Part shown: one piece after another, positions 1 through 64,000 of the stretch
How positions within the stretch are numbered: the first letter of the stretch is position 1
Layout: the number at the start of each line of letters is the position of its first letter
DNA from: Variovorax sp. Root411
GTDB taxonomy: Bacteria; Pseudomonadota; Gammaproteobacteria; Burkholderiales; Burkholderiaceae_C
Direction: 5' to 3'
DNA: 64,000 bases
NCBI RefSeq assembly: GCF_001425205.1
Contig: NZ_LMDW01000015.1
Coordinates: forward strand, 124,001 to 188,000
Made by a program: the position numbers and the translations under genes
Notes under the pieces: generated by a model
The model's database searches: none
Told to the model about the DNA's origin: nothing
Seen by the model: only the letters and a program-made list of their open reading frames with translations

Positions 1-30
1 GACGATGTATTTGAGTTCGGTGAGAGTCAT
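1..30 (-). CDS. oxyR: OxyR-like LysR-family regulator, N-terminal ten codons only
   Basis: The reverse strand from 30 to 1 reads ATG and then codons for MTLTELKYIV, the usual opening of OxyR (hydrogen-peroxide-sensing LysR activator) in Burkholderiales. The rest lies beyond the left edge, so neither the redox cysteines nor the effector domain can be seen. OxyR and recG are often neighbours in proteobacteria, and recG lies on the same strand about 29 kb to the right. Ten residues cannot exclude another LysR protein with the same start. Confidence 0.55.
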   Translation of the reverse strand, partial: MTLTELKYIV

Positions 31-85
31 AGCTTGCGTCAATTATGCGCAAGGGTTTGTGACCCGGCCGAGCGTGGGTGAGGAC

Positions 86-166
86 CTGCTAACAGAAAGT
101 GGGATTTGCGAACAGAAAGTTGGCTTTGAAGCACTTTCGATTTGCCCTCTTTAACAGAAAGTTGGC
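86..166. repeat. Three direct copies of AACAGAAAGT near the left edge
   Basis: AACAGAAAGT followed by GGG or TGG occurs at 91, 111 and about 153. The first copy lies within CTGCTAACAGAAAGTGGG (86-103), which recurs in inverted orientation at 11273-11290. Repeated short motifs near an end are typical of some insertion-sequence termini, for example the IS21 family. No complete transposase of that type is visible here, so the assignment to an IS end is an inference. Confidence 0.45.
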
Positions 167-193
167 GCGCAAAGGTGCAAGAGGAAGCAGTCG

Positions 194-307
194 AGCGCCA
201 AGCTCAATGGGCAAGACCCGTACACCTACCTCAAGGACGTCCTGACTCGCCTGCCCACCCACCAGGCCCGCGACATCTCGGAGCTACTGCACCACCGCTG
301 GCTCCCA
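194..307 (+). pseudogene. IS66-family transposase (TnpC) C-terminal remnant
   Basis: This frame reads SAKLNGQDPYTYLKDVLTRL and continues with PTHQARDISELLHHRWLP. That is the conserved C-terminal tail of IS66-type TnpC transposases, where the family has LNG-x-DPYAYLxDVLxRLP followed by a WxP-like end. About 38 codons remain, with no catalytic DDE domain, no start and no tnpA/tnpB. It marks a decayed IS66 insertion next to the oxyR start. The sequence from 308 to 449 is non-coding and unrecognised. Confidence 0.7.
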
Positions 308-449
308 ACAGCATCACTACTGGCGCAAGCGGCCGTTGCGGCGGCCTGAACGGGTGCCCGAGTTCGGCCACTTGTTGACGTTCACGGGGAGCCGTTTGCG
401 GGCACCCCGCGGCTCGATGCCTCGGAGTTGCAAGTGAACTCCACGAGAG

Positions 450-1766
450 CTACCTCAAATCGTCGAGCGCTGGATCAACGTCCTCGGTGGGAAACGGAGC
501 AGGGTTTGCCAAGTAGGCCTGGGACAGGCGCGCGAACTGCCCGCCATCTGTCGTGATGTCCGCCGACACACTGCTTCCCGGGCTGAACTCGATGGCGAAA
601 ACGCCGATCGCCGTGTACTGCGTCGGATGCGTGAGCATGTAGTGAACATGATTGTCCCGGTAGTGTCCCGGCGTGCCGCCGGGGGTGGCCGAGGGCACCC
701 CCATCGGCGTTTGCCAAAACAGGATCGGCAGATTGCCGAGGATGCTGCGCACGGTGCTCCACTTGGCCAGCTCCTGGCTGTAGTTGGGCGTGGTGACGTT
801 GTTCTCGTCCAAGTAGAAGGGCCCGTTACCGCGCCCCGCGCACTGGGCCACCGGCGATGCCATTTCGAAGCAGCCGGCGTCACGGTCGCTCGTCTGCGCC
901 ACGATGAAGTCGGCCTTGTCCGCACCGACCTTCGCCATGAAATTGGCCACGGTGGTGGCATCGCCTCCCCAGAAGGACGGCGGGAAGCCCAGCTTCGCCT
1001 TGGGCGCATACGTGCGGCCGAGGGTCAGCAGGCACCCAGCGATGCCTACGGCCGTATCCGGCTGGCCGGCGCACTCCGTGACCATGCTGACGCGCGCCGG
1101 CACCGTCGTCGGATCGCCGCCTGACTTGCCCTGCAGGAAGCCCCAGAAGTCAGGCTCGAGGTTGACCAGGGCGGGCTGGCCGGTGGCGCCGATCTTCTGG
1201 TACATCAGCTTTGTTTGCGCCCAGTAGGTCGTCATGAACGCCACGTCGTTGACCTCGATCATGTCGGCTTCGCCAGGCTGGGCCATCTGAAACAGCGTGA
1301 ACATCGGCACGGCCCCCATCGCCTTGGCGGTGGCCGAGAAGTAAGTCACGTTGGCACCGTCCGGACTGTTCCAGGAGGGCCATGCGCCCGGGCCGACGCC
1401 TACGAGGTAGGTCTGGTAGATGTCTGGACGGATCTGCTGGCTCGTGATGTCCGAGACCTTGTTGGCGGCGCCGAGGCCAACGAGAAGCCGACTGGGCATG
1501 CCAAGAGCTGCGGTGATAGACGGAGACGGAGACGGAGACGGAGACGGCGCAGGCGCAGGCTCAGGTGCGGGCGCAGGTGCGGTTGTGCCTGCAACGAGCG
1601 CTGCTGTCGAAGTGCCTGACGACCCACCGCCACAAGCCGCGACCCATGTGCTCAGCAGGCTCATCGCGATGAGCCGCGCGCACTTCCAGTTGCGGGGGAT
1701 CGTCGATGGAGCCGGCGACGATCGGTCGATGGACATCTCACTCATTATTTTTGTTATTTGTGACAT
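450..1766 (-). CDS. Exported lipoprotein, possible TIM-barrel glycoside-hydrolase-like protein
   Basis: A 438-aa protein with an N-terminal export signal ending in a lipobox-like WVAAC at about residues 43-47, then a Pro/Ser/Ala linker (APAPEPAPAP and SPSPSPSPS), then a globular domain. That domain has acidic and aromatic motifs reminiscent of sugar-acting barrels (NLEPDFWGFLQ, GFPPSFWGG, LPILFWQTPMG, HYRDNHVHYML). The Glu/Asp in NLEPD is a plausible catalytic acid, but I cannot assign a family. Other in-frame ATGs lie at 1745 and 1736; none has a strong ribosome-binding site. It precedes an alginate-lyase-like gene on the same strand, so a shared polysaccharide role is possible but unproven. 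Confidence 0.7.
   Translation of the reverse strand: MSQITKIMSEMSIDRSSPAPSTIPRNWKCARLIAMSLLSTWVAACGGGSSGTSTAALVAGTTAPAPAPEPAPAPSPSPSPSPSITAALGMPSRLLVGLGAANKVSDITSQQIRPDIYQTYLVGVGPGAWPSWNSPDGANVTYFSATAKAMGAVPMFTLFQMAQPGEADMIEVNDVAFMTTYWAQTKLMYQKIGATGQPALVNLEPDFWGFLQGKSGGDPTTVPARVSMVTECAGQPDTAVGIAGCLLTLGRTYAPKAKLGFPPSFWGGDATTVANFMAKVGADKADFIVAQTSDRDAGCFEMASPVAQCAGRGNGPFYLDENNVTTPNYSQELAKWSTVRSILGNLPILFWQTPMGVPSATPGGTPGHYRDNHVHYMLTHPTQYTAIGVFAIEFSPGSSVSADITTDGGQFARLSQAYLANPAPFPTEDVDPALDDLR
1519..1550. repeat. Hexanucleotide GGAGAC tandem encoding a Ser-Pro linker
   Basis: About five tandem copies of GGAGAC (plus strand) encode the SPSPSPSP stretch of the lipoprotein on the minus strand. Such a tract can change copy number by slippage in multiples of two codons without breaking the frame. 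It would act as a flexible spacer between the lipid anchor and the globular domain. Confidence 0.7.
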
Positions 1767-2306
1767 TTTTGGTTAATTGCTTGTAATTGTGTAAATACAG
1801 CAAGAACCAAACCACTTAGATCGTCGCCGCACGACCGTGAAAAAGCGACAAGTTGCGTCGCCCTGATCGATGCGCCGGCAAGTTGAAACGCCGAGCGCCG
1901 ACCGACGTGGTTCAACCAAGGGTTGCACGTCCAGGGGCCGAGGAGCTGGAAGGGCGGTGCCATGGCCGCGCCCGTCCATCGCGCATCGGGTTCACTACGG
2001 CTTGGAAACGAACAGCCCCAGTTCGGAAACAGCCGTGTAGGTGGGATCGCCGTTGTTGGCTGTGATGTTCAGCCGGTAGTAGCGATAGGAGCCCGGACTC
2101 GCGACCGCGTAGGTCTTCAGCTCGGCGCGCTTCTGGTCGCTTTGCGTGTCGAGCGTGGTCCAGGTGGCGCCGTCGTTGGAGGCCTGCAACTGCCAGTCCT
2201 TCGGATCGCGCGGGACCGGATTGGTGGTGCTGGTGACCGCATAACGCTGGACGCGCTCCGTATGGCCGAGGTCGTACTGCAGCCAGCCGGTCGTGCCGGA
2301 GTAGAA

Positions 2307-2309
2307 CTA
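2307..2309 (-). other. In-frame amber codon in the discoidin domain
   Basis: The codon is TAG on the minus strand between CAA (Gln) and TTC (Phe). The reading frame on both sides encodes one continuous F5/8 type C domain, so this is a nonsense point change and not a frameshift. Readthrough would restore an 858-residue protein. Confidence 0.8.
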
Positions 2310-4350
2310 TTGCGTCGCCGAGTTCTGGTCGAAGGCGCTTTCAGCGTTGCCGGAGTTGCTCGCGCTGTCGTTGGCGGTGCCACCGGTGGTGACATTCACC
2401 ACCGAACGAGCCGGTGTGGCGCTGTCCGCAGGAGAACTACCGCTCGTTCCGGCGGAGTTGGTCGCCGTGATGGTGTAGTAGTAGGTCGTGCCATTGGTCA
2501 CGGACGTGTCCGTGTAGCTGCTGCCGGTGACGCCTGATGCAATGGTCTCGTAGGGCCCGCCACTGAACTCGGAGCGGTTGACCGTGTAGCCGGTTGCCCC
2601 GAAGGACGCCTGCCATCGCAACGGGACGGCACCATCGCCCGGCGAGGCCAGCAGCATGGCGGGCGCCTCGGGGATGACGCTCAGCGCACCACCGTCGCCG
2701 CCGGTGATCTGCACGTTGCTGAAGGTGGAGCTGTTCAGGGTGCTGGCGACTGACGAGACCACCAGTCCGACATAGATCGTGTCGGGAACGGGAGCTACGA
2801 TGCGGCCGACATTGGTGGCTGCCCAATTGGTGCCATCGGGAGAAACGTAGCCGGTGATGATGTTCCCGATGCGCTCGAGCTTCACCCAGTACGAGGGCGT
2901 GGAACTGGCGATGCCCATGGCTTTGTTTGCATAGTTCGAGCCACCATACACCGCGAGTCCCTGCATGTTCTGTTTGGCCTGGCCACTGCTGGCGATGGCC
3001 ATCGAGGCGTGGGGAGCGTATGGCTCCAGGCTTGTTCGCATCATCACGCCCGCCACTGCGGCCGGACTGGTGTTCTGGACGGAATCGACTTTCGCGACGA
3101 TGGCGCTGTTGCCGGTCAGGGCCTTGTAGACGAAGTGGGAAGCGTCTTGCGTGCCCCGGAAGATATCGTTGCCCGCTCCCTGAACCGTCCATTTGCCGTT
3201 GGCGTAGGTGGCCACGCCCGCCGGGGAGGCGCTCCCGATGTCCGCACTGCTGAACCCCGAGGTGATCGAGGCAGTGGAAGGAATGGGCAGCGCCGGCGGC
3301 GGCGTCGCCTTCGAGGTGTCGGTGTCCTTGAGGAACATGAAGCTGGTGCCATCCACCGGCATCCGGAGGCGCCTCTGCGCGATGAAGGGTGCCTGGAGAC
3401 CCTTGCGGAGGACGTAGGCGCCGTAGATCTGCGTCAGCGCCACGCTTCCGCCATTGGCGCCGTCCCAGCCGCGATTGGTGACGTCGGTGAGGTAGTAGCG
3501 ATCGGTGGTGCCGAAAGGAAGGGCTGTTGTTGGGACGAGCTCGTTCACCCTCGCGAAATACTCACCCGCGGCCAGCAGGCGATTGTCGAAATCGGAATAG
3601 ATATCGATGCCCTGGCTCCAGAGCGCTTCGGCGAGCATGGTCAGTGACTTGAGCTGCCCATAGCCATGCCCTTGATCGCGCAGGTAGTCGCCAAGCATGC
3701 CGATGTCGTTGGAATTTCGCAGTCCGATGTGGGCGAGTGTGCGGGTCTGATAAACGACCCTGTCCAATGTCTCGATATCGTCGTTGTAGATCGCCATCAG
3801 TCCCAATGCGGTGAGGGCCAGGGCGCCCTTGTTGGCGGCGCCGAACTGGCTTTCGCCATAGGGGTTCGCCGCCGGCATCAGCACGTCCTTGAAGTACTTC
3901 TTGACGGTCGCGGTGTCGTCCTCCTTCCAGCCCGGCCATGTGGCGCGCAGGATTTCCGCGCCGCCCACGAACTGGAGCGCGTAGTCGCCCAGGTCGAGCA
4001 TCGACTCGCGACCCGAGAACTCAGTCTGGGTGGTGGCCCACCCAAGCAGCAACTTGCTCGCATTCACCGCATATTGCTCGTTCCGGGTGAAGTACCACAT
4101 CCGCGAGAGATTCGAGATCGCGACCATATCGGAGCGCCAAGCATTGAGATTCTCGTCGGGGGCGCGGCTCACCTTCGCGAATGGGCCACCACGCCCTGCG
4201 TAGCTGAGCCTGGACTCGGGACTGCCCGCCAGCTGGTTGTAGCCGGACTTCCATGGCTCCTTGCCCTGGTCGACGTAGGCCTTGAGCGTCGCGAGATCCG
4301 AGAGGGTGACCCCAACGCCTGGGTGCTTGATGACGCGGACCCCGGGGGTG

Positions 4351-4470
4351 TCTCCCGGCGCTGCGGGGATCTCGGGGGTGCCCCCCGTGGCGGCGGGAGT
4401 CTCCGGTGTGCCTCCCGCGACAGCGGGGACCTCTGGGGTGTCTCCCGTGGCAACGGGGGTCTCCGCAGCG
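4351..4470. repeat. Four degenerate 30-bp tandem units in the alginate-lyase linker
   Basis: Units begin at 4351, 4381, 4411 and 4441. Each encodes ten residues of the pattern G-D/G-T-P-E-x-P-x-x-x on the minus strand (for example GDTPEVPAVA and GGTPETPAAT). The linker joins the lipid anchor to the lyase domain. The units differ at many third positions, so the array is old or under selection for the peptide. Confidence 0.8.
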
Positions 4471-4571
4471 CCTCCCGTCTGGGCACTTCCCGCATTGCCG
4501 CCACCGCAACCCGGGAGCGCGACCGAGTTCAAGACAAGCAACGCAACAGCAATAAGAGTTTTATCAAACAT

Positions 4572-5371
4572 AGAAACTTTCTTAGTCAATGCGCGAAAAA
4601 GCCGCAGAACCCGGCGCGGGCCACCAGCTTTCCTCCAGGCGTTGATTTCATCGATAAGCCCGCAATCCGCCTTGAAGGCTTTTCGGCTCGCGAGGCAGGC
4701 AGATCCGGACATTCGTCCTAGAAGAGGAAGCGAGCACCGGAGTGTTGATTTCCCTCGATATGAATCCGCCTCTTTGCGAGCCAGATAGCTCAAGATATCG
4801 AAGGCTTTCGGCTTCTTTTGACGTTGGACTACCTGAACGAGGTTCGCCCTGTTGTGTTGGACCGGACGGTGTCGTTCAGGACCGGCCTTGAAGTTGAGGC
4901 GAAGAGGCTGGAGCAATCCTCTATTAAATTAACATTTTGACACAATGTTGAGGAAATAGCCGGCATCCGAATGCCTTTAAAAGTGATCGACTGAATCTCA
5001 TTTTTGGAACAAAAGCCGCCCCCTCGGCGCTGGGGTGGTCCATATCAAATGAACTCGCCCTACGAGCAACTCAACGCCCAGCAGAAGGCGCTCTTCGAGG
5101 AGTCGGTGTACGCCGACATTTCTTTGCCCACTGTTTAGCGATGGTGGGATTCAAAATCTGGGAGGAAGGGGCGCTCGAACTCGGGCAGTTTCGAAAGCAG
5201 ATGCGCAGCGCTCCTACGTACCAAGCTGATCGGCGCCCGCGTCAGCACCACTCAAAAATGCCAAGCCCTCTCCGGATTGACAAAGAAACTGCTTGGGTCC
5301 CGTTGCGATTCGGCATCTCCTGAAAAGGGGCAACCCTAGACTTATTCCCTCTCAACGCAGCGGGTGAACCC
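4572..5371. other. 800-bp low-coding interval holding a possible operator and ORF scraps
   Basis: No convincing gene is present. The interval is more AT-rich than its surroundings at 4910-5010. It contains the palindrome AACATTTTGACACAATGTT at 4931-4949 and a 29-codon reading frame at 5049-5138 (MNSPYEQLNAQQKALFEESV onward). That frame looks like a scrap of a lost gene but I do not recognise it. The interval separates the polysaccharide genes (minus) from the HAD/kinase operon (plus), so it should carry promoters for both. Confidence 0.5.
4931..4949. promoter_or_regulatory. Palindromic operator candidate upstream of the lyase gene
   Basis: AACATTTTGACACAATGTT is symmetric at 16 of the 18 non-central positions: arms AACATT and AATGTT, and inner TG/CA. 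It lies in an AT-rich patch about 360 bp before the alginate-lyase start. The symmetry fits a dimeric repressor or activator. No regulator gene is adjacent, so its partner is unknown. Confidence 0.35.
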
Positions 5372-6037
5372 ATGATATTCAAACCAAAATTTATCAGCTT
5401 CGATTGCTATGGAACGCTCATCAATTTCGAGATGGGCCCGACGGCAAAAGTCCTGTTCAAGGACCGCGTGCCGGTCGACCGGATGCCGGCGTTCCTGGAC
5501 AGTTTTCGCGCCTATCGCCTTGACGAGGTACTGGGCGACTGGAAGCCGTTTTACGACGTGGTGGCGAATTCCATCCAGCGTGCCTGCAAAGCGCACGGTA
5601 TCGAATATCTGGCATCGGATGCGGTCTCTCTGTACGACGCGGTGCCGACCTGGCAGCCTCATCCAAACGTGGTCGAGGTGCTGGAGGCGATCGCGCCGCA
5701 CGTGCCGCTGGTGATCCTGTCGAACTCGATGGTCGACCTCATCCCTCGCAGCGTCGCGCACCTCAAGGCCCCTTTCCATGCGGTCTACACCGCCGAGGAA
5801 GCCCGCGCGTACAAGCCGCGCATGCAAGCCTTCGAATACATGTTCGACGAACTCGGCTGCGGGCCCGATCAGATGATGCATGTCTCGTCGAGCTTCCGGT
5901 ATGACCTGATGACGGCGTCAGACCTGGGCTTCATGGCCAAGGCCTTCATCGACCGTGGTCACGAGCCCACGTCAAGCGAATATGGCGTGAGCCGCTTGAC
6001 CGACGTTCGTCAGCTTCCTGCGCTGCTCGGACTCTGA
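5372..6037 (+). CDS. HAD-superfamily hydrolase, haloacid dehalogenase type II-like
   Basis: A 221-aa HAD hydrolase. Motif I is FISFDCYGTLI with the nucleophile Asp near residue 10, motif II is ILSNS near residue 118, and a lysine motif is seen in ARAYKPRMQAFEY. The length and the DCYGTL form are those of L-2-haloacid dehalogenase type II proteins, but many of these act on phosphates. Its stop overlaps the start of the next gene by one base (TGATG), so it is translationally coupled to the kinase. That makes a phosphatase or catabolic role linked to the kinase product more likely than dehalogenation. The real substrate is unknown. Confidence 0.8.
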   Translation: MIFKPKFISFDCYGTLINFEMGPTAKVLFKDRVPVDRMPAFLDSFRAYRLDEVLGDWKPFYDVVANSIQRACKAHGIEYLASDAVSLYDAVPTWQPHPNVVEVLEAIAPHVPLVILSNSMVDLIPRSVAHLKAPFHAVYTAEEARAYKPRMQAFEYMFDELGCGPDQMMHVSSSFRYDLMTASDLGFMAKAFIDRGHEPTSSEYGVSRLTDVRQLPALLGL

Positions 6038-7140
6038 TGGCCAGCCTGCACCTCCACCCGGGGACCCGGGGGGTGCCCGAGGGGCGCCCGACCGAGGCCG
6101 CCGCGCTGAGCACCCCGGCGCCCGACCTGGCGCCGGCCGAGGTGCAGGCGCTGGTGGAACGCCTCTACGGCATCCATGGCGTGGTGAAGTCGCTGGCCGG
6201 CGAGCGCGACCAGAATTGCGCTGTGGAGTCCGCCGACGGCACGCGCTACGTGTTCAAGATCAGCAACCCCTCCGAGCCGGTATCGCTGGTCGACTTCCAG
6301 ATCGCCGCCATCGAGCACGTCGCCCGCACATCGCCCGGCCAGCCTGTCCCCCGCGTCGTTCGGACTGTAGACGGCCGCGCACGTGAAACCGTGACGCTCG
6401 CCGACGGCGCCCGGACCACCGTGCGCATGCTCACTTACCTGGAGGGCATCCAGGTCCGGGAGACACAGCGCACCGCCGCACAGCGCGTGGCGATGGGCAA
6501 GGGTCTGGCCGAACTGAACCTTGCCCTGCAGGGCTTCACGCACCCTGCGGCCACGCACGACCTGCTGTGGAACGTGTCGGCCGCGCACCGACTGACCGTC
6601 CAACTCGACAGCCTGGTCGAAGGACCGCAACGTGCGCTGGCCCGATCGTTCATGACGCGCTTCATCAAGCATGTGCTGCCCCGCCTTGCGTCGGTGAGGG
6701 CGCAGGTGATCCACAACGACTATCACCTCTACAACGTGCTGGTCGCGCCGGACGATCAGGCGCGCATCACCGGCATCATCGATTTCGGCGACATGCTCCA
6801 TGCGCCACTGGTCGGCGAGGTGGCGACGGCCGCCGCCTTCCACATGACCGGCAGCGCCGACCCGTTCGAAGGACCGGCGCAGTTCGTCGGCGCCTACCAG
6901 GCCGTCCTGCCATTGACCGAGCCGGAGCAGGACATCGTCGCCGACCTCATGGCGACACGCCACCTCATCACGGCATTGATCTCGGAGTGGCGCGCCCTGC
7001 GCTATCCCGAAAACCGCAGCTACATCATGCGCCACAACCCCGCGGCGTGGGAGGCACTGTCACAGATGGCAGACCTCTCGCGCCATGAAGCGCGCGACCG
7101 CTTATTGACGCCATCACGACGAAACGGAAGCTCCCCATGA
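6037..7140 (+). CDS. APH-fold small-molecule kinase, hydroxylysine-kinase-like
   Basis: A 367-aa aminoglycoside-phosphotransferase-fold protein. The Brenner motif VIHNDYHLYNVLV (catalytic Asp near 229) and the metal-binding IIDFGDM are intact. An N-terminal lobe starts at about residue 40 with an ATP-binding NCAVESADG-YVFKI stretch. Its genetic partner is a class III phospho-lyase-type enzyme, the same pairing as hydroxylysine kinase with 5-phosphohydroxylysine phospho-lyase in animals. The stop overlaps the next start by four bases (ATGA). I infer that it phosphorylates an amino alcohol or hydroxy-amino acid. Antibiotic resistance is unlikely from context. Confidence 0.8.
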   Translation: MASLHLHPGTRGVPEGRPTEAAALSTPAPDLAPAEVQALVERLYGIHGVVKSLAGERDQNCAVESADGTRYVFKISNPSEPVSLVDFQIAAIEHVARTSPGQPVPRVVRTVDGRARETVTLADGARTTVRMLTYLEGIQVRETQRTAAQRVAMGKGLAELNLALQGFTHPAATHDLLWNVSAAHRLTVQLDSLVEGPQRALARSFMTRFIKHVLPRLASVRAQVIHNDYHLYNVLVAPDDQARITGIIDFGDMLHAPLVGEVATAAAFHMTGSADPFEGPAQFVGAYQAVLPLTEPEQDIVADLMATRHLITALISEWRALRYPENRSYIMRHNPAAWEALSQMADLSRHEARDRLLTPSRRNGSSP

Positions 7141-8495
7141 AAGCCACTGCTGACCTCAACATGGTCAACGCCTACATCCCCGGCCGCGCCAACGTCGGCC
7201 CCGTCACCGAGGCAATGATCGAGCGGCGCAATGCGCTGCTTGGCCCGGCCTACCGGCTGATGTACGAACACCCGCTGCACATCGTGCGCGGTGACGGTGT
7301 GTGGTTGATGGACCCGGAAGGCCGCCGATACCTCGACGTCTACAACAATGTCACCTCGCTCGGTCACTGCCACCCCGCAGTGACCGAGGCGATCTGCCGC
7401 CAGGTGCAGACGCTTGCGACCAATACGCGATACCTCCACGACACCATCCTCGAGCTGGCGGAGCGCCTGCTCGCCAGCGTGCCCGGCACGGACCTCGCCC
7501 ACCTGATGCTGACCTGCACCGGCAGCGAGGCCAACGACCTGGCCTATCGCATCGCCAAGGTACGCACCGGCGGCACGGGTGTGATCGTCACCGACACGGC
7601 CTACCACGGCATCACCGACGCGGTGTCGCAGTTCTCGCCATCGCTCGGCGTGAGCGTCGCCCTTGGTCCGCACGTTCGCCTGGTGTCGGCGCCGCGCCTG
7701 TACCACGCCGAAGGCACCGACCTTGGCGAGCGCTTCACGCGCGACGTCGAGGCGGCTATCGCCGATCTGCAGCGCCACGGCATCAAGCCGGCGGCCTTGA
7801 TCGTCGATTCGCTTTTCACCAGCGACGGCATCCTGCCCGGGCCTGCGGGCTTCCTGAAGGGAGCGGTCGAGGCGATCAAGCGCGCTGGCGGCCTGTTCAT
7901 CGCCGACGAAGTGCAGCCCGGCTTCGGCCGCACGGGCGAGCACATGTGGGGCTTCCAGCGCCACAGCCTCGTTCCTGACATCGTCACCATGGGCAAGCCG
8001 ATGGGCAACGGCCAGCCGATCGCGGGCCTCCTCGCGACAGCCGATGCCCTGGCGGAATTCGGCAAGAACTCCCGCTACTTCAACACCTTCGCCGGCAACA
8101 CGGTCTCATGCGCGGCTGCCTTGGCAGTGCTGGAGACCATCGAGCGGAGCCAGCTGGTGCCGCACGCAGCCAAGGTCGGCAAGGTGCTGCTCGACGGCAT
8201 CGTCGGGCTCGGCGCGAAGCACGAGGCCATCGGCGACGTTCGGGGGGCAGGGCTTTTCGTCGGCGTCGAGCTCGTATCGGATCGGACGACGCGGGCGCCG
8301 GACCGCGGCCTTGCCAGCCAGGTGGTCAACCTGATGCGCGACAAGGGCGTGCTGCTCAGCGCCTGCGCCCAGGGGCACAACGTGCTGAAGATCCGCCCGC
8401 CGCTGGTGCTCTCGGCTGAGCAGGCCGGTATGGTTGTCGAGGCGCTCGACGAATCGCTCACCCAGGCGAAGCGCGGGTCGCCTGGCTCGAGTTGA
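7137..8495 (+). CDS. Class III PLP enzyme of the phospho-lyase (AGXT2-like) type
   Basis: A 452-aa fold-type I PLP enzyme. The PLP lysine lies in VTMGKPMGNGQPIAG. The GKPMGNG form is typical of ethanolamine-phosphate and 5-phosphohydroxylysine phospho-lyases; ordinary class III aminotransferases usually have KGxxGG-like loops. The cofactor Asp is in LFIADEVQPGFGRTG. It is the third gene of a tightly overlapping operon with the HAD protein and the kinase, and is followed by an Lrp regulator. A reaction releasing ammonia and phosphate from a phosphorylated amino alcohol is inferred. Plain transaminase activity remains possible. Confidence 0.8.
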   Translation: MKATADLNMVNAYIPGRANVGPVTEAMIERRNALLGPAYRLMYEHPLHIVRGDGVWLMDPEGRRYLDVYNNVTSLGHCHPAVTEAICRQVQTLATNTRYLHDTILELAERLLASVPGTDLAHLMLTCTGSEANDLAYRIAKVRTGGTGVIVTDTAYHGITDAVSQFSPSLGVSVALGPHVRLVSAPRLYHAEGTDLGERFTRDVEAAIADLQRHGIKPAALIVDSLFTSDGILPGPAGFLKGAVEAIKRAGGLFIADEVQPGFGRTGEHMWGFQRHSLVPDIVTMGKPMGNGQPIAGLLATADALAEFGKNSRYFNTFAGNTVSCAAALAVLETIERSQLVPHAAKVGKVLLDGIVGLGAKHEAIGDVRGAGLFVGVELVSDRTTRAPDRGLASQVVNLMRDKGVLLSACAQGHNVLKIRPPLVLSAEQAGMVVEALDESLTQAKRGSPGSS

Positions 8496-8510
8496 CGGTA
8501 CGATCACTTC

Positions 8511-9011
8511 ATGAGATCAGCAGTTTCGTTCGACCGGTTCGACCTCAAGATCCTGGTGCATCTCCAGCGCGAGGGGCGCTGCTCGAACGTCGATCTGGCC
8601 GAGTCCATAGGCCTCAGCCCCAGCCCGTGTCTCATGCGCACCAGGCGGCTGGAGGAGACTGGGCTGATCCGCGGCTACAGCGCCGACATCGCGCTGGAAA
8701 AGCTGGGGGACCACGTCATCGTGTTCTCGGAGGTCACCCTCGGCAGCCACCGACCGGATGATTTCCGCAGATTCGAGGAAGCCGCCGCGAAGTACGAGGA
8801 GATCGTCGAGTGCTACAACGTCAGCGGCGGCTATGACTACCTGCTGAAGATCGTGGCGCCCGGCGTCGGCTATTTTCAGGCTCTGATGGAAAAGATGCTG
8901 GAAGACGATATCGGCATCGAGCGCTTCGCCAGCCGCATCGTCCTGCGTCAGTCGCTGGGCCGGCGCGGGTATCCGCTGCGCATCATTGCGACCCAGAAAC
9001 GGTGGGATTGA
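8511..9011 (+). CDS. Lrp/AsnC-family transcriptional regulator
   Basis: A 166-aa protein with an N-terminal winged helix-turn-helix (DLKILVHLQREGRCSNVDLA to about residue 55) and a C-terminal RAM ligand-binding domain (VSGGYDYLLKIVAPG). It starts 15 bp after the phospho-lyase-type gene on the same strand. It probably controls the HAD-kinase-lyase operon, or the dehydratase/cyclodeaminase genes that run toward it. The effector should be an amino acid, in keeping with the family. Confidence 0.85.
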   Translation: MRSAVSFDRFDLKILVHLQREGRCSNVDLAESIGLSPSPCLMRTRRLEETGLIRGYSADIALEKLGDHVIVFSEVTLGSHRPDDFRRFEEAAAKYEEIVECYNVSGGYDYLLKIVAPGVGYFQALMEKMLEDDIGIERFASRIVLRQSLGRRGYPLRIIATQKRWD

Positions 9012-9026
9012 CGGTTGCGGGCCAAC

Positions 9027-10007
9027 CTATTCAGCGCGCCGATAGATCTCGGCGAGGTCGCACAGGTCCCAGTTTCCGCCGGTCAGAACCACACAGACTT
9101 TTTCGTCTGGCCGGACCTTCACTCCGCCGGCCAGCAGGGCGCCGATGCCGATGGAGGCCGCAGGTTCCGCGATCAGCTTCGCATCCTTGGCCAGCGCGCG
9201 CATGCCCGCAATGATGTGTTCGTCATCCACGAGAACGATCTCGTCCACATACTTCTCGATGATGGGGTAGGGGTTCTGCCCCGGAACACTGATTCGCAAA
9301 CCATCCGCAATGGTGTTCTTCAGCGGGAGCGATGTGCGTTCCTGGTTGATCCGGCTGTGAGAGTACTTGGGTGTCAGGGCAGGTTCGGCGCCGACCACGC
9401 GCACCGAGGGCCTGGTTTCCTTGATGGCGGTGGCGATCCCGGAAATGAGGCCGCCGCCACCCATGGGAATGATGACCGTGTCGACATCGTCCAGGTCTTC
9501 CAGGATTTCGCAGCCAATGGTTCCCTGGCCGGCCATGACCAAAGGATCCTCAAAGGCGTGCACAACCGCGTAGTGGTTTTCTTCGGCGATTTCATACACC
9601 TTTTTCCATCGAGCGGCGGTATCGCCATCAAACAGAACCACTTCTGCACCGAGTGCCTTCGTATTCTCGATCTTGATTTTGGGCGTGGTCACCGGCACGA
9701 CCAGGATCGCCTTCACACCCAGCATCCGGGCGGCATAGGCAAGCCCTTGCGCATGGTTGCCCGAAGAGGTGGCGATGATGCCCTTGGCGATCTCGTTCCT
9801 TGGAAGCGACAGCGATTTGTTCAGGGCGCCCCGAATCTTGAAGGCGCCGGTGATTTGCAGCATTTCCGGCTTCAGGTAGACATGGCATCCCAGGGCGCTC
9901 TCCATCTTTTCCGCGCGCAACAACGGCGTGTGCCTGATGTGCGGTTTCAGCCGTGCCCGGGCTTCGTGAATGTCCTCCAGGGTGGGATGTTCGAGCATGG
10001 CCGTCAT
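9027..10007 (-). CDS. Threonine/serine dehydratase-like PLP enzyme (EutB-like)
   Basis: A 326-aa fold-type II PLP enzyme. Schiff-base Lys57 lies in TGAFKIRGA, the phosphate and substrate loop is SSGNHAQG, and the PLP-phosphate clamp is GGGGLISG. It lacks a C-terminal ACT domain, so it is a catabolic dehydratase and not biosynthetic IlvA. Its start overlaps the stop of the cyclodeaminase-like gene by four bases. This dehydratase plus cyclodeaminase pairing is known from ectoine utilisation (EutB/EutC), but no ectoine hydrolase genes are present. The substrate is best described as an unknown hydroxy- or amino-acid. Confidence 0.85.
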
Positions 10008-10996
10008 TGAAAAAACCCAAAGGTAGTGCCAGTGTTGCTCGCGATGGCGTTCCGATAGATCCTGCTCGACGTGGTGTTGTCCTGTATGGCCATGCCCGTA
10101 GAGTCGAAGATGGTGATCTCTTCGTCGTTTTCTCTGCCTGGCTTATGGCCCAGCAGGATCTCACCAATTTCTGCGTGGATGTCTGCCTGGGTGATGATGT
10201 TGTGATGAAGCGGGTGCCAGGTTTCACCCTTTTCGATGCACTGCGCCATGGAGTCGTTGACGATCCTGGCATTCCTGAAAATCTCCGGCTCCAGCTCCTG
10301 CTTGCCTTGCGTGTCCGTGCCGATGGCGACGATGTGCGTGCCGGGTTTGACCCAATCGGCCTCCACCAGCGAGCCCTTTCCTCGAGTCGTGGTTACGAGG
10401 ATGTCCGCCTGTTCGACCGCCTCCCTTTTGGAGTGGGCCATGATCACTGGAATGCCGAACTCGCTTTCGATGTCCGCCTTGTATCGGGACAGTGTCTCGG
10501 GGTGGTTGTCCCACGCGTGAATCTCCTCGATCTTCATCACCTCATGGATCGCACGGATCTGCATGCGGGCCTGATTGCCGGTGCCGATCGAGGTGACTTT
10601 TCTTGCGTTCTTTCTGGCCAGCACTTTCACTGAAACGGCTCCTGCCGCCCCGGTTCGCAGGCCGGTGATCAGGCTTCCGTCCATGACGCACACCAGGGCG
10701 CAGCTTCTGGCGTCGAACAGAAGAATGGTGCCCATGCCGCTGGGCACGCCGTGCTCCGTCGGGTTGTTCGGGAACCCACCGGATGAGGCTTTCATGGAGA
10801 TCACCTCGTTGGTTTTGTAGTAACCCAGCTTGAAGTCGATTTCGCCGCGTGGCGCCGGAAGATGGATATCGATATAGCCAGGCTGCACCACCTGCTGGCT
10901 GCTGAAGGCTTTGTATGCCTCTTCCACCGTCTCTATGACTTCCTTCATGGAAATCAGTTGGCTGACTTCCTGTTTGTTCAACAGCAGTGTTTTCAT
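10004..10996 (-). CDS. Ornithine cyclodeaminase / mu-crystallin family protein (EutC-like)
   Basis: A 330-aa NAD-dependent family member. The substrate-arm residues are in [20 protein letters not shown], the Rossmann motif is [13 protein letters not shown] near residue 135, and the catalytic region is [11 protein letters not shown]. It is the first gene of a two-gene minus-strand operon with the dehydratase. The family contains ornithine cyclodeaminase, alanine dehydrogenases and imine reductases, and sequence alone does not decide among them. Immediately upstream is an IS3-like scar and then an amino-acid binding protein on the same strand, suggesting one former uptake-and-catabolism operon. 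Confidence 0.85.
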
Positions 10997-11302
10997 GGCA
11001 AAAAGGTCGCCCGGAGGGGGGTGAGAAAGGATGACTGATGCTAGGCATTAAGGTCCAGCATTTGTGCCCATAAGCCCCCCCCAGACCGCAGCAAATTGCA
11101 AAACCAAGAGGCTCCGCAGACGATGCCTGCATGCCCACGCGGATGCCGCGTGCGAGAAGCTCCACACGCGCGGCCAGCCGTAGCCCCGCGTGTCCTCGGC
11201 ATGGATCCTTGATGTGCACCGGCAGCGCCGCCCGCGTGTCGATCGCTTCGGGACGACTACCGAGCTCTGCAACCCACTTTCTGTTAGCAGCTCCTACCAG
11301 AT
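10997..11302 (-). pseudogene. Decayed IS3-family OrfB-like transposase fragment
   Basis: On the minus strand from about 11250 to 11120, shifting frames encode RAALPVHIKD, then RGYGWPRVW, then ELLARGIRVG. These match the HTH_21-like N-terminal part of IS3-family OrfB (consensus around YGxPRVWxELxxRGxxVGxxRVxRLM). At least one frameshift separates the pieces, and the DDE domain is missing. The fragment occupies nearly the whole gap between the binding protein and the cyclodeaminase-like gene. Its outer side carries the 18-bp sequence shared with the left edge of the window. Confidence 0.5.
11273..11290 (-). repeat. Inverted copy of the 18-bp left-edge sequence
   Basis: The minus strand reads CTGCTAACAGAAAGTGGG, identical to 86-103 on the plus strand. 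The two copies are about 11.2 kb apart in opposite orientation and bracket the whole block from the IS66 scrap to the IS3 scar. The identity stops at both flanks. Confidence 0.8.
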
Positions 11303-12094
11303 CTATTGCGGCAGTGCGCCCGCCGGGCGCTCCAGCCATTTCATCGACAACCTGTCCAGTTCGCCGTTCTTCTTCGCCTCGTCGATGATGCCGTTCACCT
11401 TTAGCCGCAACGAATCTTCGCCCTTGGCCACGCCAATGTAGTTCGGGCTCTCTTTCAGCAGCAGCTTGTAGGTGATGCCAAGCGATGGATTGCTGGTCAC
11501 GACGGAGTTCGCGACGGATGCCCCCGTGGCGATCAATTGGGCCTGTCCGGAAACGAAGGCCGCGACGGTTCTGGTGTTGTCGTCGAAGCGCCTGATGTCG
11601 GCACCCGCTGGCGCAACCTTGTTGAGTTCCTGGTCTTCGACCGAGCCGCGTGTGACAGCGATCGACTTCCCCGACAGGTCGGCGAAGCTCTTGATGTTCA
11701 AGGCCTTCGCTCCGAAGATGGCTTGATAGAAAGGCGAATACGCTGCGGCAAAGTCGATCTGCTTCTCGCGGTCCGGGTTCTTGCCCAAGGTGGCGATGAC
11801 CAATGCAGCTTTTCTTTTCTGCAGATACGGAATGCGATTGGCACTGGTCACGGGTATCAGGTCGACCTCCACGCCGAGCTTGGCCCCGATGTAGTTGGCC
11901 ATGTCGATGTCCAGGCCATGCATCTTGAAGTCCCGGTCCATGGATCCATAAGGCGGGAAATCAGGAGGTACCCCGATTGCGATCTTCTTGTTCTTCAGGA
12001 TGGTGTCCAACGCGCTTTGCGCATGGACTGCGCCGGTTGCCATGAGACCGCTGAGCGCGAGTCCCAGAACGATTTGCAATCTGCTGAATTTCAT
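11303..12094 (-). CDS. Periplasmic amino-acid binding protein, ABC family 3
   Basis: A 263-aa protein starting at 12094 (AGGA 5 nt upstream). It has a Sec signal peptide (LQIVLGLALSGLMATGAVHA, cleavage after AQS) and a solute-binding family 3 body: IAIGVPPDFPPYG, GLDIDMANYIGAKLGV, then SIAVTRGSVEDQE in the second lobe. Such proteins deliver polar amino acids to an inner-membrane permease. No permease or ATPase gene is present; downstream on the same strand comes the IS3 scar. It is either an orphan or relies on a transporter encoded elsewhere. Confidence 0.85.
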   Translation of the reverse strand: MKFSRLQIVLGLALSGLMATGAVHAQSALDTILKNKKIAIGVPPDFPPYGSMDRDFKMHGLDIDMANYIGAKLGVEVDLIPVTSANRIPYLQKRKAALVIATLGKNPDREKQIDFAAAYSPFYQAIFGAKALNIKSFADLSGKSIAVTRGSVEDQELNKVAPAGADIRRFDDNTRTVAAFVSGQAQLIATGASVANSVVTSNPSLGITYKLLLKESPNYIGVAKGEDSLRLKVNGIIDEAKKNGELDRLSMKWLERPAGALPQ

Positions 12095-12539
12095 GATTCC
12101 TGAACAAAGAAGAGTAGTTGTGGGTTTGATCTCGAGCGCACGCTTGGCCGCCAAAAGGCCGTGCCAGCCCCGAGCCGCATGAATCATGCCAGTGGTATAC
12201 AAGGCTCATGCACCCATCTCGAAAACAAATGTGGTGCGCAAGATGCAAGTCGCCCCGATTCGGGGATGAGCGCCCCATATTGGGGGCATCCGAAGAGACT
12301 GCTTCGCGACGCTGGTGCGCAACAGCGTCCTGGTGCTTATTTGCCAGAAGCGGGTCGAGCATTCCAGCTTGTAGCCTGCGCAAGGCTCGAGGCCATCCGC
12401 CGCCCATCTCGCGCCGCTGGCTCGGCGTGTTCCTTGTTCTGCGCCAAGCCCTCGGCCGCTTCACCACCATCTGCAGCCGGCACCCGGAAACGCGACGCAT
12501 ACGCCCACGCAGCGCCGCGCCGATGCAGGGCGAACGCCC
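12095..12539. other. Gene-free interval with two G/C-block dyads
   Basis: No supported gene lies here. Two short dyads sit side by side: CCCCGATTCGGGG at 12253-12265 and GCCCCATATTGGGGGC at 12272-12287. They lie about 160-190 bp upstream of the binding-protein start and about 250 bp beyond the end of the MbtH gene. Neither has a T-run on either side, so an operator pair is more likely than an intrinsic terminator. Function is unknown. Confidence 0.35.
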
Positions 12540-12761
12540 TCACGCCTTGATGGCGTCGCGGTCCTTGGCCGCGAGGGACCGCGGCCGCATGTCGGTCCAG
12601 TTCGCCTCGATGAAAGCGCTGCAGGCCGCCCGGTCGGTCGCGGCCAGCGCGATCTCCCAGCCGGCAGGCACTGCAATGAAGCTCGGCCACAGCGAGTGCT
12701 GTCCTTCTTCATTGACCAGCACGAGGAAGGTGGCGTTCTTGTCGTCAAACGGATTGCTCAT
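12540..12761 (-). CDS. MbtH-family NRPS accessory protein
   Basis: A 73-aa protein with the family signature: NPFDDKNATFLVLVNEEGQH, SLWPSFIAVPAGW, and NWTDMRPRSL near the end. MbtH proteins bind NRPS adenylation domains and are often needed for their folding and activity. It is the last gene of the minus-strand operon NRPS-glycosyltransferase-mbtH, starting 21 bp after the glycosyltransferase stop. The three conserved tryptophans are present, so it should be functional. Confidence 0.95.
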   Translation of the reverse strand: MSNPFDDKNATFLVLVNEEGQHSLWPSFIAVPAGWEIALAATDRAACSAFIEANWTDMRPRSLAAKDRDAIKA

Positions 12762-12782
12762 CGTCGATTTCCTTGCGGGGGT

Positions 12783-14102
12783 TCAAGCCATTTCCACGGA
12801 CGCGGGCGCAGCCTTGTGCAGCGCCGCGAGGGCCGCGGTGATTTCACCCAGCGCGTGGTGGCGCGCGAAGTCTTCGCGCAGCGCGCCGGCACGCTGGCGG
12901 TACGCCGGTTCGCTCAACAGCCTGCGCACCGCGTCGCCGATCTGGCGCGCAGCCGGCTGGCCGTTGCCGAGGTTGATGCCGGCGCCCGACCAGGCCACGC
13001 GCGCCGCGATCTCGGGCTTTTCCTCGGTGGCGCCGGCCACCGCCAGCGGCACGCCGAGGCTCAGCGCATGGTTGACCGAGCCGTAGCCGCCGTTGGTCAC
13101 CATCGCATGCACCTTGGGCAGCAGGCGGTCGTAAGGCAGGAACGGCAGCACGCGGGCATTGGCCGGTATGGCCATGCCCAGCGCGGCCGGGAGCGGGCCG
13201 CCGGTGGTGGCGATGACCTGGATGCCCTTCGCGCCGGCCAGCGCTTGCAGCGTAGGGCCGATCAGCTGCGCCGGATTCTGGTTGGCCAGCGTGCCCTGCG
13301 TGACCAGCACGACCGAGCGGCCATCGTCCAGCTCATGCCACCAGTCGGGCGGCGTGAAGTCGCGGCTGGCGGGCGCGAGCAGCGGGCCGACGAAACGCAC
13401 CGAGGCGGGCAGGTCGCTGCGCGGGTATTCGAAGGACGCGGCCGTCAGCTGCAGGTAGAGATCCGGCAGCCTGACCATGGCGTCGATGAAGAAATCCGGC
13501 AGCGCCGGCAAGCCCGCGCATGTCAGCAGCGCATCGAAGTAGCGCTGCACCTCGCCGAACATCGCCTGCTTGAGGTTGGCGTTCATCGTCCGGTTGCGCA
13601 CGCGCCCTTCCGGCGTGGACGACGGCGGCAGCGCGGTGCCGAAAAAGGCCGTGTCGCAGCTGGACAGCGGCAGCGCCGAGATGCCGATGGCCACGACCGC
13701 CGGGCGCTGCTCGCGCGGCCCGAGCAGCATCGGGAAGGTGCCGCAGAACATCGTGTCGACCACGATGGCGTCGGCCTCGAAGTTCTCCAAAATCGCGCGC
13801 AGGCCGGCGCATTGCGCGGCCATGGCGTCGGCGAAGAAGTGCTTGAGGCCGAAGCACATTTGCGCATGAGCCGACGGCAGGCGCTGGCGCTGCGGGAAAC
13901 GCTGGTCGAGCTCGCGATGATCGAAATCGATCGCGGCTTCGAAGGCCGTGAACGTCGCGCCGGTGGCCTCGGCCTGCGCCCTGAACCGGCTCGCGGTGTG
14001 CACCCGCACCTCGTGCCCGAGGCCCACCAAGTGCTGGGCGATGGCCAGCATCGGCAGCACGTGCCCCGGCAAGGCGGTTGCGGCGATGAGATAGCGTGCC
14101 AT
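12783..14102 (-). CDS. GT1-family glycosyltransferase (UGT/MGT type)
   Basis: A 439-aa glycosyltransferase of the GT-B fold. The N-terminal acceptor half opens YLIAATALPGHVLPMLAIAQ with the catalytic-type His in GHVLP. The C-terminal donor half has VTQGTLANQNP, LPFLPYDRLLPKVHAMVTNG and GYGSVNHALSLGVPLAV, the nucleotide-sugar binding region in which VTHGG is replaced by VTNGG. It resembles macrolide glycosyltransferases and RhlB-type rhamnosyltransferases. It starts 10 bp after the NRPS stop, so it very likely glycosylates the NRPS product. The sugar donor is unknown and no sugar-nucleotide genes are nearby. Confidence 0.85.
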   Translation of the reverse strand: MARYLIAATALPGHVLPMLAIAQHLVGLGHEVRVHTASRFRAQAEATGATFTAFEAAIDFDHRELDQRFPQRQRLPSAHAQMCFGLKHFFADAMAAQCAGLRAILENFEADAIVVDTMFCGTFPMLLGPREQRPAVVAIGISALPLSSCDTAFFGTALPPSSTPEGRVRNRTMNANLKQAMFGEVQRYFDALLTCAGLPALPDFFIDAMVRLPDLYLQLTAASFEYPRSDLPASVRFVGPLLAPASRDFTPPDWWHELDDGRSVVLVTQGTLANQNPAQLIGPTLQALAGAKGIQVIATTGGPLPAALGMAIPANARVLPFLPYDRLLPKVHAMVTNGGYGSVNHALSLGVPLAVAGATEEKPEIAARVAWSGAGINLGNGQPAARQIGDAVRRLLSEPAYRQRAGALREDFARHHALGEITAALAALHKAAPASVEMA

Positions 14103-14112
14103 GTCGCTCCTC

Positions 14113-17100
14113 CTAGGACGTGCTGGTTTCCAGGGCCCGGCGCGCCTTCGTGTCGATGCCGAGGTCGACGAAGTAGCGCTGCAGCAGCTCGCGGTCGACC
14201 GGCCGGATTGCGGCGCCGATGGCTTCGAGCTGCGCATGCGTGGCCGCGCCGCTGACCTGCGGCGGCGTGGCCGAGGTGTCGTAGCGGTCGAGGATGGCCA
14301 GCACCGCCGCAAGGTCGCGGTCCTGCCCGATGGCGAGCCGAGCGTGCGCGCGTTCCAGCCAGGGCTCGAGCCCCACCGGTTCGAGCCGCATGCCGAGCCG
14401 CTCGAACACCGGCGGAATGTCGCGCACCCGCAGCGGCGCCTGGCTCATCAGGTGGAACACCTGGCCCCACGAAGCCTGCTGGGCCGCGAGGCCGAGGATG
14501 GCGCGCGCCACGTCGTCGACCGGCGTCAGGTTGAGCGGCAGGTCCATGTCGGGAATCGCTTCCAGGTCGGCATAGAGATGCGCCACGCGCCAGATCAGGT
14601 CGTCGGCGTTGCAGATCGCATGCGTGTGGTCGCCGGTGACGGCGCCCAGCCGGTAGATGGCCACCGGCATGCCGCGCGCCTGCGCCTCGCGGGCCAGCGC
14701 GTCGCCCACCCACTTGCTCTGGCTGTAGCCGTCGACGAGCCCGCGCCACGAGGCCAGCGCCGACTGTTCGGTGACGGTGCCGTCCTTGCCGTTGTCCTGG
14801 TCGATCACCGCCAGCGTCGAGACGTAGTGCAGGCTCTTGGAGCGGCCCTGCGAGGTCCATTCGAGCAGCGTGACCAAGCTGTCGACGTTGGCGGGCTTCA
14901 GGCTCGCGTAGGGATGCAGGAAGTCGACCTGCGCGGCGCAGTGGTAGATGGCGTCGCAGCCGTCGCGCACGAGTTGCACGGCGCTGTCATCGAGGCCGAG
15001 CCGCGGTTGGCCGAGGTCGCCGGTCACGACCTTGATGCGCGCGTCGTCCCAGATCGCGCCGAGCTGGCGCTGGGCCAGCGTGAGCTGCAGGCGGCGCCTG
15101 CCCGCCTCCTCGTCGGCGGCGCGCACGTGGCAGACCACGCAGGCCGATGTGTCGCGCAGCAGCGCGGCCAGCAGGTGGCCGCCGACGAAGCCGCTGGCGC
15201 CGGTCAGGAACACCCGCTTCGCATCCAGCGGCGGCGCAGCATCCTGCCTGCGGATGTGCGCGGGCAGGTCGAGCTCGCGCGACAGGTCGAGCGCCTCGGC
15301 CGCGCCGGCGGTGTTGTCGAGCCATGCGGCAAGTTCGGCGATCGACGGACGGTTGTAGACCTCGGCGTGCGGAAAATCCGCGCGCACCTGCTGGCGGATG
15401 CGCATGCCGAGCTGGATGGCCATCAGCGAATGCCCGCCGAGTTCGAAGAAGTTGTCGTGGATGCCGACGCGCTCCAGCTGCAGCGTTTCGGCCCAGAGCG
15501 CGGCCAGCTGCCGTTCGGTGGGCGTGCGGGGTTCGGCATACGGCGCGGACGCCTGCTGCTCGGGCACCGGCAGCGCCTTGCGGTCGAGCTTGCCGCTCTG
15601 CGTCAGCGGCAGGAATGGCAGGTGAACGAAGGCCGAGGGCACCATGTAGTCGGGCAGGGCCTGCGCCACGTGGGCGCGCAGCTCGGCCGGCTGCGGATCG
15701 GCCGCGGCGACCACGTAGGCCACGAGGCGCTTCTCGCCCACCACGTCCTCGCGGGCGACCACGGCCGCCTGCGTCACCTGCGGATGACGCAGCAGCACCG
15801 ACTCGATCTCGCCCGGCTCGATGCGGAAGCCGCGGATCTTCACCTGCTGGTCGGCACGGCCCAGGAAATCGAGGCTGCCGTCATTGCGCCAGCGCACCAG
15901 GTCGCCGCTGCGGTACATGCGGCTGCCGGGTTCGCCGAAGGGGTTGGCGATGAAACGCTCGGCGCTGAGCAGCGGACGGTTCAGGTAGCCGCGCGCCAGC
16001 CCGCTGCCGGCGATGTAGAGCTCGCCCGCGACACCAGGCGGCACCGGCTGCAGGCTGTCGTCGAGCACGTACAGGCGCGTGTTCCAGACCGGCCGGCCGA
16101 TGGACGGCGGCTCTTCGGCATTCATCGGCGCGCTCATGCTCGCGCAGATGGTGATCTCCGTCGGGCCATACGCGTTGATCATGCGGCGGCCTTGCGACCA
16201 GCGCGCCGCCAGCGCGGCGGGGCAGGCATCGCCGCCCACCACCAGCGTTTGCAGGTGCGGGAATTCGCCGTGCGGCAAGGTGGCCAGCGCGGCGGGCGGA
16301 ATCAGCGCATGGCTCACGGCCTGCCTGTGGAGCAGGTCGGCCAGCTCCGGGCCCAGCAGCTGCTGCGCCCCCGGCAGCACCAGCGCGGCGCCAGCGTGGA
16401 ACGCCATCAGCAGGTCCATCACCGAAGCGTCGAAGCCGCTGGAGGAGAACTGCAGCACGCGCGAGTCGGGGCCGATGGCGAAGCGCTGCGCCATCGACGC
16501 GCCGAGGCTGCCCAGGCCCGCATGCGGCACCACCACGCCCTTGGGCAGCCCGGTGGAGCCGGAGGTGTAGATGATGTACGCGGCATCCTGCGGATCGACC
16601 GCTCGCGCCTGCACCGGCGCGGCGTCTGGCTGGATCGCCAGCGCAGCGACCGTCCCGTCGCTGTCGAGCGCCAGGCCATACGGAATGCCGGCGAGTTCCG
16701 GCAGCAGCGCAGCGTGGGTCAGCACGCAGGCGGGTGCCGCCTCCTCGAACACGAAGGCGCTGCGCCCGGTCATGTGGTTCGGGTCGATGGGCAGGTAGGC
16801 CGCGCCGACCTTGACGATGGCCAGGTGCGCCACGACGAGGTCGAGCGAGCGCGGCAGCACCGTCGCGACGATGGCGCCGGCACCGATGCCCCGCCCGCGC
16901 AGCAGGTGCGCGAGCCGGTTGGCCCGTGCATCGAGCACGGCATAGCTGATCGTCGCGTCGTCGAGCATCACCGCCGCCGCATGCGGACGCTCGGCCGCGT
17001 GCGACGCCACCATGGCGGCCAGCGAAAGCGGCGCGATGTCTCGCGTGCTGCCGCTCCAGTCGGACAGCAGGCGCCGGTGTTCTTCGGCGCTCAGGATGTC

Positions 17101-20100
17101 CAGGCTGCCCAGCGCTGTGTCGGGCGCATCGCAGGCCTGCTCCAGCAGGCGCACCAGCCGCTGCGCGATGGCTTCGACGGTGCTGCGCTCGAACAGGTCG
17201 GTGCTGTACTGGATGCCGCCGGCAATGCCGCCCGGCAAGCCGTCGGCGCCGCGCTGCTCGTCGAGGATGAAGGACAGGTCGAACTTCGCCGTGTCGACCG
17301 CTACCGGCTGCGGCGTGATCGACAGGCCGGGCAGGCTGAAGGACAGCCGGTTGCTGCCCTGCTGGAATCCCAGCATGACCTGGAACAGCGGCAGGGTGGC
17401 GCCCGAGCGCTGCGGGCGCAGCAGCTCCACGATGCGGTCGTACGGGAACTCCTGGTTCGCGTACGCGGCGAGGTTGGTGGCGCGCACCCGCGCGATCAGC
17501 TCGCGCAGCCCCGGCTGCCCCGAGGCATCGGTGCGCAGCACCAGCGCATTGACGAAGCAGCCGATCAGGTCGTCCAGCGCGTGGTCGCTGCGGCCGGCGA
17601 CCGGCGTGCCGATGACGATGTCGTCTCCCGCGCCCAGCCGGTTCAGCAGGCCCGCGAGCCCCGCCTGCAGCACCATGAAGACGCTGGCCTGGCCGTCGCG
17701 CGCCAGCTGCAGCATGCGCTCGTGCACATGCGGCGGGATCTGCATCGGCACCACATCGCCGTGGTAGCTGGGAACGGCCGGGTGCGGGCGGTCGACGGGC
17801 AGGCTCAGCCGCTCGGGCAGATCGCGCAAGGTCTCGCGCCAGAACTCGCGCTGGCGGCCGGCCATGCTGTCGGCGTCGTCCTCGCTGCCGAGCAGTTCCT
17901 GCTGCCACAGCGCGTAGTCGGCGTACTGCAGCGGCAGCGGCGTCCAGTCCGGCGCCTTGCCTTCGCTGCGCGCGGCGTAGGCAATGCTCAGGTCGCGCGC
18001 CAGCGGCAGCAGCGACGCGCCATCGCCAACGATGTGGTGCGTGAGCAGCAGCAGCACATGCTCGTCGGCGGCGAGCCTGAACAGGTGGGGGCGCAGGGGA
18101 GCGGTGCTGCCGAGGTCGAAGCCGCAATGGGCCGCGGCGTGCAGCTGGGCGGCGATCTCTTCTTCGCTGCTGTCGGCTTCGAACAGCACGGCGCGTGCCT
18201 GCGCTGCGTCGAGGATGTGCTGGTACGGCAGCCCGTCCTCGTTCGGATAGATGGTGCGCAGGCTTTCATGGCGCTGCACCAGGTCGTCGAGCGCCGCCTG
18301 CAGCGCGGCGCGGTCGAGCACGCCCGACAGCCGCAGGGCCAGCGGCATGTTGTAGGCCGGGTTCGCGTTCTCGAGCTGGTTCATCAGCCACAGGCGGCGC
18401 TGCGCGAAAGACAGCGGAATGCGCGCCGGGCGCGGCATCGGCACGAGGCTGGGCCGCGCGCCAGAGGCCTGGTCCAGCATCTCCGCGAGGCCGGCGATGG
18501 TGGAGACCTGGAACAGCGTGTCCAGCGGCAGGTCGATCATGAACTGCTGCCGGATCATCGAGACCAGCTGCACGATCATCAGCGAGTGCCCGCCGAGCTC
18601 GAAGAAGTTGTCGTGAATGCCGACGCGCGGCAGATGCAGGGTCTCGGCCCAGAGCCCCGCCAGGATTCTTTCGGTGGGCGTGCGCGGCGCGGCGTAGGGC
18701 GTGGCCGCCTGCAGCTCGGGCGCCGGCAGCGCCTTGCGGTCGAGCTTGCCGCTCGGGCCGAGCGGCAGGGCCGGCAGGCTGACGAAGGCCGAGGGCACCA
18801 TGTACTCAGGCAGGGCCTGTGCGAGGTGGGTGCGCAGCTCCACTGCCTGCAGATCGGCCGCATCCGCCGCCACGACGTAGGCCACGAGGCGCTTCTCGCC
18901 CGGCACGTCCTCGCGCGCCACCACGGCCGCCTGCGCGACCTGCGGATGCTGCAGCAGCACCGATTCGATCTCGCCCGGCTCGATGCGCAGGCCGCGGATC
19001 TTCACCTGCTGGTCGGCGCGGCCGAGGAAATCGAGACTGCCGTCGCTGCGCCAGCGCGCGAGGTCGCCGCTGCGGTACATGCGGCTGCCGGGTTCGCCAT
19101 AGGGGTTGGCAACGAAGCGCTCGGCGCTCAACAGCGGGCGGTTCAGGTAGCCGCGCGCCAGGCCAATGCCCGCGATGTACAGCTCGCCGGTGGTGCCGGG
19201 CGGCACCGGCTGCAGGCCGCTATCGAGCACGTGCATCTGCGTGTTCCAGATCGGCCGCCCGATGGGCACGCTCTTCGACGACGGCTCATCTTCGGGCCTG
19301 CGCGGGCATTCCCATGAAGTGACGTCGACGGCAGCCTCGGTCGGTCCGTAGAGGTTGTGCAGTTCGCACGACAGGCGCTGCTGGAACTGCGACTGGAGCG
19401 CGGGCGACAAGGCCTCGCCGCTGCAGATCACGCGTCGCAGCGTAGTGCAGGCCGAAGCGGCCGGCTCGAGCAGGAAGACCTCCAGCATCGACGGCACGAA
19501 GTGGATGGTGGTGATGGCCTCATCCGCGATCAGCGCCGCGAGATACGCCGCGTCCTTGTGGCCGCCCGGCTTCGCCAGCACCAGCGCGGCACCGTCGATC
19601 AGCGGCCAGAAGAATTCCCACACCGACACGTCGAAGCTCGACGGCGTCTTCTGCAGCACGCGGTCGTCGGCCTGCAGGCCGTAGCGGTCCTGCATCCAGC
19701 GCAGGCGGTTGACGATGGCGCGGTGCGACACGACCGCGCCCTTCGGCTTGCCGGTGGAGCCGGAGGTGTAGATCACATAGGCGGGATGCGAGGGATCGAT
19801 GGCGATGCCGGGATCGGTGTCGGCACAAGTCCCCAGTTCCGCAAACGTTTGCGCTACATCGAGCAGCAATTTCGGGGCGTCGGCCGGCAGCGACTCCGCA
19901 AGTGCCGCGGTCGTCACCAGGCACACCGGCCGTGCGTCGCCGAGCATGAAGGCGATGCGGTCCTGCGGAAAGTCCGGGTCCACCGGCAGGTAGGCGGCGC
20001 CGGTCTTCAGCGTGGCCAGCAAGGCCACCATCAGCTCCATCGAACGCGCAATGGCCAGCGCCACGGTGCGCTCCGGGCCCGCGCCACGCACGCGCAGCAG

Positions 20101-21603
20101 ATGCGCGAGCCGGTTGGCGCGTCGGTTCAGCTCGTCGTTGCGCATCGCCTCGCCCTCGAAGCGCAGCGCGATGCCTTGCGGGTTGGCGGCGAGCTGCGCC
20201 TCGATCAGCGCGGCGAGATTCGTGTCGGGCACCGCGCGGGCCGTGTCGTTCCACGTCACCAGCAGCTGCTCGCGCTCGCCGGCCTGCAGCAGGTCGATCT
20301 GGCCGATGGCCTGGTCGGGCTGATGGATCACGGCCGCCATGAAGGCCAGCAGCCGGCGCTGGTGATCGGCCAGCGCCTGCGCTGTGTGCACCGCCGGGTT
20401 GGCGTCGAAGTCGATCTGAAGGTCCTGCCCGTTGCCGCGCTCGTACAGGAAGATGCCCAGGTCCTCGGCCGTGCCGTTGGACAGGTTGCGCGGCTTGGCA
20501 GCATGCCCCGCAAAACGGAAGTCGTAGTCGAAGGGCTCGACGTTGACCACCGTGGTGAACAGCTGCCGGTTGTTCACGAGCATGTTCAGGTCGCTGCGCA
20601 GATGCTCGTAGCGGTAGGACTGGTGCCGCAGGATCTGCCGCATCTGCCGCCCGACCTCGTGGATCAGTTCCGGCACCGGCAGGTCCGGGCGCATCGCGAG
20701 CCGCAGCGGCAATGCGTTCGCCACCATCGCCGGCACGCGCCGCATGCGGTCGTTGTGGCGCGCCGTGACCGGAATGCCGATCACCATGTCCTCGATGCCG
20801 GTGGCGCGGTACAGATAGGCCGCGGTGGTGGCGATCAGGATCTGCGGCAGCGTGGTGCCCAGTTGCTGCGCGATGCCCTGCAAGGCCCGCACGCTCGCGG
20901 CCGGCAGGTACGCGGTCTGCCGCAGCAGGCCGCCGACGTTGACCGAGCGCTGCGAGGCGAGGCTCAGCGGATCGGGCGCATCGCCGAAGCGTTCCGTCCA
21001 GTACTGGCGGTCGCGCGGAAAGCGGCCGGACTCGCGATAGGCCTTTTCTTCCTCGGCCAGCTGCGAAATGGGCGCGAGGCGCGAAGCCTCGGGCACGTCG
21101 GTGCCGGCGATGCGTGCGCTGTAGATATCCGCGAAACGGCGCGCGATCAGCCCGCCGCCGAAACCGTCCAGCACGATGTGATGGCTGCGGTGGTACCAGA
21201 TGTGGCGTTCGGGCGCGATGCGGATCAGCGCGGACAGCCACAGCGGCCCTTCCGCCAGGTCGATGTTGCGGCTGAAGTCGGACTGCATCCAGGCCTGCGC
21301 CGAAGCGGCCGGTTCTTCATCGCCGCTGAAGTCCAGGTAAGGAATCTCGTGCGTGAATACCGGCGCGACGACTTGGCGCGCTCCCTGCGCGGTGTCGATG
21401 AAGCGCAGGCGCGTGACCTCGGCTTCCTGCGTCACCTGCTGCATGGCCGCCATGAAGACGGCGGGGTCGATCCAGCCTTCGATGTCGATGGCTTCGGCGA
21501 GGTTGAAGTTGGTGTCGGGCGAGGCGAACTTCGCGCCGAGCCACATGGCCATCTGGCCGGAAGTGAGGGGAGATGCATCGCCCAGGGGATCGACCGTGCT
21601 CAT
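14113..21603 (-). CDS. Dimodular nonribosomal peptide synthetase, C-A-T-C-A-T-reductase
   Basis: A 2496-aa synthetase; ATG at 21603 is chosen because GGAGAAG lies 5 nt upstream. C1 (HHIVLDG near 143) is of the EntF/SwrW starter kind. A1 spans about 470-960, T1 has GGHS with the pantetheine Ser near 1004, C2 has HHIVGDG near 1191, A2 spans about 1515-1985, and T2 Ser is near 2056. A terminal NAD(P)H thioester reductase has TGASGFVGG near 2134 and an active YSQSK. The A1 pocket reads DVWHISLVDK by eye, close to known L-serine codes. A2 reads DAMLVGAICK, a hydrophobic pocket not confidently assigned. No epimerase or thioesterase is seen. Expected release is an aldehyde or alcohol of an N-acyl-Ser-X dipeptide, or a cyclised product. 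The acyl donor is not encoded nearby. Confidence 0.9.
15640..16050 (-). repeat. C-terminal A2-domain segment nearly duplicated in A1
   Basis: The segment covering motifs A6-A9 of module 2 ([20 protein letters not shown] and neighbours) matches 18790-19210 of module 1 with high nucleotide identity, by eye roughly nine bases in ten, while the substrate-binding halves differ. This suggests module duplication or gene conversion restricted to the subdomain outside the specificity pocket. Confidence 0.6.
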
Positions 21604-21882
21604 GAACTTCTCCACGTCTTGAATGAATCGGCAGCGTTAACTCCGAATCAATGTACAAGCCGTTTCAACAATTTCTGAGACGGTTTTCCGGGTAAAAACA
21701 TGTCGCACGAGGCATTGAGCGCGAAAGATTTCATCGGGAAGTAATCACCCGATTCGCGCTTTCTGGAATCCGAACCCTTTCGTCGTAGAGCAAGAAAAAA
21801 GCGCCACGAAAGCATGTTGCGATGCAACAACTGCGTCAGCGGCGAGTAGGGTTTTCATCTCTGCCCAAGCCGGCTCGCGGTG
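21604..21882. promoter_or_regulatory. NRPS upstream region with two dyads
   Basis: The 279-bp interval must hold the promoter of the NRPS operon (minus strand). CCGTTTCA-N8-TGAGACGG at 21660-21683 has arms matching at 7 of 8 positions and is 57-80 nt before the start codon. Further upstream, 21718-21760 folds into an extended stem: AGCGCGA with TCGCGCT enclosing ATCGGG with CCCGAT. The first suits a repressor or activator site near the promoter, the second a terminator of, or structure in, the transcript arriving from the biotin carboxylase gene. Neither matches a textbook Fur or Lux box. Confidence 0.4.
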
Positions 21883-23613
21883 TCAGTCGATGGTTGCAAT
21901 GGCGGCGCCAGCGGCCACGTAGCCGCCCGCAGCGACCGAGAAAGCGATGCGCCCCGCCCGGTGCGCAAGCACCTGCATTTCCATCTTCATCGCCTCCATC
22001 ACGGCGATGACGCTGCCCGCCGCAACCTCGTCGCCATCGGCCACCTTCCAGCCCTGCACCGTGCCCGATACCGGCGCAGCCACGGCGGCGGCGTCTGCCA
22101 CTGCTGGTTCTGCCATGGCGATGCCCGGGCCGCCGGCAACGGCTGACGACAGACCACTCAACAGCACGGCCGGCAGGCCCAGCGACAACCGGCGCCCATC
22201 CACTTCGATCGTCGTGCGCAGCAGCGCCGTGTCGGGCATCGGGTCGGGCCGCATCGCCGCAGCCTCGCCGTTCGCGAAGTCGGTCTCGATCCATCGCGTG
22301 TGCACCTTGAAGGCATCGCCCGACACGAAGTCGGGGTGCGCCATCACGGCGCGGTGGAACGGCAGCACCGTGGGCAGGCCCTCGATGCGGAACTCCTTCA
22401 GCGCGCGCCGCGCCCGCGCGATGGCCTGCTCGCGCGTGGCTCCGGTAACGATCAGCTTGGCCATCAGCGAATCGAAGGTGCCCGGCACCTGCGAGCCGGC
22501 ATCGACGCCGGCATCCACGCGCACGCCCGGGCCCGAGGGCGCGTCGAAGACCTTGACCGGCCCCGGCGACGGCAGGAAGCCACGCCCCACGTCTTCGGCA
22601 TTGATGCGGAACTCGAAGGCATGGCCGCGCGGCGCGGGCGTCTGCGTGATCGACAAGGGCAGCCCCTCGGCAATGCGCAACTGCTCGATCACAAGGTCGA
22701 TGCCCGTGGTTTCCTCGGTCACCGGATGCTCGACCTGCAGCCGCGTGTTCACTTCGAGGAAAGAGATCGCACCGCTCGCGCTCAGCATGAACTCGACCGT
22801 GCCGGCGCCCGTGTAGCCGGCCTCCGCGCAGATGTCGCGCGCCGACTGGTGGATGCGTTCGCGCTGCGCGTCGCTGAGGAAAGGCGCGGGTGCCTCTTCC
22901 ACCAGCTTCTGGTTGCGCCGCTGCAGCGAGCAGTCGCGCGTGCCGAGCACCACCACGTTGCCGTGCGTGTCGGCCAGCACCTGCGCCTCGACGTGGCGCG
23001 GCCGGTCGAGGAACTGCTCGACATAGCACTCGCCGCGGCCGAAGGCCGTCACCGCCTCGCGCACCGCCGATTCGTAGAGGCCTTCCACCTCGTCGAGCCG
23101 CCACGCCACCTTGATGCCGCGGCCGCCGCCGCCGAACGCGGCCTTGATCGCGACCGGCAGGCCGTGCTTTTCCGCGAACGCGAGCACCTCGCCCGCGTTG
23201 CCCACCGGATCGGCCGTGCCCGCGACCAGCGGCGCGCCGACCTTCATCGCAAGCTTGCGGGCCTGCACCTTGTCGCCCAGCATCGCGATGGCGGCCGGCG
23301 ACGGGCCGATCCAGGTGAGGCCGGCGTCGATGACGGCCTGCGCGAACGCCGCGCTCTCGGAGAGAAAGCCGTAGCCCGGGTGCACCGCGTCGGCGCCGCT
23401 GCGCGCGGCCACCGCAAGCAGCTTGGCGATGTTCAGGTAGGTGTCGGCCGGGCGGTCGCCGCTCAGGCCGTAGGCCTCGTCGGCCATGCGCACGTGCAGC
23501 GCATTCAGGTCGGCATCGGCGTACACCGCGACCGACTGCACGCCGTGGTCGGCACAGGCGCGCGCGATGCGCACGGCGATTTCGCCGCGGTTGGCGATCA
23601 GGAGTTTTTTCAT
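21883..23613 (-). CDS. Biotin carboxylase fused to a biotinyl carrier domain
   Basis: A 576-aa protein. The biotin carboxylase part (about 1-445) has the ATP-grasp motifs [33 protein letters not shown] and FRINAED. A linker follows, then a biotinyl domain (about 510-576) with the biotin lysine in MEAMKME. There is no acyl-CoA carboxyltransferase gene alongside. Upstream in the operon is a KipI-KipA fusion, which corresponds to the carboxyltransferase part of urea carboxylase. The two proteins together therefore look like a split urea-carboxylase-like enzyme. Such genes are also found beside pxpABC 5-oxoprolinase genes. It is the last gene of the operon, 10 bp after the KipI-KipA gene. Confidence 0.85.
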
Positions 23614-23623
23614 CGGAGAGCTT

Positions 23624-25207
23624 TCACGAGACGATGGGCGCGGCCATCGGGTTGAAGCGGACGCGGGCGTTGATGGGGATCTGCCCCGCGCGGTCCAGGT
23701 GATGGGTGGCGACGGAGGCGATCACGGGATAGCCGCCGGTCAGCGGATGGTCGGCCATGAACAGCACGGGCTGGCCGCTGGGCGGCACCTGGATCGCGCC
23801 GCGCGCCGTGCCCTCGCTGGGCAGCTCGGCGTGGTTGATGCGTGCCAGCGGCTCTTCGCCGGCGAGGCGGATGCCCACTCGGTTGGACTGCGGCGTGACA
23901 GCCCACGACTGGCTGCACAGAAGCGCGAGCGCATCGGCCGTGAACCAGTCGGCGCGCGGGCCAGGCACGATGTCGAGCACGACTTCTTCCTGCACGGTGG
24001 GCAAATCTGTCGGCGGTGTTTCAGGTGCGCCGACCACGGCACCCGCGGCCACCGCGCGCACGGGCAGCAGGTCGCCCGCGGCGATGGTGGCCGGGCCGAT
24101 ACGGGCCAGCGTGTCGGTCGAGAGGCTGCCGAGCACCGGCGCGATGTCGAAGCCGCCGCGCACGGCCAGGTAGCTGCGGATGCCGGCGCACGGCTCGCCC
24201 AGCGCCAGCATGTCGCCGTCGACCAGCGCGATGGGTTGGTAGCGCGGCAGCGGCCATTTCGCGCCGTCGGCACGGGTCAGCGTGACGGGCCCGTCGGCGC
24301 CCGTGATGGCCACCACCGCTTCGCCACGGCAGGCGAACCGGAAGCCGCCATGGGCGATCTCCACGCAGGCCGTGTCCGATGCGTTGCCGACCAGCCGGTT
24401 GGCGGCCTGCAATGCACGCTGGTCCATCGCACCGGAAGCGGACACGCCCTGCCGGGCCTGGCCAGGGCGGCCGCCGTCCTGCAGCAGCGCCTGGAGGCCC
24501 GCCGCGCGAATCTCCAAGGCGCAGCCGCCTTCCACTGCGGCAGGCTGCGAAGGCGCGGGCGCCGCGGCCACAGGCTCGTCCCTCGGTTGCGCCGCGGCAT
24601 CCACGAAGCGCACCGTGTCGCCCGGCTGCAGCAGCGCGGGCGTCTCGCGCGACAGGTCCCACATCGGCGCATCGGTGACGCCGATGATCTGCCAGCCGCC
24701 GGGACTGGCCTGCGGATAGACGCCGCTGAAGCTGCCCGCAAGGCCGACCGCGCCCGCAGGAATGCGCGTGCGCGGCACCGGGCGACGCGGCACGTTCAGG
24801 CTCGGGTGGCCGCCCGACAGGTAGGCGAAGCCCGGCGCGAAACCGGTGAAGGCGACCGTGTAGTCGCTGCCCGTGTGGCGGCGCACGACTTCCTCGGGCG
24901 AGATGCCGAGCAGGCCGGCCACTTCGGCCAGGTCTTCGCCCTCGTAGCGCACGGGAATCTCGATGCGCTTGTCGATGCGTGTCTCGCGCGCGTCGAGACT
25001 GCGCTGCCCGACCCGCCGCACGAGTTCGTCAGCCGCAATCGCGGCCGGACGGAAAGTGATCAGCAGCGTGCGTGCGGCGGGCACCAGTTCTTCGACCCCG
25101 GCGACAGGCTCGGCGCGCAGCGAGGCCAGCAGCGCGAGGGTTTGCGGCAGGTCGTCGAGCTCGACCAGCACCGCATTCAGGTTGACGGGCAGGAAGCGCA
25201 TCGTCAT
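23624..25207 (-). CDS. pxpBC: KipI-KipA fusion (5-oxoprolinase subunits B and C / AHS1-AHS2)
   Basis: A 527-aa fusion. Residues 1-205 are the KipI/AHS1 domain ([29 protein letters not shown]). Residues about 225-527 are the KipA/AHS2 domain ([58 protein letters not shown]). In separate form these are PxpB and PxpC, which with PxpA make the ATP-dependent 5-oxoprolinase. Fused forms also occur as the carboxyltransferase of urea carboxylase and allophanate-related enzymes. The start overlaps the stop of the LamB/YcsF gene by four bases, so a stoichiometric complex is likely. Confidence 0.85.
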
Positions 25208-25968
25208 GCAGCGTCCACGAACGGGCGGATGGCCACGCCCGCCTGCTCCAGCCGCGCGCGCACCTGGCGCGCCATCTCGACCGCGCCCGGACTGTCGCCG
25301 TGCACGCAGACCGACTCGGCCTCGACGCGCACCGTGCTGCCGTCGATGGCCGTGACCACGCCCTCGGTGGCCAGCCGCAGCATGCGCTCGGCCACTTCAT
25401 CCGCGTCGTGCAGCACCGCGCCGGGTTCGCGGCGCGACACCAGCGTGCCCTGCGGCGTGTAGGCGCGGTCGGCAAAGGCCTCCGCCACGGCACGCAGGCC
25501 TTCGCCGCGCGCCCAGCCCAGCAGCGGCGAACCCGCGAGCGCGACCAGGCACAGGCCGGAGTCGATCTCGCGGATGGCGGCGATCACGTCGCGCGCCTGG
25601 CGCTCATCGTGGGCGATGGTGTTGTAGAGCGCGCCGTGCGGCTTCACGTAGCGCACCGTGGTGCCGGCCGCGGCGGCCAGGCCTTTCAGCGCGCCGATCT
25701 GGTAGATGACGTCGGCGCGCAGGTCGGCGCTGTCCACGTCCATGTTGCGGCGCCCGAACCCCACGAGGTCGCGGTAGGCCACGTGGGCGCCAATCGCAAC
25801 ACTGCATTCCTTTGCCTGGCGCAGCGTGCGCAGGATGCCGGCCGGGTCGCCCGCATGGAAGCCGCAGGCCACGTTGGCGCTGCTCACGAGGCAAAGCATG
25901 GCGGCGTCGTCGCCCATGCGCCATGCGCCCAGGCTCTCGCCGAGGTCGCTGTTCAAGTCGATGTTCAT
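25204..25968 (-). CDS. pxpA: LamB/YcsF family protein (5-oxoprolinase subunit A)
   Basis: A 254-aa protein starting at 25968 with GGGAC upstream. Family motifs: [13 protein letters not shown] at the start, [14 protein letters not shown] (metal-type His), [25 protein letters not shown], and [14 protein letters not shown] near the end. PxpA is the hydrolytic subunit that opens 5-oxo-L-proline to glutamate when assembled with PxpB and PxpC. It lies between the MFS carrier gene and the KipI-KipA fusion on one strand. Confidence 0.9.
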
Positions 25969-26067
25969 GTTCGTCCCGGCGCGCGGTGATGCGCGCTCTC
26001 GGTTCAATGCAGGCGGCCGGCCTGCCGGGGGCAGGCGGTCACGCAAACGAAGAGGGAATGCGCCGGA

Positions 26068-27360
26068 TCAGTTCTGGCGCAGATCGCGCCCGCGCGTCTC
26101 GGGCAGGCACAGGGCCACCACGACCACCATGGCGTAGGCGACCGCCGCGCACACACCGATGGCGGTGCCCAGCGGAAGATGCATGCGGTCGCTCAGCACG
26201 CCGACCAGCGCCGGAAAGGTGGCGCCGATGCCGCGCCCGAAGTTGTAGCAAAAGCCCTGCCCCGAACCGCGCAGCTCGTTGGGAAACAGCTCGGCCAGGA
26301 AGGCTCCGGCGCCGCTGAAGATGCCCGACATGAAGAAGCCCAGCGGAAAGCCCAGCAGCAGCATCAGGCCGTCCGTGATGGGCAGCAGCGTGTAGGCATA
26401 GACCAGCGAACCGGCGCCGATGGCGAACAGGATGAAGGCGCGGCGCCGGCCGAGGCGGTCCGACAGGTAGGCACCGCACAGGTAGCCGATGAAGGCCCCG
26501 ACGATGAACATGAACTGGTAGCCGCCCGAGCCCAGCACGGTGAGATGGCGCTCGTTCTTCAGGAAGGTCGGCAGCCAGACGCCGATGGCGTAGTAGCCGC
26601 CCTGCATGCCGGTGAACAGCAGGCTCGCAAGCACCGTGGTGCCAAGCATGCCGGGCTTGAAGATCGCGAGGAAATTGCCGCTGCGTTCACCGCGCGCCAC
26701 GGCGGCTCGGCTTTGCACGTAGATTTCCGGATCGCGGATCGAGCGGCGGATGAAGACGATCAGCAGCGCCGGCAGCAGGCCCAGCAGGAACATCGCGCGC
26801 CACGAGATCTCCGGCGGCAGGAACGAGAACAGCGCCATCGACACCAGCACCGCTGCTCCCCAGCCGATGGCCCAGCTGCTCTGCACCAGCCCCACGGCCT
26901 TGCCGCGGTAGGCCGGCCGGATCATCTCGGCGATGAGCACCGAGCCCACCGCCCATTCGCCGCCGAATCCCAGGCCCTGCAGCGTGCGGGCGATCAGCAG
27001 TTCCTCGGGCGTGCGCGACAGGCCGCAGGCGAAGGTAAAGATCGCGAACACCAGGATCGTCAGCTGCAGGATGCGCACGCGGCCATAGATGTCGGCCAGG
27101 ATGCCCGCCGCCCAGCCGCCGATGGCCGAGGCAACGAGCGTGGCGGTGCCGATCAGCCCGACCTCGGTCTTGCTCATGCCCCACAGCGACAGCAGGATCG
27201 GCGTGACCAGCGGCAGCGTGTAGTAGTCGAACGCGTCGACCGCGTAGCCGCTGAAAGACGCGGCGAGCGTGCGCTTCTCGTTGGGATTGAGCGTGCGCAG
27301 CCAGTTCTCGCCGGCGGGCGCATCGCCGGCCGCGGGGGCGGCATCGAGAGTGCTCTTCAT
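26068..27360 (-). CDS. MFS transporter of the organic/aromatic acid:H+ symporter kind
   Basis: A 430-aa, 12-helix carrier starting at 27360 (AGGAGA 8 nt upstream). The MFS signature between helices 2 and 3 is GGWAAGILADIYGRVRIL, and the helix 1 acidic motif is SGYAVDAFDYYTLPL. The repeated loop motif is YLSDRLGRRRAFIL before helix 8. Its placement between a DUF1445 protein and the 5-oxoprolinase genes suggests uptake of pyroglutamate, D-glutamate or a related acid. The family includes many monocarboxylate carriers, so the substrate is an inference. Confidence 0.85.
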   Translation of the reverse strand: MKSTLDAAPAAGDAPAGENWLRTLNPNEKRTLAASFSGYAVDAFDYYTLPLVTPILLSLWGMSKTEVGLIGTATLVASAIGGWAAGILADIYGRVRILQLTILVFAIFTFACGLSRTPEELLIARTLQGLGFGGEWAVGSVLIAEMIRPAYRGKAVGLVQSSWAIGWGAAVLVSMALFSFLPPEISWRAMFLLGLLPALLIVFIRRSIRDPEIYVQSRAAVARGERSGNFLAIFKPGMLGTTVLASLLFTGMQGGYYAIGVWLPTFLKNERHLTVLGSGGYQFMFIVGAFIGYLCGAYLSDRLGRRRAFILFAIGAGSLVYAYTLLPITDGLMLLLGFPLGFFMSGIFSGAGAFLAELFPNELRGSGQGFCYNFGRGIGATFPALVGVLSDRMHLPLGTAIGVCAAVAYAMVVVVALCLPETRGRDLRQN

Positions 27361-27400
27361 GGTTTTTGTCTCCTGGGTCTCGGATGAAAAAAAGGGCAGC

Positions 27401-28216
27401 CTAGAAGGCCGCAAGGCGGTGGTGCAGCAGGTCGGTGACGAGCATCGCGCCCGGTGCATGGGTGATCGCGAACGGCAGCCGCGCGGCCGCCAGCACGGCC
27501 TGGGGTGTCACGCCGCAGGCCCAGAACACGGGGAGCTCGTCGGGCATCACCTCCACGGCATCGCCGTAGTCCGGCACGCCGATGGCGCGGATGCCGATCA
27601 GCGCCGGATCGCCGATGTGCACCGGCGCGCCGTGCACCGCCGGAAAGCGCGAGGTGATCTGCACCGCGCGGATGGCGTCGGCCGCACGCAGCGGCCGCAT
27701 CGACACCACCATCGGCCCGTGGAACGGGCCGGCCGGCACGGTCTCGATCGAGGTGCGGTACATCGCGACGTTGCGGCCCTGCGCAACGTGGCGCAGCGCG
27801 ATGCCCTCGGCCATCAGCGCATGCTCGAAGGTGAAGGAACAGCCGATCACGAAGCTCACCAGGTCGTCGCGCCAGAGCGCCCGCACGTCGGTGGGCTCGT
27901 CGACCAGTTCGCCTTCGCGCCAGACGCGGTAGCGCGGCAGATCGGTGCGGATGTCGATGTCCTCGCCGAGCACCGGCAGCGCTGGGTCGCCCGCCTCGGA
28001 CACGCCGAGCAGTGGACAGGGCTTGGGGTTGGCCTGGCAGAAGCGCAGGAAGTCGCCGGCATGCGACTTCGGCAGGATCACCAGGTTGCCCTGCACGTGG
28101 GCGCTGGCGAGTCCGCTGGTGTGCGTGTTCAGCGCGCCGCTGCGGGCGGCTTCGCGCACGGCCAGCGCGCTGCTCGACGGACCGGGCTGTTGTTCGAAGG
28201 AATGGCGGCTCGACAT
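27401..28216 (-). CDS. DUF1445 / UPF0317 family protein, putative hydro-lyase or D-glutamate-cyclase-like
   Basis: A 271-aa protein with family motifs: [33 protein letters not shown] (conserved Cys), VAMYRTSIE, and a C-terminal [15 protein letters not shown]. The family is annotated as putative hydro-lyase; the mammalian mitochondrial D-glutamate cyclase carries a UPF0317 domain. Here it is the first structural gene of an operon that also holds a carrier and 5-oxoprolinase subunits. Conversion of D-glutamate to 5-oxoproline therefore makes metabolic sense as a hypothesis. The start lies 11 nt from a dyad likely to be the LysR site. Confidence 0.85.
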
Positions 28217-28226
28217 GGGGCGTTGC

Positions 28227-28243
28227 CGATGCGCAATGCATCG
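28227..28243. promoter_or_regulatory. Dyad operator before the DUF1445 gene
   Basis: CGATGC-N5-GCATCG is a perfect inverted repeat of six-base arms just upstream of the DUF1445 start and downstream of the co-directional LysR gene. LysR-type regulators bind such interrupted palindromes (T-N11-A type). It is the natural candidate for control of the 5-oxoprolinase-type operon. Confidence 0.4.
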
Positions 28244-28307
28244 CTGTGTTGTGATGCGACGGATTGTGGGAATCCGCGCTCACGAACGCCAACGCAAATT
28301 TTCTTGC

Positions 28308-29213
28308 TCAAGCCATCGATTTTTTCGATGACCCCAAGCGGTGCGACGCGTGCACCACGGCGGAGCCCAGCGCGGCCTCCGGCAGCGGCGACGACGGATC
28401 GTCGCGGTAGCTCGCATAGATGGGAAGCGGCTCCAGCGTGTGGTCGCACGGCAGCACGCGCAGCGGCAGGCGCCGCGCCAGCGGCTCGACCACCGCGCGC
28501 GGCAGCGTGGCGACGCCGAAGCCCGCTTCGACCAGCTGGGCCATCGCCGAGATCGAAGAGATCGCATGCACGCGCGGCGGCGGACTGCCGGCCTCGCGGA
28601 ACAGCTCGAGCAGCGCCACGTGCGGCTGCGAGCCGCGCTGGAAGGTCAGCAAGTCGAGCGACAGCAGGTCGGCCAGGCGGTAGCGCCGTTTCAGGTGCAG
28701 CTCGCGGTGGCCGACGAAGCACATGGGCATCGGCGGCACGGCGCGCGTGCGCACGCCGTCGCCGGCGGCGGGCAGCGCGGCGAACACCAGGTCCTGCTTG
28801 CCGCGCTGCAGCTGGTCGACCAGCACCGGCGTGGTTTCGACCGTGAGCTCGAGTTCGAAGTCCGGATGGGTGGCCTGCATGTGCTTGAGCCAGCCGGTGA
28901 GCCAGCTGTGCACCACCGACTCGATGGCGCCGACGCGCAGCACCGTCTCGCGCGCCGCGCCCGAGCCCATCTCGGCCTTGATGTGCATCTGCATCTCGAG
29001 CAGCTTCTGCGCGAAGGCATGGAAGCGCTGCCCCGCCACGGTCAGGCGAAACTGCTTGTCGCGCCGGTCGAGCAGCAGCACACCGAGTTCGCGCTCGAGC
29101 GCGGCGATGCGGCTGGACAGGGCCGACTGGGTCAGGTGCAGCTTCTCGGAGGCGCGCGTGATGCTCTTGAGCGCCACCGCCCAGTGGAAGGCTTCCACGA
29201 ATCGAAGGTTCAT
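28308..29213 (-). CDS. LysR-family transcriptional regulator
   Basis: A 301-aa LysR regulator. The winged helix is at residues 1-60 ([40 protein letters not shown]), followed by a periplasmic-binding-like effector domain. It is not OxyR: the start is [11 protein letters not shown] and no OxyR-type redox Cys motif is seen. It lies upstream of, and reads into, the DUF1445-MFS-pxp operon, so it is the likely activator. A CATCGA/TCGATG hairpin at 28314-28330 overlaps its 3' end without a T-run. Confidence 0.9.
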
Positions 29214-29234
29214 TTGCTTTGCGGTCCCGGCGGG

Positions 29235-31352
29235 TCAGGCTTTCAGGTACTCGGCCTTGGTGCCGAGCCAGCGGTCGATGTGGCGCTGGGCCAGTTCGGG
29301 ATGCTTCTGCAGCATCACCGGGGCCAGTTCGCGCGCCCAGTCGAGCAGCAGCGTATCGGTCGTCAGGTCGGCGAAGCGCAGCAACGGGGCGCCCGACTGG
29401 CGTGCGCCCAGAAATTCGCCGGGCCCACGAATCTCGAGGTCGCGCCGCGCAATCTCGAAGCCGTCGCCGGTCTCGGCCATCGCCTTGAGCCGCGCGCGCG
29501 CCGCTTCGCCGACACGGCCGCTGTCGCCCGGCGCATAGAGCAGCACGCAGGCCGAGGCCGCCGCGCCGCGCCCCACGCGGCCGCGCAGTTGGTGCAGCTG
29601 CGAGAGGCCGAAGCGCTCGGCATGCTCGATCACCATCAGCGAGGCGTTGGGCACGTCGACGCCCACCTCGATCACGGTCGTGCTCACCAGCACCTGGATC
29701 TCGTTGGCGGTGAACGCGGCCATCACCGCCTGCTTCTCGGCCGTGGGCATGCGCGAATGCAACAGGCCGACCTGGATCGGTTCGCCGAGCGTGCCGGCCA
29801 GCTCGTCGCGTGTTTCGGTCGCGTTGCGCAAGTCGACCGCCTCGCTCTCTTCGATCAGCGGGCAGACCCAGTACACCTGTCGGCCCTGGGCGATCTGCGC
29901 ATGGATGCGGTCGATGACTTCGTCGCGCCGATGGTCGGCCACCAGCTTGGTGACGATGGGCGTGCGGCCCGGCGGCAGCTCGTCGAGCGTGGAGACGTCG
30001 AGGTCAGCGTAGTAGCTCATCGCCAGCGTGCGCGGGATGGGGGTAGCGCTCATCATCAGCAGATGCGGCTCCAGGTGTCCGACGGCCTTGCCGCGCAACG
30101 CAAGGCGCTGGGCCACGCCGAAGCGGTGCTGCTCGTCGATGATGGCCAGCGCGAGATTCTTGAAGCGCACCTTCTCGGAAATGACCGCGTGCGTTCCGAT
30201 GACCAGAGCGGCCTGGCCGCTCTCCACCGCCGCCGACATCTCATCGCGCTCCTTCTTCTTCTGGCTGCCCGTGAGCCAGGCCACGCGCAGGCCACGCGCA
30301 GCGAGCAGCGGATCGAGCCAGCCGACCAGCTTGCCGAAATGCTGGGCCGCGAGGATCTCGGTGGGCGCCATCAGCGCGCATTGAAAGCCCGCATCGATAC
30401 AGCGCGCAGCCGCGAGCGCGGCCACCACGGTCTTGCCCGATCCCACGTCGCCCTGCAGCAGCCGGTGCATCGGAATCTCGCGGCCCAGATCGCGCGTGAT
30501 CTCTTCGCCGACACGCCGCTGCGCGCCGGTCAGGCCGAAGGGCAGCACCGCGAGCAACTGCGCGTGCAGCGAAGTGGCGACCGGCTCGGCCGGCGCCGGC
30601 AACATCGGCGCACGCTGCGCCGCGCGCTCCAGCCGGGCCTGCAATTGCGACAGCTGCTGCGCGAGCAGTTCCTCGGCTTTGATGCGCTGCCAGGCCGGAT
30701 GGCTGTGGTCTTCGAGCGTGGCCATCGCCACGTCGGGCGTCGGGTAGTGCAGGAAGCTCAGCGCGGCACGCAGGTCCCACGCGCCGCGCAGGCCGATCTG
30801 CACCGGGATCGTCTCGTCGAGCACCGCGCGCGCCAGGCCCGAGCGCACCTCGCGCCGCAGCACTGGTTGCGCGAGCCCGGCCACGGTCGAGTAGACCGGC
30901 GTGAGCGCATTCGGCAAAGCGGTGCCGGCCGCCTTCACGGTCGGATGCATCATCTGCCGCCCCACGAAGCCGCCGCGCATCTCGCCGCGCACACGCACTC
31001 GCGCGCCGACCGCCAACTGCTTCTGCTGCGAGGGGTAGAAGTTGAAGAAGCGCAGCTGGCAGGTGTCGCTGCCGTCGTCGATGGTCGCCAGCAGCTGGCG
31101 GCGCGGTCGGTACACCACCTCGCATTCGGTGACCACGCCTTCGACCTGCGCCATGTCGCCGTCGCGCGTGTCGGCGAGCCGCACGATGCGCGTCTCGTCC
31201 TCGTAGCGCATCGGCAGGTAGAGCGCGAAGTCGATGTCGCGCACGAGGCCGAGCTTGCGCAGGGCGCGCTGCACCTGGCTCAGGCCCGAACCCGGCGCAG
31301 CGGGAGCGGCTGCGGTCTTTTCGGACGGTTCGGGCTGGGGCTTTGCGGGCAT
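29235..31352 (-). CDS. recG: ATP-dependent DNA helicase RecG
   Basis: A 705-aa helicase starting at 31352 (E. coli RecG has 693). It has an N-terminal OB/wedge domain (about 60-190), then SF2 motifs: Walker [15 protein letters not shown], Walker B as DEQHRFGV, and motif [17 protein letters not shown]. The C-terminal region has the TRG-like helicase part ([31 protein letters not shown]). RecG remodels stalled forks and branch-migrates Holliday junctions. It is divergent from queA with 81 bp between them. Confidence 0.97.
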
Positions 31353-31433
31353 GGGACAATTCTGCCCGGCTCCCGCCGAGTTTTTTTCTTTCCCACGCCT
31401 CCTTGGCACGGGCCCGTCCGGCCCTCAAGCACC

Positions 31434-33655
<2,222 letters not shown>

Positions 33656-33664
33656 GGCTTCTTC

Positions 33665-34030
33665 TTACTTCGGGGCCTGGATGGGCAACGGCGTGGCGTA
33701 GGGTTCGATACGCAGCGCCTCGTTCTTGAAAACCACGATCTGCCTGAGCGGCGCCTGCACCAGCGCGCCGCCCGAGTCCTTGTGCGAAGCGTACTGCCAC
33801 AGCGTGAGCTGGCCCTTGGCGGCCAGCTGCGCGGCCAGTCGCTCCACGGCGGGGCCGGAACCCGCGCCGAGCATCGCCGCGTCGGCGCCCACGATCACCT
33901 CGTCGCGCGACGAGACCACCTTGAAGAGCTGCACGGGCGCCGGCGCCTGTGCGCGCACGGAACGCACCGCCAGGGCAGCGGGAAGAAGCGCGAGCGCCAG
34001 GACGGCGCGGCGGGGAAAGGTGTTCGTCAT
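33665..34030 (-). CDS. Small exported protein of unknown function
   Basis: A 121-aa protein starting at 34030 (MTNTFPRRAVLALALLPAAL). It has a Tat- or Sec-like signal (RR followed by a hydrophobic core, cleavage near VRAQA) and a compact mature domain containing LFKVVSSRDEVIVGADAAML and LWQYASHKDSGGALVQAPLR. I do not recognise the family. It converges with tgt and is separated from it by nine bases. Periplasmic location is inferred from the signal only. Confidence 0.7.
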   Translation of the reverse strand: MTNTFPRRAVLALALLPAALAVRSVRAQAPAPVQLFKVVSSRDEVIVGADAAMLGAGSGPAVERLAAQLAAKGQLTLWQYASHKDSGGALVQAPLRQIVVFKNEALRIEPYATPLPIQAPK

Positions 34031-34166
34031 GGGGCAGGAGCGTAGCCACGCCGGCCGGCGCTGCCCATTCGCCGGAAGCCATACGCCGACCGGCAACCCC
34101 GGGCTCGCCGGGGGCCCGCTCATCCGCTACGCTTGCCTTCCGTTTCCACTGCTGTTGCCGCATTCC

Positions 34167-34943
34167 ATGACCAACGCATCTTCCCCCTACACCGCCCGCT
34201 ATCCGTCGCTGGCCGGGCGCACCGTGTTCATTTCCGGCGGCGCCAGTGGCATCGGCGAATCGCTGGTGCGGGCCTTCCACGCGCAGGGCGCGAAGGTCGG
34301 CTTCTGCGACCTCGACACCGCCGCCGGCAACGCGCTCGCGGCGCAGCTGCAGGGCGAGCACCCGGCGCTGTTCCAGGCCTGCGACGTGACCGACACGGCC
34401 GCGCTCAGCGCCACCATCGACGCGGTGCGCCAACGCTTCGGCCCGATCGCCGTGCTGCTGAACAACGCAGCCAACGACCGCCGCCACGAGATGGCCGACG
34501 TGACCAGCGAAGACTTCGACCGCCTCGTGGCCGTCAACTTCAAGCACCAGTTCTTTGCCGCGCAGGCAGTGGCGGACGACATGCGCGCGCTGGGCGGCGG
34601 CTCGATCGTCAACTTCGGCTCGATCAGCTGGATGATCAAGGGCAAGGGCTACCCGGTGTACCAGGCCTGCAAGGCGGCCGCACGCGGCCTCACGCGTTCG
34701 CTGGCGCGCGACCTGGGCAAGCAGAACATCCGCGTGAATTCGATCGTGCCGGGCTGGGTGATGACCGAGCGGCAGATCAAGCTGTGGGTGAAGCCTGAAT
34801 CGGGCGCGGAGATCGATGCGGCCCAGTGCCTGCCGGGCCGCGTGATGGCCGAGGACATCGCGGCGATGGCGCTCTTCCTGGCGGCCGACGATTCGCGCAT
34901 GTGCACCGCGCAGGACTACGTGGTGGACGCGGGCTGGACCTGA
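34167..34943 (+). CDS. Short-chain dehydrogenase/reductase
   Basis: A 258-aa classical SDR. The cofactor motif is FISGGASGIGES near residue 22, the acidic CDLD after beta-2 suggests NAD(H) preference, the structural motif is NNAAND near 96, and the catalytic pair is Y-x-x-x-K in YQACK near 167. Catalytic Ser is in NFGSISWM. Conserved VNSIVPGWVMTERQ follows. It resembles sugar or polyol dehydrogenases of the family. It stands alone on the plus strand, ending at the first copy of the convergent-gene repeat. Confidence 0.85.
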   Translation: MTNASSPYTARYPSLAGRTVFISGGASGIGESLVRAFHAQGAKVGFCDLDTAAGNALAAQLQGEHPALFQACDVTDTAALSATIDAVRQRFGPIAVLLNNAANDRRHEMADVTSEDFDRLVAVNFKHQFFAAQAVADDMRALGGGSIVNFGSISWMIKGKGYPVYQACKAAARGLTRSLARDLGKQNIRVNSIVPGWVMTERQIKLWVKPESGAEIDAAQCLPGRVMAEDIAAMALFLAADDSRMCTAQDYVVDAGWT

Positions 34944-34946
34944 AAT

Positions 34947-35047
34947 AGGCTCGCCCCCAGGCTACGCGCACTTCGTGTCGCGTGCGCCTTCCCCCTACCG
35001 GGGGCAACACCTGCGGCCCGGCGAAGCCGGTCCGCGGTGTTTCTGGA
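34947..35047 (+). repeat. Convergent-gene intergenic repeat, copy 1
   Basis: About 100 bp running AGGCTCGCCCCCAGGCT ... GGTGTTTCTGGA, the same element as 42336-42437 and 58129-58230 but in the opposite orientation. It begins 4 bp after the SDR stop and lies between that gene and the convergent DUF3597 gene. It contains nested inverted repeats, including CCCCCTACCGGGGG and an ACACC-GGTGT pair. Confidence 0.8.
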
Positions 35048-35075
35048 AAAAGAAAATTCCCGGGTCCCGATCTTC

Positions 35076-35453
35076 TTAGTCGCGCAGTTCGGCTGGCAGC
35101 GTGCCGCCATTGGCGGCGATGCGGGTCATCACCTGCTTGTGCAGGCCGATGTTCCATTCGGCCGAACCCGGCTCGCCATTGCTGTAGAGAATTTCGCTGG
35201 CCAGTTCCTTGCGCGCGGCGAGGCTGCTGTCCAGGCCCAGCAACTTGAGCAGGTCGACGATCGAGGTGCGCCAGTTCAAGCCGGCGGCACCAGGCATCGC
35301 GTCCAGGACGGCGGGCACGTCGCCCAGCGGGATCGCAGGCGGCGGTGCGGCAGCGGCCGGCGCGCCCGGTGCAGCCGCCGGCGGTGCGGCGACGACTTCA
35401 GCGGCGTTGGCCGACGGAAAAATCTTGGAAAAAATCTTGCCGAAAATGCTCAT
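35076..35453 (-). CDS. DUF3597 family protein
   Basis: A 125-aa protein: short N-terminal basic/amphipathic stretch MSIFGKIFSKIFPSANA, an Ala/Pro-rich linker, then the DUF3597 domain (AVLDAMPGAAGLNWRTSIVD, LLKLLGLDSSLAARKELASE, LYSNGEPGSAEWNIGLHKQV). The family is widespread in proteobacteria with a small helical fold reminiscent of LysM-associated or BON-adjacent proteins. Function is not established. It converges on the SDR. Confidence 0.9.
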   Translation of the reverse strand: MSIFGKIFSKIFPSANAAEVVAAPPAAAPGAPAAAAPPPAIPLGDVPAVLDAMPGAAGLNWRTSIVDLLKLLGLDSSLAARKELASEILYSNGEPGSAEWNIGLHKQVMTRIAANGGTLPAELRD

Positions 35454-35544
35454 GGGTGTACTCCGTCAATGTGAATGGGAAAACCCGCGGCACGGCGTTG
35501 CGTGCCGCAGCCTCGGGTTGTAGCACGCCCGTGCTGCGGTTCCG

Positions 35545-36660
35545 CTACGTGGCCGGCAGAACCGGGGCACCCGGCGTGACCGATTGCGCAGTGCCGGTCA
35601 CAGGTGTGTGCGACGACTGCGCCTGCGCGCCCGCCGAGGTGCCGCAGGCATGGCAGAACTTGGAGAACGCGCTCTTGCGTGTGCTGCAGTGGCCGCAGTG
35701 GTCGAACAGGCCGATGCCGCAGTGCGGACAGAAGTCGATCTCGTTGTTCTTCAGGTCGACCGGCCGTTCGCAGCCGGGGCATACGCTCTTGCCCAGGCGC
35801 GCCAGGGCGACGTCGTAGCTCAGCTCCTCGCGGCGCACCTGATCGGGCTGCTGCTCGGCAAGTTTCTGGCGCGCCAGGTAGCGGTTGAGCGCGATGATCG
35901 CGTAGCGACCCACCAGCACGGTGAGCAGGATGCCCACCACATAGCGCACGTAGCCGCCGTAGCTCGGCAGGTAGGGCACCAGCTCGACGAAGAAGGCAAA
36001 GAGCGCAAAGAAGATGAAGCCCCACACGAACGGCCACCAGGTGCTCTTGCGCTTCTTCACGAAGAGCCAGCCGGCCACGACCAGCAGCGGCAGCGTGAGC
36101 GCCAGCCGGTAGGCGAATACGCGCAGTTCGATGCGGCGGTACTCGGCGTCGAGCTTGATCTGCGCGTCGCGCTCCAGCACCGACAGCGCTGCGGAGGCGC
36201 GCTGCTCGGCCTGGCGTGCGTCGAGCGCGATCTTCTGCTGCGCGTTGACCTTGCGCTGCAGTTCGTCTTCCTTCTGCTTGAAGGCGTCGAGCGCCTTGGT
36301 GCGCGCAATGAGCTCGGTGTCCTGATCGGGCTGCGCGGTGGCGCGCCGCGTGGAGATCCAGTTGCCGAAGGTCTCGCGCGCATTGGCGCTGGCCTGCTGC
36401 GCGGCATTGAGCTGCAGCCGGATCTGCTCGAGGTCGCGCGCGGCCTGCTGCTCCGCGGTTTCCGAGGCCTTGATGGTGGCGCGCAGCGGCTCGGCCGCGG
36501 GCATGTCGATGAAGTCATCGATCCCGCGCACGCGCTCGACCTGCGGCAGGTCGCTCACGACGGTGCTGCCGAGCCCGATGAGGAAGCTCGCGAACACCAG
36601 TGCCACCAGCCAGAGGCCGCGGCGGAACCATTTTTCGGAAAGGCGCAAGGATTTGCTCAT
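35545..36660 (-). CDS. Membrane protein with coiled coil and C-terminal zinc ribbons
   Basis: A 371-aa protein starting at 36660. One transmembrane helix near residues 15-38, then a long Ala/Gln/Glu-rich coiled coil (about 65-185), then three or more membrane helices (about 195-285). Two zinc-ribbon pairs follow: CPGCERP, CPHCGIG, CGHC and CHACG. The zinc ribbons should be cytoplasmic. No named family is recognised. It heads toward the DUF3597 gene and follows the DUF2145 gene on the same strand, 20 bp apart, as part of a block of uncharacterised envelope proteins. Confidence 0.8.
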   Translation of the reverse strand: MSKSLRLSEKWFRRGLWLVALVFASFLIGLGSTVVSDLPQVERVRGIDDFIDMPAAEPLRATIKASETAEQQAARDLEQIRLQLNAAQQASANARETFGNWISTRRATAQPDQDTELIARTKALDAFKQKEDELQRKVNAQQKIALDARQAEQRASAALSVLERDAQIKLDAEYRRIELRVFAYRLALTLPLLVVAGWLFVKKRKSTWWPFVWGFIFFALFAFFVELVPYLPSYGGYVRYVVGILLTVLVGRYAIIALNRYLARQKLAEQQPDQVRREELSYDVALARLGKSVCPGCERPVDLKNNEIDFCPHCGIGLFDHCGHCSTRKSAFSKFCHACGTSAGAQAQSSHTPVTGTAQSVTPGAPVLPAT

Positions 36661-36680
36661 GTTGTTTTCTCCACGTTTTT

Positions 36681-37472
36681 TTATTGAAGCTTCAGTGTCA
36701 CCGGCGCCGCGCCGAGGCCGGCACGCGGCAACCATGCGAACACGGAATCGACCGTCACCGTCTCGATGCGGTCCGAGAACCGCTTGTCGTTCGGATGATC
36801 GTCGAAAGCCACGTTGGCCGAGCCCACGCGCCCGCCCAGCCGGGTGAGCGGGCCGAGCTTCAGCGTGGTCGGCTCGTAGCCCTTGAACTGCATCCATGCC
36901 TGCGCCTGCGCGCGGTTGCCGATGGTGGCGGGCTCCATGGCGGCGGCCAGCGTCTCGACCGCCCACTGGTTCGACTGCTGGTACTTCCGGCCCCAGGCAT
37001 AGCTCACGATGCTGTAGGGCGCGGTGTGCAGCCGCACGATGCGCGCGGGCGGCGCGTTCAGCGCGGCGATCAGCTGCGCCTGCACGGCCGGCGTGGGCAC
37101 GGCCCAGGCCGCCTCGTAGCGCCACAAGTCGTCGAGGAAGAACTCGCCGAGCCCCTGGCGGTAGACGGCGGCCACCGCGGTGCCGCACTGGTTGAGCTTG
37201 TGCACCACGCGCCACGGGCCGGCGTCGGTCTTGTAGGCGAAGCCCAGGTGCGAGTAGCGCAGGCCGTACTTGCTCAGGTCCTGCCCCGCGCGCGCCAGGA
37301 TCACGACGCGTGCGCCGCTGGCGTCGAGCGCCTGCGAGGTGCGCTCTGCCAGCTGCATGCCCTTGACGATCACTTCAGGCGTTGGCTTGGCCTGCTCGCA
37401 TGAGCGGCCGGCCTGCGCCTGCATCGGCAGCAAGACCGCAAGCCCGAGCAGCAGCGGCAGTGCCCGGTTCAC
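36681..37472 (-). CDS. DUF2145 family exported protein
   Basis: A 263-aa protein with GTG start at 37472, which overlaps the stop of the upstream gene (GTGA). Signal peptide NRALPLLLGLAVLLPMQAQA, then family motifs YSHLGFAYKTDAGPWRVVHK, LNQCGTAVAAVYRQGLGEFF and APYSIVSYAWGRKYQQSNQW. DUF2145 proteins are periplasmic with unknown function. The overlapping start implies coupled translation with the small exported protein before it. Confidence 0.85.
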   Translation of the reverse strand: MNRALPLLLGLAVLLPMQAQAGRSCEQAKPTPEVIVKGMQLAERTSQALDASGARVVILARAGQDLSKYGLRYSHLGFAYKTDAGPWRVVHKLNQCGTAVAAVYRQGLGEFFLDDLWRYEAAWAVPTPAVQAQLIAALNAPPARIVRLHTAPYSIVSYAWGRKYQQSNQWAVETLAAAMEPATIGNRAQAQAWMQFKGYEPTTLKLGPLTRLGGRVGSANVAFDDHPNDKRFSDRIETVTVDSVFAWLPRAGLGAAPVTLKLQ

Positions 37473-37927
37473 GACAACCTCTCGTTGTGGAGCAACGCGC
37501 GGCCGATGGCATTGGGCACGAAGGCCAGAACCTCGCCGGCAGCCGACAGCACGACGCCGGTGCCGATCACGCTGACAAGGACGCTGGTGCCCACGGCTTT
37601 CGACACGCCTTCGGCCGCGCGCCCCGCGACCTTGATGCTGGCGCGCGCGCCGTCCGAGGCGCGTTCGAGCAGGTACACCGTGCCGTCGGCCGAGGCTTCG
37701 ACCGCGATCACGGTGAGCGTCGAGCCGCCCACAGACAGCGCGGCGGGCAGCGCGACCGCGGTGGTGGCCGAGGCCCCCACCGCAGAGGCGGCGACCACCA
37801 CCGACGCCACGGGCATCAGCGAGAGGGCGACCGAGGCTTCGCTCTGCGCCTGGGCATGCAGGGGAACCGAGATGCCCGCGAAGGCGGTGCAGGCAGCGAC
37901 GAGAACGGCGGCAATCGACTTTTTCAT
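37469..37927 (-). CDS. Small exported protein coupled to DUF2145
   Basis: A 152-aa protein with a clear signal peptide (MKKSIAAVLVAACTAFAGIS, cleavage near LHAQA). The mature chain is very rich in Ala, Val and Ser, with hydrophobic stretches (LPAALSVGGSTLTVIAVEAS and GTSVLVSVIGTGVVLSAAG) that could be beta strands or membrane-inserting. I do not recognise it. Its 3' end overlaps the DUF2145 start by four bases, so the pair probably works together. Confidence 0.75.
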   Translation of the reverse strand: MKKSIAAVLVAACTAFAGISVPLHAQAQSEASVALSLMPVASVVVAASAVGASATTAVALPAALSVGGSTLTVIAVEASADGTVYLLERASDGARASIKVAGRAAEGVSKAVGTSVLVSVIGTGVVLSAAGEVLAFVPNAIGRALLHNERLS

Positions 37928-37954
37928 GATGGGCTTTCGTTGATCGGACGCGGG

Positions 37955-38461
37955 TTATTCGGCAGCAGAAGCAGCAGCTTCGGCACGGGCCATGCGGCGG
38001 CCCTGCAGGCGGGCTTCGGCCATGTCGGCTTCGTGGCGGTCGCGCAGCGTCTTGGCCAGCGTGAAGGCCGAGCTGATCAGGAACAGCCAGCTCACGCCCA
38101 GGAAGGCCTTGTAGGCCTCGTTGATCTCCATGCGCACGAGGCCCCAGCCGGTCAGGCCCATCGCGGTGAAGAAGCTGCCCCAGACGACCAGCTTCCACAT
38201 CGGCACGTCGCGCGCCGCACTCGCGCCGCGTTCGGCGGCCTGTTGGCTGTCGCGCACGAACTTGGCCAGCATGAAGGCGGTGCTCAGGCAGAACACGTAG
38301 CCCATCACCATGAACGCCCGGTCCAGCGCCTCGCCCGGCAGCCAGCTCAGGCCGGTGGCGCACAGGAAGACAGCGATCGCGAACGAAGCCCAGGCCTGGA
38401 ACTGCCAGGCCCGCGTGTCGCGCTGGATGGAAACGGTCTTGGTGGATGAGAGGGGTTGCAT
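37955..38461 (-). CDS. YiaA/YiaB-type inner membrane protein
   Basis: A 168-aa protein starting at 38461 with four predicted helices in two similar hairpins: AWASFAIAVFLCATGLSWLP with FMVMGYVFCLSTAFMLAKFV, then VVWGSFFTAMGLTGWGLVRM with AFLGVSWLFLISSAFTLAKT. Each hairpin ends in a K-x-x-R-D motif (AKFVRDSQ, AKTLRDRHE), the duplicated form of the YiaA/YiaB family. Function unknown. It is the first gene of the four-gene minus-strand block ending with the zinc-ribbon protein. Confidence 0.85.
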   Translation of the reverse strand: MQPLSSTKTVSIQRDTRAWQFQAWASFAIAVFLCATGLSWLPGEALDRAFMVMGYVFCLSTAFMLAKFVRDSQQAAERGASAARDVPMWKLVVWGSFFTAMGLTGWGLVRMEINEAYKAFLGVSWLFLISSAFTLAKTLRDRHEADMAEARLQGRRMARAEAAASAAE

Positions 38462-38557
38462 GTGTGCCTCGCGGCGTAGTGAAGGTGAGCGAATGATGGT
38501 TCGCTCCCGCACCGAAAGGCTTGAATGCTTGCACCAGTCGCGGTTTTCAGCGCCGCC

Positions 38558-38575
38558 GGTATTCGCAATCGATAC
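38558..38575. promoter_or_regulatory. GGTAT-GATAC element upstream of the YiaA-like gene
   Basis: GGTATTCGCAATCGATAC lies about 100 bp upstream of the YiaA-like start. It shares 14 of 18 positions with 41547-41564 in front of the XRE-type regulator, and both are followed by a near-identical TNCCGGCGCC. The dyad GTAT...ATAC suggests a dimeric regulator site. Confidence 0.4.
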
Positions 38576-38600
38576 TTTCCGGCGCCTTGCGCGCCGGAAA
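38576..38600 (-). terminator. Strong hairpin after the LplT-PlsC-like gene
   Basis: TTTCCGGCGC and GCGCCGGAAA form a perfect ten-base stem with a five-base loop, 13 bp downstream of the stop at 38613. There is no T-run after it on the minus strand, so intrinsic termination is uncertain. It could instead protect the 3' end. Confidence 0.5.
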
Positions 38601-38612
38601 GAGAGCCGCGCC

Positions 38613-40568
38613 TCAGGCGCCCAGCAGGGCGCTCACGCGCTGGCGCAGCGACTCGGGCTGCACGTCCACCGGCGGCACGGGGCCGCCGACGTTCAGGCCC
38701 ACGCGGCTGAAGAAGCCGCGGCGGAAAGGCTTGGCCATGGCTACGCGCTCGCCGCCGCGCAGCTCGATGCGGCTGAAGTACGAGCCCCAGAGATTGGTCA
38801 GCGCCATCGGGATCACCGGCGGCTCGATGCCTTCGGCGCGCGCGCTTTCCAGGATCTTCATCACGCCGCCCTTGAACGGCTGCAGCTCGCCGTCGCGGGT
38901 GATCGCGCCCTCGGGGAAGATCGCGAGCAGGTCGCCCTCGCGCAGCACGCCGAGCGCCTTGGCAAAGGCCGCTTCGTAGGCCGCGGGGTCTTCCTTCTGC
39001 GGCGCGATCGGGATGGCCTTGGCCAGCTTGAACAGCCAGCCCAGCACCGGCACCTTGAAGATGCGGTGGTCCATGATGAAGCGGATCGGCCGCGGGCTCG
39101 CCGCCATCAGCAGCACCGCGTCGATGAAGCTCACGTGGTTGCACACCAGCACCGCCGCGCCCTCGGTGGGAATGTGCGACTCGCCCTTGATGTCGAAGCG
39201 GTAGACGAAGCGCGACAGCACCCAGGCCACGAAGCGCAGCAGATACTCGGGCACCAGCATGAAGATGTAGAACGCCACCACCGCGTTGGCGATGCCGGTG
39301 AACAGGAAGATCTGCGGAATGGTGAAGCCCGCGCCCAGCAGCGCACCCGCGATGACCGAGCTGCCGATCATGAACAGCGCATTGAGGATGTTGTTCGCCG
39401 CGATGATCCGCGCGCGGTGCGTGGGCTGGCTGCGCAGCTGGATCAGCGCGTACATCGGCACGCTGTAGAGGCCCGCGAACAGCGACAGCAGCGCCAGGTC
39501 GGCCATCACGCGCCAGTGGGCGCCCTGGTGAACGAAGGCGCCGATGCCCATCTCCGGCACGGCCGGCAGCCCGCGCGACGCAAAGTACAGGTCGATGGCG
39601 AACACGCTCATGCCGATCGCGCCCAGCGGCACCAGGCCGATTTCCACCTGCCGCCGGCTCAGGGTCTCGCACAGCAGCGAGCCCACGCCAATGCCCACCG
39701 AGAACACCACCAGCAGCAGCGAGGCCACCTGCTCGTCGCCATGCAGCACTTCCTTCGCGAAGCTCGGGAATTGGCTCAGGAACACCGCGCCGAAGAACCA
39801 CATCCACGAGATGCCCAGCAGCGAACGGAACACCACCACGTTCTGGTTCGCCAGCTTGAGGTTGCGCCAGGTTTCGCTGATCGGGTTCCAGTTGATGACC
39901 AGCCCCGGGTCGGTGGCCGGTGCACGCGGAATGGCCTGCGCCACGCCCCGGCCGACCAGCGCCAGCAGCACGCAGCCCACGGCCACGCTCATGTGGCCGA
40001 TTTGCGGCACCGCCACCAGCAGCCCGCCCGCCACCTGCCCGAGCAGGATGGCGACGAAGGTGCCCATCTCGACCATGCCGTTGCCGCCCGTGAGCTCGCG
40101 CGCATCGAGCACCTGCGGCAGGTAGGCGAACTTGACCGGCCCGAACAGCGTGGAGTGCAGGCCCATGAGGAACACGCAGCCCAGCAGCACCACCGCGTCG
40201 GCCCGCACGAAACCCCAGGCCGCGAGCACCATGATCGCGATCTCGAGGTTCTTGACGAAGCGGATCATCTTCGTCTTGTCGAACTTGTCGGTGAGCTGGC
40301 CGGCCGTGGCCGAGAACAGCAGGAATGGCAGGATGAACAGCGCCCCGATCACCAGGCCCGCCATGGCCGGCGGCATCCAGCTCAGCTGCAGCTGGTAGGT
40401 CACCATGACGGTGAAGGCGAACTTGAAGAGGTTGTCGTTCGCCGCGCCCGCGAACTGGGTCCAGAAGAAAGGCGCGAAGCGCCGCTGCTTGAGGAGGGCG
40501 AACTGGTTGGCGTGGGCGTTCGCTTCGTGGGCCACGGGAATAGCGGCAGCAGCGGCGGGGGTTGTCAT
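38613..40568 (-). CDS. MFS lysophospholipid flippase-acyltransferase fusion (LplT-PlsC type)
   Basis: A 651-aa fusion. Residues about 25-440 form a 12-helix MFS carrier of the LplT kind (FWTQFAGAANDNLFKFAFTV, GLHSTLFGPVKFAYLPQVL). Residues about 455-651 form a PlsC acyltransferase with NHVSFIDAV (NHx4D) and LAIFPEGAITRDGEL. The arrangement matches flippase plus 2-acyl-glycerophospholipid acyltransferase, without the acyl-ACP synthetase part of full Aas fusions. It should recycle lysophospholipids at the inner membrane. ATG at 40568 has GAGGAG 8 nt upstream. An alternative ATG at 40586 would overlap the stop of the previous gene. Confidence 0.9.
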   Translation of the reverse strand: MTTPAAAAAIPVAHEANAHANQFALLKQRRFAPFFWTQFAGAANDNLFKFAFTVMVTYQLQLSWMPPAMAGLVIGALFILPFLLFSATAGQLTDKFDKTKMIRFVKNLEIAIMVLAAWGFVRADAVVLLGCVFLMGLHSTLFGPVKFAYLPQVLDARELTGGNGMVEMGTFVAILLGQVAGGLLVAVPQIGHMSVAVGCVLLALVGRGVAQAIPRAPATDPGLVINWNPISETWRNLKLANQNVVVFRSLLGISWMWFFGAVFLSQFPSFAKEVLHGDEQVASLLLVVFSVGIGVGSLLCETLSRRQVEIGLVPLGAIGMSVFAIDLYFASRGLPAVPEMGIGAFVHQGAHWRVMADLALLSLFAGLYSVPMYALIQLRSQPTHRARIIAANNILNALFMIGSSVIAGALLGAGFTIPQIFLFTGIANAVVAFYIFMLVPEYLLRFVAWVLSRFVYRFDIKGESHIPTEGAAVLVCNHVSFIDAVLLMAASPRPIRFIMDHRIFKVPVLGWLFKLAKAIPIAPQKEDPAAYEAAFAKALGVLREGDLLAIFPEGAITRDGELQPFKGGVMKILESARAEGIEPPVIPMALTNLWGSYFSRIELRGGERVAMAKPFRRGFFSRVGLNVGGPVPPVDVQPESLRQRVSALLGA

Positions 40569-40582
40569 TCGAAGAATTCTCC

Positions 40583-41446
40583 TCATGCCGCTACGGCGGC
40601 TGCGCCCGGATTGTGCCGCAGCGCTGCCTGCCAGCGCATCTCCAGCCTTTGGAGTGCGAACACCACCGGCAGGCCGGCCAGCGCGGCCATCAGGTGCTTC
40701 AGCGTGTGGCCCGAAACCACGCGCTGCGTGAACTCGTAGACCTGGTGGTCGGCCAGCTCGAACGCCTTGGCCAGCACGTAGAAGAAGATGACCCAGCCGA
40801 GCTTCAGGCCGAGCGACTTGCGCATCGGCGTGGCCAGCGCCAGCGTCACCACCAGCGCCATGCCGCCGAACTGCACCAGCGCCCAGGGCATGACGTTGCC
40901 GGTTTCCTGGAACACCTCGGCCGAGAGCAGGCCGGCGGTCAGCACGAACCAGGCGGCGGGCCAACCGGCGCGCTGGCTCACCCGTTCGCACACCGCCACG
41001 CCGATCAGGCCGGCAAAAGCCACCGCCATGCCGGCGCGGTCCGCGGCGAGCCGGGGGGCGTCGGGCACGAGGTGGAAGAAGGCCGAGCCCGCGGCGGTGG
41101 CGATCAAACCGGCGAAGAAGAGCCAGGCGCAGTCGAGCGTGTTGTCCGGCGGATCGCTGGCGGGCGGGGCCAGCGGGAACTGCGACAGCGCCTCCTGGTG
41201 CGAGCGGTCGATGCGGTTGAGCCGGTACAGGCCCCACAGGCCGATCACGACGAAGGGGATGTTGCTCAGCACGTCCATGGCGTTGGGCAGGCCGTGCCAG
41301 GCGCGGTCGTCGGCGAACACCGAGGCGATGGCGACCTCGGCGGCCGGCAGCCCGGGACCGAAGAAGGCGATCAGCGTGAGCAGCGCGAAGGTGAAAAGCA
41401 ATCCGCGTTCGCGGCGGCTGAGTCGACTGGCAAGAGGCAGATGCAT
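40583..41446 (-). CDS. Ceramidase / CREST-type membrane hydrolase
   Basis: A 287-aa protein with about seven helices. CREST-superfamily residues are seen as SNIPFVVIG (Ser), GSAFFHLVPD (His), DRAGMAVAF (Asp) and a late H-x-x-x-H in SGHTLKHLMAAL. This set makes the metal-dependent lipid amidase site of alkaline ceramidases. Its stop is 15 bp from the LplT-PlsC start, or overlaps the alternative start by four bases, so the two form an operon. Lipid remodelling is the shared theme. The actual substrate in a bacterium that may lack ceramide is unknown. Confidence 0.75.
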   Translation of the reverse strand: MHLPLASRLSRRERGLLFTFALLTLIAFFGPGLPAAEVAIASVFADDRAWHGLPNAMDVLSNIPFVVIGLWGLYRLNRIDRSHQEALSQFPLAPPASDPPDNTLDCAWLFFAGLIATAAGSAFFHLVPDAPRLAADRAGMAVAFAGLIGVAVCERVSQRAGWPAAWFVLTAGLLSAEVFQETGNVMPWALVQFGGMALVVTLALATPMRKSLGLKLGWVIFFYVLAKAFELADHQVYEFTQRVVSGHTLKHLMAALAGLPVVFALQRLEMRWQAALRHNPGAAAVAA

Positions 41447-41546
41447 GGCGGTCCTCGGTGGGGGGGTCGGTACGAGTCGCGGAATTTAGTGGTGGGCCGT
41501 CCCACAGGCATCGAGAATCGATACGAGGCATTAATTCACACCTGGC

Positions 41547-41564
41547 GGTATCTCCAATTGATAC
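41547..41564. promoter_or_regulatory. GGTAT-GATAC element before the XRE-type regulator
   Basis: GGTATCTCCAATTGATAC, containing the exact dyad GTATC-N7-GATAC, lies 30 bp before the regulator start in the divergent 147-bp gap. A further ATCGATAC lies at 41517-41524. The similar element at 38558 suggests a shared regulator, possibly this XRE protein. Confidence 0.45.
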
Positions 41565-41593
41565 TTACCGGCGCCCGTGTACGCTCCCGGGCC

Positions 41594-42328
41594 ATGAGCA
41601 CCACCGTCGATCTCGTCCAAGCCCTCAAGAACGAACTCAAGAGCGCCCGCATGACCTACGCCGACCTGGCGCGGTCGCTCGACATGGCCGAATCCAGCGT
41701 CAAGCGGATGCTGGCCAAGAGCGACATGCCGCTGTCGCGCGTGGACGCCATCTGCCGCGCGCTGAAGATCGATTTCGCCGAGCTGGCGCGCCGCGTGGCC
41801 GACGCCCAGCCGCTGCTGAAGGAGCTCACCCACGAGCAGGAAAAGGCCGTGGTCAAGGACAAGAAGCTGCTGCTGGTGGCCATCAGCGTGCTGAGCCAGT
41901 GGACGCTGGAGCAGATCGTGGCCGCCTACCGGATCAGCGAGGCCGAGTGCATCGGCTGCCTGGCGCAGCTGGACCGCATCGGCATCATCGAGCTGCGGCC
42001 ACTCAACCGGTACCGCCTGAAGCTCGCCAAGACCTTCCGCTGGCGGCCGCACGGCCCGGTGATGGAGTTCTTCCGCGAGAACGTGGTGCTGGACTACTAT
42101 CGCGGCGGCTTCGACGGCCCGGCCGAGGGGCTGCTGCTGGTGCACGGCTCGATCAGCCGCTCGCTGGCGCCGGCCTTCCTCGAGCGGCTGCAGCGCGTGG
42201 CGCAGGACTTCGCGCAGCAGCACCAGACCGACCAGAAGCTGTCGGCGAAGGACCGCGAGGGCTACACGCTGCTGCTGGGGATGCGCAACTGGGAATTCGA
42301 AGCCTTCACAAGACTCCGCAGGGCCTGA
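41594..42328 (+). CDS. XRE-type helix-turn-helix regulator
   Basis: A 244-aa protein starting at 41594. An N-terminal XRE/Cro HTH (about residues 5-65) has MTYADLARSLDMAESSVKRM and LSRVDAICRALKIDFAELA. The C-terminal 170 residues are a conserved domain of unknown fold with VAISVLSQWTLEQIVAAYRI, a second possible winged helix (ISEAECIGCLAQLDRIGIIE), and a ligand-type region. It is divergent from the membrane-hydrolase/acyltransferase operon and likely controls it or itself. Confidence 0.85.
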   Translation: MSTTVDLVQALKNELKSARMTYADLARSLDMAESSVKRMLAKSDMPLSRVDAICRALKIDFAELARRVADAQPLLKELTHEQEKAVVKDKKLLLVAISVLSQWTLEQIVAAYRISEAECIGCLAQLDRIGIIELRPLNRYRLKLAKTFRWRPHGPVMEFFRENVVLDYYRGGFDGPAEGLLLVHGSISRSLAPAFLERLQRVAQDFAQQHQTDQKLSAKDREGYTLLLGMRNWEFEAFTRLRRA

Positions 42329-42335
42329 GGCTCAA

Positions 42336-42437
42336 TCCAGGAACACCGAGGAACCGGCTTTGCCGGGCCTCAGGTGTTGCCCCCGGCAGGGGGTTGGCGA
42401 AGCGACACGAAGTGCGCGAAGCCTGGGGGCGAGCCTT
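42336..42437 (-). repeat. Convergent-gene intergenic repeat, copy 2
   Basis: TCCAGGAACACC ... GGGGGCGAGCCTT, about 100 bp, fills the gap between the XRE-type gene and the convergent pyrF and ends at the pyrF stop codon. Inverted repeats AACACC-GGTGTT, CCGGC-GCCGG and CCCCC-GGGGG are nested inside. Only minor differences separate it from 58129-58230. Confidence 0.85.
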
Positions 42438-43257
42438 ATTTGGCGGCTTCGAGCGTGTCGCGCATCGTGCGCGCGGCGCTCTTCGCCGCATCGGCGAAGT
42501 CATCGCCCGACGACGCGTAGATGATGGCGCGCGACGAGTTCACGATGATCGGCGCATCGGCGCGCCAGCCCGCGCGCACCGTGGCGACCGCGTCGCCGCC
42601 CTGGGCGCCGACACCCGGAATCAGCAGCGGCACGGTCGGGGCGAGTTCGCGCACGCGCTCGATTTCCGCCGGGTAGGTCGCGCCCACCACCAGTCCGAGC
42701 TGGCCGTTGAGGTTCCACGGCCCCTGCGCCAGCCTGGCGACGTGCTCGTAGAGGAAGGGCTGCCCCTCGACACCCGCCAGCCGCTGGCCCTGCAGGTCGG
42801 AACCGCCGGGGTTGCTGGTGCGGCACAGCAGGAAGGCGCCCTTGCCCTCGTGCTTGAGGTACGGCGCGACCGAGTCGAAGCCCATGAAGGGCGACAGCGT
42901 CACCGCATCGGCGCCGTAGCGCTCGAAAGCCTCGAGGGCGTACTGCTCGGCGGTGGAGCCGATGTCGCCGCGCTTGGCGTCGAGGATCACGGGCACGTGC
43001 GGCGCGTTGCGGCGCATGTGCTCCATCAGCTGTTCGAGCTGGGCTTCGGCGCGGTGGGCCGCGAAGTAGGCGATCTGCGGCTTGAAGGCGATGACCAGGT
43101 CGGCCGTCGCGTCGACGATGCGCGCGCAGAAGTCATAGATGCGGCTGGCGTCGCCCTTGAGCTGCCCCGGGAATTTGGCCGGCTCCGGATCGAGCCCCAC
43201 GCAGAGCAAGGAACCGTTTTTTTGCTGTGCGGCGGCCAGCTTGTCGAGGAAAGTCAT
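42436..43257 (-). CDS. pyrF: Orotidine 5'-phosphate decarboxylase
   Basis: A 273-aa type 2 OMP decarboxylase with the catalytic [15 protein letters not shown] (K and two Asp). Substrate regions include [13 protein letters not shown] and [15 protein letters not shown]. It makes UMP in the last step of pyrimidine synthesis. The size is typical for this longer class, about 270 residues against 245 for E. coli. The start at 43257 follows the UDG-like gene stop by 33 bp on the same strand. Confidence 0.97.
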
Positions 43258-43290
43258 GGGCCGAGATTTTAGGCGGCCCGCTCCGGACCC

Positions 43291-44088
43291 TCAGCTCGAC
43301 GCGGGCGTGTGCTGTTCAGCGGCCAGGCAGAGGTCGGCCCAGGCGCGTGCCTTGTCGGCGGGGTTGCGCAGCAGATACGCGGGGTGATAGGTCGCCACCA
43401 CCGATGCGCCACCGGCGGAAGCCAGCGGCACGGCGCGGCCGCGCAGCTTGCCCAGCGGGTCGCCGCTGCGCATCAGGCTTTGCGCGGCCAGCGGGCCCAT
43501 CGCCAGCACGATGCGCGGTGCGAGCGCCGCGGCATGCTCGTCGAAGGCCTCGTGCATGGCGCGCGGGCTGCCCGGCTGGCCGGCGGCCACGCCGCGGTGG
43601 GTGCGCATGAGGTGCACGGGGGTCTTGCCGTCGTGCAGCTTCAGGGCGCGCAGCATGTTGTCGAGCAGGCGGCCGGCATCGCCTGCGAAGGGCTCGCCGT
43701 GGCGGCCGTCGGCCTCGGGCGGCATGTCGGCCACGACCAGCCAGCCGCCCTGCGTGGATTCGGTGCCGGCGTCGGCATAGAGACGGCAGGGCGCCTCGAC
43801 CAGCACGGCGGCGCCTCCGGACAGTGGCGCAGCGGCCGGACGGACAGCCGGTGCGGGGGGCGGCACGGGCGCCGCGACGGGCCGGGCCACGGGCGGCGGC
43901 GGTGAGGCCACCGGCATTTCAGTCTCCACGCGCTCGCGGACGACCGCCATCTCTTCGGTGGCCGCAGCGGAAGCCGTTCCAGGCGCCGCCTCGGCGGCCT
44001 CGGGCACCGGCCACCAGACCTTCACCCCCATCTCGTCGAGCATCGCGCGCCGGCGGGCGTCTAGCTTCAATGTCTGCACCGCGCTCAT
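43291..44088 (-). CDS. Uracil-DNA glycosylase-like protein, family 4, degenerate
   Basis: A 265-aa protein. After an Ala/Pro-rich stretch (about 40-95) comes a UDG fold: GEPFAGDAGRLLDNMLRALK, APRIVLAMGPLAAQSLMRSG, then TYHPAYLLRNPADKARAW. The family-4 motif 1 GEAPG is replaced by ADMPPE. Only two cysteines are present in the fold (PCRLY, DLCLA), so the four-Cys iron-sulfur cluster of family 4 cannot form. It may still bind DNA, or act with changed specificity. Its start overlaps the rimI stop by four bases. Confidence 0.75.
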   Translation of the reverse strand: MSAVQTLKLDARRRAMLDEMGVKVWWPVPEAAEAAPGTASAAATEEMAVVRERVETEMPVASPPPPVARPVAAPVPPPAPAVRPAAAPLSGGAAVLVEAPCRLYADAGTESTQGGWLVVADMPPEADGRHGEPFAGDAGRLLDNMLRALKLHDGKTPVHLMRTHRGVAAGQPGSPRAMHEAFDEHAAALAPRIVLAMGPLAAQSLMRSGDPLGKLRGRAVPLASAGGASVVATYHPAYLLRNPADKARAWADLCLAAEQHTPASS

Positions 44089-44627
44089 CGCAAGGCTCCC
44101 CAGGCGCTGCCTGTTTCATTCAAGCGCAGGCTCATGACGACCGCGTCCTCGCGCTTGCCGTCGTGCGCCGGGTAGTAGCCCTTGCGTACGCCGACGCTGC
44201 GAAAGCCGTTGCGCAGGTAAACGTCGAGCGCGCGCTGGTTGCTCTGGCGCACTTCGAGCCAGAGCCACTGCGCGCCCTCGGCGCGCGACCAGCCGCCCAA
44301 TGCCTCGAGCATGAGCGGCGCCCAGCCCTGGCGCTGGAAGGCCGGCGCCACGGTGATGTTCAGCAGGTGCACCTCGTCGACGCCCTTCATGGCGACGTAG
44401 TAGCCGATCAGCGTCTCGCCCAGTTGGGTGAGCGGCGAGCTCACCCCGGGCGCCATGCCGGGCGCCAGCAGGCACTGGCAGTGGTAGCCCACGGCCATGG
44501 AGTCGGTGAAGTTGGCGCGCGTCCACGGATGGCTGTAGGCCGTCTGCTCGACCGCGCAGACGGCATCGATCCGCTCGACGGTGAGCGGTTCGAGGCGGGC
44601 TTCGACGGGCTGGAGGACGGCGCTCAT
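44085..44627 (-). CDS. rimI: Ribosomal protein S18-alanine N-acetyltransferase
   Basis: A 180-aa GNAT protein. Acetyl-CoA motif region: VAPAFQRQGWAPLMLEALGG (motif A). Conserved C-terminal LEVRQSNQRALDVYLRNGFR and VGVRKGYYP match RimI. It acetylates the N-terminal Ala of S18, and possibly other proteins. It sits 8 bp after tsaB, a frequent pairing, and overlaps the UDG-like gene that follows. Confidence 0.93.
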   Translation of the reverse strand: MSAVLQPVEARLEPLTVERIDAVCAVEQTAYSHPWTRANFTDSMAVGYHCQCLLAPGMAPGVSSPLTQLGETLIGYYVAMKGVDEVHLLNITVAPAFQRQGWAPLMLEALGGWSRAEGAQWLWLEVRQSNQRALDVYLRNGFRSVGVRKGYYPAHDGKREDAVVMSLRLNETGSAWGALR

Positions 44628-44635
44628 GCGGAGGG

Positions 44636-45349
44636 TCAGTTGGCGGCGGCTGCGGCGGCCGCCTTGATGGCGGCGCGCTCTTCGGTGGTTTGCGCCACTT
44701 TATCGCGAACGTAGAGCGGCCAGGCCTGTGCCGCGGGAACGGTGCGCTCGGCCGCGAGCAGCGCGGGGGCGAGCCGCAGCATCGCGGTGGCAGTCGGCAG
44801 CGCGTCGTGGCGGGCGGCGGCCGGGGCCAGGCGCGGACCGTAGGCGGCGAAGGCATTGCCGGCAAGCGCCCAGCCGGCGGGCACTTCGAGCGCCTCGGGC
44901 GACAGCAGCAGGGGCTCGTCGTTCCCGCCGAGTGGGCCGTTGGCCTCGAAGTCGTAGCGCGCGGCGTAGAGCTGGTCCATGCGCGCATCGAGCACGGCGA
45001 CCACCTGCTTCGCGCCGAAGGCGTCGCGCGCTTCTTCGGCCACGGCGAGCAGCGTGTCGACCGGCAGCAGCGGCACGTTGGCGCCGAAGGCCAGCCCCTG
45101 CGCCACCGAGCAGGCGGTGCGCAGGCCGGTGAACGAACCGGGGCCGCGGCCGAAGACGATGGCATCGAGTTCGCCCAGCGCGAGCCCGGCTTCGCCCAGC
45201 AACTGCTGGATCAGCGGCAGCAGGGTGGTCGAGGCTTGTGCGCCGCCCACGCCGCTGTGCGCGTGCAGCGTGTCGCCGTGCAGCACGGCCACGGACAGGT
45301 GCTCGGTGCTGGTGTCGAAGGCGAGCAGCTTGGGCAAGGCGAGGGGCAT
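44636..45349 (-). CDS. tsaB: tRNA threonylcarbamoyladenosine protein TsaB
   Basis: A 237-aa ASKHA-fold protein opening LLAFDTSTEHLSVAVL, with the conserved GRGPGSFTGLRTACSVAQGL. TsaB is the scaffold partner of TsaD in making t6A37 in tRNA. The gene starts an operon tsaB-rimI-UDG-like. The other t6A enzyme of the window, TsaC/Sua5, is about 5 kb away. Confidence 0.95.
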   Translation of the reverse strand: MPLALPKLLAFDTSTEHLSVAVLHGDTLHAHSGVGGAQASTTLLPLIQQLLGEAGLALGELDAIVFGRGPGSFTGLRTACSVAQGLAFGANVPLLPVDTLLAVAEEARDAFGAKQVVAVLDARMDQLYAARYDFEANGPLGGNDEPLLLSPEALEVPAGWALAGNAFAAYGPRLAPAAARHDALPTATAMLRLAPALLAAERTVPAAQAWPLYVRDKVAQTTEERAAIKAAAAAAAN

Positions 45350-45383
45350 CCGCCGATTATCGAGCGGCGGCCAATTCCCGGGG

Positions 45384-46151
45384 TCACGCGCCGTTATCGC
45401 TGCGCAGAATCGCCAGCCCCGCCTTGCGCAGCGGCGCCAGCGCCCGGGCCGGCACGTCCGGCGATACCAGCAGGCTGGTGGCGGACGCCACCGGGTTGAC
45501 CACCCACGCCGAAGCCGCCCCGATCTTTTCGGACGAGGCCAGCACCACCGTCTCGGCCGCCGACGCCATCAGCGCGCGCTTGATCTCGGCCTCTTCCAGG
45601 TCGCCCGTCGTCAACCCCGCCTCGGCGTGCACACCGGTGACGCCCATGAAGTACGTGTCGGCATGGATGCGCGCAATGGCCGCCATCGCCGCCGAGCCGA
45701 CCGCCACCACCGAGTGCTTGAAGAGGCGCCCGCCGATCAGCACCACCTCGATGCCGGCATGCGCCACCAGCTCGACCGCCACCGACGGGCTGTGCGTGAC
45801 CACCGTGGCCTGCAGGTTCGCCGGCAGATGGCGCGCGAGCTGCACGGCGGTGGTGCCACCGTCGATGAACACCACCTGCCCCGGCTTCACGAGGCGCGCT
45901 GCAGCGCGGCCGATGGCCACCTTTTCGTCGGGCGCGAGCTGCTGGCGCCGCGCGAAGTCGGCTTCGGCCGCCGCGACCGGCAGCGCACCGCCGTGCACGC
46001 GCTGCAGCAAACCTTCGGCCGCCAGCTCGCGCAGGTCGCGGCGGATGGTGTCTTCCGACAGGCCGAGTTCGTCGCTGAGCGCCTTCGCGACGACGTTGCC
46101 GTCGCGCTTCAGGACCGAAAGGATGTGTTGCTTGCGCTGGCTGGTGAGCAT
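45384..46151 (-). CDS. DeoR-family transcriptional regulator
   Basis: A 255-aa DeoR protein starting at 46151. HTH_DeoR: RKQHILSVLKRDGNVVAKAL, SEDTIRRDLRELAAEGLL, RVHGGALP. The C-terminal sugar-phosphate sensor has VFIDGGTTAVQLARHLP, IGGRLFKHSVVAVG and AEIKRALMASAAETVVLA. The ligand should be a phosphorylated sugar or derivative. It is divergent from nudK, with three helically phased TGCAC repeats between them, so regulation of nudK and itself is likely. Confidence 0.9.
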   Translation of the reverse strand: MLTSQRKQHILSVLKRDGNVVAKALSDELGLSEDTIRRDLRELAAEGLLQRVHGGALPVAAAEADFARRQQLAPDEKVAIGRAAARLVKPGQVVFIDGGTTAVQLARHLPANLQATVVTHSPSVAVELVAHAGIEVVLIGGRLFKHSVVAVGSAAMAAIARIHADTYFMGVTGVHAEAGLTTGDLEEAEIKRALMASAAETVVLASSEKIGAASAWVVNPVASATSLLVSPDVPARALAPLRKAGLAILRSDNGA

Positions 46152-46181
46152 TGCCCGATGGTACCGGCGCGGTCGGTGTAT

Positions 46182-46216
46182 TGCACGTTTTTCATTGTTT
46201 TTGCACGAATATGCAC
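46182..46216. promoter_or_regulatory. Helically phased TGCAC repeats between DeoR gene and nudK
   Basis: TGCAC occurs at 46182, 46202 and 46212, spaced exactly 20 and 10 bp. The first two are part of a TTGCACG direct repeat. All lie in the 79-bp gap between divergent starts. One-turn phasing on a single face of the helix suits cooperative binding by a DeoR-type oligomer. Confidence 0.55.
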
Positions 46217-46230
46217 ATATGCTCGCAGCC

Positions 46231-46818
46231 ATGACCATCCAAGACCGCGTCCGGGTGCACGAAGTCACCCTCCTTTCCGACAACTGGTACACGCTGCGCA
46301 CCACCGCCTTCGACTGGCGGCGCAACGACGGCCAGTGGCAGCGCATGCACCGCGAGACCTACGACCGCGGCAACGGCGCCACGCTGCTGCCCTACAACCT
46401 CGCGCAGCGCACCGTGCTGCTGACGCGGCAGTTCCGCTACCCGGCCTTCGTCAACGGCCACGACGGCCTGCTGATCGAAGCCGCGGCCGGCCTGCTGGAC
46501 AACGCCGCGCCCGAGGAGCGCATCCGCGCCGAGGTCGAGGAAGAGCTCGGCTACCGCCTCGGCGCCGTGCAGAAGGTCTTCGAGAGTTTCATGAGCCCGG
46601 GCTCGGTCACCGAGAAGCTGCATTTCTTCGTCGCGCCCTACGAGCCCGCGATGCGCATCGGCGCGGGCGGCGGGCTGGCGGAAGAGGGCGAGGACATCGA
46701 GGTGCTGGAGCTCGGCATCGACGAGGCGCTGGCGATGGTGGCGGACGGCCGCATCGCCGACGCCAAGACGGTGATGCTGCTGTATCACGCAAAGCTGCAC
46801 GTGTTCCCGCCGGGATAA
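46231..46818 (+). CDS. nudK: NUDIX hydrolase, GDP-mannose pyrophosphatase-like
   Basis: A 195-aa protein (MTIQDRVRVHEVTLLSDNWY; an alternative ATG lies at 46219). The Nudix box GLLDNAAPEERIRAEVEEELG and following FESFMSPGSVTEKLHFFVA, AGGGLAEEGEDIEVLEL and ADAKTVMLL align closely with E. coli NudK. The first Glu of the box (GX5E) is Ala here, but the metal-binding EVEEELG is intact. NudK hydrolyses GDP-mannose to mannose-1-P and GMP. Control by the adjacent DeoR protein would fit a sugar-phosphate product. Confidence 0.9.
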   Translation: MTIQDRVRVHEVTLLSDNWYTLRTTAFDWRRNDGQWQRMHRETYDRGNGATLLPYNLAQRTVLLTRQFRYPAFVNGHDGLLIEAAAGLLDNAAPEERIRAEVEEELGYRLGAVQKVFESFMSPGSVTEKLHFFVAPYEPAMRIGAGGGLAEEGEDIEVLELGIDEALAMVADGRIADAKTVMLLYHAKLHVFPPG

Positions 46819-46825
46819 TCGGCGC

Positions 46826-48247
46826 ATGCCTTTTGCCTTTCGCCGCGCCGCCCTCGCACTGACCCTCGCAACGCTGGCCCCGGCCAGCGCATTCGCCCAG
46901 CAGGCCCTCCCGACCCAGGTCGATGCCGCCCTCGCCCGCGCGAAGGTGCCGCGCGAATCCGTGACCATGCTGGTGGCCGAAGCCGACGGCACGCGCCAGC
47001 CGCGGCTGGCCTGGCGCACTCAGGCGCCGGTGAACCCGGCGTCGATCATGAAGCTGGTCACGACCTACGCCGCGCTCGACCTGCTCGGCGCGGCCTACAG
47101 CTGGACCACGCCGGTCTACGTCGACGGCACGGTGAACAACGGCGTGCTCAACGGCAACCTGTACATCAAGGGCCAGGGCGACCCCAAGCTGGTGCTGGAA
47201 CGCGTGTGGCTGCTGCTGCGCCGCGTGCAGGGGCTGGGCATCACCACGGTGAGCGGCGACATCGTGATCGACCGAAGCGCCTTCGAAACCACGGTCGAAG
47301 GCGACCCGTCGGCCTTCGACGGCGAGCCGCTGCGGCCTTACAACGCCTCGCCCGACGCGCTGCTCGTGAATTTCAAGTCGGTCAACATGAGCTTCGCACC
47401 CGACCGTGCCGGCCAGATCGCGCGGGTGAGCTACGAGCCCCCGCTCGCGAGCGTGGCGATGCCGCCGACCGTGGCGCTCGTGCCCGGCGAATGCGGCGAC
47501 TGGCGCGCCGCATTGCGGCCCGACTTCAGCGATGTGAACCGCATCCGCTTCAACGGCGGCTTCCCGGCCGCCTGCGGCGAGAAGAGTTGGGCCGTGGCCT
47601 ACGGCGACCCGCGCACCTACGCCATGCGCGCCATCGGCGGCATGTGGGCCGAAATGGGCGGGCGCGTAGGCGGGCAGATGCGAGAAGGGCGCGTGCCGGC
47701 GGGGCTGAAGCCGGCCTTCGAGTTCGAGTCGCCGCCGCTGGCCGAGGTGATCCGCGATATCAACAAGTACAGCAACAACGTGATGGCGCAGCAGCTGTTC
47801 CTCACGATCGGGCTTACGCAGAAGAACCGCGGCACCTTCGAGGCCTCGCGCGCGGCGCTGGGCCAGTGGTGGCGCGAGCGCATCGGCACGGGCGAGGCGC
47901 AGCCCGTGTTCGAGAACGGCTCGGGCCTGTCGCGCGACGAGCGCATCAGCGCGGCTGCGCTCGGCAAGATGCTGCAGGTGGCATGGCGCTCGCCGGTGAT
48001 GCCGGAGCTGATGTCCTCGCTGCCGGCCATGGGCGTGGACGGCACGCTGAAGAAACGCACGCTGCGCTCGGGCGGCTCGGCCCACCTGAAGACGGGCACG
48101 CTGCGCGATGCCTCCGGCGTGGCCGGCTACGTGGACGGTGCGAGCGGCCGGCGCTACGTGCTGGTGGCCATCGCCAACGGCGAGAACGCGGGGGCCGCGC
48201 GCGCCGCGTTCGACGCGCTGGTCGACTGGGCCTCGCAGGACAACTGA
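46826..48247 (+). CDS. dacB: D-alanyl-D-alanine carboxypeptidase/endopeptidase (PBP4 type)
   Basis: A 473-aa class C low-molecular-weight PBP. Signal peptide ALALTLATLAPASAFAQ. Active sites: SxxK in NPASIMKLVTTYAAL, SxN in YSNNVMAQQLF, and KTG in HLKTGTLRDASGV. A domain inserted between SxxK and SxN (about 110-290) is typical of DacB. It trims or cleaves peptidoglycan cross-links in the periplasm. It follows nudK by 7 bp and could be co-transcribed. Confidence 0.95.
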   Translation: MPFAFRRAALALTLATLAPASAFAQQALPTQVDAALARAKVPRESVTMLVAEADGTRQPRLAWRTQAPVNPASIMKLVTTYAALDLLGAAYSWTTPVYVDGTVNNGVLNGNLYIKGQGDPKLVLERVWLLLRRVQGLGITTVSGDIVIDRSAFETTVEGDPSAFDGEPLRPYNASPDALLVNFKSVNMSFAPDRAGQIARVSYEPPLASVAMPPTVALVPGECGDWRAALRPDFSDVNRIRFNGGFPAACGEKSWAVAYGDPRTYAMRAIGGMWAEMGGRVGGQMREGRVPAGLKPAFEFESPPLAEVIRDINKYSNNVMAQQLFLTIGLTQKNRGTFEASRAALGQWWRERIGTGEAQPVFENGSGLSRDERISAAALGKMLQVAWRSPVMPELMSSLPAMGVDGTLKKRTLRSGGSAHLKTGTLRDASGVAGYVDGASGRRYVLVAIANGENAGAARAAFDALVDWASQDN

Positions 48248-48386
48248 CGGCGGGTGCCGGCAGGCCGGCGCAGGCCAGCGAGGTACTGAAATCTTCTGAT
48301 GGCAAATGCCGCTTGCGCGCGGCCATGCCACTGCACAGAATCGGACGGTCGTTCTATTCAGTACAAATCAACGCAGGAGACATGCC

Positions 48387-49982
48387 TTGACGAAGCCACG
48401 CCCCCACTCGTTCGTCCTGATGCGCAAGACAGCCGCCTTGACGGCGCTCGCAGGCGCAACCCTGTTGCTGCTCTCCGCCTGCGGCGGCGGGGATGGTGGC
48501 GGAGGAGGCATCGGAGTTGGCTTTCCGCCGCCCGCAGCCGACAACGGCCGGGGCTCGGTGGTCACCAACCCGCCCGAGCAGACGGCCAAGCTGACCGCCG
48601 AGCAGTTCAACGCCAACCTCCAGGCCAGCGACCAGGGCAAGGCGGTGCTGCAGGTGGCCGGCACGCCCAAGTGCGGCATCGACGTGCGCTACCTCGAATA
48701 CCGCACCATCGGCGCGAAGAACGAGGCGACCAACGCCACCGCCGCGATCATGGTGCCCACGGGCGCCGACGCGGCCTGCGGCGGCCAGCGGCCCGTGGTG
48801 CTCTACGCCCACGGCACCACCGCCGCCAAGGCCTACAACCTCGCCAAGTGGACCGACAGCACGCAGCCGGCCGCAGGCGAGGGCCTGATGATCGCCGCCA
48901 TGTTCGCGGCGCAGGGCTACATCGTGGTGGCGCCCAACTACGCGGGCTACGACAAGTCGACGCTGCCCTACCACCCGTACCTCGACGGAGACCAGCAGGG
49001 CAAGGACATGGTCGACGCGCTCACCGCCGCGCGCAAGACCTTCTCGGGCATCGATGCGAACGACGCCGGCTCGCTGTTCATCACCGGCTACTCGCAGGGC
49101 GGCTATGTCGCGATGGCGGCGCACCGCGAGATGCAGGCCACGGGCAAGACGGTGACGGCGTCGGCGCCGCTGTCGGCGCCCTCGGCCATCAGCCTGCTGT
49201 CTGACTACACCTACCTGGGCTGGCCGGCGCTGGGCTCCACGCTGTTCGTGCCGCTGCTGTCGACCAGCTGGCAGCAGCAGTTCGGCAACGTCTACAACGC
49301 CACCAGCGACATCTACGAAGCGCAGTACGCCACCGGCATCGATACCCTGCTGCCGAGCCTCACGCCCAACACGCTGTTCTCCAGCGGCAAGCTGCCGCAG
49401 CTGGCGCTGTTCCCGGCAAATGCCACGCCGGGGCCGGTGAGCCCCTCGCTGTCGATCTTCTACGGCGCCAACAACCTGATCAAGCAGAGCTTCCTGACGC
49501 AAGCGGCCGGCGACATCCTGGCCGCGCCCTGCCCCGGCAACGCACTGCCGGCCACGGCGGCGTCGCTGAGCACGACATCGCCGCTGGACTGCAAGCCGGC
49601 CACGGGTTTCCGCAAGGCGGCCGTCGCCAACGACCTGCGCAACTGGGTGCCGACCCGGCCGATGCTGATGTGCGGCGGCGCCAACGACCCGACGGTGAAT
49701 TTCGTCAGCACCCGCGCCACCTCGGGCTACTTCCGCGCCAAGGGCGTGCCGGCCGCCGCGCTGGCGGTGGTGGACCTGGAGGATTCGGCCGCGATCGACG
49801 CCTACTCGACCGCGCGCGCCGGCTTCGCGCAGGCCAAGGACCTGCTGGCGCAGAACACGGCGGGCAGCGCGTCTGACAAGGCTCAGGCGGTCACGCTCGC
49901 GTACCACGGCACGCTGGCGCCGCCGTTCTGCCTGGCATCGGCGCGGGGCTTCTTCCAGGGCGTGCTGGCCGCGGGAGGCTGA
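48387..49982 (+). CDS. Secreted alpha/beta-hydrolase lipoprotein
   Basis: A 531-aa protein. TTG at 48387 is preferred because AGGAGA lies 6 nt upstream; an ATG at 48420 would also give a good signal. A lipoprotein signal ends LLLLSAC with a Gly-rich spacer. The hydrolase body has RPVVLYAHGTTAA (oxyanion region), nucleophile Ser in FITGYSQGGYVAMA, and a late Asp/His region near CGGANDPTVNFVSTR and VTLAYHGTLAPPFC. It resembles fungal-type secretory lipases and bacterial prolyl or ester hydrolases. Substrate unknown. Confidence 0.85.
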   Translation: MTKPRPHSFVLMRKTAALTALAGATLLLLSACGGGDGGGGGIGVGFPPPAADNGRGSVVTNPPEQTAKLTAEQFNANLQASDQGKAVLQVAGTPKCGIDVRYLEYRTIGAKNEATNATAAIMVPTGADAACGGQRPVVLYAHGTTAAKAYNLAKWTDSTQPAAGEGLMIAAMFAAQGYIVVAPNYAGYDKSTLPYHPYLDGDQQGKDMVDALTAARKTFSGIDANDAGSLFITGYSQGGYVAMAAHREMQATGKTVTASAPLSAPSAISLLSDYTYLGWPALGSTLFVPLLSTSWQQQFGNVYNATSDIYEAQYATGIDTLLPSLTPNTLFSSGKLPQLALFPANATPGPVSPSLSIFYGANNLIKQSFLTQAAGDILAAPCPGNALPATAASLSTTSPLDCKPATGFRKAAVANDLRNWVPTRPMLMCGGANDPTVNFVSTRATSGYFRAKGVPAAALAVVDLEDSAAIDAYSTARAGFAQAKDLLAQNTAGSASDKAQAVTLAYHGTLAPPFCLASARGFFQGVLAAGG

Positions 49983-50984
49983 TCAGGCCGCAGATGCTCG
50001 CTGCAAACGATCTCGCACGCCTTCCCACTCGTGCGTATCGGGCGGCGTCTCGACCCAGATCAGCTTGACGCCCTGCGCATCGAACTCGCGCAGCACCGCG
50101 AACAGGAGCTGGGCGCTCGCCGCCGCGTCGTCGGGCATGCGCCGCAGCAGCACGCGCTGCGAACGGCTGCGCACCACGGCGCGCGACCAGACGGCGATGT
50201 GCGCAGCATTGGCGCCCAGCACGTCGAGGCCGGTCTGGATGGCCTTGGCGTCCATCAGCCGCACCTTGGCGTTCGGGGCGTAGTGCGCCTCCAGCGTGCC
50301 CGAGGCGCGCGGATCGGGCGTTTCGAGCACTTCGCGGTCGGCGAGCTTCTCGCCGCAGGCGGCCTCGATCTGCGCGCGCGTGATCAGGCCGGGCCGCAGC
50401 AGCACGGGGGCGCCACGGCTGCAATCGACGATGGTCGACTCGATGCCGACCTCGCACGCCCCGCCGTCGACAACCAGCAGCGCATCGCCGAACTCGTCGA
50501 ACACATGCTGCGCGGTGGTCGGGCTGACGCGGCCGAAGCGGTTGGCGCTGGGCCCTGCGAGGCCGGGCACGCCCTGCTCCGCACAGGCTTCGAGCAGTGC
50601 CTGCGCCACGGGATGCGAAGGGCAGCGCAGGCCGATGGTGTCCTGCCCGCCGGCCGCCGCCGCGCCCACGCCGGGCTGGCGCGTGACGATCAGCGTGAGC
50701 GGGCCGGGCCAGAAGACCTGCACGAGCTTCTGCGCGAAAAGCGGCAGTGGCTGGGCGAAGCGCGACAGCGACTCGGTGCCCTTGATGCCGGCCGCCACGT
50801 GCACGATCAGCGGGTGGTCGGAGGGCCGCCCCTTGGCCTTGAAGATGCCGGCCACGGCCATGTCGCTGCTCGCGTCTGCGCCCAGGCCGTAGACGGTCTC
50901 GGTCGGGAACGCGACCAGCCCGCCCGCGCGCAGCACGCGCGTGGCTTCGGCGATGGCCTCGGGGGCGTGGCCGTCGAGGATCAT
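49983..50984 (-). CDS. tsaC: L-threonylcarbamoyladenylate synthase (TsaC/Sua5)
   Basis: A 333-aa Sua5-type enzyme. The N-terminal YrdC domain has AFPTETVYGLGADA, KAKGRPSDHPLIVHV and SANRFGRVSPTTAQHV. The C-terminal Sua5 domain (about 215-333) covers the active site loop. It makes the carbamoyl-AMP precursor for t6A. The start overlaps the purK stop by four bases, giving the order purE-purK-tsaC on one strand. Confidence 0.95.
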   Translation of the reverse strand: MILDGHAPEAIAEATRVLRAGGLVAFPTETVYGLGADASSDMAVAGIFKAKGRPSDHPLIVHVAAGIKGTESLSRFAQPLPLFAQKLVQVFWPGPLTLIVTRQPGVGAAAAGGQDTIGLRCPSHPVAQALLEACAEQGVPGLAGPSANRFGRVSPTTAQHVFDEFGDALLVVDGGACEVGIESTIVDCSRGAPVLLRPGLITRAQIEAACGEKLADREVLETPDPRASGTLEAHYAPNAKVRLMDAKAIQTGLDVLGANAAHIAVWSRAVVRSRSQRVLLRRMPDDAAASAQLLFAVLREFDAQGVKLIWVETPPDTHEWEGVRDRLQRASAA

Positions 50985-52179
50985 GCGAGGTCGGCGGTGG
51001 TCACCGCCGGCAGGCCCAGCAGCTGCGCAGCCTGCGAGGCCGCGGTGCGCACGCCTTCGAGCGTGGCGCCGGTCAGCGTGAGGTGGCCCATCTTGCGGCC
51101 GCGCCGCGGGTCGATCTTTCCGTAGAGATGCAGGTGCACGCCCGGCAGCGCGAGCACTTCGCTCCAGCGCGGCGACACGGGCTTGCCGGCCTTGTCATCG
51201 CCCGCGGGGAACCACAGGTCGCCCAGCAGGTTCAGCATGATCGCGGGGCTGTGCTGGCGCGGCGCGACCAGCGGCAGGCCGGCCAGCGTGCGCACCTGCA
51301 GCTCGAACTGCGACACGTCGCAGGCTTCCATCGTGTAGTGGCCGCTGTTGTGCGGGCGCGGCGCCATTTCGTTGACGACCAGCGAGCCATCGGCCAGTGC
51401 GAAGAACTCGACGCAGAGCACGCCGACGTAGTCCAGGCCATTGGCGATGCTCTTGGCCGAATTGACCGCGCCCTGCGCCACCGTCTTCGGCATGTTCTGC
51501 GGATGCACCTCGGTGACGGCCAGGATGCCGTCGCGGTGCAGGTTGCGCTGCGGCGGGAAGTGCACGACCTGGCCGTCGCGGCTGCGCGCCAGGATGACCG
51601 AGCATTCGAATTCGAGCGGCAGCATCTTTTCGAGCACACAGGGCACGCAGCCTGTGGCCTGCCAGGCGTCGGCCAGCTCGGCGCGCGTCTTCACGCGCTG
51701 CTGGCCCTTGCCGTCGTAGCCCAGCCGAGCGGTCTTCAGGATGCCGGGCAGCAGGCCGTCGTCGGCCGCGGCGAGCTGCGCCGCCGTCTCGATGACGGCG
51801 TAGGGCGCGCAGGGCACGCCGCAGCGGGTGAAATGGGCCTTCTCGGCGATGCGGTCCTGCGCGATGGCGATGGCCGAGGCGCCGGGCGACACCGGCCGCG
51901 CGACGGCCAGGTGCTCCAGCGAGGGCGCCGGCACGTTCTCGAACTCGGTCGTCACCGCGTCGGCCAGGCCCGCGAGCCGGGCGAGGCCGTCGATGTCGTC
52001 GTAGTCGGTGTGGATGTGGTGGTGGCTCACGCGGCCGGCGGGGCTGTCGGTGTCGGGGTCGAGCACCGCCGTGAAGTAGCCCATGCGCTGGGCCGTGTGG
52101 GCGAACATGCGCCCCAACTGGCCGCCGCCGAGCACGCCGAGCGTGGCGCCCGGAAGAATGGGCAGGTCGCCGTGCTGGG

Positions 52180-52183
<4 letters not shown>
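50981..52183 (-). CDS. purK: N5-carboxyaminoimidazole ribonucleotide synthase
   Basis: A 400-aa ATP-grasp enzyme with GTG start at 52183, overlapping the purE stop (GTGA). Motifs: [37 protein letters not shown] and [18 protein letters not shown]. It makes N5-CAIR from AIR, ATP and bicarbonate, the substrate of PurE. The coupled starts suggest equal synthesis of the two purine enzymes. Confidence 0.96.
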
Positions 52184-52731
<548 letters not shown>

Positions 52732-52767
52732 GGTTTCAATTTTACGTTTCACCCCCAGCTGTTCCCG

Positions 52768-53688
52768 ATGATCGACATCACTCTCGAAAATTTCCAGTCC
52801 GAGCTGATCGAAGGCTCCGTGGCCACGCCGGTGCTGCTGGACATCTGGGCCGAATGGTGCGGCCCCTGCAAACAGCTCGGCCCGGTGCTTGAAAAGCTCG
52901 AAACCGAATACGCCGGCCGCTTCACGCTGGCCAAGCTCGACGCCGACAAGGTGCCGCAGATCTCGTCGCAGCTCTCGGAGATGTTCGGCGTGCGCAGCAT
53001 TCCGTTCTGCGTGATGTTCAAGGACGGCCAGCCGGTGGACGGCTTCGTCGGCGCCATCCCGGCCGACAAGATCCGCGAGTTCCTCGACAAGCACGTGCCG
53101 GGCGCCGACGAGGCCGAGGCCGTCTCGGAGGAAGCCGCCGCGCAGGAAGCGCTGGCCGAAGGCGACACCGAGGGCGCGCTCGAAAGACTGCAGCACGCCG
53201 TGGCCACCGACCCCGCCAACGACGACGCCCGCTTCGACTACATCAAGCTGCTGCTGCAGCAAGGCCGCCACGACGACGCCAAGGTGGCCTTTGCGCCGGT
53301 GATCGCCAAGACCACGCTGGTGCGCCGCTTCGATGCGCTGCAGCGCTGGATGGACGCTATCGATTTCGCAGCGCCACCTACAGGCACGGCGCCCGCGATG
53401 GCCGATTTCGAGGCGAAGATCGCCGCCAACAAGCGCGACTTCGACGCCCGCTTCGGCCGCGCCCGCCTGCTGATGGCGGCGCAGCGCTGGACCGACGCCA
53501 TGGACGAGCTGCTTGACATCCTGATGCGCGACAAGGCCTGGAGCGAAGACCTCGCCCGCAAGACCTACATCGCTATCCTCGATGTGATCGAGCCGCCGAA
53601 GGTGAAGGTGGCCGACGGGCAGATTCCGCCGGACGATCCGGTGGTGGCAACCTACCGGCGCCGCCTCAGCAGCGTGGTGCTGAGCTGA
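52768..53688 (+). CDS. Thioredoxin with TPR-like C-terminal region (CnoX/YbbN type)
   Basis: A 306-aa protein. The thioredoxin domain (1-108) has WCGPCK with Cys31 and Cys34. The C-terminal helical TPR region (about 118-300) has [19 protein letters not shown] and [20 protein letters not shown]. This is the architecture of CnoX, a chaperone with redox function. E. coli CnoX lost the first active cysteine, but here both are present, so reductase activity is expected. Ends before an intrinsic terminator. Confidence 0.9.
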
Positions 53689-53692
53689 TCCG

Positions 53693-53717
53693 AAAGCGGC
53701 CTGCGGGCCGCTTTTTT
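53693..53717 (+). terminator. Intrinsic terminator after the thioredoxin-TPR gene
   Basis: AAAGCGGCC and GGCCGCTTT form a perfect nine-base stem with a four-base loop, followed by a T-run (total six Ts). It starts 5 bp after the stop codon and is a classic rho-independent terminator. Confidence 0.9.
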
Positions 53718-53822
53718 CATGGCCCCGTCCCCAGCAAACGGCGCGGCATTGGCGCGCCGGGCGCCGTCGCATACGATCACGCCCGATTCAACTTGTTGCA
53801 AATCTGAAAAGGAAAGTTGGCC

Positions 53823-54275
53823 ATGCGCTCCTTCGCCCGCCTCGCCCGCCGCATCGCGCTCCCCGTTCTCGCCGCGACGGCGCTGCTGGCCGTCCTGACC
53901 GGTTGCGGGAGCGGCATCAGCCTCGACGAGCCAATCGAAGGGCCGGCCTGGCAGCTGGTTCAGCTGGGCGACGAGCCCGTTGCGCCCGGCAACGGTGCGC
54001 AAGTGCAGTTCGACCGCAGCAGCGGACGGCTCAGCGGCTCGGGCGGCTGCAACCGCCTTTCGGGCACGTTCACGCGCAGCGGCATCTCCCTGAAGATCGG
54101 CCAACTGGCCTCGACCCGCATGGCCTGCGCAGACCCGGCACGCGGTGCCAACGAGGCGCAGTTCATTTCGGCCCTGCAGAGCACGGCGAGCTACAGCCTT
54201 GCAGGCCCCGAACGCCTTGCGCTGCTCAACTCCGGCGGGCGGACCGTGGCGACCCTGAGCACCAGCGGGCGCTGA
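53823..54275 (+). CDS. META-domain lipoprotein (HslJ-like)
   Basis: A 150-aa lipoprotein. ATG at 53823 has AGGAAAG about 6 nt upstream. Lipobox LLAVLTGC ends the signal. The META domain follows: GPAWQLVQLGDEPVA, GRLSGSGGCNRLSGTF and LKIGQLASTRMACADPA. HslJ proteins are linked to stress and novobiocin tolerance. Its stop faces that of purC with 19 bp between. Confidence 0.9.
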   Translation: MRSFARLARRIALPVLAATALLAVLTGCGSGISLDEPIEGPAWQLVQLGDEPVAPGNGAQVQFDRSSGRLSGSGGCNRLSGTFTRSGISLKIGQLASTRMACADPARGANEAQFISALQSTASYSLAGPERLALLNSGGRTVATLSTSGR

Positions 54276-54294
54276 AAGAAGAAAAAGACCGGAA

Positions 54295-55200
54295 TCAGCC
54301 CGTCAGGCGCTCGAGCGCCTCGCGGTACTTGGCCGCCGTCTTCTCGATGACTTCGGCCGGCAGGCGCGGCGCGGGCGGCGTCTTGTCCCAGGGCTTGCCG
54401 TTGATCTTGGTGGCTTCGAGCCAGTCGCGCACGAACTGCTTGTCGTAGCTCGGCGGGTTGGCACCGGCGGCCAGCGCGGCCTGGTAGCCCTCGACCGGCC
54501 AGTAGCGCGAGCTGTCGGGCGTGAGCACTTCGTCCATCAGCACCAGCGTGCCGGCCTCGTCCAGGCCGAACTCGAACTTGGTGTCGGCAATGATCATTCC
54601 CTTGGTCAGGGCGATCTGCGCGGCGGCTTCGTAGATGGCAATGCTGGTCTCGCGGATCTGCTGCGCCAGCTTGGGGCCGACGATCTCGACCACGCGCTCG
54701 TAGCTGATGTTCTCGTCGTGCTCGCCGGCCGCGGCCTTGGCGGCGGGCGTGAAGATCGGGCGCGGCAGCTTGCTGGCGTTGGTCAGGCCCTCGGGCAGCG
54801 GCACGCCGCAGACCGAGCGCGATTCCTGGTATTCCTTCCAGCCGCTGCCGGCCAGGTAGCCGCGCACCACGGCCTCGACCGGGATCGGCTTCAGCCGCTT
54901 GACCAGCATCGAGCGGCCCGTGACCTGCGGCACCTCGTCGGGCGTGACCGCGCTTTCGGGTGCATCACCGGTCAGGTGGTTGGGGCACAGCTGGCCGAGC
55001 CGGTCGAACCACCACAGCGCCATCTGCGTGAGGATCTCGCCCTTGCCGGGAATGGGCTCGCCCATGATCACGTCGAAGGCGCTGAGCCGGTCGCTCGCGA
55101 CCATCAGGATGCGGTCTTCGCCGACGGCGTAGTTGTCGCGCACCTTGCCGCGCGCAAGCAGGGGCAGGCTCTGGATGGAGGAGGTGTGGACGGTGGTCAT
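54295..55200 (-). CDS. purC: Phosphoribosylaminoimidazole-succinocarboxamide synthase
   Basis: A 301-aa SAICAR synthase of the longer type. Motifs: [40 protein letters not shown] and [20 protein letters not shown]. It condenses CAIR with aspartate. It follows fba by 104 bp on the same strand, in the usual Burkholderiales order pgk-pyk-fba-purC. Confidence 0.96.
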
Positions 55201-55304
55201 GGAAGCAACAGCAAATACGGTGGGAAACGTGGGACGGTGAAAGCGGATTGTGCGCGCAGAAAAAAGCCACCGCGAACGGTGGCCTTCGAATCGCGGGGAA
55301 GTTT

Positions 55305-56369
55305 TTAAACGACTTCCTGGGCCAGTTCGCCCTTGGCGTACTTGGCGGCTACCACTTGCAGCGTGTCGCCCTTGATCTTCGCGCCCTGGCCTTCGCAGCC
55401 GAACTCGATGTAGCGCTGCTTGCAAATGAGCCTGGCGGCTTCGCGCGCCGGCTTGAGCCATTCGCGGGCGTCGAACTTCTCGGGGTTCTCGAACAGGAAC
55501 TTGCGCACGGCGCCGGTCATGGCCAGGCGGATGTCGGTGTCGATGTTGATCTTGCGCACGCCGTACTTGATGGCTTCCTGGATTTCCTCAACCGGCACGC
55601 CGTAGGTTTCCTTCATGTTGCCGCCATGCTTGCGGATGATTTCCAGCAGGTCCTGCGGCACCGACGACGAGCCGTGCATCACCAGGTGGGTGTTGGGCAG
55701 GCGGGCGTGGATTTCCTTCACGCGGGAAATCGACAGGATGTCGCCCGTGGGCTTGCGCGTGAACTTGTAGGCGCCGTGGCTGGTGCCGATGGCGATGGCC
55801 AGCGCGTCGAGCTGCGTGGCCTTGACGAACTGGGCGGCTTCTTCCGGGTCGGTCAGCAGGGCCGAGTGGTCGAGCACGCCTTCGGCGCCAATACCGTCTT
55901 CTTCACCGGCCAGGCCGGTTTCGAGCGAGCCCAGGCAGCCCAGTTCGCCTTCGACGGTCACGCCGACCTTGTGCGCCAGCTGGACCACCTTGCGGGTCAC
56001 GTCGACGTTGTAGTCGAACGAGGCCGGCGTCTTGCCGTCTTCGTGCAGCGAGCCGTCCATCATGACGGAGGAGAAGCCGAGGTCGATGGCACCCTGGCAG
56101 ATGGCCGGGCTCTGGCCGTGGTCCTGGTGCATCACCAGCGGGATGTTCGGGTACTGCTCGATGGCCGCCTGGATCAGGTGCTTGATGAAGGCTTCACCGG
56201 CGTACTTGCGCGCGCCTGCGCTGGCTTGCAGGATGACGGGCGCGCCCGTTTCCTTGGCGGCCTCCATCACGGCCTGGACCTGTTCGAGGTTGTTGACGTT
56301 GAAGGCCGGAATGCCGTAGCCATTGGCTGCGGCATGGTCGAGCAGTTCGCGCATCGAGACGAGTGCCAT
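55305..56369 (-). CDS. fba: Class II fructose-1,6-bisphosphate aldolase
   Basis: A 354-aa zinc-dependent aldolase of the CbbA/Fba type. Zinc ligands include His in [11 protein letters not shown] and [11 protein letters not shown]; the catalytic loop has [11 protein letters not shown] and the phosphate region [17 protein letters not shown]. It interconverts FBP with DHAP and GAP. It is followed by purC and preceded on the map by the divergent acdS/Lrp pair, which separates it from pyk. Confidence 0.97.
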
Positions 56370-56488
56370 GGGGAAATACCTCGCTGGAATTTGGGGGAAG
56401 AAGAAGGCGGAAAGACGAGAGAAAACTACCGCAATTCTACCGAGCCCCCTTGTGGGACGGCACTGACGCCGATTTGGCGCCCCTGTCC

Positions 56489-56974
56489 TCAGATCGGCAG
56501 CTGCGTGGTCGACAGCACCTGCTTGAGCACCACGAAGGTCCGGATCTGCCGCACGCCCGGCAAGTACAGCAGCTGCTCGGCATGCAGGCGGTTGAAGCTG
56601 TCGCTGTCGCGCGTGCGCACGAGTATGAAGTAGTCGAACTCGCCCGTGACCACGTGGCATTCGAGGCAGCCCGGCACCTTCTGCGCGGCCTTCTCGAAGT
56701 CGGCGAAGGAATCGGGCGTGGAGCGGTCGAGCACCACGCCGATCATCACGAGCATGCCGAGGTCGAGCGCGTCGGGATCGAGCAGCGCGACGATGCCCTT
56801 GATGAGCCCCGCTGCCTTGAGCCGCTCGACGCGGCGCAGGCAGGCGGCGGCGCTGAGGTTGACCTTGGCGGCCAGCGCCACGTTCGACAGCGAGGCGTCG
56901 CGCTGCAGGGCGCGAAGGATGGCGCGGTCGGTGCGATCCAGCTCCGGCGGAATACGCAATTTTGTTGTGCTCAT
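56489..56974 (-). CDS. acdR: Lrp-family regulator of ACC deaminase (AcdR-like)
   Basis: A 161-aa Lrp protein starting at 56974. HTH ([40 protein letters not shown]) and RAM domain ([19 protein letters not shown]). It is divergent from acdS with 136 bp between the starts, the standard arrangement of acdR and acdS in proteobacteria. Its start lies 15 bp from the dyad ATTGAA-AACA-TTCAAT. The symbol follows this context. Confidence 0.88.
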
Positions 56975-56988
56975 GGCTTCTTCTGCGA

Positions 56989-57004
56989 ATTGAAAACATT
57001 CAAT
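56989..57004. promoter_or_regulatory. Lrp-type dyad between acdR and acdS
   Basis: ATTGAA-AACA-TTCAAT is a perfect inverted repeat with six-base arms in the AT-rich part of the divergent region. The 107 bp to acdS and 15 bp to acdR fit autoregulation of acdR and activation of acdS when ACC is present. Confidence 0.5.
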
Positions 57005-57110
57005 CTGTTCATCGTGCATTCTTTTGTCGATGGAATCCAGGAAATTTCGCAAGCACGTTGCGAGCCGTTCTTCCTACGATCGAAGGCCTCAACGCACTGG
57101 AGCCTCCGCC

Positions 57111-58127
57111 ATGAACCTCAAGAAGTTTCCCCGCCACGCCCTGACATTCGGCCCCTCGCCGATCCACCCGCTGAAGCGGCTGAGTGCCCATCTCGGCGGC
57201 AAGGTCGACCTTTATGCCAAGCGCGAGGACTGCAACAGCGGCCTGGCCTTCGGCGGCAACAAGACGCGCAAGCTCGAATACCTGATTCCCGAGGCACTCG
57301 AAGGCGGCTACGACACGCTGGTGTCCATCGGCGGCATCCAGTCGAACCAGACGCGGCAGGTCGCCGCCGTGGCCGCGCACCTCGGGATGAAATGCGTGCT
57401 GGTGCAGGAGAACTGGGTCAACTACTCCGACGCCGTGTACGACCGGGTAGGCAACATCGAGATGTCGCGCATCCTCGGTGCCGACGTGCGGCTCGATGCG
57501 GCGGGCTTCGACATCGGCATCCGCAAGAGCTGGGAAGAAGCCATGGCCGACGTGCGCAAGGCCGGCGGCAAGCCGTTCCCGATTCCCGCGGGCTGCTCGG
57601 AACACCCTCGCGGTGGCCTCGGCTTCGTGGCCTTCGCCGAGGAAGTACGCCAGCAGGAAGCCGAGCTGGGCTTCAAGTTCGACTACGTCGTGGTCTGCTC
57701 GGTCACCGGCAGCACGCAGGCCGGCATGGTGGTGGGCTTCGCGGCCGACGGGCGGGCCGACCGCGTGATCGGCATCGACGCCTCGGCCAAGCCGCAGCAG
57801 ACCTTCGACCAGATCGTGCGCATTGCGAAGAACACGGCCGAGCTGGTCGAGCTGGGCCGCGACATCACCGAAAAGGACGTGGTGCTCGACCGCCGCTTCG
57901 GCGGCCCCGAGTACGGGCTGCCGAACGACGGCACGCTGGAAGCGATTCGCCTGTGCGCGCGCTTCGAAGGCATGCTGACCGACCCCGTGTACGAGGGCAA
58001 GTCGATGCACGGGATGATCGAGAAGGTGCGGCTGGGCGAATTCCCCGCCGGCTCGAAGGTGCTGTACGCGCACCTGGGCGGCGTGCCCGCCCTGAACGCC
58101 TACAGCTTCTTATTCCGTAACGGTTGA
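57111..58127 (+). CDS. acdS: 1-aminocyclopropane-1-carboxylate deaminase
   Basis: A 338-aa fold-type II PLP enzyme of exact family length. The diagnostic residues of true ACC deaminase are all in place by counting: PLP-Lys51 in FGGNKTRK, Tyr294 and Glu295 in TDPVYEGKS, and Leu322 in [10 protein letters not shown]. This distinguishes it from D-cysteine desulfhydrase. It opens ACC to 2-oxobutyrate and ammonia, lowering ethylene in host plants. It is on the plus strand inside a minus-strand glycolysis/purine cluster and ends at a copy of the convergent-gene repeat. Confidence 0.95.
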
Positions 58128-58128
58128 T

Positions 58129-58230
58129 TCCAGGAACACCGCGGAACCGGCTTTGCCGGGCCGCTGGTGTTGCCCCCGGCGAGGGGGTTGGCGCAGCGAC
58201 ACGAAGTGCGCGAAGCCTGGGGGAGTGCCT
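58129..58230 (-). repeat. Convergent-gene intergenic repeat, copy 3
   Basis: TCCAGGAACACC ... CCTGGGGGAGTGCCT lies between acdS and the convergent pyk and runs into the pyk stop codon. It is nearly identical to 42336-42437; the main differences are G/A swaps in the ACACC stem and a compensating pair in the CCCCC-GGGGG region. Confidence 0.85.
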
Positions 58231-59677
58231 AACTTACGCGGCAGATTTTCAGCATGTTGGTGCCGCCGGGGGCGCCCATCGGTTCGCCGCAGGTGATCGC
58301 GTAGACGTCGCCGCTCTGCACGATGCCGCGCTTCTTCAGATGGGCCTCGGCCTGTTCGAGCGCGGTGTCGCGGTCGGTCTGCGAGTCCATCAGCAGCGGG
58401 CGCACGTTGCGGTACAGCGCCAGCTTGCGCTGCGTGGCCAGCCGCGAGGTCAGCGCGTACATGGGAATGTGCGCGCGGTGGCGGCTCATCCACAGCAGGG
58501 TGGCGCCCGACTCGGTCAGCGCCACGATGGCCTTGGCGCCCAGGTGGTGGGCCGTGAACAGCGCACCCATGGCGATCGACTGGTCGATGCGGCTGTAGGT
58601 CTTGCCGCTGAAGTCGGCGTCGAGCGTCTTGTCCTCGGCCCCTTCGGCGGCTTCGCAGATGCGGCTCATCTCCTGCACGGTTTCGAGCGGATAGCGGCCC
58701 GAGGCGGTCTCGGCCGAGAGCATCACGGCGTCGGTGCCGTCGAGCACGGCGTTGGCCACGTCGCTCACCTCGGCGCGCGTGGGCACGGGGTTGGTGATCA
58801 TCGACTCCATCATCTGGGTCGCGGTGATCACCACCTTGTCCATGTCGCGCGCCATGCGGATCATCTTTTTCTGCAGCGCCGGCACGGCGGCGTTGCCCAC
58901 CTCGACCGCGAGATCGCCGCGCGCGACCATGATGCCGTCGCTGGCGCGCAGGATCTCTTCGAGCTTCGGAATGGCCTCGGCGCGCTCGATCTTGGCGATC
59001 ATGCCGGGCTTGTGGCCGAACTCGGCCGCCGCCACGTTGCACAGCTGGCGCGCCATTTCCATGTCGGTGGCGTTCTTGGGAAAGCTCACGGCCACGTAGT
59101 CGGCCTGGAAGCTCATCGCGGTCTTGATGTCTTCCATGTCCTTGGCGGTCAGCGCGGGCGCCGTGAGGCCGCCACCCTGCTTGTTGATGCCCTTGTTGTT
59201 CGACAGCTCGCCGCCCAGCTTGACGGTGGTGTGCACGGCCTCGCCCTTGACGCCGTCGACCGTGAGCACGATCAGGCCGTCGTTCAGCAGCAGCTTGTCG
59301 CCGGGCTTCACGTCGCGCGGCAGGTCCTTGTAGTCGAGGCCCACGGCATCGGCGTCGCCGGGTTCGGTGCGCGAGGCATCGAGCACGAACTTGGCACCCG
59401 CCTCGAGCCAGACCTTGCCCTGCGCGAACTTGCCGACGCGGATCTTGGGGCCCTGCAGGTCGGCCATGATGGCCACTTCGCGGCCCGTCTTGCGGGCGGC
59501 TTCGCGCACCATGGCGGCGCGGTCGATGTGGTCCTGCGCCGTGCCGTGGCTGAAGTTCAGCCGCACCACGCTGACCTTGGCCAGAATCATCTTTTCCAGC
59601 AGTTCCGGCGTGTTGGACGCCGGACCGAGCGTGGCAACGATCTTGGTGGCGTGGCGGGGGATACGGTCCGTGCTCAT
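58229..59677 (-). CDS. pyk: Pyruvate kinase
   Basis: A 482-aa pyruvate kinase. TKIVATLGPAS at the N-terminus, catalytic VARGDLAVEVG and TATQMMESM, and the nucleotide site in MADLQGPKIRVGKF. It converts PEP and ADP to pyruvate and ATP. It follows pgk by 87 bp on the same strand. Its stop lies within the boundary of the intergenic repeat shared with acdS. Confidence 0.97.
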   Translation of the reverse strand: MSTDRIPRHATKIVATLGPASNTPELLEKMILAKVSVVRLNFSHGTAQDHIDRAAMVREAARKTGREVAIMADLQGPKIRVGKFAQGKVWLEAGAKFVLDASRTEPGDADAVGLDYKDLPRDVKPGDKLLLNDGLIVLTVDGVKGEAVHTTVKLGGELSNNKGINKQGGGLTAPALTAKDMEDIKTAMSFQADYVAVSFPKNATDMEMARQLCNVAAAEFGHKPGMIAKIERAEAIPKLEEILRASDGIMVARGDLAVEVGNAAVPALQKKMIRMARDMDKVVITATQMMESMITNPVPTRAEVSDVANAVLDGTDAVMLSAETASGRYPLETVQEMSRICEAAEGAEDKTLDADFSGKTYSRIDQSIAMGALFTAHHLGAKAIVALTESGATLLWMSRHRAHIPMYALTSRLATQRKLALYRNVRPLLMDSQTDRDTALEQAEAHLKKRGIVQSGDVYAITCGEPMGAPGGTNMLKICRVS

Positions 59678-59764
59678 GAGGATAGTCTCCGTTTTGTATT
59701 CGCTACTGTATACACTTTGTGTGTCTGACGGAAGTCACCCTCACGAGATTCCCCGCCGACGAGA

Positions 59765-60958
59765 TCAACCCGCCGCGCGCCGGGCCAGGATTTCGAAGGC
59801 CGGCAGGGTCTTGCCTTCCAGCACTTCGAGGAAGGCGCCGCCGCCGGTCGAGATGTAGCCAACCTGCTTCTCGATGCCGTACTTGGCGATGGCCGCCAGC
59901 GTGTCGCCGCCGCCGGCGATCGAGAAAGCGCTGCTCTCGGCAATGGCCTGCGCGATGGCCTTGGTGCCGCCCTCGAACGCGTCGAACTCGAACACGCCCA
60001 CCGGGCCGTTCCAGACGATGGTGCCGGCTTTGCGCAGTTGCGCGGCGAGGATCGCGGAGGTCTTGGGGCCGATGTCCAGGATCAGGTCGTCGTCGGCCAC
60101 GTCGCTCGCGTCCTTGACGGTGGCCGCCGCATCGGCCGCGAAGGTCTTGGCCGTTACCACGTCCACCGGAATCGGCACGTCGGCGCCGCGCGCGCGCATG
60201 GCCTCGATCACCGCCTTGGCCTTGTCGACCAGGTCGGGCTCGGCCAGCGACTTGCCGATCTTCAGGCCGGCCGCCAGCATGAAGGTGTTGGCGATGCCGC
60301 CGCCCACGATCAGCTGGTCGACGTTGGCCGACAGACTCTCGAGGATGGTGAGCTTGGTGCTGACCTTGGAGCCCGCCACGATCGCAACCAGCGGGCGCTT
60401 GGGTTGCGCCAGCGCCTTGGTGATGGCGTCGATCTCGGCCGCCAGCAACGGGCCGGCCGCGGCGATCCTCGCGAACTGCGCGATGCCGTAGGTGGTGGCC
60501 TCGGCGCGGTGGGCGGTGCCGAAGGCGTCGTTCACGTAGATGTCGGTCAGTGCCGCGAGCTTACGCGCCAGCGCCTCGTCGTTCTTCTTCTCGCCCTTGT
60601 TGACGCGGCAGTTCTCGAGCAGCACGACCTGGCCGGGCTTGACGTCGACGCCGTCGACCCAGTTGGCCACCAGCGGCACTTCACGGCCCAGTAGCTCGCC
60701 GAGGCGCTTGGCCACGGGCGCCAGCGAGTCCTCGGGCTTGAACTCGCCTTCGGTCGGACGGCCCAGGTGCGAGGTGACCATCACGGCCGCGCCGGCGTCG
60801 AGCGCCAGCTTGATGCAGGGCACGGAAGCGCGCACGCGCGTGTCTTCGGTAATGTTGCCTGCGTCGTCCTGCGGAACGTTGAGGTCGGCACGGATGAAGA
60901 CGCGCTGGCCGGCGGCCTTGCCCTGCGCGCAGAGGTCGGTGAATCGAATGACGTTCAT
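59765..60958 (-). CDS. pgk: Phosphoglycerate kinase
   Basis: A 397-aa Pgk with the substrate site [31 protein letters not shown], hinge [13 protein letters not shown], and the ADP loop GGGDTLAAI. It makes ATP from 1,3-bisphosphoglycerate. It is the first gene of the co-directional pgk-pyk (-fba-purC) group. Confidence 0.97.
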
Positions 60959-61051
60959 GGAGGATCTGGATGAGGTGGAAGACGGTCGGCCTGCATTGTA
61001 GGTTTGGCCCCGCCGCCGCTCTATGCGCCTCTTGCCGCGCTCCGATGCTTT

Positions 61052-61957
61052 TCAGCCCTTTTGCTGCGCTCTGGCAAAGCTTTCGAGAATGCCGACGAAG
61101 CTCGCTGCCGCCGGCGACAGCGAGCGCCGCGCCGCGCTGTAGACGCACACCTCGCGGTGGAAGTCGGGCGATTCGAGCCGCACCATCTGCAGGCCGTGGG
61201 CGCGCACCAGCGGCGCGGAATAGGTCGGGCACACGGTGAGCCCGAGCCCCGATGCCACCATGCCCAGGGCCGTGGTCATGTACGACACCTCCTGCGTGCC
61301 AGGGCGCAGCATGTAGTCGCGCTCAGCCGGCGCCAGCTCGGGCAGCACACGCTGGCGGAAGTCGCGCGTGGGGGCGATGAAGGTGTAGGGCTCCAGCTCG
61401 TGCCAGCGCACCTTGCGGCGCTTGGCGAAGGCATGGCCCGGCGGGCAGATCAGCCAGTGGCGGTCGCGGAACAGGGTGCGGCGCTCGATGGCGCCGTCCA
61501 CGGCCACGTCCTGCCCCACGGCCAGTTCCACGTCGCCGGCGGCCACCCCGTCGAGCAAGTGCTCTGGCAGCGTGTCGGACAGGCGCACATCGACATCAGG
61601 GTATTTCTCGCGGTAGAGCGCGATCACGCGCGGCATCAGCGTGCAGGCCATGAGCTGCGGCGCTGCAAGCCGCAACAAACCCTTCTTCTTGTCACGCAGA
61701 TCGGTAACGCCGGCCACCGCGCTCGTCAGGTCGCCGAGCAGGCGGTGCACCGACGGCAGGAACTCGCGCCCGGCTTCGGACAACTGCACGCTGCGGGTGT
61801 TGCGGTGGAGCAGCTGCACGCCCATCTCGCGTTCGAGTTCGCGCACCAGCACGCTGAGCGCCGACTGCGTGAGGTGCAGCTGCTGCGCCGCGGCGGTGAA
61901 GCTGCCGCTTTCGGCGACGGCGGCGAAGGCGCGCAGCTGGCGCAGGGTGAGATTCAT
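61052..61957 (-). CDS. LysR-family transcriptional regulator
   Basis: A 301-aa regulator starting at 61957 (MNLTLRQLRAFAAVAESGSF). [23 protein letters not shown]; effector domain from about 90. It is divergent from the VOC-hydrolase-monooxygenase operon with 89 bp between the starts, and the perfect dyad TTCATC-AATC-GATGAA at 61970 lies next to its own start. It is therefore the likely activator of the catabolic operon. Confidence 0.9.
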   Translation of the reverse strand: MNLTLRQLRAFAAVAESGSFTAAAQQLHLTQSALSVLVRELEREMGVQLLHRNTRSVQLSEAGREFLPSVHRLLGDLTSAVAGVTDLRDKKKGLLRLAAPQLMACTLMPRVIALYREKYPDVDVRLSDTLPEHLLDGVAAGDVELAVGQDVAVDGAIERRTLFRDRHWLICPPGHAFAKRRKVRWHELEPYTFIAPTRDFRQRVLPELAPAERDYMLRPGTQEVSYMTTALGMVASGLGLTVCPTYSAPLVRAHGLQMVRLESPDFHREVCVYSAARRSLSPAAASFVGILESFARAQQKG

Positions 61958-61969
61958 ATATATGGTTAT

Positions 61970-61985
61970 TTCATCAATCGATGAA
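61970..61985. promoter_or_regulatory. LysR-type dyad between divergent LysR and VOC genes
   Basis: TTCATC-AATC-GATGAA is a perfect interrupted palindrome of the T-N11-A class, centred 20 bp from the LysR start and about 70 bp from the VOC start. This is the common position for a LysR recognition site in a divergent promoter. Confidence 0.55.
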
Positions 61986-62046
61986 TTAATTTCGATTGCA
62001 TCATAAGACGCGGCATCGCCCAATACCGGCTCACCGGAGACAAGCC

Positions 62047-62583
62047 ATGCCGACCCCACCACCCGTGCGCGGGCTGCACCACTTCGCCTGGCGCTGTCGC
62101 GACAGCGAAGAAACCCGCCATTTCTACGAAGACCTGCTGGGCCTGCCGCTGGCCCACGTCATCAAGAGCGACCACGTGCCGAGCACGGGCGAGTACTGCC
62201 CCTACGTGCACATCTTTTTCCAGATGCGCGACGGCTCGTACATCGCCTTCTTCGATCTCGGCGACGACATTGCCGCGCTGCCCTCGCCCAATACGCCTTC
62301 GTGGGTGAACCACATCGCGCTGCGCGTGGACTCGGTGGCCGCCCTGCTGGCGGCCAAGGCACGGCTCGAAGGCGCGGGCGTCGAGGTGCTGGGCGTGACC
62401 GACCACCACATCATCGAGTCGATCTATTTCTTCGACCCCAACGGCATCCGCGTGGAGCTGACCACGCCGACCGTGCCGCAGGCCGAGATGGACGCGCATG
62501 CGCTGCGCGCCCATGCGGACCTCGATGCGTGGACCGCGCGCAAGGCCGAGCTGCGTGCCGCAAGGGGGGTATCGAGTGTCTGA
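62047..62583 (+). CDS. VOC-family (glyoxalase/extradiol dioxygenase-like) protein
   Basis: A 178-aa protein of two VOC beta-alpha-beta modules. GLHHFAWRCRDSEETRHFYE carries the first metal-type His; WVNHIALRVDSVAALL the second; the Glu is in DPNGIRVELTTPT. This H-H-E set binds a divalent metal in glyoxalases and extradiol dioxygenases. The long spacer with EYCPYVHIFFQMRDGSYIAF resembles ring-cleavage dioxygenases of small size. It overlaps the hydrolase start by 8 bp. Confidence 0.85.
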   Translation: MPTPPPVRGLHHFAWRCRDSEETRHFYEDLLGLPLAHVIKSDHVPSTGEYCPYVHIFFQMRDGSYIAFFDLGDDIAALPSPNTPSWVNHIALRVDSVAALLAAKARLEGAGVEVLGVTDHHIIESIYFFDPNGIRVELTTPTVPQAEMDAHALRAHADLDAWTARKAELRAARGVSSV

Positions 62584-63697
62584 CCTGCAACTCGCCGTCA
62601 TCGACGTCAAGCCCGGCGCATCGATGGAAAGCCAGTCGGGCCTGCAGATGCTGCGCCCGCGCATCTATGGCGCCTACCGCGCGCCGGCGGGGCCGAAAAA
62701 AATCGCGGCCATCGTGATGCACCCGACCAGCAACTTCATGGGCCACTACCTGATCGCCCCGCTGGCCGAGCGCGGCATCTGCTGCATGGGGCTGAACTCG
62801 CGCTACGTGGGCAACGACACGGTGCTGCTGATGGAGCGCGCCATTCAAGACCTGGGCGCCGGCGTGCAGTACCTGCGCGCAGCGGGCTACGAGAAGGTGT
62901 TCCTCGTCGGCAACTCAGGCGGCGCGGCGCTCGCGAGCTTCTACCAGGCGCAGGCCGAGAAGCTCACGGCCACTCATTTGCCCGACGGCGACCCCACGCA
63001 CCTGCACCCGAGCGACCTGCCGCCCGTGGACGGCATCGCGCTGTGCGCCGCGCACCTGGGCCGCACGCGGCTGATGCGCGACTGGATCGACCCCTCGGTC
63101 ACCGACGAGCACGACCCGCTTTCGGTGGACCCCGAACTCGACATGTACGACGCGCGCCACCGCACGCCCTACGACAGCGACTTTCTCGCGCGCTTCGGCG
63201 CAGCGCAGAAGGCGCGGCTGGACCGCATCGAGCACTGGGCCATCGAGCGCCTCGCGATGCTGCGCAGCACGCCGGGCGCACCGCGCGACCAGGCCTTCGT
63301 CGTCTACCGCACGCATGCCGACCCGCGTTGCGTGGACCTGTCGCTCGACGCGAACGACCGCTTGCCCGGCAGCGTGTGGGGCGATGCGCGGCAGGTGAAC
63401 TACTCGGCCAATGCGATGGGGCGCACCACCTCCCTCACGGCGTTTCTCTCGCAATGGTCGTCGCGCTCGCAGGCCGACGGGCCGACCAACCTCGCGCGCA
63501 CCACGGTGCCGAAGCTGCTGCTGACCTATACGGGCGACCAGTCGACCTTTCCGAGCACGCGCGATGCGTGGATGGCGGCGGGCGGATCGCGCATCCGCAA
63601 CGTCGACATCGTGGGCGGCAACCACTATCTCGCCGGTCAACCCGAGCTGATTCCCAAGTCGGCGGACGCCATCGCCGAGTTCGCGCACGCGCTCTAG
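62576..63697 (+). CDS. Alpha/beta hydrolase, aromatic-catabolism type
   Basis: A 373-aa hydrolase with GTG start at 62576 inside the VOC 3' end; a run of six Gs lies 7 nt upstream as ribosome-binding site. The nucleophile Ser is in FLVGNSGGAALASFY (G-x-S-x-G), the oxyanion region is IVMHPTSNFMGHYL, and a late His is in VGGNHYLAGQPELIP. The size exceeds the usual 280-aa meta-cleavage hydrolases because of an inserted cap (about 150-270). It may cleave an ester or carbon-carbon bond of a ring-cleavage product. Confidence 0.85.
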   Translation: MSDLQLAVIDVKPGASMESQSGLQMLRPRIYGAYRAPAGPKKIAAIVMHPTSNFMGHYLIAPLAERGICCMGLNSRYVGNDTVLLMERAIQDLGAGVQYLRAAGYEKVFLVGNSGGAALASFYQAQAEKLTATHLPDGDPTHLHPSDLPPVDGIALCAAHLGRTRLMRDWIDPSVTDEHDPLSVDPELDMYDARHRTPYDSDFLARFGAAQKARLDRIEHWAIERLAMLRSTPGAPRDQAFVVYRTHADPRCVDLSLDANDRLPGSVWGDARQVNYSANAMGRTTSLTAFLSQWSSRSQADGPTNLARTTVPKLLLTYTGDQSTFPSTRDAWMAAGGSRIRNVDIVGGNHYLAGQPELIPKSADAIAEFAHAL

Positions 63698-63703
63698 AAC
63701 ATC

Positions 63704-64000
63704 ATGGAAACCTTTGCATTCGCGCCGGCCTACGAGTTGCCGAGCTGGCCTTTCACGCCTCCGCCCGAACTGAACGGCACGACGGTCGCGCGGCATCCCA
63801 TCGTCATCGTCGGCGCGGGCCCCTCGGGGCTGACGCTGGCCTGCGATCTCGCGCAACGCGGCGTGCACGCCGTGTTGCTCGATGAAGACGACACCGTCGG
63901 CGTGCGCGGCGCTTCGTCGCGCGGCATCTGCTACGCGCAAAAGAGCCTGGAGATCTTCGAACGCCTGGGCATCTACGAGCGCATCGCGGCCAAGGGCATC
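63704..64000 (+). CDS. FAD-dependent aromatic monooxygenase (MhpA-like), N-terminal part
   Basis: The first 99 codons of a gene that continues past the window. The FAD Rossmann motif is PIVIVGAGPSGLTLACDLAQ (G-x-G-x-x-G) followed by the Glu/Asp of VLLDEDDTVGVRGASSRGIC. The RGASSRGICYAQKSLEIFER stretch is typical of 3-(3-hydroxyphenyl)propionate and related ring hydroxylases. It follows the hydrolase by 6 bp, completing an operon for hydroxylation and cleavage of an aromatic acid. Confidence 0.85.
   Translation, partial: METFAFAPAYELPSWPFTPPPELNGTTVARHPIVIVGAGPSGLTLACDLAQRGVHAVLLDEDDTVGVRGASSRGICYAQKSLEIFERLGIYERIAAKGI

What the first reader, a model, noticed from the sequence alone, without database searches (positions are those of the whole stretch)
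12540..21603. NRPS-glycosyltransferase-MbtH operon predicting a reductively released, glycosylated acyl-Ser dipeptide
A dimodular synthetase C-A-T-C-A-T-R with a starter C domain like EntF/SwrW, an A1 pocket close to serine codes, a hydrophobic A2, an intact reductase (YSQSK) and no thioesterase is coupled by 10 bp to a RhlB/MGT-type glycosyltransferase and by 21 bp to MbtH. The combination suggests a sugar-decorated lipodipeptide aldehyde or alcohol, or a cyclised derivative. I know of no named compound with exactly this gene set, although I could not search.
Basis: partly seen in the sequence, partly recalled or inferred. Interest (0 to 1): 0.78.

Follow-up and report, generated by a model that had tools for sequence, protein, structure and literature searches.

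The report
Glycosylated lipodipeptide gene cassette
Three adjacent genes in a Variovorax bacterium look like a complete small assembly line that joins a fatty acid to serine and a second amino acid, cuts the chain off by reduction and attaches a sugar; related bacteria carry the same cassette, some with a shorter one-amino-acid version, and no product is known to me.

Summary
NRPS (14113-21603), glycosyltransferase (12783-14102) and MbtH gene (12540-12761) are real, co-directional, 10 and 21 bp apart, and found together in 23 other loci. The synthetase is Cs-A-T-C-A-T-R without thioesterase. Its first C domain is closest to the lipid-loading RzmA-Cs, not EntF, with a small gate residue predicting a medium or long acyl chain. 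A1 reads as serine in 23 of 23 loci; A2 is one invariant hydrophobic code in 18 of 18. Best-supported product: a glycosylated N-acyl-Ser-X alcohol or aldehyde; oxidation state, X, sugar and its site are open. New here: (1) single-module Cs-A(Ser)-T-R relatives with the same partners (three intact, one frameshifted near its start) predict a glycosylated N-acyl-serinol or -serinal; (2) the cassette occurs in 25 of 101 Variovorax genomes, in differing surroundings; (3) a 16-bp palindrome lies upstream in 17 of 17 Variovorax loci read and in 23 of 25 genomes. Closest known system: brabantamide, which uses a thioesterase and a Baeyer-Villiger enzyme instead. New variant of a known kind.

The parts
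14113..21603 (-). NRPS gene, 2496 aa from ATG 21603 (a GTG at 21615 is an alternative start), Cs-A1-T1-C2-A2-T2-R
   Evidence: GGAG before the ATG in the 13 loci aligned
20281..21570 (-). starter condensation domain (Cs), [10 protein letters not shown]; residue equivalent to RzmA R148 is Gly, to Y138 is Ser (boundaries approximate)
18721..20202 (-). adenylation domain A1, code DVWHISLVDK = serine type (boundaries approximate)
   Evidence: code positions and last K recalled
18475..18663 (-). carrier domain T1 (GGHSL)
17065..18420 (-). condensation domain C2; nearest solved chain 5u89 (elongation type by recall)
15589..17013 (-). adenylation domain A2, code DAMLVGAICK, hydrophobic type (boundaries approximate)
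15319..15507 (-). carrier domain T2 (GGHSL; boundaries approximate)
14254..15213 (-). terminal thioester reductase R, YSQSK
12783..14102 (-). glycosyltransferase of the EryCIII/UDPGT kind, 439 aa
12540..12761 (-). MbtH-like protein, 73 aa
21816..21831 (-). palindrome GTTGTTGCATCGCAAC, candidate operator, about 213 bp before the NRPS start
21650..21658 (-). TTGTACATT element, 173 bp (start to start) downstream of the palindrome; promoter-like (inference)

Best explanation
A self-contained three-gene cassette for a small glycosylated lipodipeptide. The starter C domain joins a medium or long fatty acyl group (perhaps with a 3-hydroxyl) to serine on module 1; C2 couples acyl-serine to a second, hydrophobic residue on module 2; MbtH assists the adenylation domains; R releases the chain with NAD(P)H as a terminal alcohol (slightly preferred) or aldehyde; the glycosyltransferase adds one sugar, most plausibly to an acyl 3-hydroxyl as in brabantamide, otherwise to a serine or terminal hydroxyl. 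Shown by sequence: genes, domains, motifs, conservation. Inferred: acyl length, serine, hydrophobic X. Guessed: oxidation level, the 3-hydroxyl, sugar identity (dTDP-L-rhamnose should be available), sugar site, and role (surfactant or antimicrobial).
For: Domains and no TE. Nearest solved chains to the first C domain: RzmA-Cs 326 bits, ObiF1 207, CDA Cs 200, EntF 163; the position that sets chain length in RzmA (R148, C2) and HolA (A149, C8) per PMC7804268 (passages) is Gly in 21 and Ala in 2 of 23 loci. Serine-type A1 in 23 of 23, identical A2 code in 18 of 18. R over its model cut-off, T-Y-K invariant in 15 of 15 aligned. NRPS sequence, GT and MbtH together in all 22 named loci and on the V. 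paradoxus VAI-C replicon, with differing flanks. rmlA, rmlC, rmlD over cut-off at one locus of the genome, next to an rmlB fragment at the locus edge. Brabantamide is a working precedent for acyl-Ser-X plus GT (PMC4493835, PMC11177316, passages).
Against: No product or expression data. R resembles MxaA (alcohol, recalled) and an S. coelicolor PKS thioreductase (aldehyde, recalled) equally (192.2 vs 192.0 bits); Foldseek puts the latter first on a low-confidence model. No sugar-pathway gene lies in the cassette. GT relatives at about 40-45% identity sit beside other kinds of genes in the few read (for those read; only VAI-C has the NRPS). A 3-hydroxy acyl group is predicted by no test made here. 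Three of four Variovorax genomes lack the cassette (76 of 101).
Confidence: 0.68

Rival explanations
1. R stops at the aldehyde, which then cyclises with the serine hydroxyl or amide, or acts as a protease-inhibitor warhead.
For: One of the two equally close solved R domains is a PKS thioreductase that by recall yields an aldehyde; aldehyde release by R-terminated NRPSs is known (PMC7586950, passages).
Against: The other equally close domain, MxaA, makes an alcohol (recalled). AusA R, an aldehyde-former (recalled), scores only 47 bits. N-acylation would block the pyrazinone route (inference).
Confidence: 0.3
2. The glycosyltransferase is a self-resistance enzyme that inactivates the product inside the cell, the active agent being the aglycone.
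For: Weak similarity to OleI and Mgt resistance models (54.8 and 37.6 bits, both far below cut-off 700); tight coupling to the NRPS.
Against: Those models miss their cut-offs; no gene other than the core is conserved in all loci. Glycosidases as such were not searched for.
Confidence: 0.1
3. The cap is an aryl acid (DHB) and the product a catecholate siderophore, as the EntF and MxcG similarity would suggest.
For: MxcG model 1542 bits and EntF model 1155 bits, best stretch over module 1.
Against: Both below cut-off (2300, 2400). C domain closer to RzmA-Cs. No DHB-AMP ligase over cut-off in the genome (best 345.6 vs 723.55). No isochorismatase or TonB receptor among the seven flanking proteins scanned.
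Confidence: 0.03
4. A silent or decaying cluster without a present-day product.
For: Present in only 25 of 101 Variovorax genomes; two of 24 loci have frameshifted NRPS reads (L009 at the A1/A2 junction, L027 near the start).
Against: dN/dS 0.14-0.25; the window's ORFs, codes and promoter palindrome are intact and conserved. Both frameshifts are in drafts and may be sequencing or assembly errors.
Confidence: 0.04

Closest known systems
Brabantamide pathway braA-braB-braC, Pseudomonas sp. SH-C52 (PMC4493835, PMC11177316, passages read)
   Same: Dimodular NRPS starting with acyl-serine; one adjacent glycosyltransferase; long acyl chain expected
   Different: Brabantamide uses Pro at module 2, a thioesterase and a Baeyer-Villiger enzyme; here A2 is not a Pro code (recalled), release is by a reductase, and no such oxygenase was among the scanned neighbours
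Rhizomide and holrhizin starter C domains RzmA-Cs, HolA-Cs (PMC7804268, passages read)
   Same: RzmA-Cs is the closest solved relative of the first C domain; same HHxxxDG and gate position
   Different: Those assembly lines are longer and end in thioesterases (recalled and from the figure legend); gate residue here Gly rather than Arg or Ala
Myxochelin MxcG and myxalamid MxaA reductive release
   Same: MxcG is C-A-T-R (recalled) like the single-module relatives; MxaA R is one of two closest solved R domains
   Different: MxcG uses DHB and Lys (recalled) and its model cut-off is not met; by recall neither pathway has a cassette glycosyltransferase
Lyngbyatoxin LtxA and aureusimine AusA (recalled; LtxA seen only as a citation)
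   Same: Dimodular NRPS with terminal R
   Different: No acyl starter, different residues; AusA model not met (1120.7 vs 2500)
Serratamolide SwrW (recalled)
   Same: Acyl-Ser starter module
   Different: SwrW is Cs-A-T-TE, no GT, no R; not compared by sequence here

Membership tests
Brabantamide-type clusters | module 1 loads serine | tested here: met
   DVWHISLVDK (positions recalled)
Brabantamide-type clusters | module 2 loads proline | tested here: not met
   A2 code DAMLVGAICK; Pro code recalled
Brabantamide-type clusters | thioesterase release | tested here: not met
   no TE in Pfam matches, R instead
Brabantamide-type clusters | FAD Baeyer-Villiger enzyme in cluster | tested here: not met
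   not among the seven flanking proteins scanned, which include the nearest on each side; no gene but the core is shared by all loci. No dedicated model search was made, and not all neighbours in the relatives were named
Brabantamide-type clusters | glycosyltransferase orthologous to BraA | not tested
   BraA sequence was not at hand
Starter (lipoinitiating) C domains | closest to Cs among solved C domains | tested here: met
   RzmA-Cs 326 bits, ObiF1 207, CDA Cs 200, EntF 163
Starter (lipoinitiating) C domains | accepts acyl-CoA or acyl-ACP | not testable with these tools
   needs enzyme assay
Thioester reductase (R) domains | TIGR01746 over cut-off and T-Y-K | tested here: met
   270.6 vs 213.35; invariant in 15 of 15 aligned
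Four-electron (alcohol) R domains | closer to MxaA than to aldehyde-forming R | tested here: inconclusive
   MxaA 192.2 and S. coelicolor PKS thioreductase 192.0 bits
Macrolide glycosyltransferases (MGT) | TIGR01426 over cut-off | tested here: not met
   120.5 vs 260
EryCIII/UDPGT glycosyltransferases | Pfam PF06722 and PF00201 over cut-off | tested here: met
   63.1 vs 31.7 and 47.3 vs 19.5
RhlB rhamnosyltransferases | sequence orthology to RhlB | not tested
   no model matched and no reference held
MbtH-like proteins | PF03621 over cut-off | tested here: met
   90.4 vs 27
Enterobactin/myxochelin synthetases | EntF or MxcG model over cut-off | tested here: not met
   1155.2 vs 2400; 1542.3 vs 2300

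The most novel reading that the evidence does not exclude
One mobile cassette exists in two natural module counts. With one module (Acidovorax sp. SUPP3334, Paracidovorax cattleyae, P. citrulli; also P. anthurii, whose read is frameshifted near the start) it would make a glycosylated N-acyl-serinol, chemically a stripped-down glycosphingolipid mimic built by an NRPS; with two modules (Variovorax, Collimonas, P. valerianellae) the same lipid with one amino acid inserted before the alcohol. In one pair of close relatives the switch took place within the same locus, through the near-identical C-terminal parts of A1 and A2: a natural module insertion or deletion that keeps starter, reductase and glycosyltransferase.
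Probability: 0.3. Interest if true: 0.62.

Novelty: new variant of a known kind. Interest (0 to 1): 0.45.

Why it matters
If right, it is a three-gene route to sugar-decorated acyl-amino alcohols in common soil and plant bacteria, small enough to move as one operon, with a natural one-module versus two-module pair that shows NRPS engineers where a module can be removed or added without losing release and tailoring. It also gives an orphan-cluster target with a specific mass-spectrometry prediction.

Tried and rejected
DHB/siderophore reading: rejected. PhaR (polyhydroxyalkanoate) regulation of the palindrome, an idea from memory: not supported, the motif occurs twice in the genome, one of them at the operon, with the reversed-pattern control at one. 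Flanking OCD, threonine-dehydratase and SBP genes downstream and Pxp/biotin-carboxylase genes upstream as part of the cluster: rejected, not conserved with the core. L009 (Variovorax CF313) as a single-module member: set aside, its NRPS is frameshifted at the A1/A2 junction and may be an assembly collapse. GT relatives at 42-45% in another genus of the family as functional guides: no NRPS among the six neighbour proteins scanned in L037-L039 (the ORFs were listed). Published description of this cassette: none seen in searches (listings only, open-licence PMC; antiSMASH and MIBiG not available). PMC4598715 (passages) describes other Variovorax/Acidovorax NRPS products. AlphaFold models of R and GT had low confidence (mean pLDDT 61.5 and 58.7); only R was compared with PDB, the GT search was never accepted.
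Full report
WHAT IS THERE. The NRPS runs from an ATG at 21603 to a stop at 14113; the glycosyltransferase starts 10 bp later and the MbtH gene 21 bp after that. Pfam gives Condensation x2, AMP-binding x2, PP-binding x2 and one NAD_binding_4; NCBIfam gives the thioester reductase domain over its cut-off (270.6 vs 213.35). No thioesterase is among the matches.

WHERE IT OCCURS. The nearest locus is Variovorax sp. CF313, 97% for the GT, so the genome is taken to be a Variovorax. One scan of named species genomes with the GT gave 22 loci: Variovorax, Acidovorax, Paracidovorax and Collimonas silvisoli; a plasmid search added V. paradoxus VAI-C, where the operon lies on a 2.48-Mb replicon deposited as a plasmid. 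The GT is preceded by NRPS sequence and followed by an MbtH gene in all 22 and in VAI-C (L012 is cut at a contig end and keeps only the NRPS 3' end). Prevalence: 25 of 101 Variovorax genomes at E <= 1e-100. In wider draws, the own genome included: 6 of 299 of the family at 1e-40, of which three are the own genome, another Variovorax and G265, and three are 42-45% relatives with no NRPS among the six neighbour proteins scanned; 1 of 399 of the order at 1e-80 and 1 of 369 of the class at 1e-50, in both cases only the own genome. Flanking genes differ between loci and shared neighbours fall into several sets, so the cassette seems to travel as a unit (inference). In 7 of 22 named loci an acyltransferase of family Acyl_transf_3 follows MbtH on the same strand (L017 and L023 have little downstream sequence); the window and VAI-C have none.

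STARTER. Compared with solved chains, the first C domain is closest to RzmA-Cs (326 bits), then ObiF1 (207), CDA Cs (200) and EntF (163). In PMC7804268 (passages read) RzmA R148, HolA A149 and CdaPS1 M165 go with C2, C8 and C6 chains, smaller residues give longer chains, and the triple change Y138A/M143A/R148G reached C14 to C16. Aligned to the printed RzmA chains, the window has Gly at 148, Ser at 138 and Leu at 143. Across the 23 loci that hold this domain the 148 position is Gly in 21 and Ala in 2. This predicts C8 or longer, an inference.

RESIDUES. Using PheA positions recalled from the literature, A1 reads DVWHISLVDK in 21 and DVWHVSLVDK in 2 of 23 loci, the serine type. A2 reads DAMLVGAICK in 18 of 18 two-module synthetases (misread one A1 column through a gap, one search corrects it; the last K is assumed). 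Six of ten A2 positions equal the recalled PheA code; hydrophobic or aromatic is as far as this goes. C2 is closest to 5u89 and then to PCP-C didomain structures, elongation type by recall.

RELEASE. The R domain's nearest solved chains are MxaA (192.2 bits) and a type I PKS thioreductase of S. coelicolor (192.0), with CAR at 88, PhqB and Mtb NRP at 76 and AusA at 47. By recall MxaA makes an alcohol and the S. coelicolor domain an aldehyde, so the tie does not decide. A low-confidence model (pLDDT 61.5) puts the same two first, the S. coelicolor one ahead. I lean only slightly to alcohol.

SUGAR. The GT belongs to the EryCIII/UDPGT kind by Pfam but is below the MGT cut-off. The GHV motif and the C-terminal NGGYGSVNHALSLG motif are invariant in 14 of 14 aligned GTs. 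The genome holds rmlA, rmlC and rmlD over cut-off beside an rmlB fragment at the edge of the locus read, so dTDP-L-rhamnose should be available. In brabantamide the sugar sits on the 3-hydroxyl of the acyl chain and is rhamnose (PMC4493835, PMC11177316, passages); this is the analogy behind my preferred site, not a test.

ONE MODULE OR TWO. Of 24 loci (window, 22 named, VAI-C), 18 have an uninterrupted two-module ORF and 3 an uninterrupted one-module ORF (L023 Acidovorax sp. SUPP3334, L028 P. cattleyae, L029 P. citrulli; 1445-1523 aa between stops); L027 (P. anthurii) is one-module but its first 79 residues are in another frame; L009 is a frameshifted fusion; L012 is truncated. The one-module A domains have the serine code. 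L023 and L024 (P. valerianellae, two modules) are sister GTs with 100/99 support, share flanking gene clusters c39 and c40, and L023 matches L024 module 1 up to about residue 960 and then its T2-R. A1 and A2 are nearly identical in their C-terminal halves; the longest exact DNA repeat is 38 bp in the window, 82 bp in L024 and 264 bp in Collimonas, a ready substrate for recombination but also for assembly collapse in drafts, so L023 needs checking. The Paracidovorax one-module loci agree with each other and are less exposed to that worry. Direction (gain or loss) is not resolved: 15 of 24 inner branches of the tree are weak and its bootstrap had not settled.

REGULATION. A palindrome GTTGYTGCNNYGCAAC lies within 400 bp upstream of the NRPS in 17 of 23 loci examined, all 17 Variovorax and none of the 6 others, 171-177 bp (start to start) before a TTGTACATT-like element in the 15 of 17 that have it. 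In 23 of the 25 GT-positive Variovorax genomes an exact match sits upstream of the operon on the same contig (counted by reading the lists); G697 has none exact there, and for G761 no match lies on the GT's contig. The palindrome-to-GT distance is about 7.7-7.8 kb in 22 of the 23 and 4.6 kb in G702, the likely CF313 counterpart. Elsewhere it is rare: two exact matches in the own genome including this one, reversed control one; but 94 of 101 Variovorax genomes have at least one match, many of them without the operon, so the motif is not exclusive to it. It looks like an operator of this operon; the regulator is unknown.

SELECTION. dN/dS is 0.14-0.21 for the NRPS, 0.14-0.18 for the GT and 0.18-0.25 for MbtH against the same five relatives.

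VERDICT. A genuine, narrowly distributed orphan biosynthetic operon. It works like brabantamide assembly up to the acyl-dipeptide stage and like myxalamid or myxochelin at release; it is not a member of either by the features tested. Open-licence literature searches showed no description, which does not exclude one in subscription journals or MIBiG.

Noticed in passing
window 21816-21831 and upstream of the NRPS in L009-L011, L013-L016, L018-L022, L025, L026, L030, L031: Conserved 16-bp palindrome at near-constant distance from a TTGTACATT-like element, kept although the genes further upstream differ; regulator unknown.
   Followed up: partly
L010, L013, L014, L015, L021, L022, L026, about 11740-13060: An Acyl_transf_3 gene downstream of MbtH in 7 of 22 named loci, possibly acylating the sugar; absent from the window.
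   Followed up: partly
L009 5652-9990: Variovorax CF313 NRPS is a frameshifted fusion of module 1 with T2-R: pseudogene, natural module loss or assembly collapse.
   Followed up: partly
L027 5644-5895: One-module NRPS of Paracidovorax anthurii has its first 79 residues in another frame than the rest: pseudogene or sequencing error.
   Followed up: no
L029 12106-18215 (clusters c29, c30 also in L027, L028): Outer-membrane efflux and RND pump genes follow the one-module cassette in Paracidovorax; may export the product or be unrelated.
   Followed up: no
window 9027-12202: SBP family 3 binding protein, ornithine cyclodeaminase/mu-crystallin and threonine-dehydratase-like genes downstream on the same strand; of these only the SBP gene recurs beside the core, in L009.
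   Followed up: partly
L041 region (C1:568790 of the own genome): A second match, GTTGYTGCGGCGCAAC, recurs in many Variovorax genomes, also those without the operon; perhaps inside a conserved gene.
   Followed up: no
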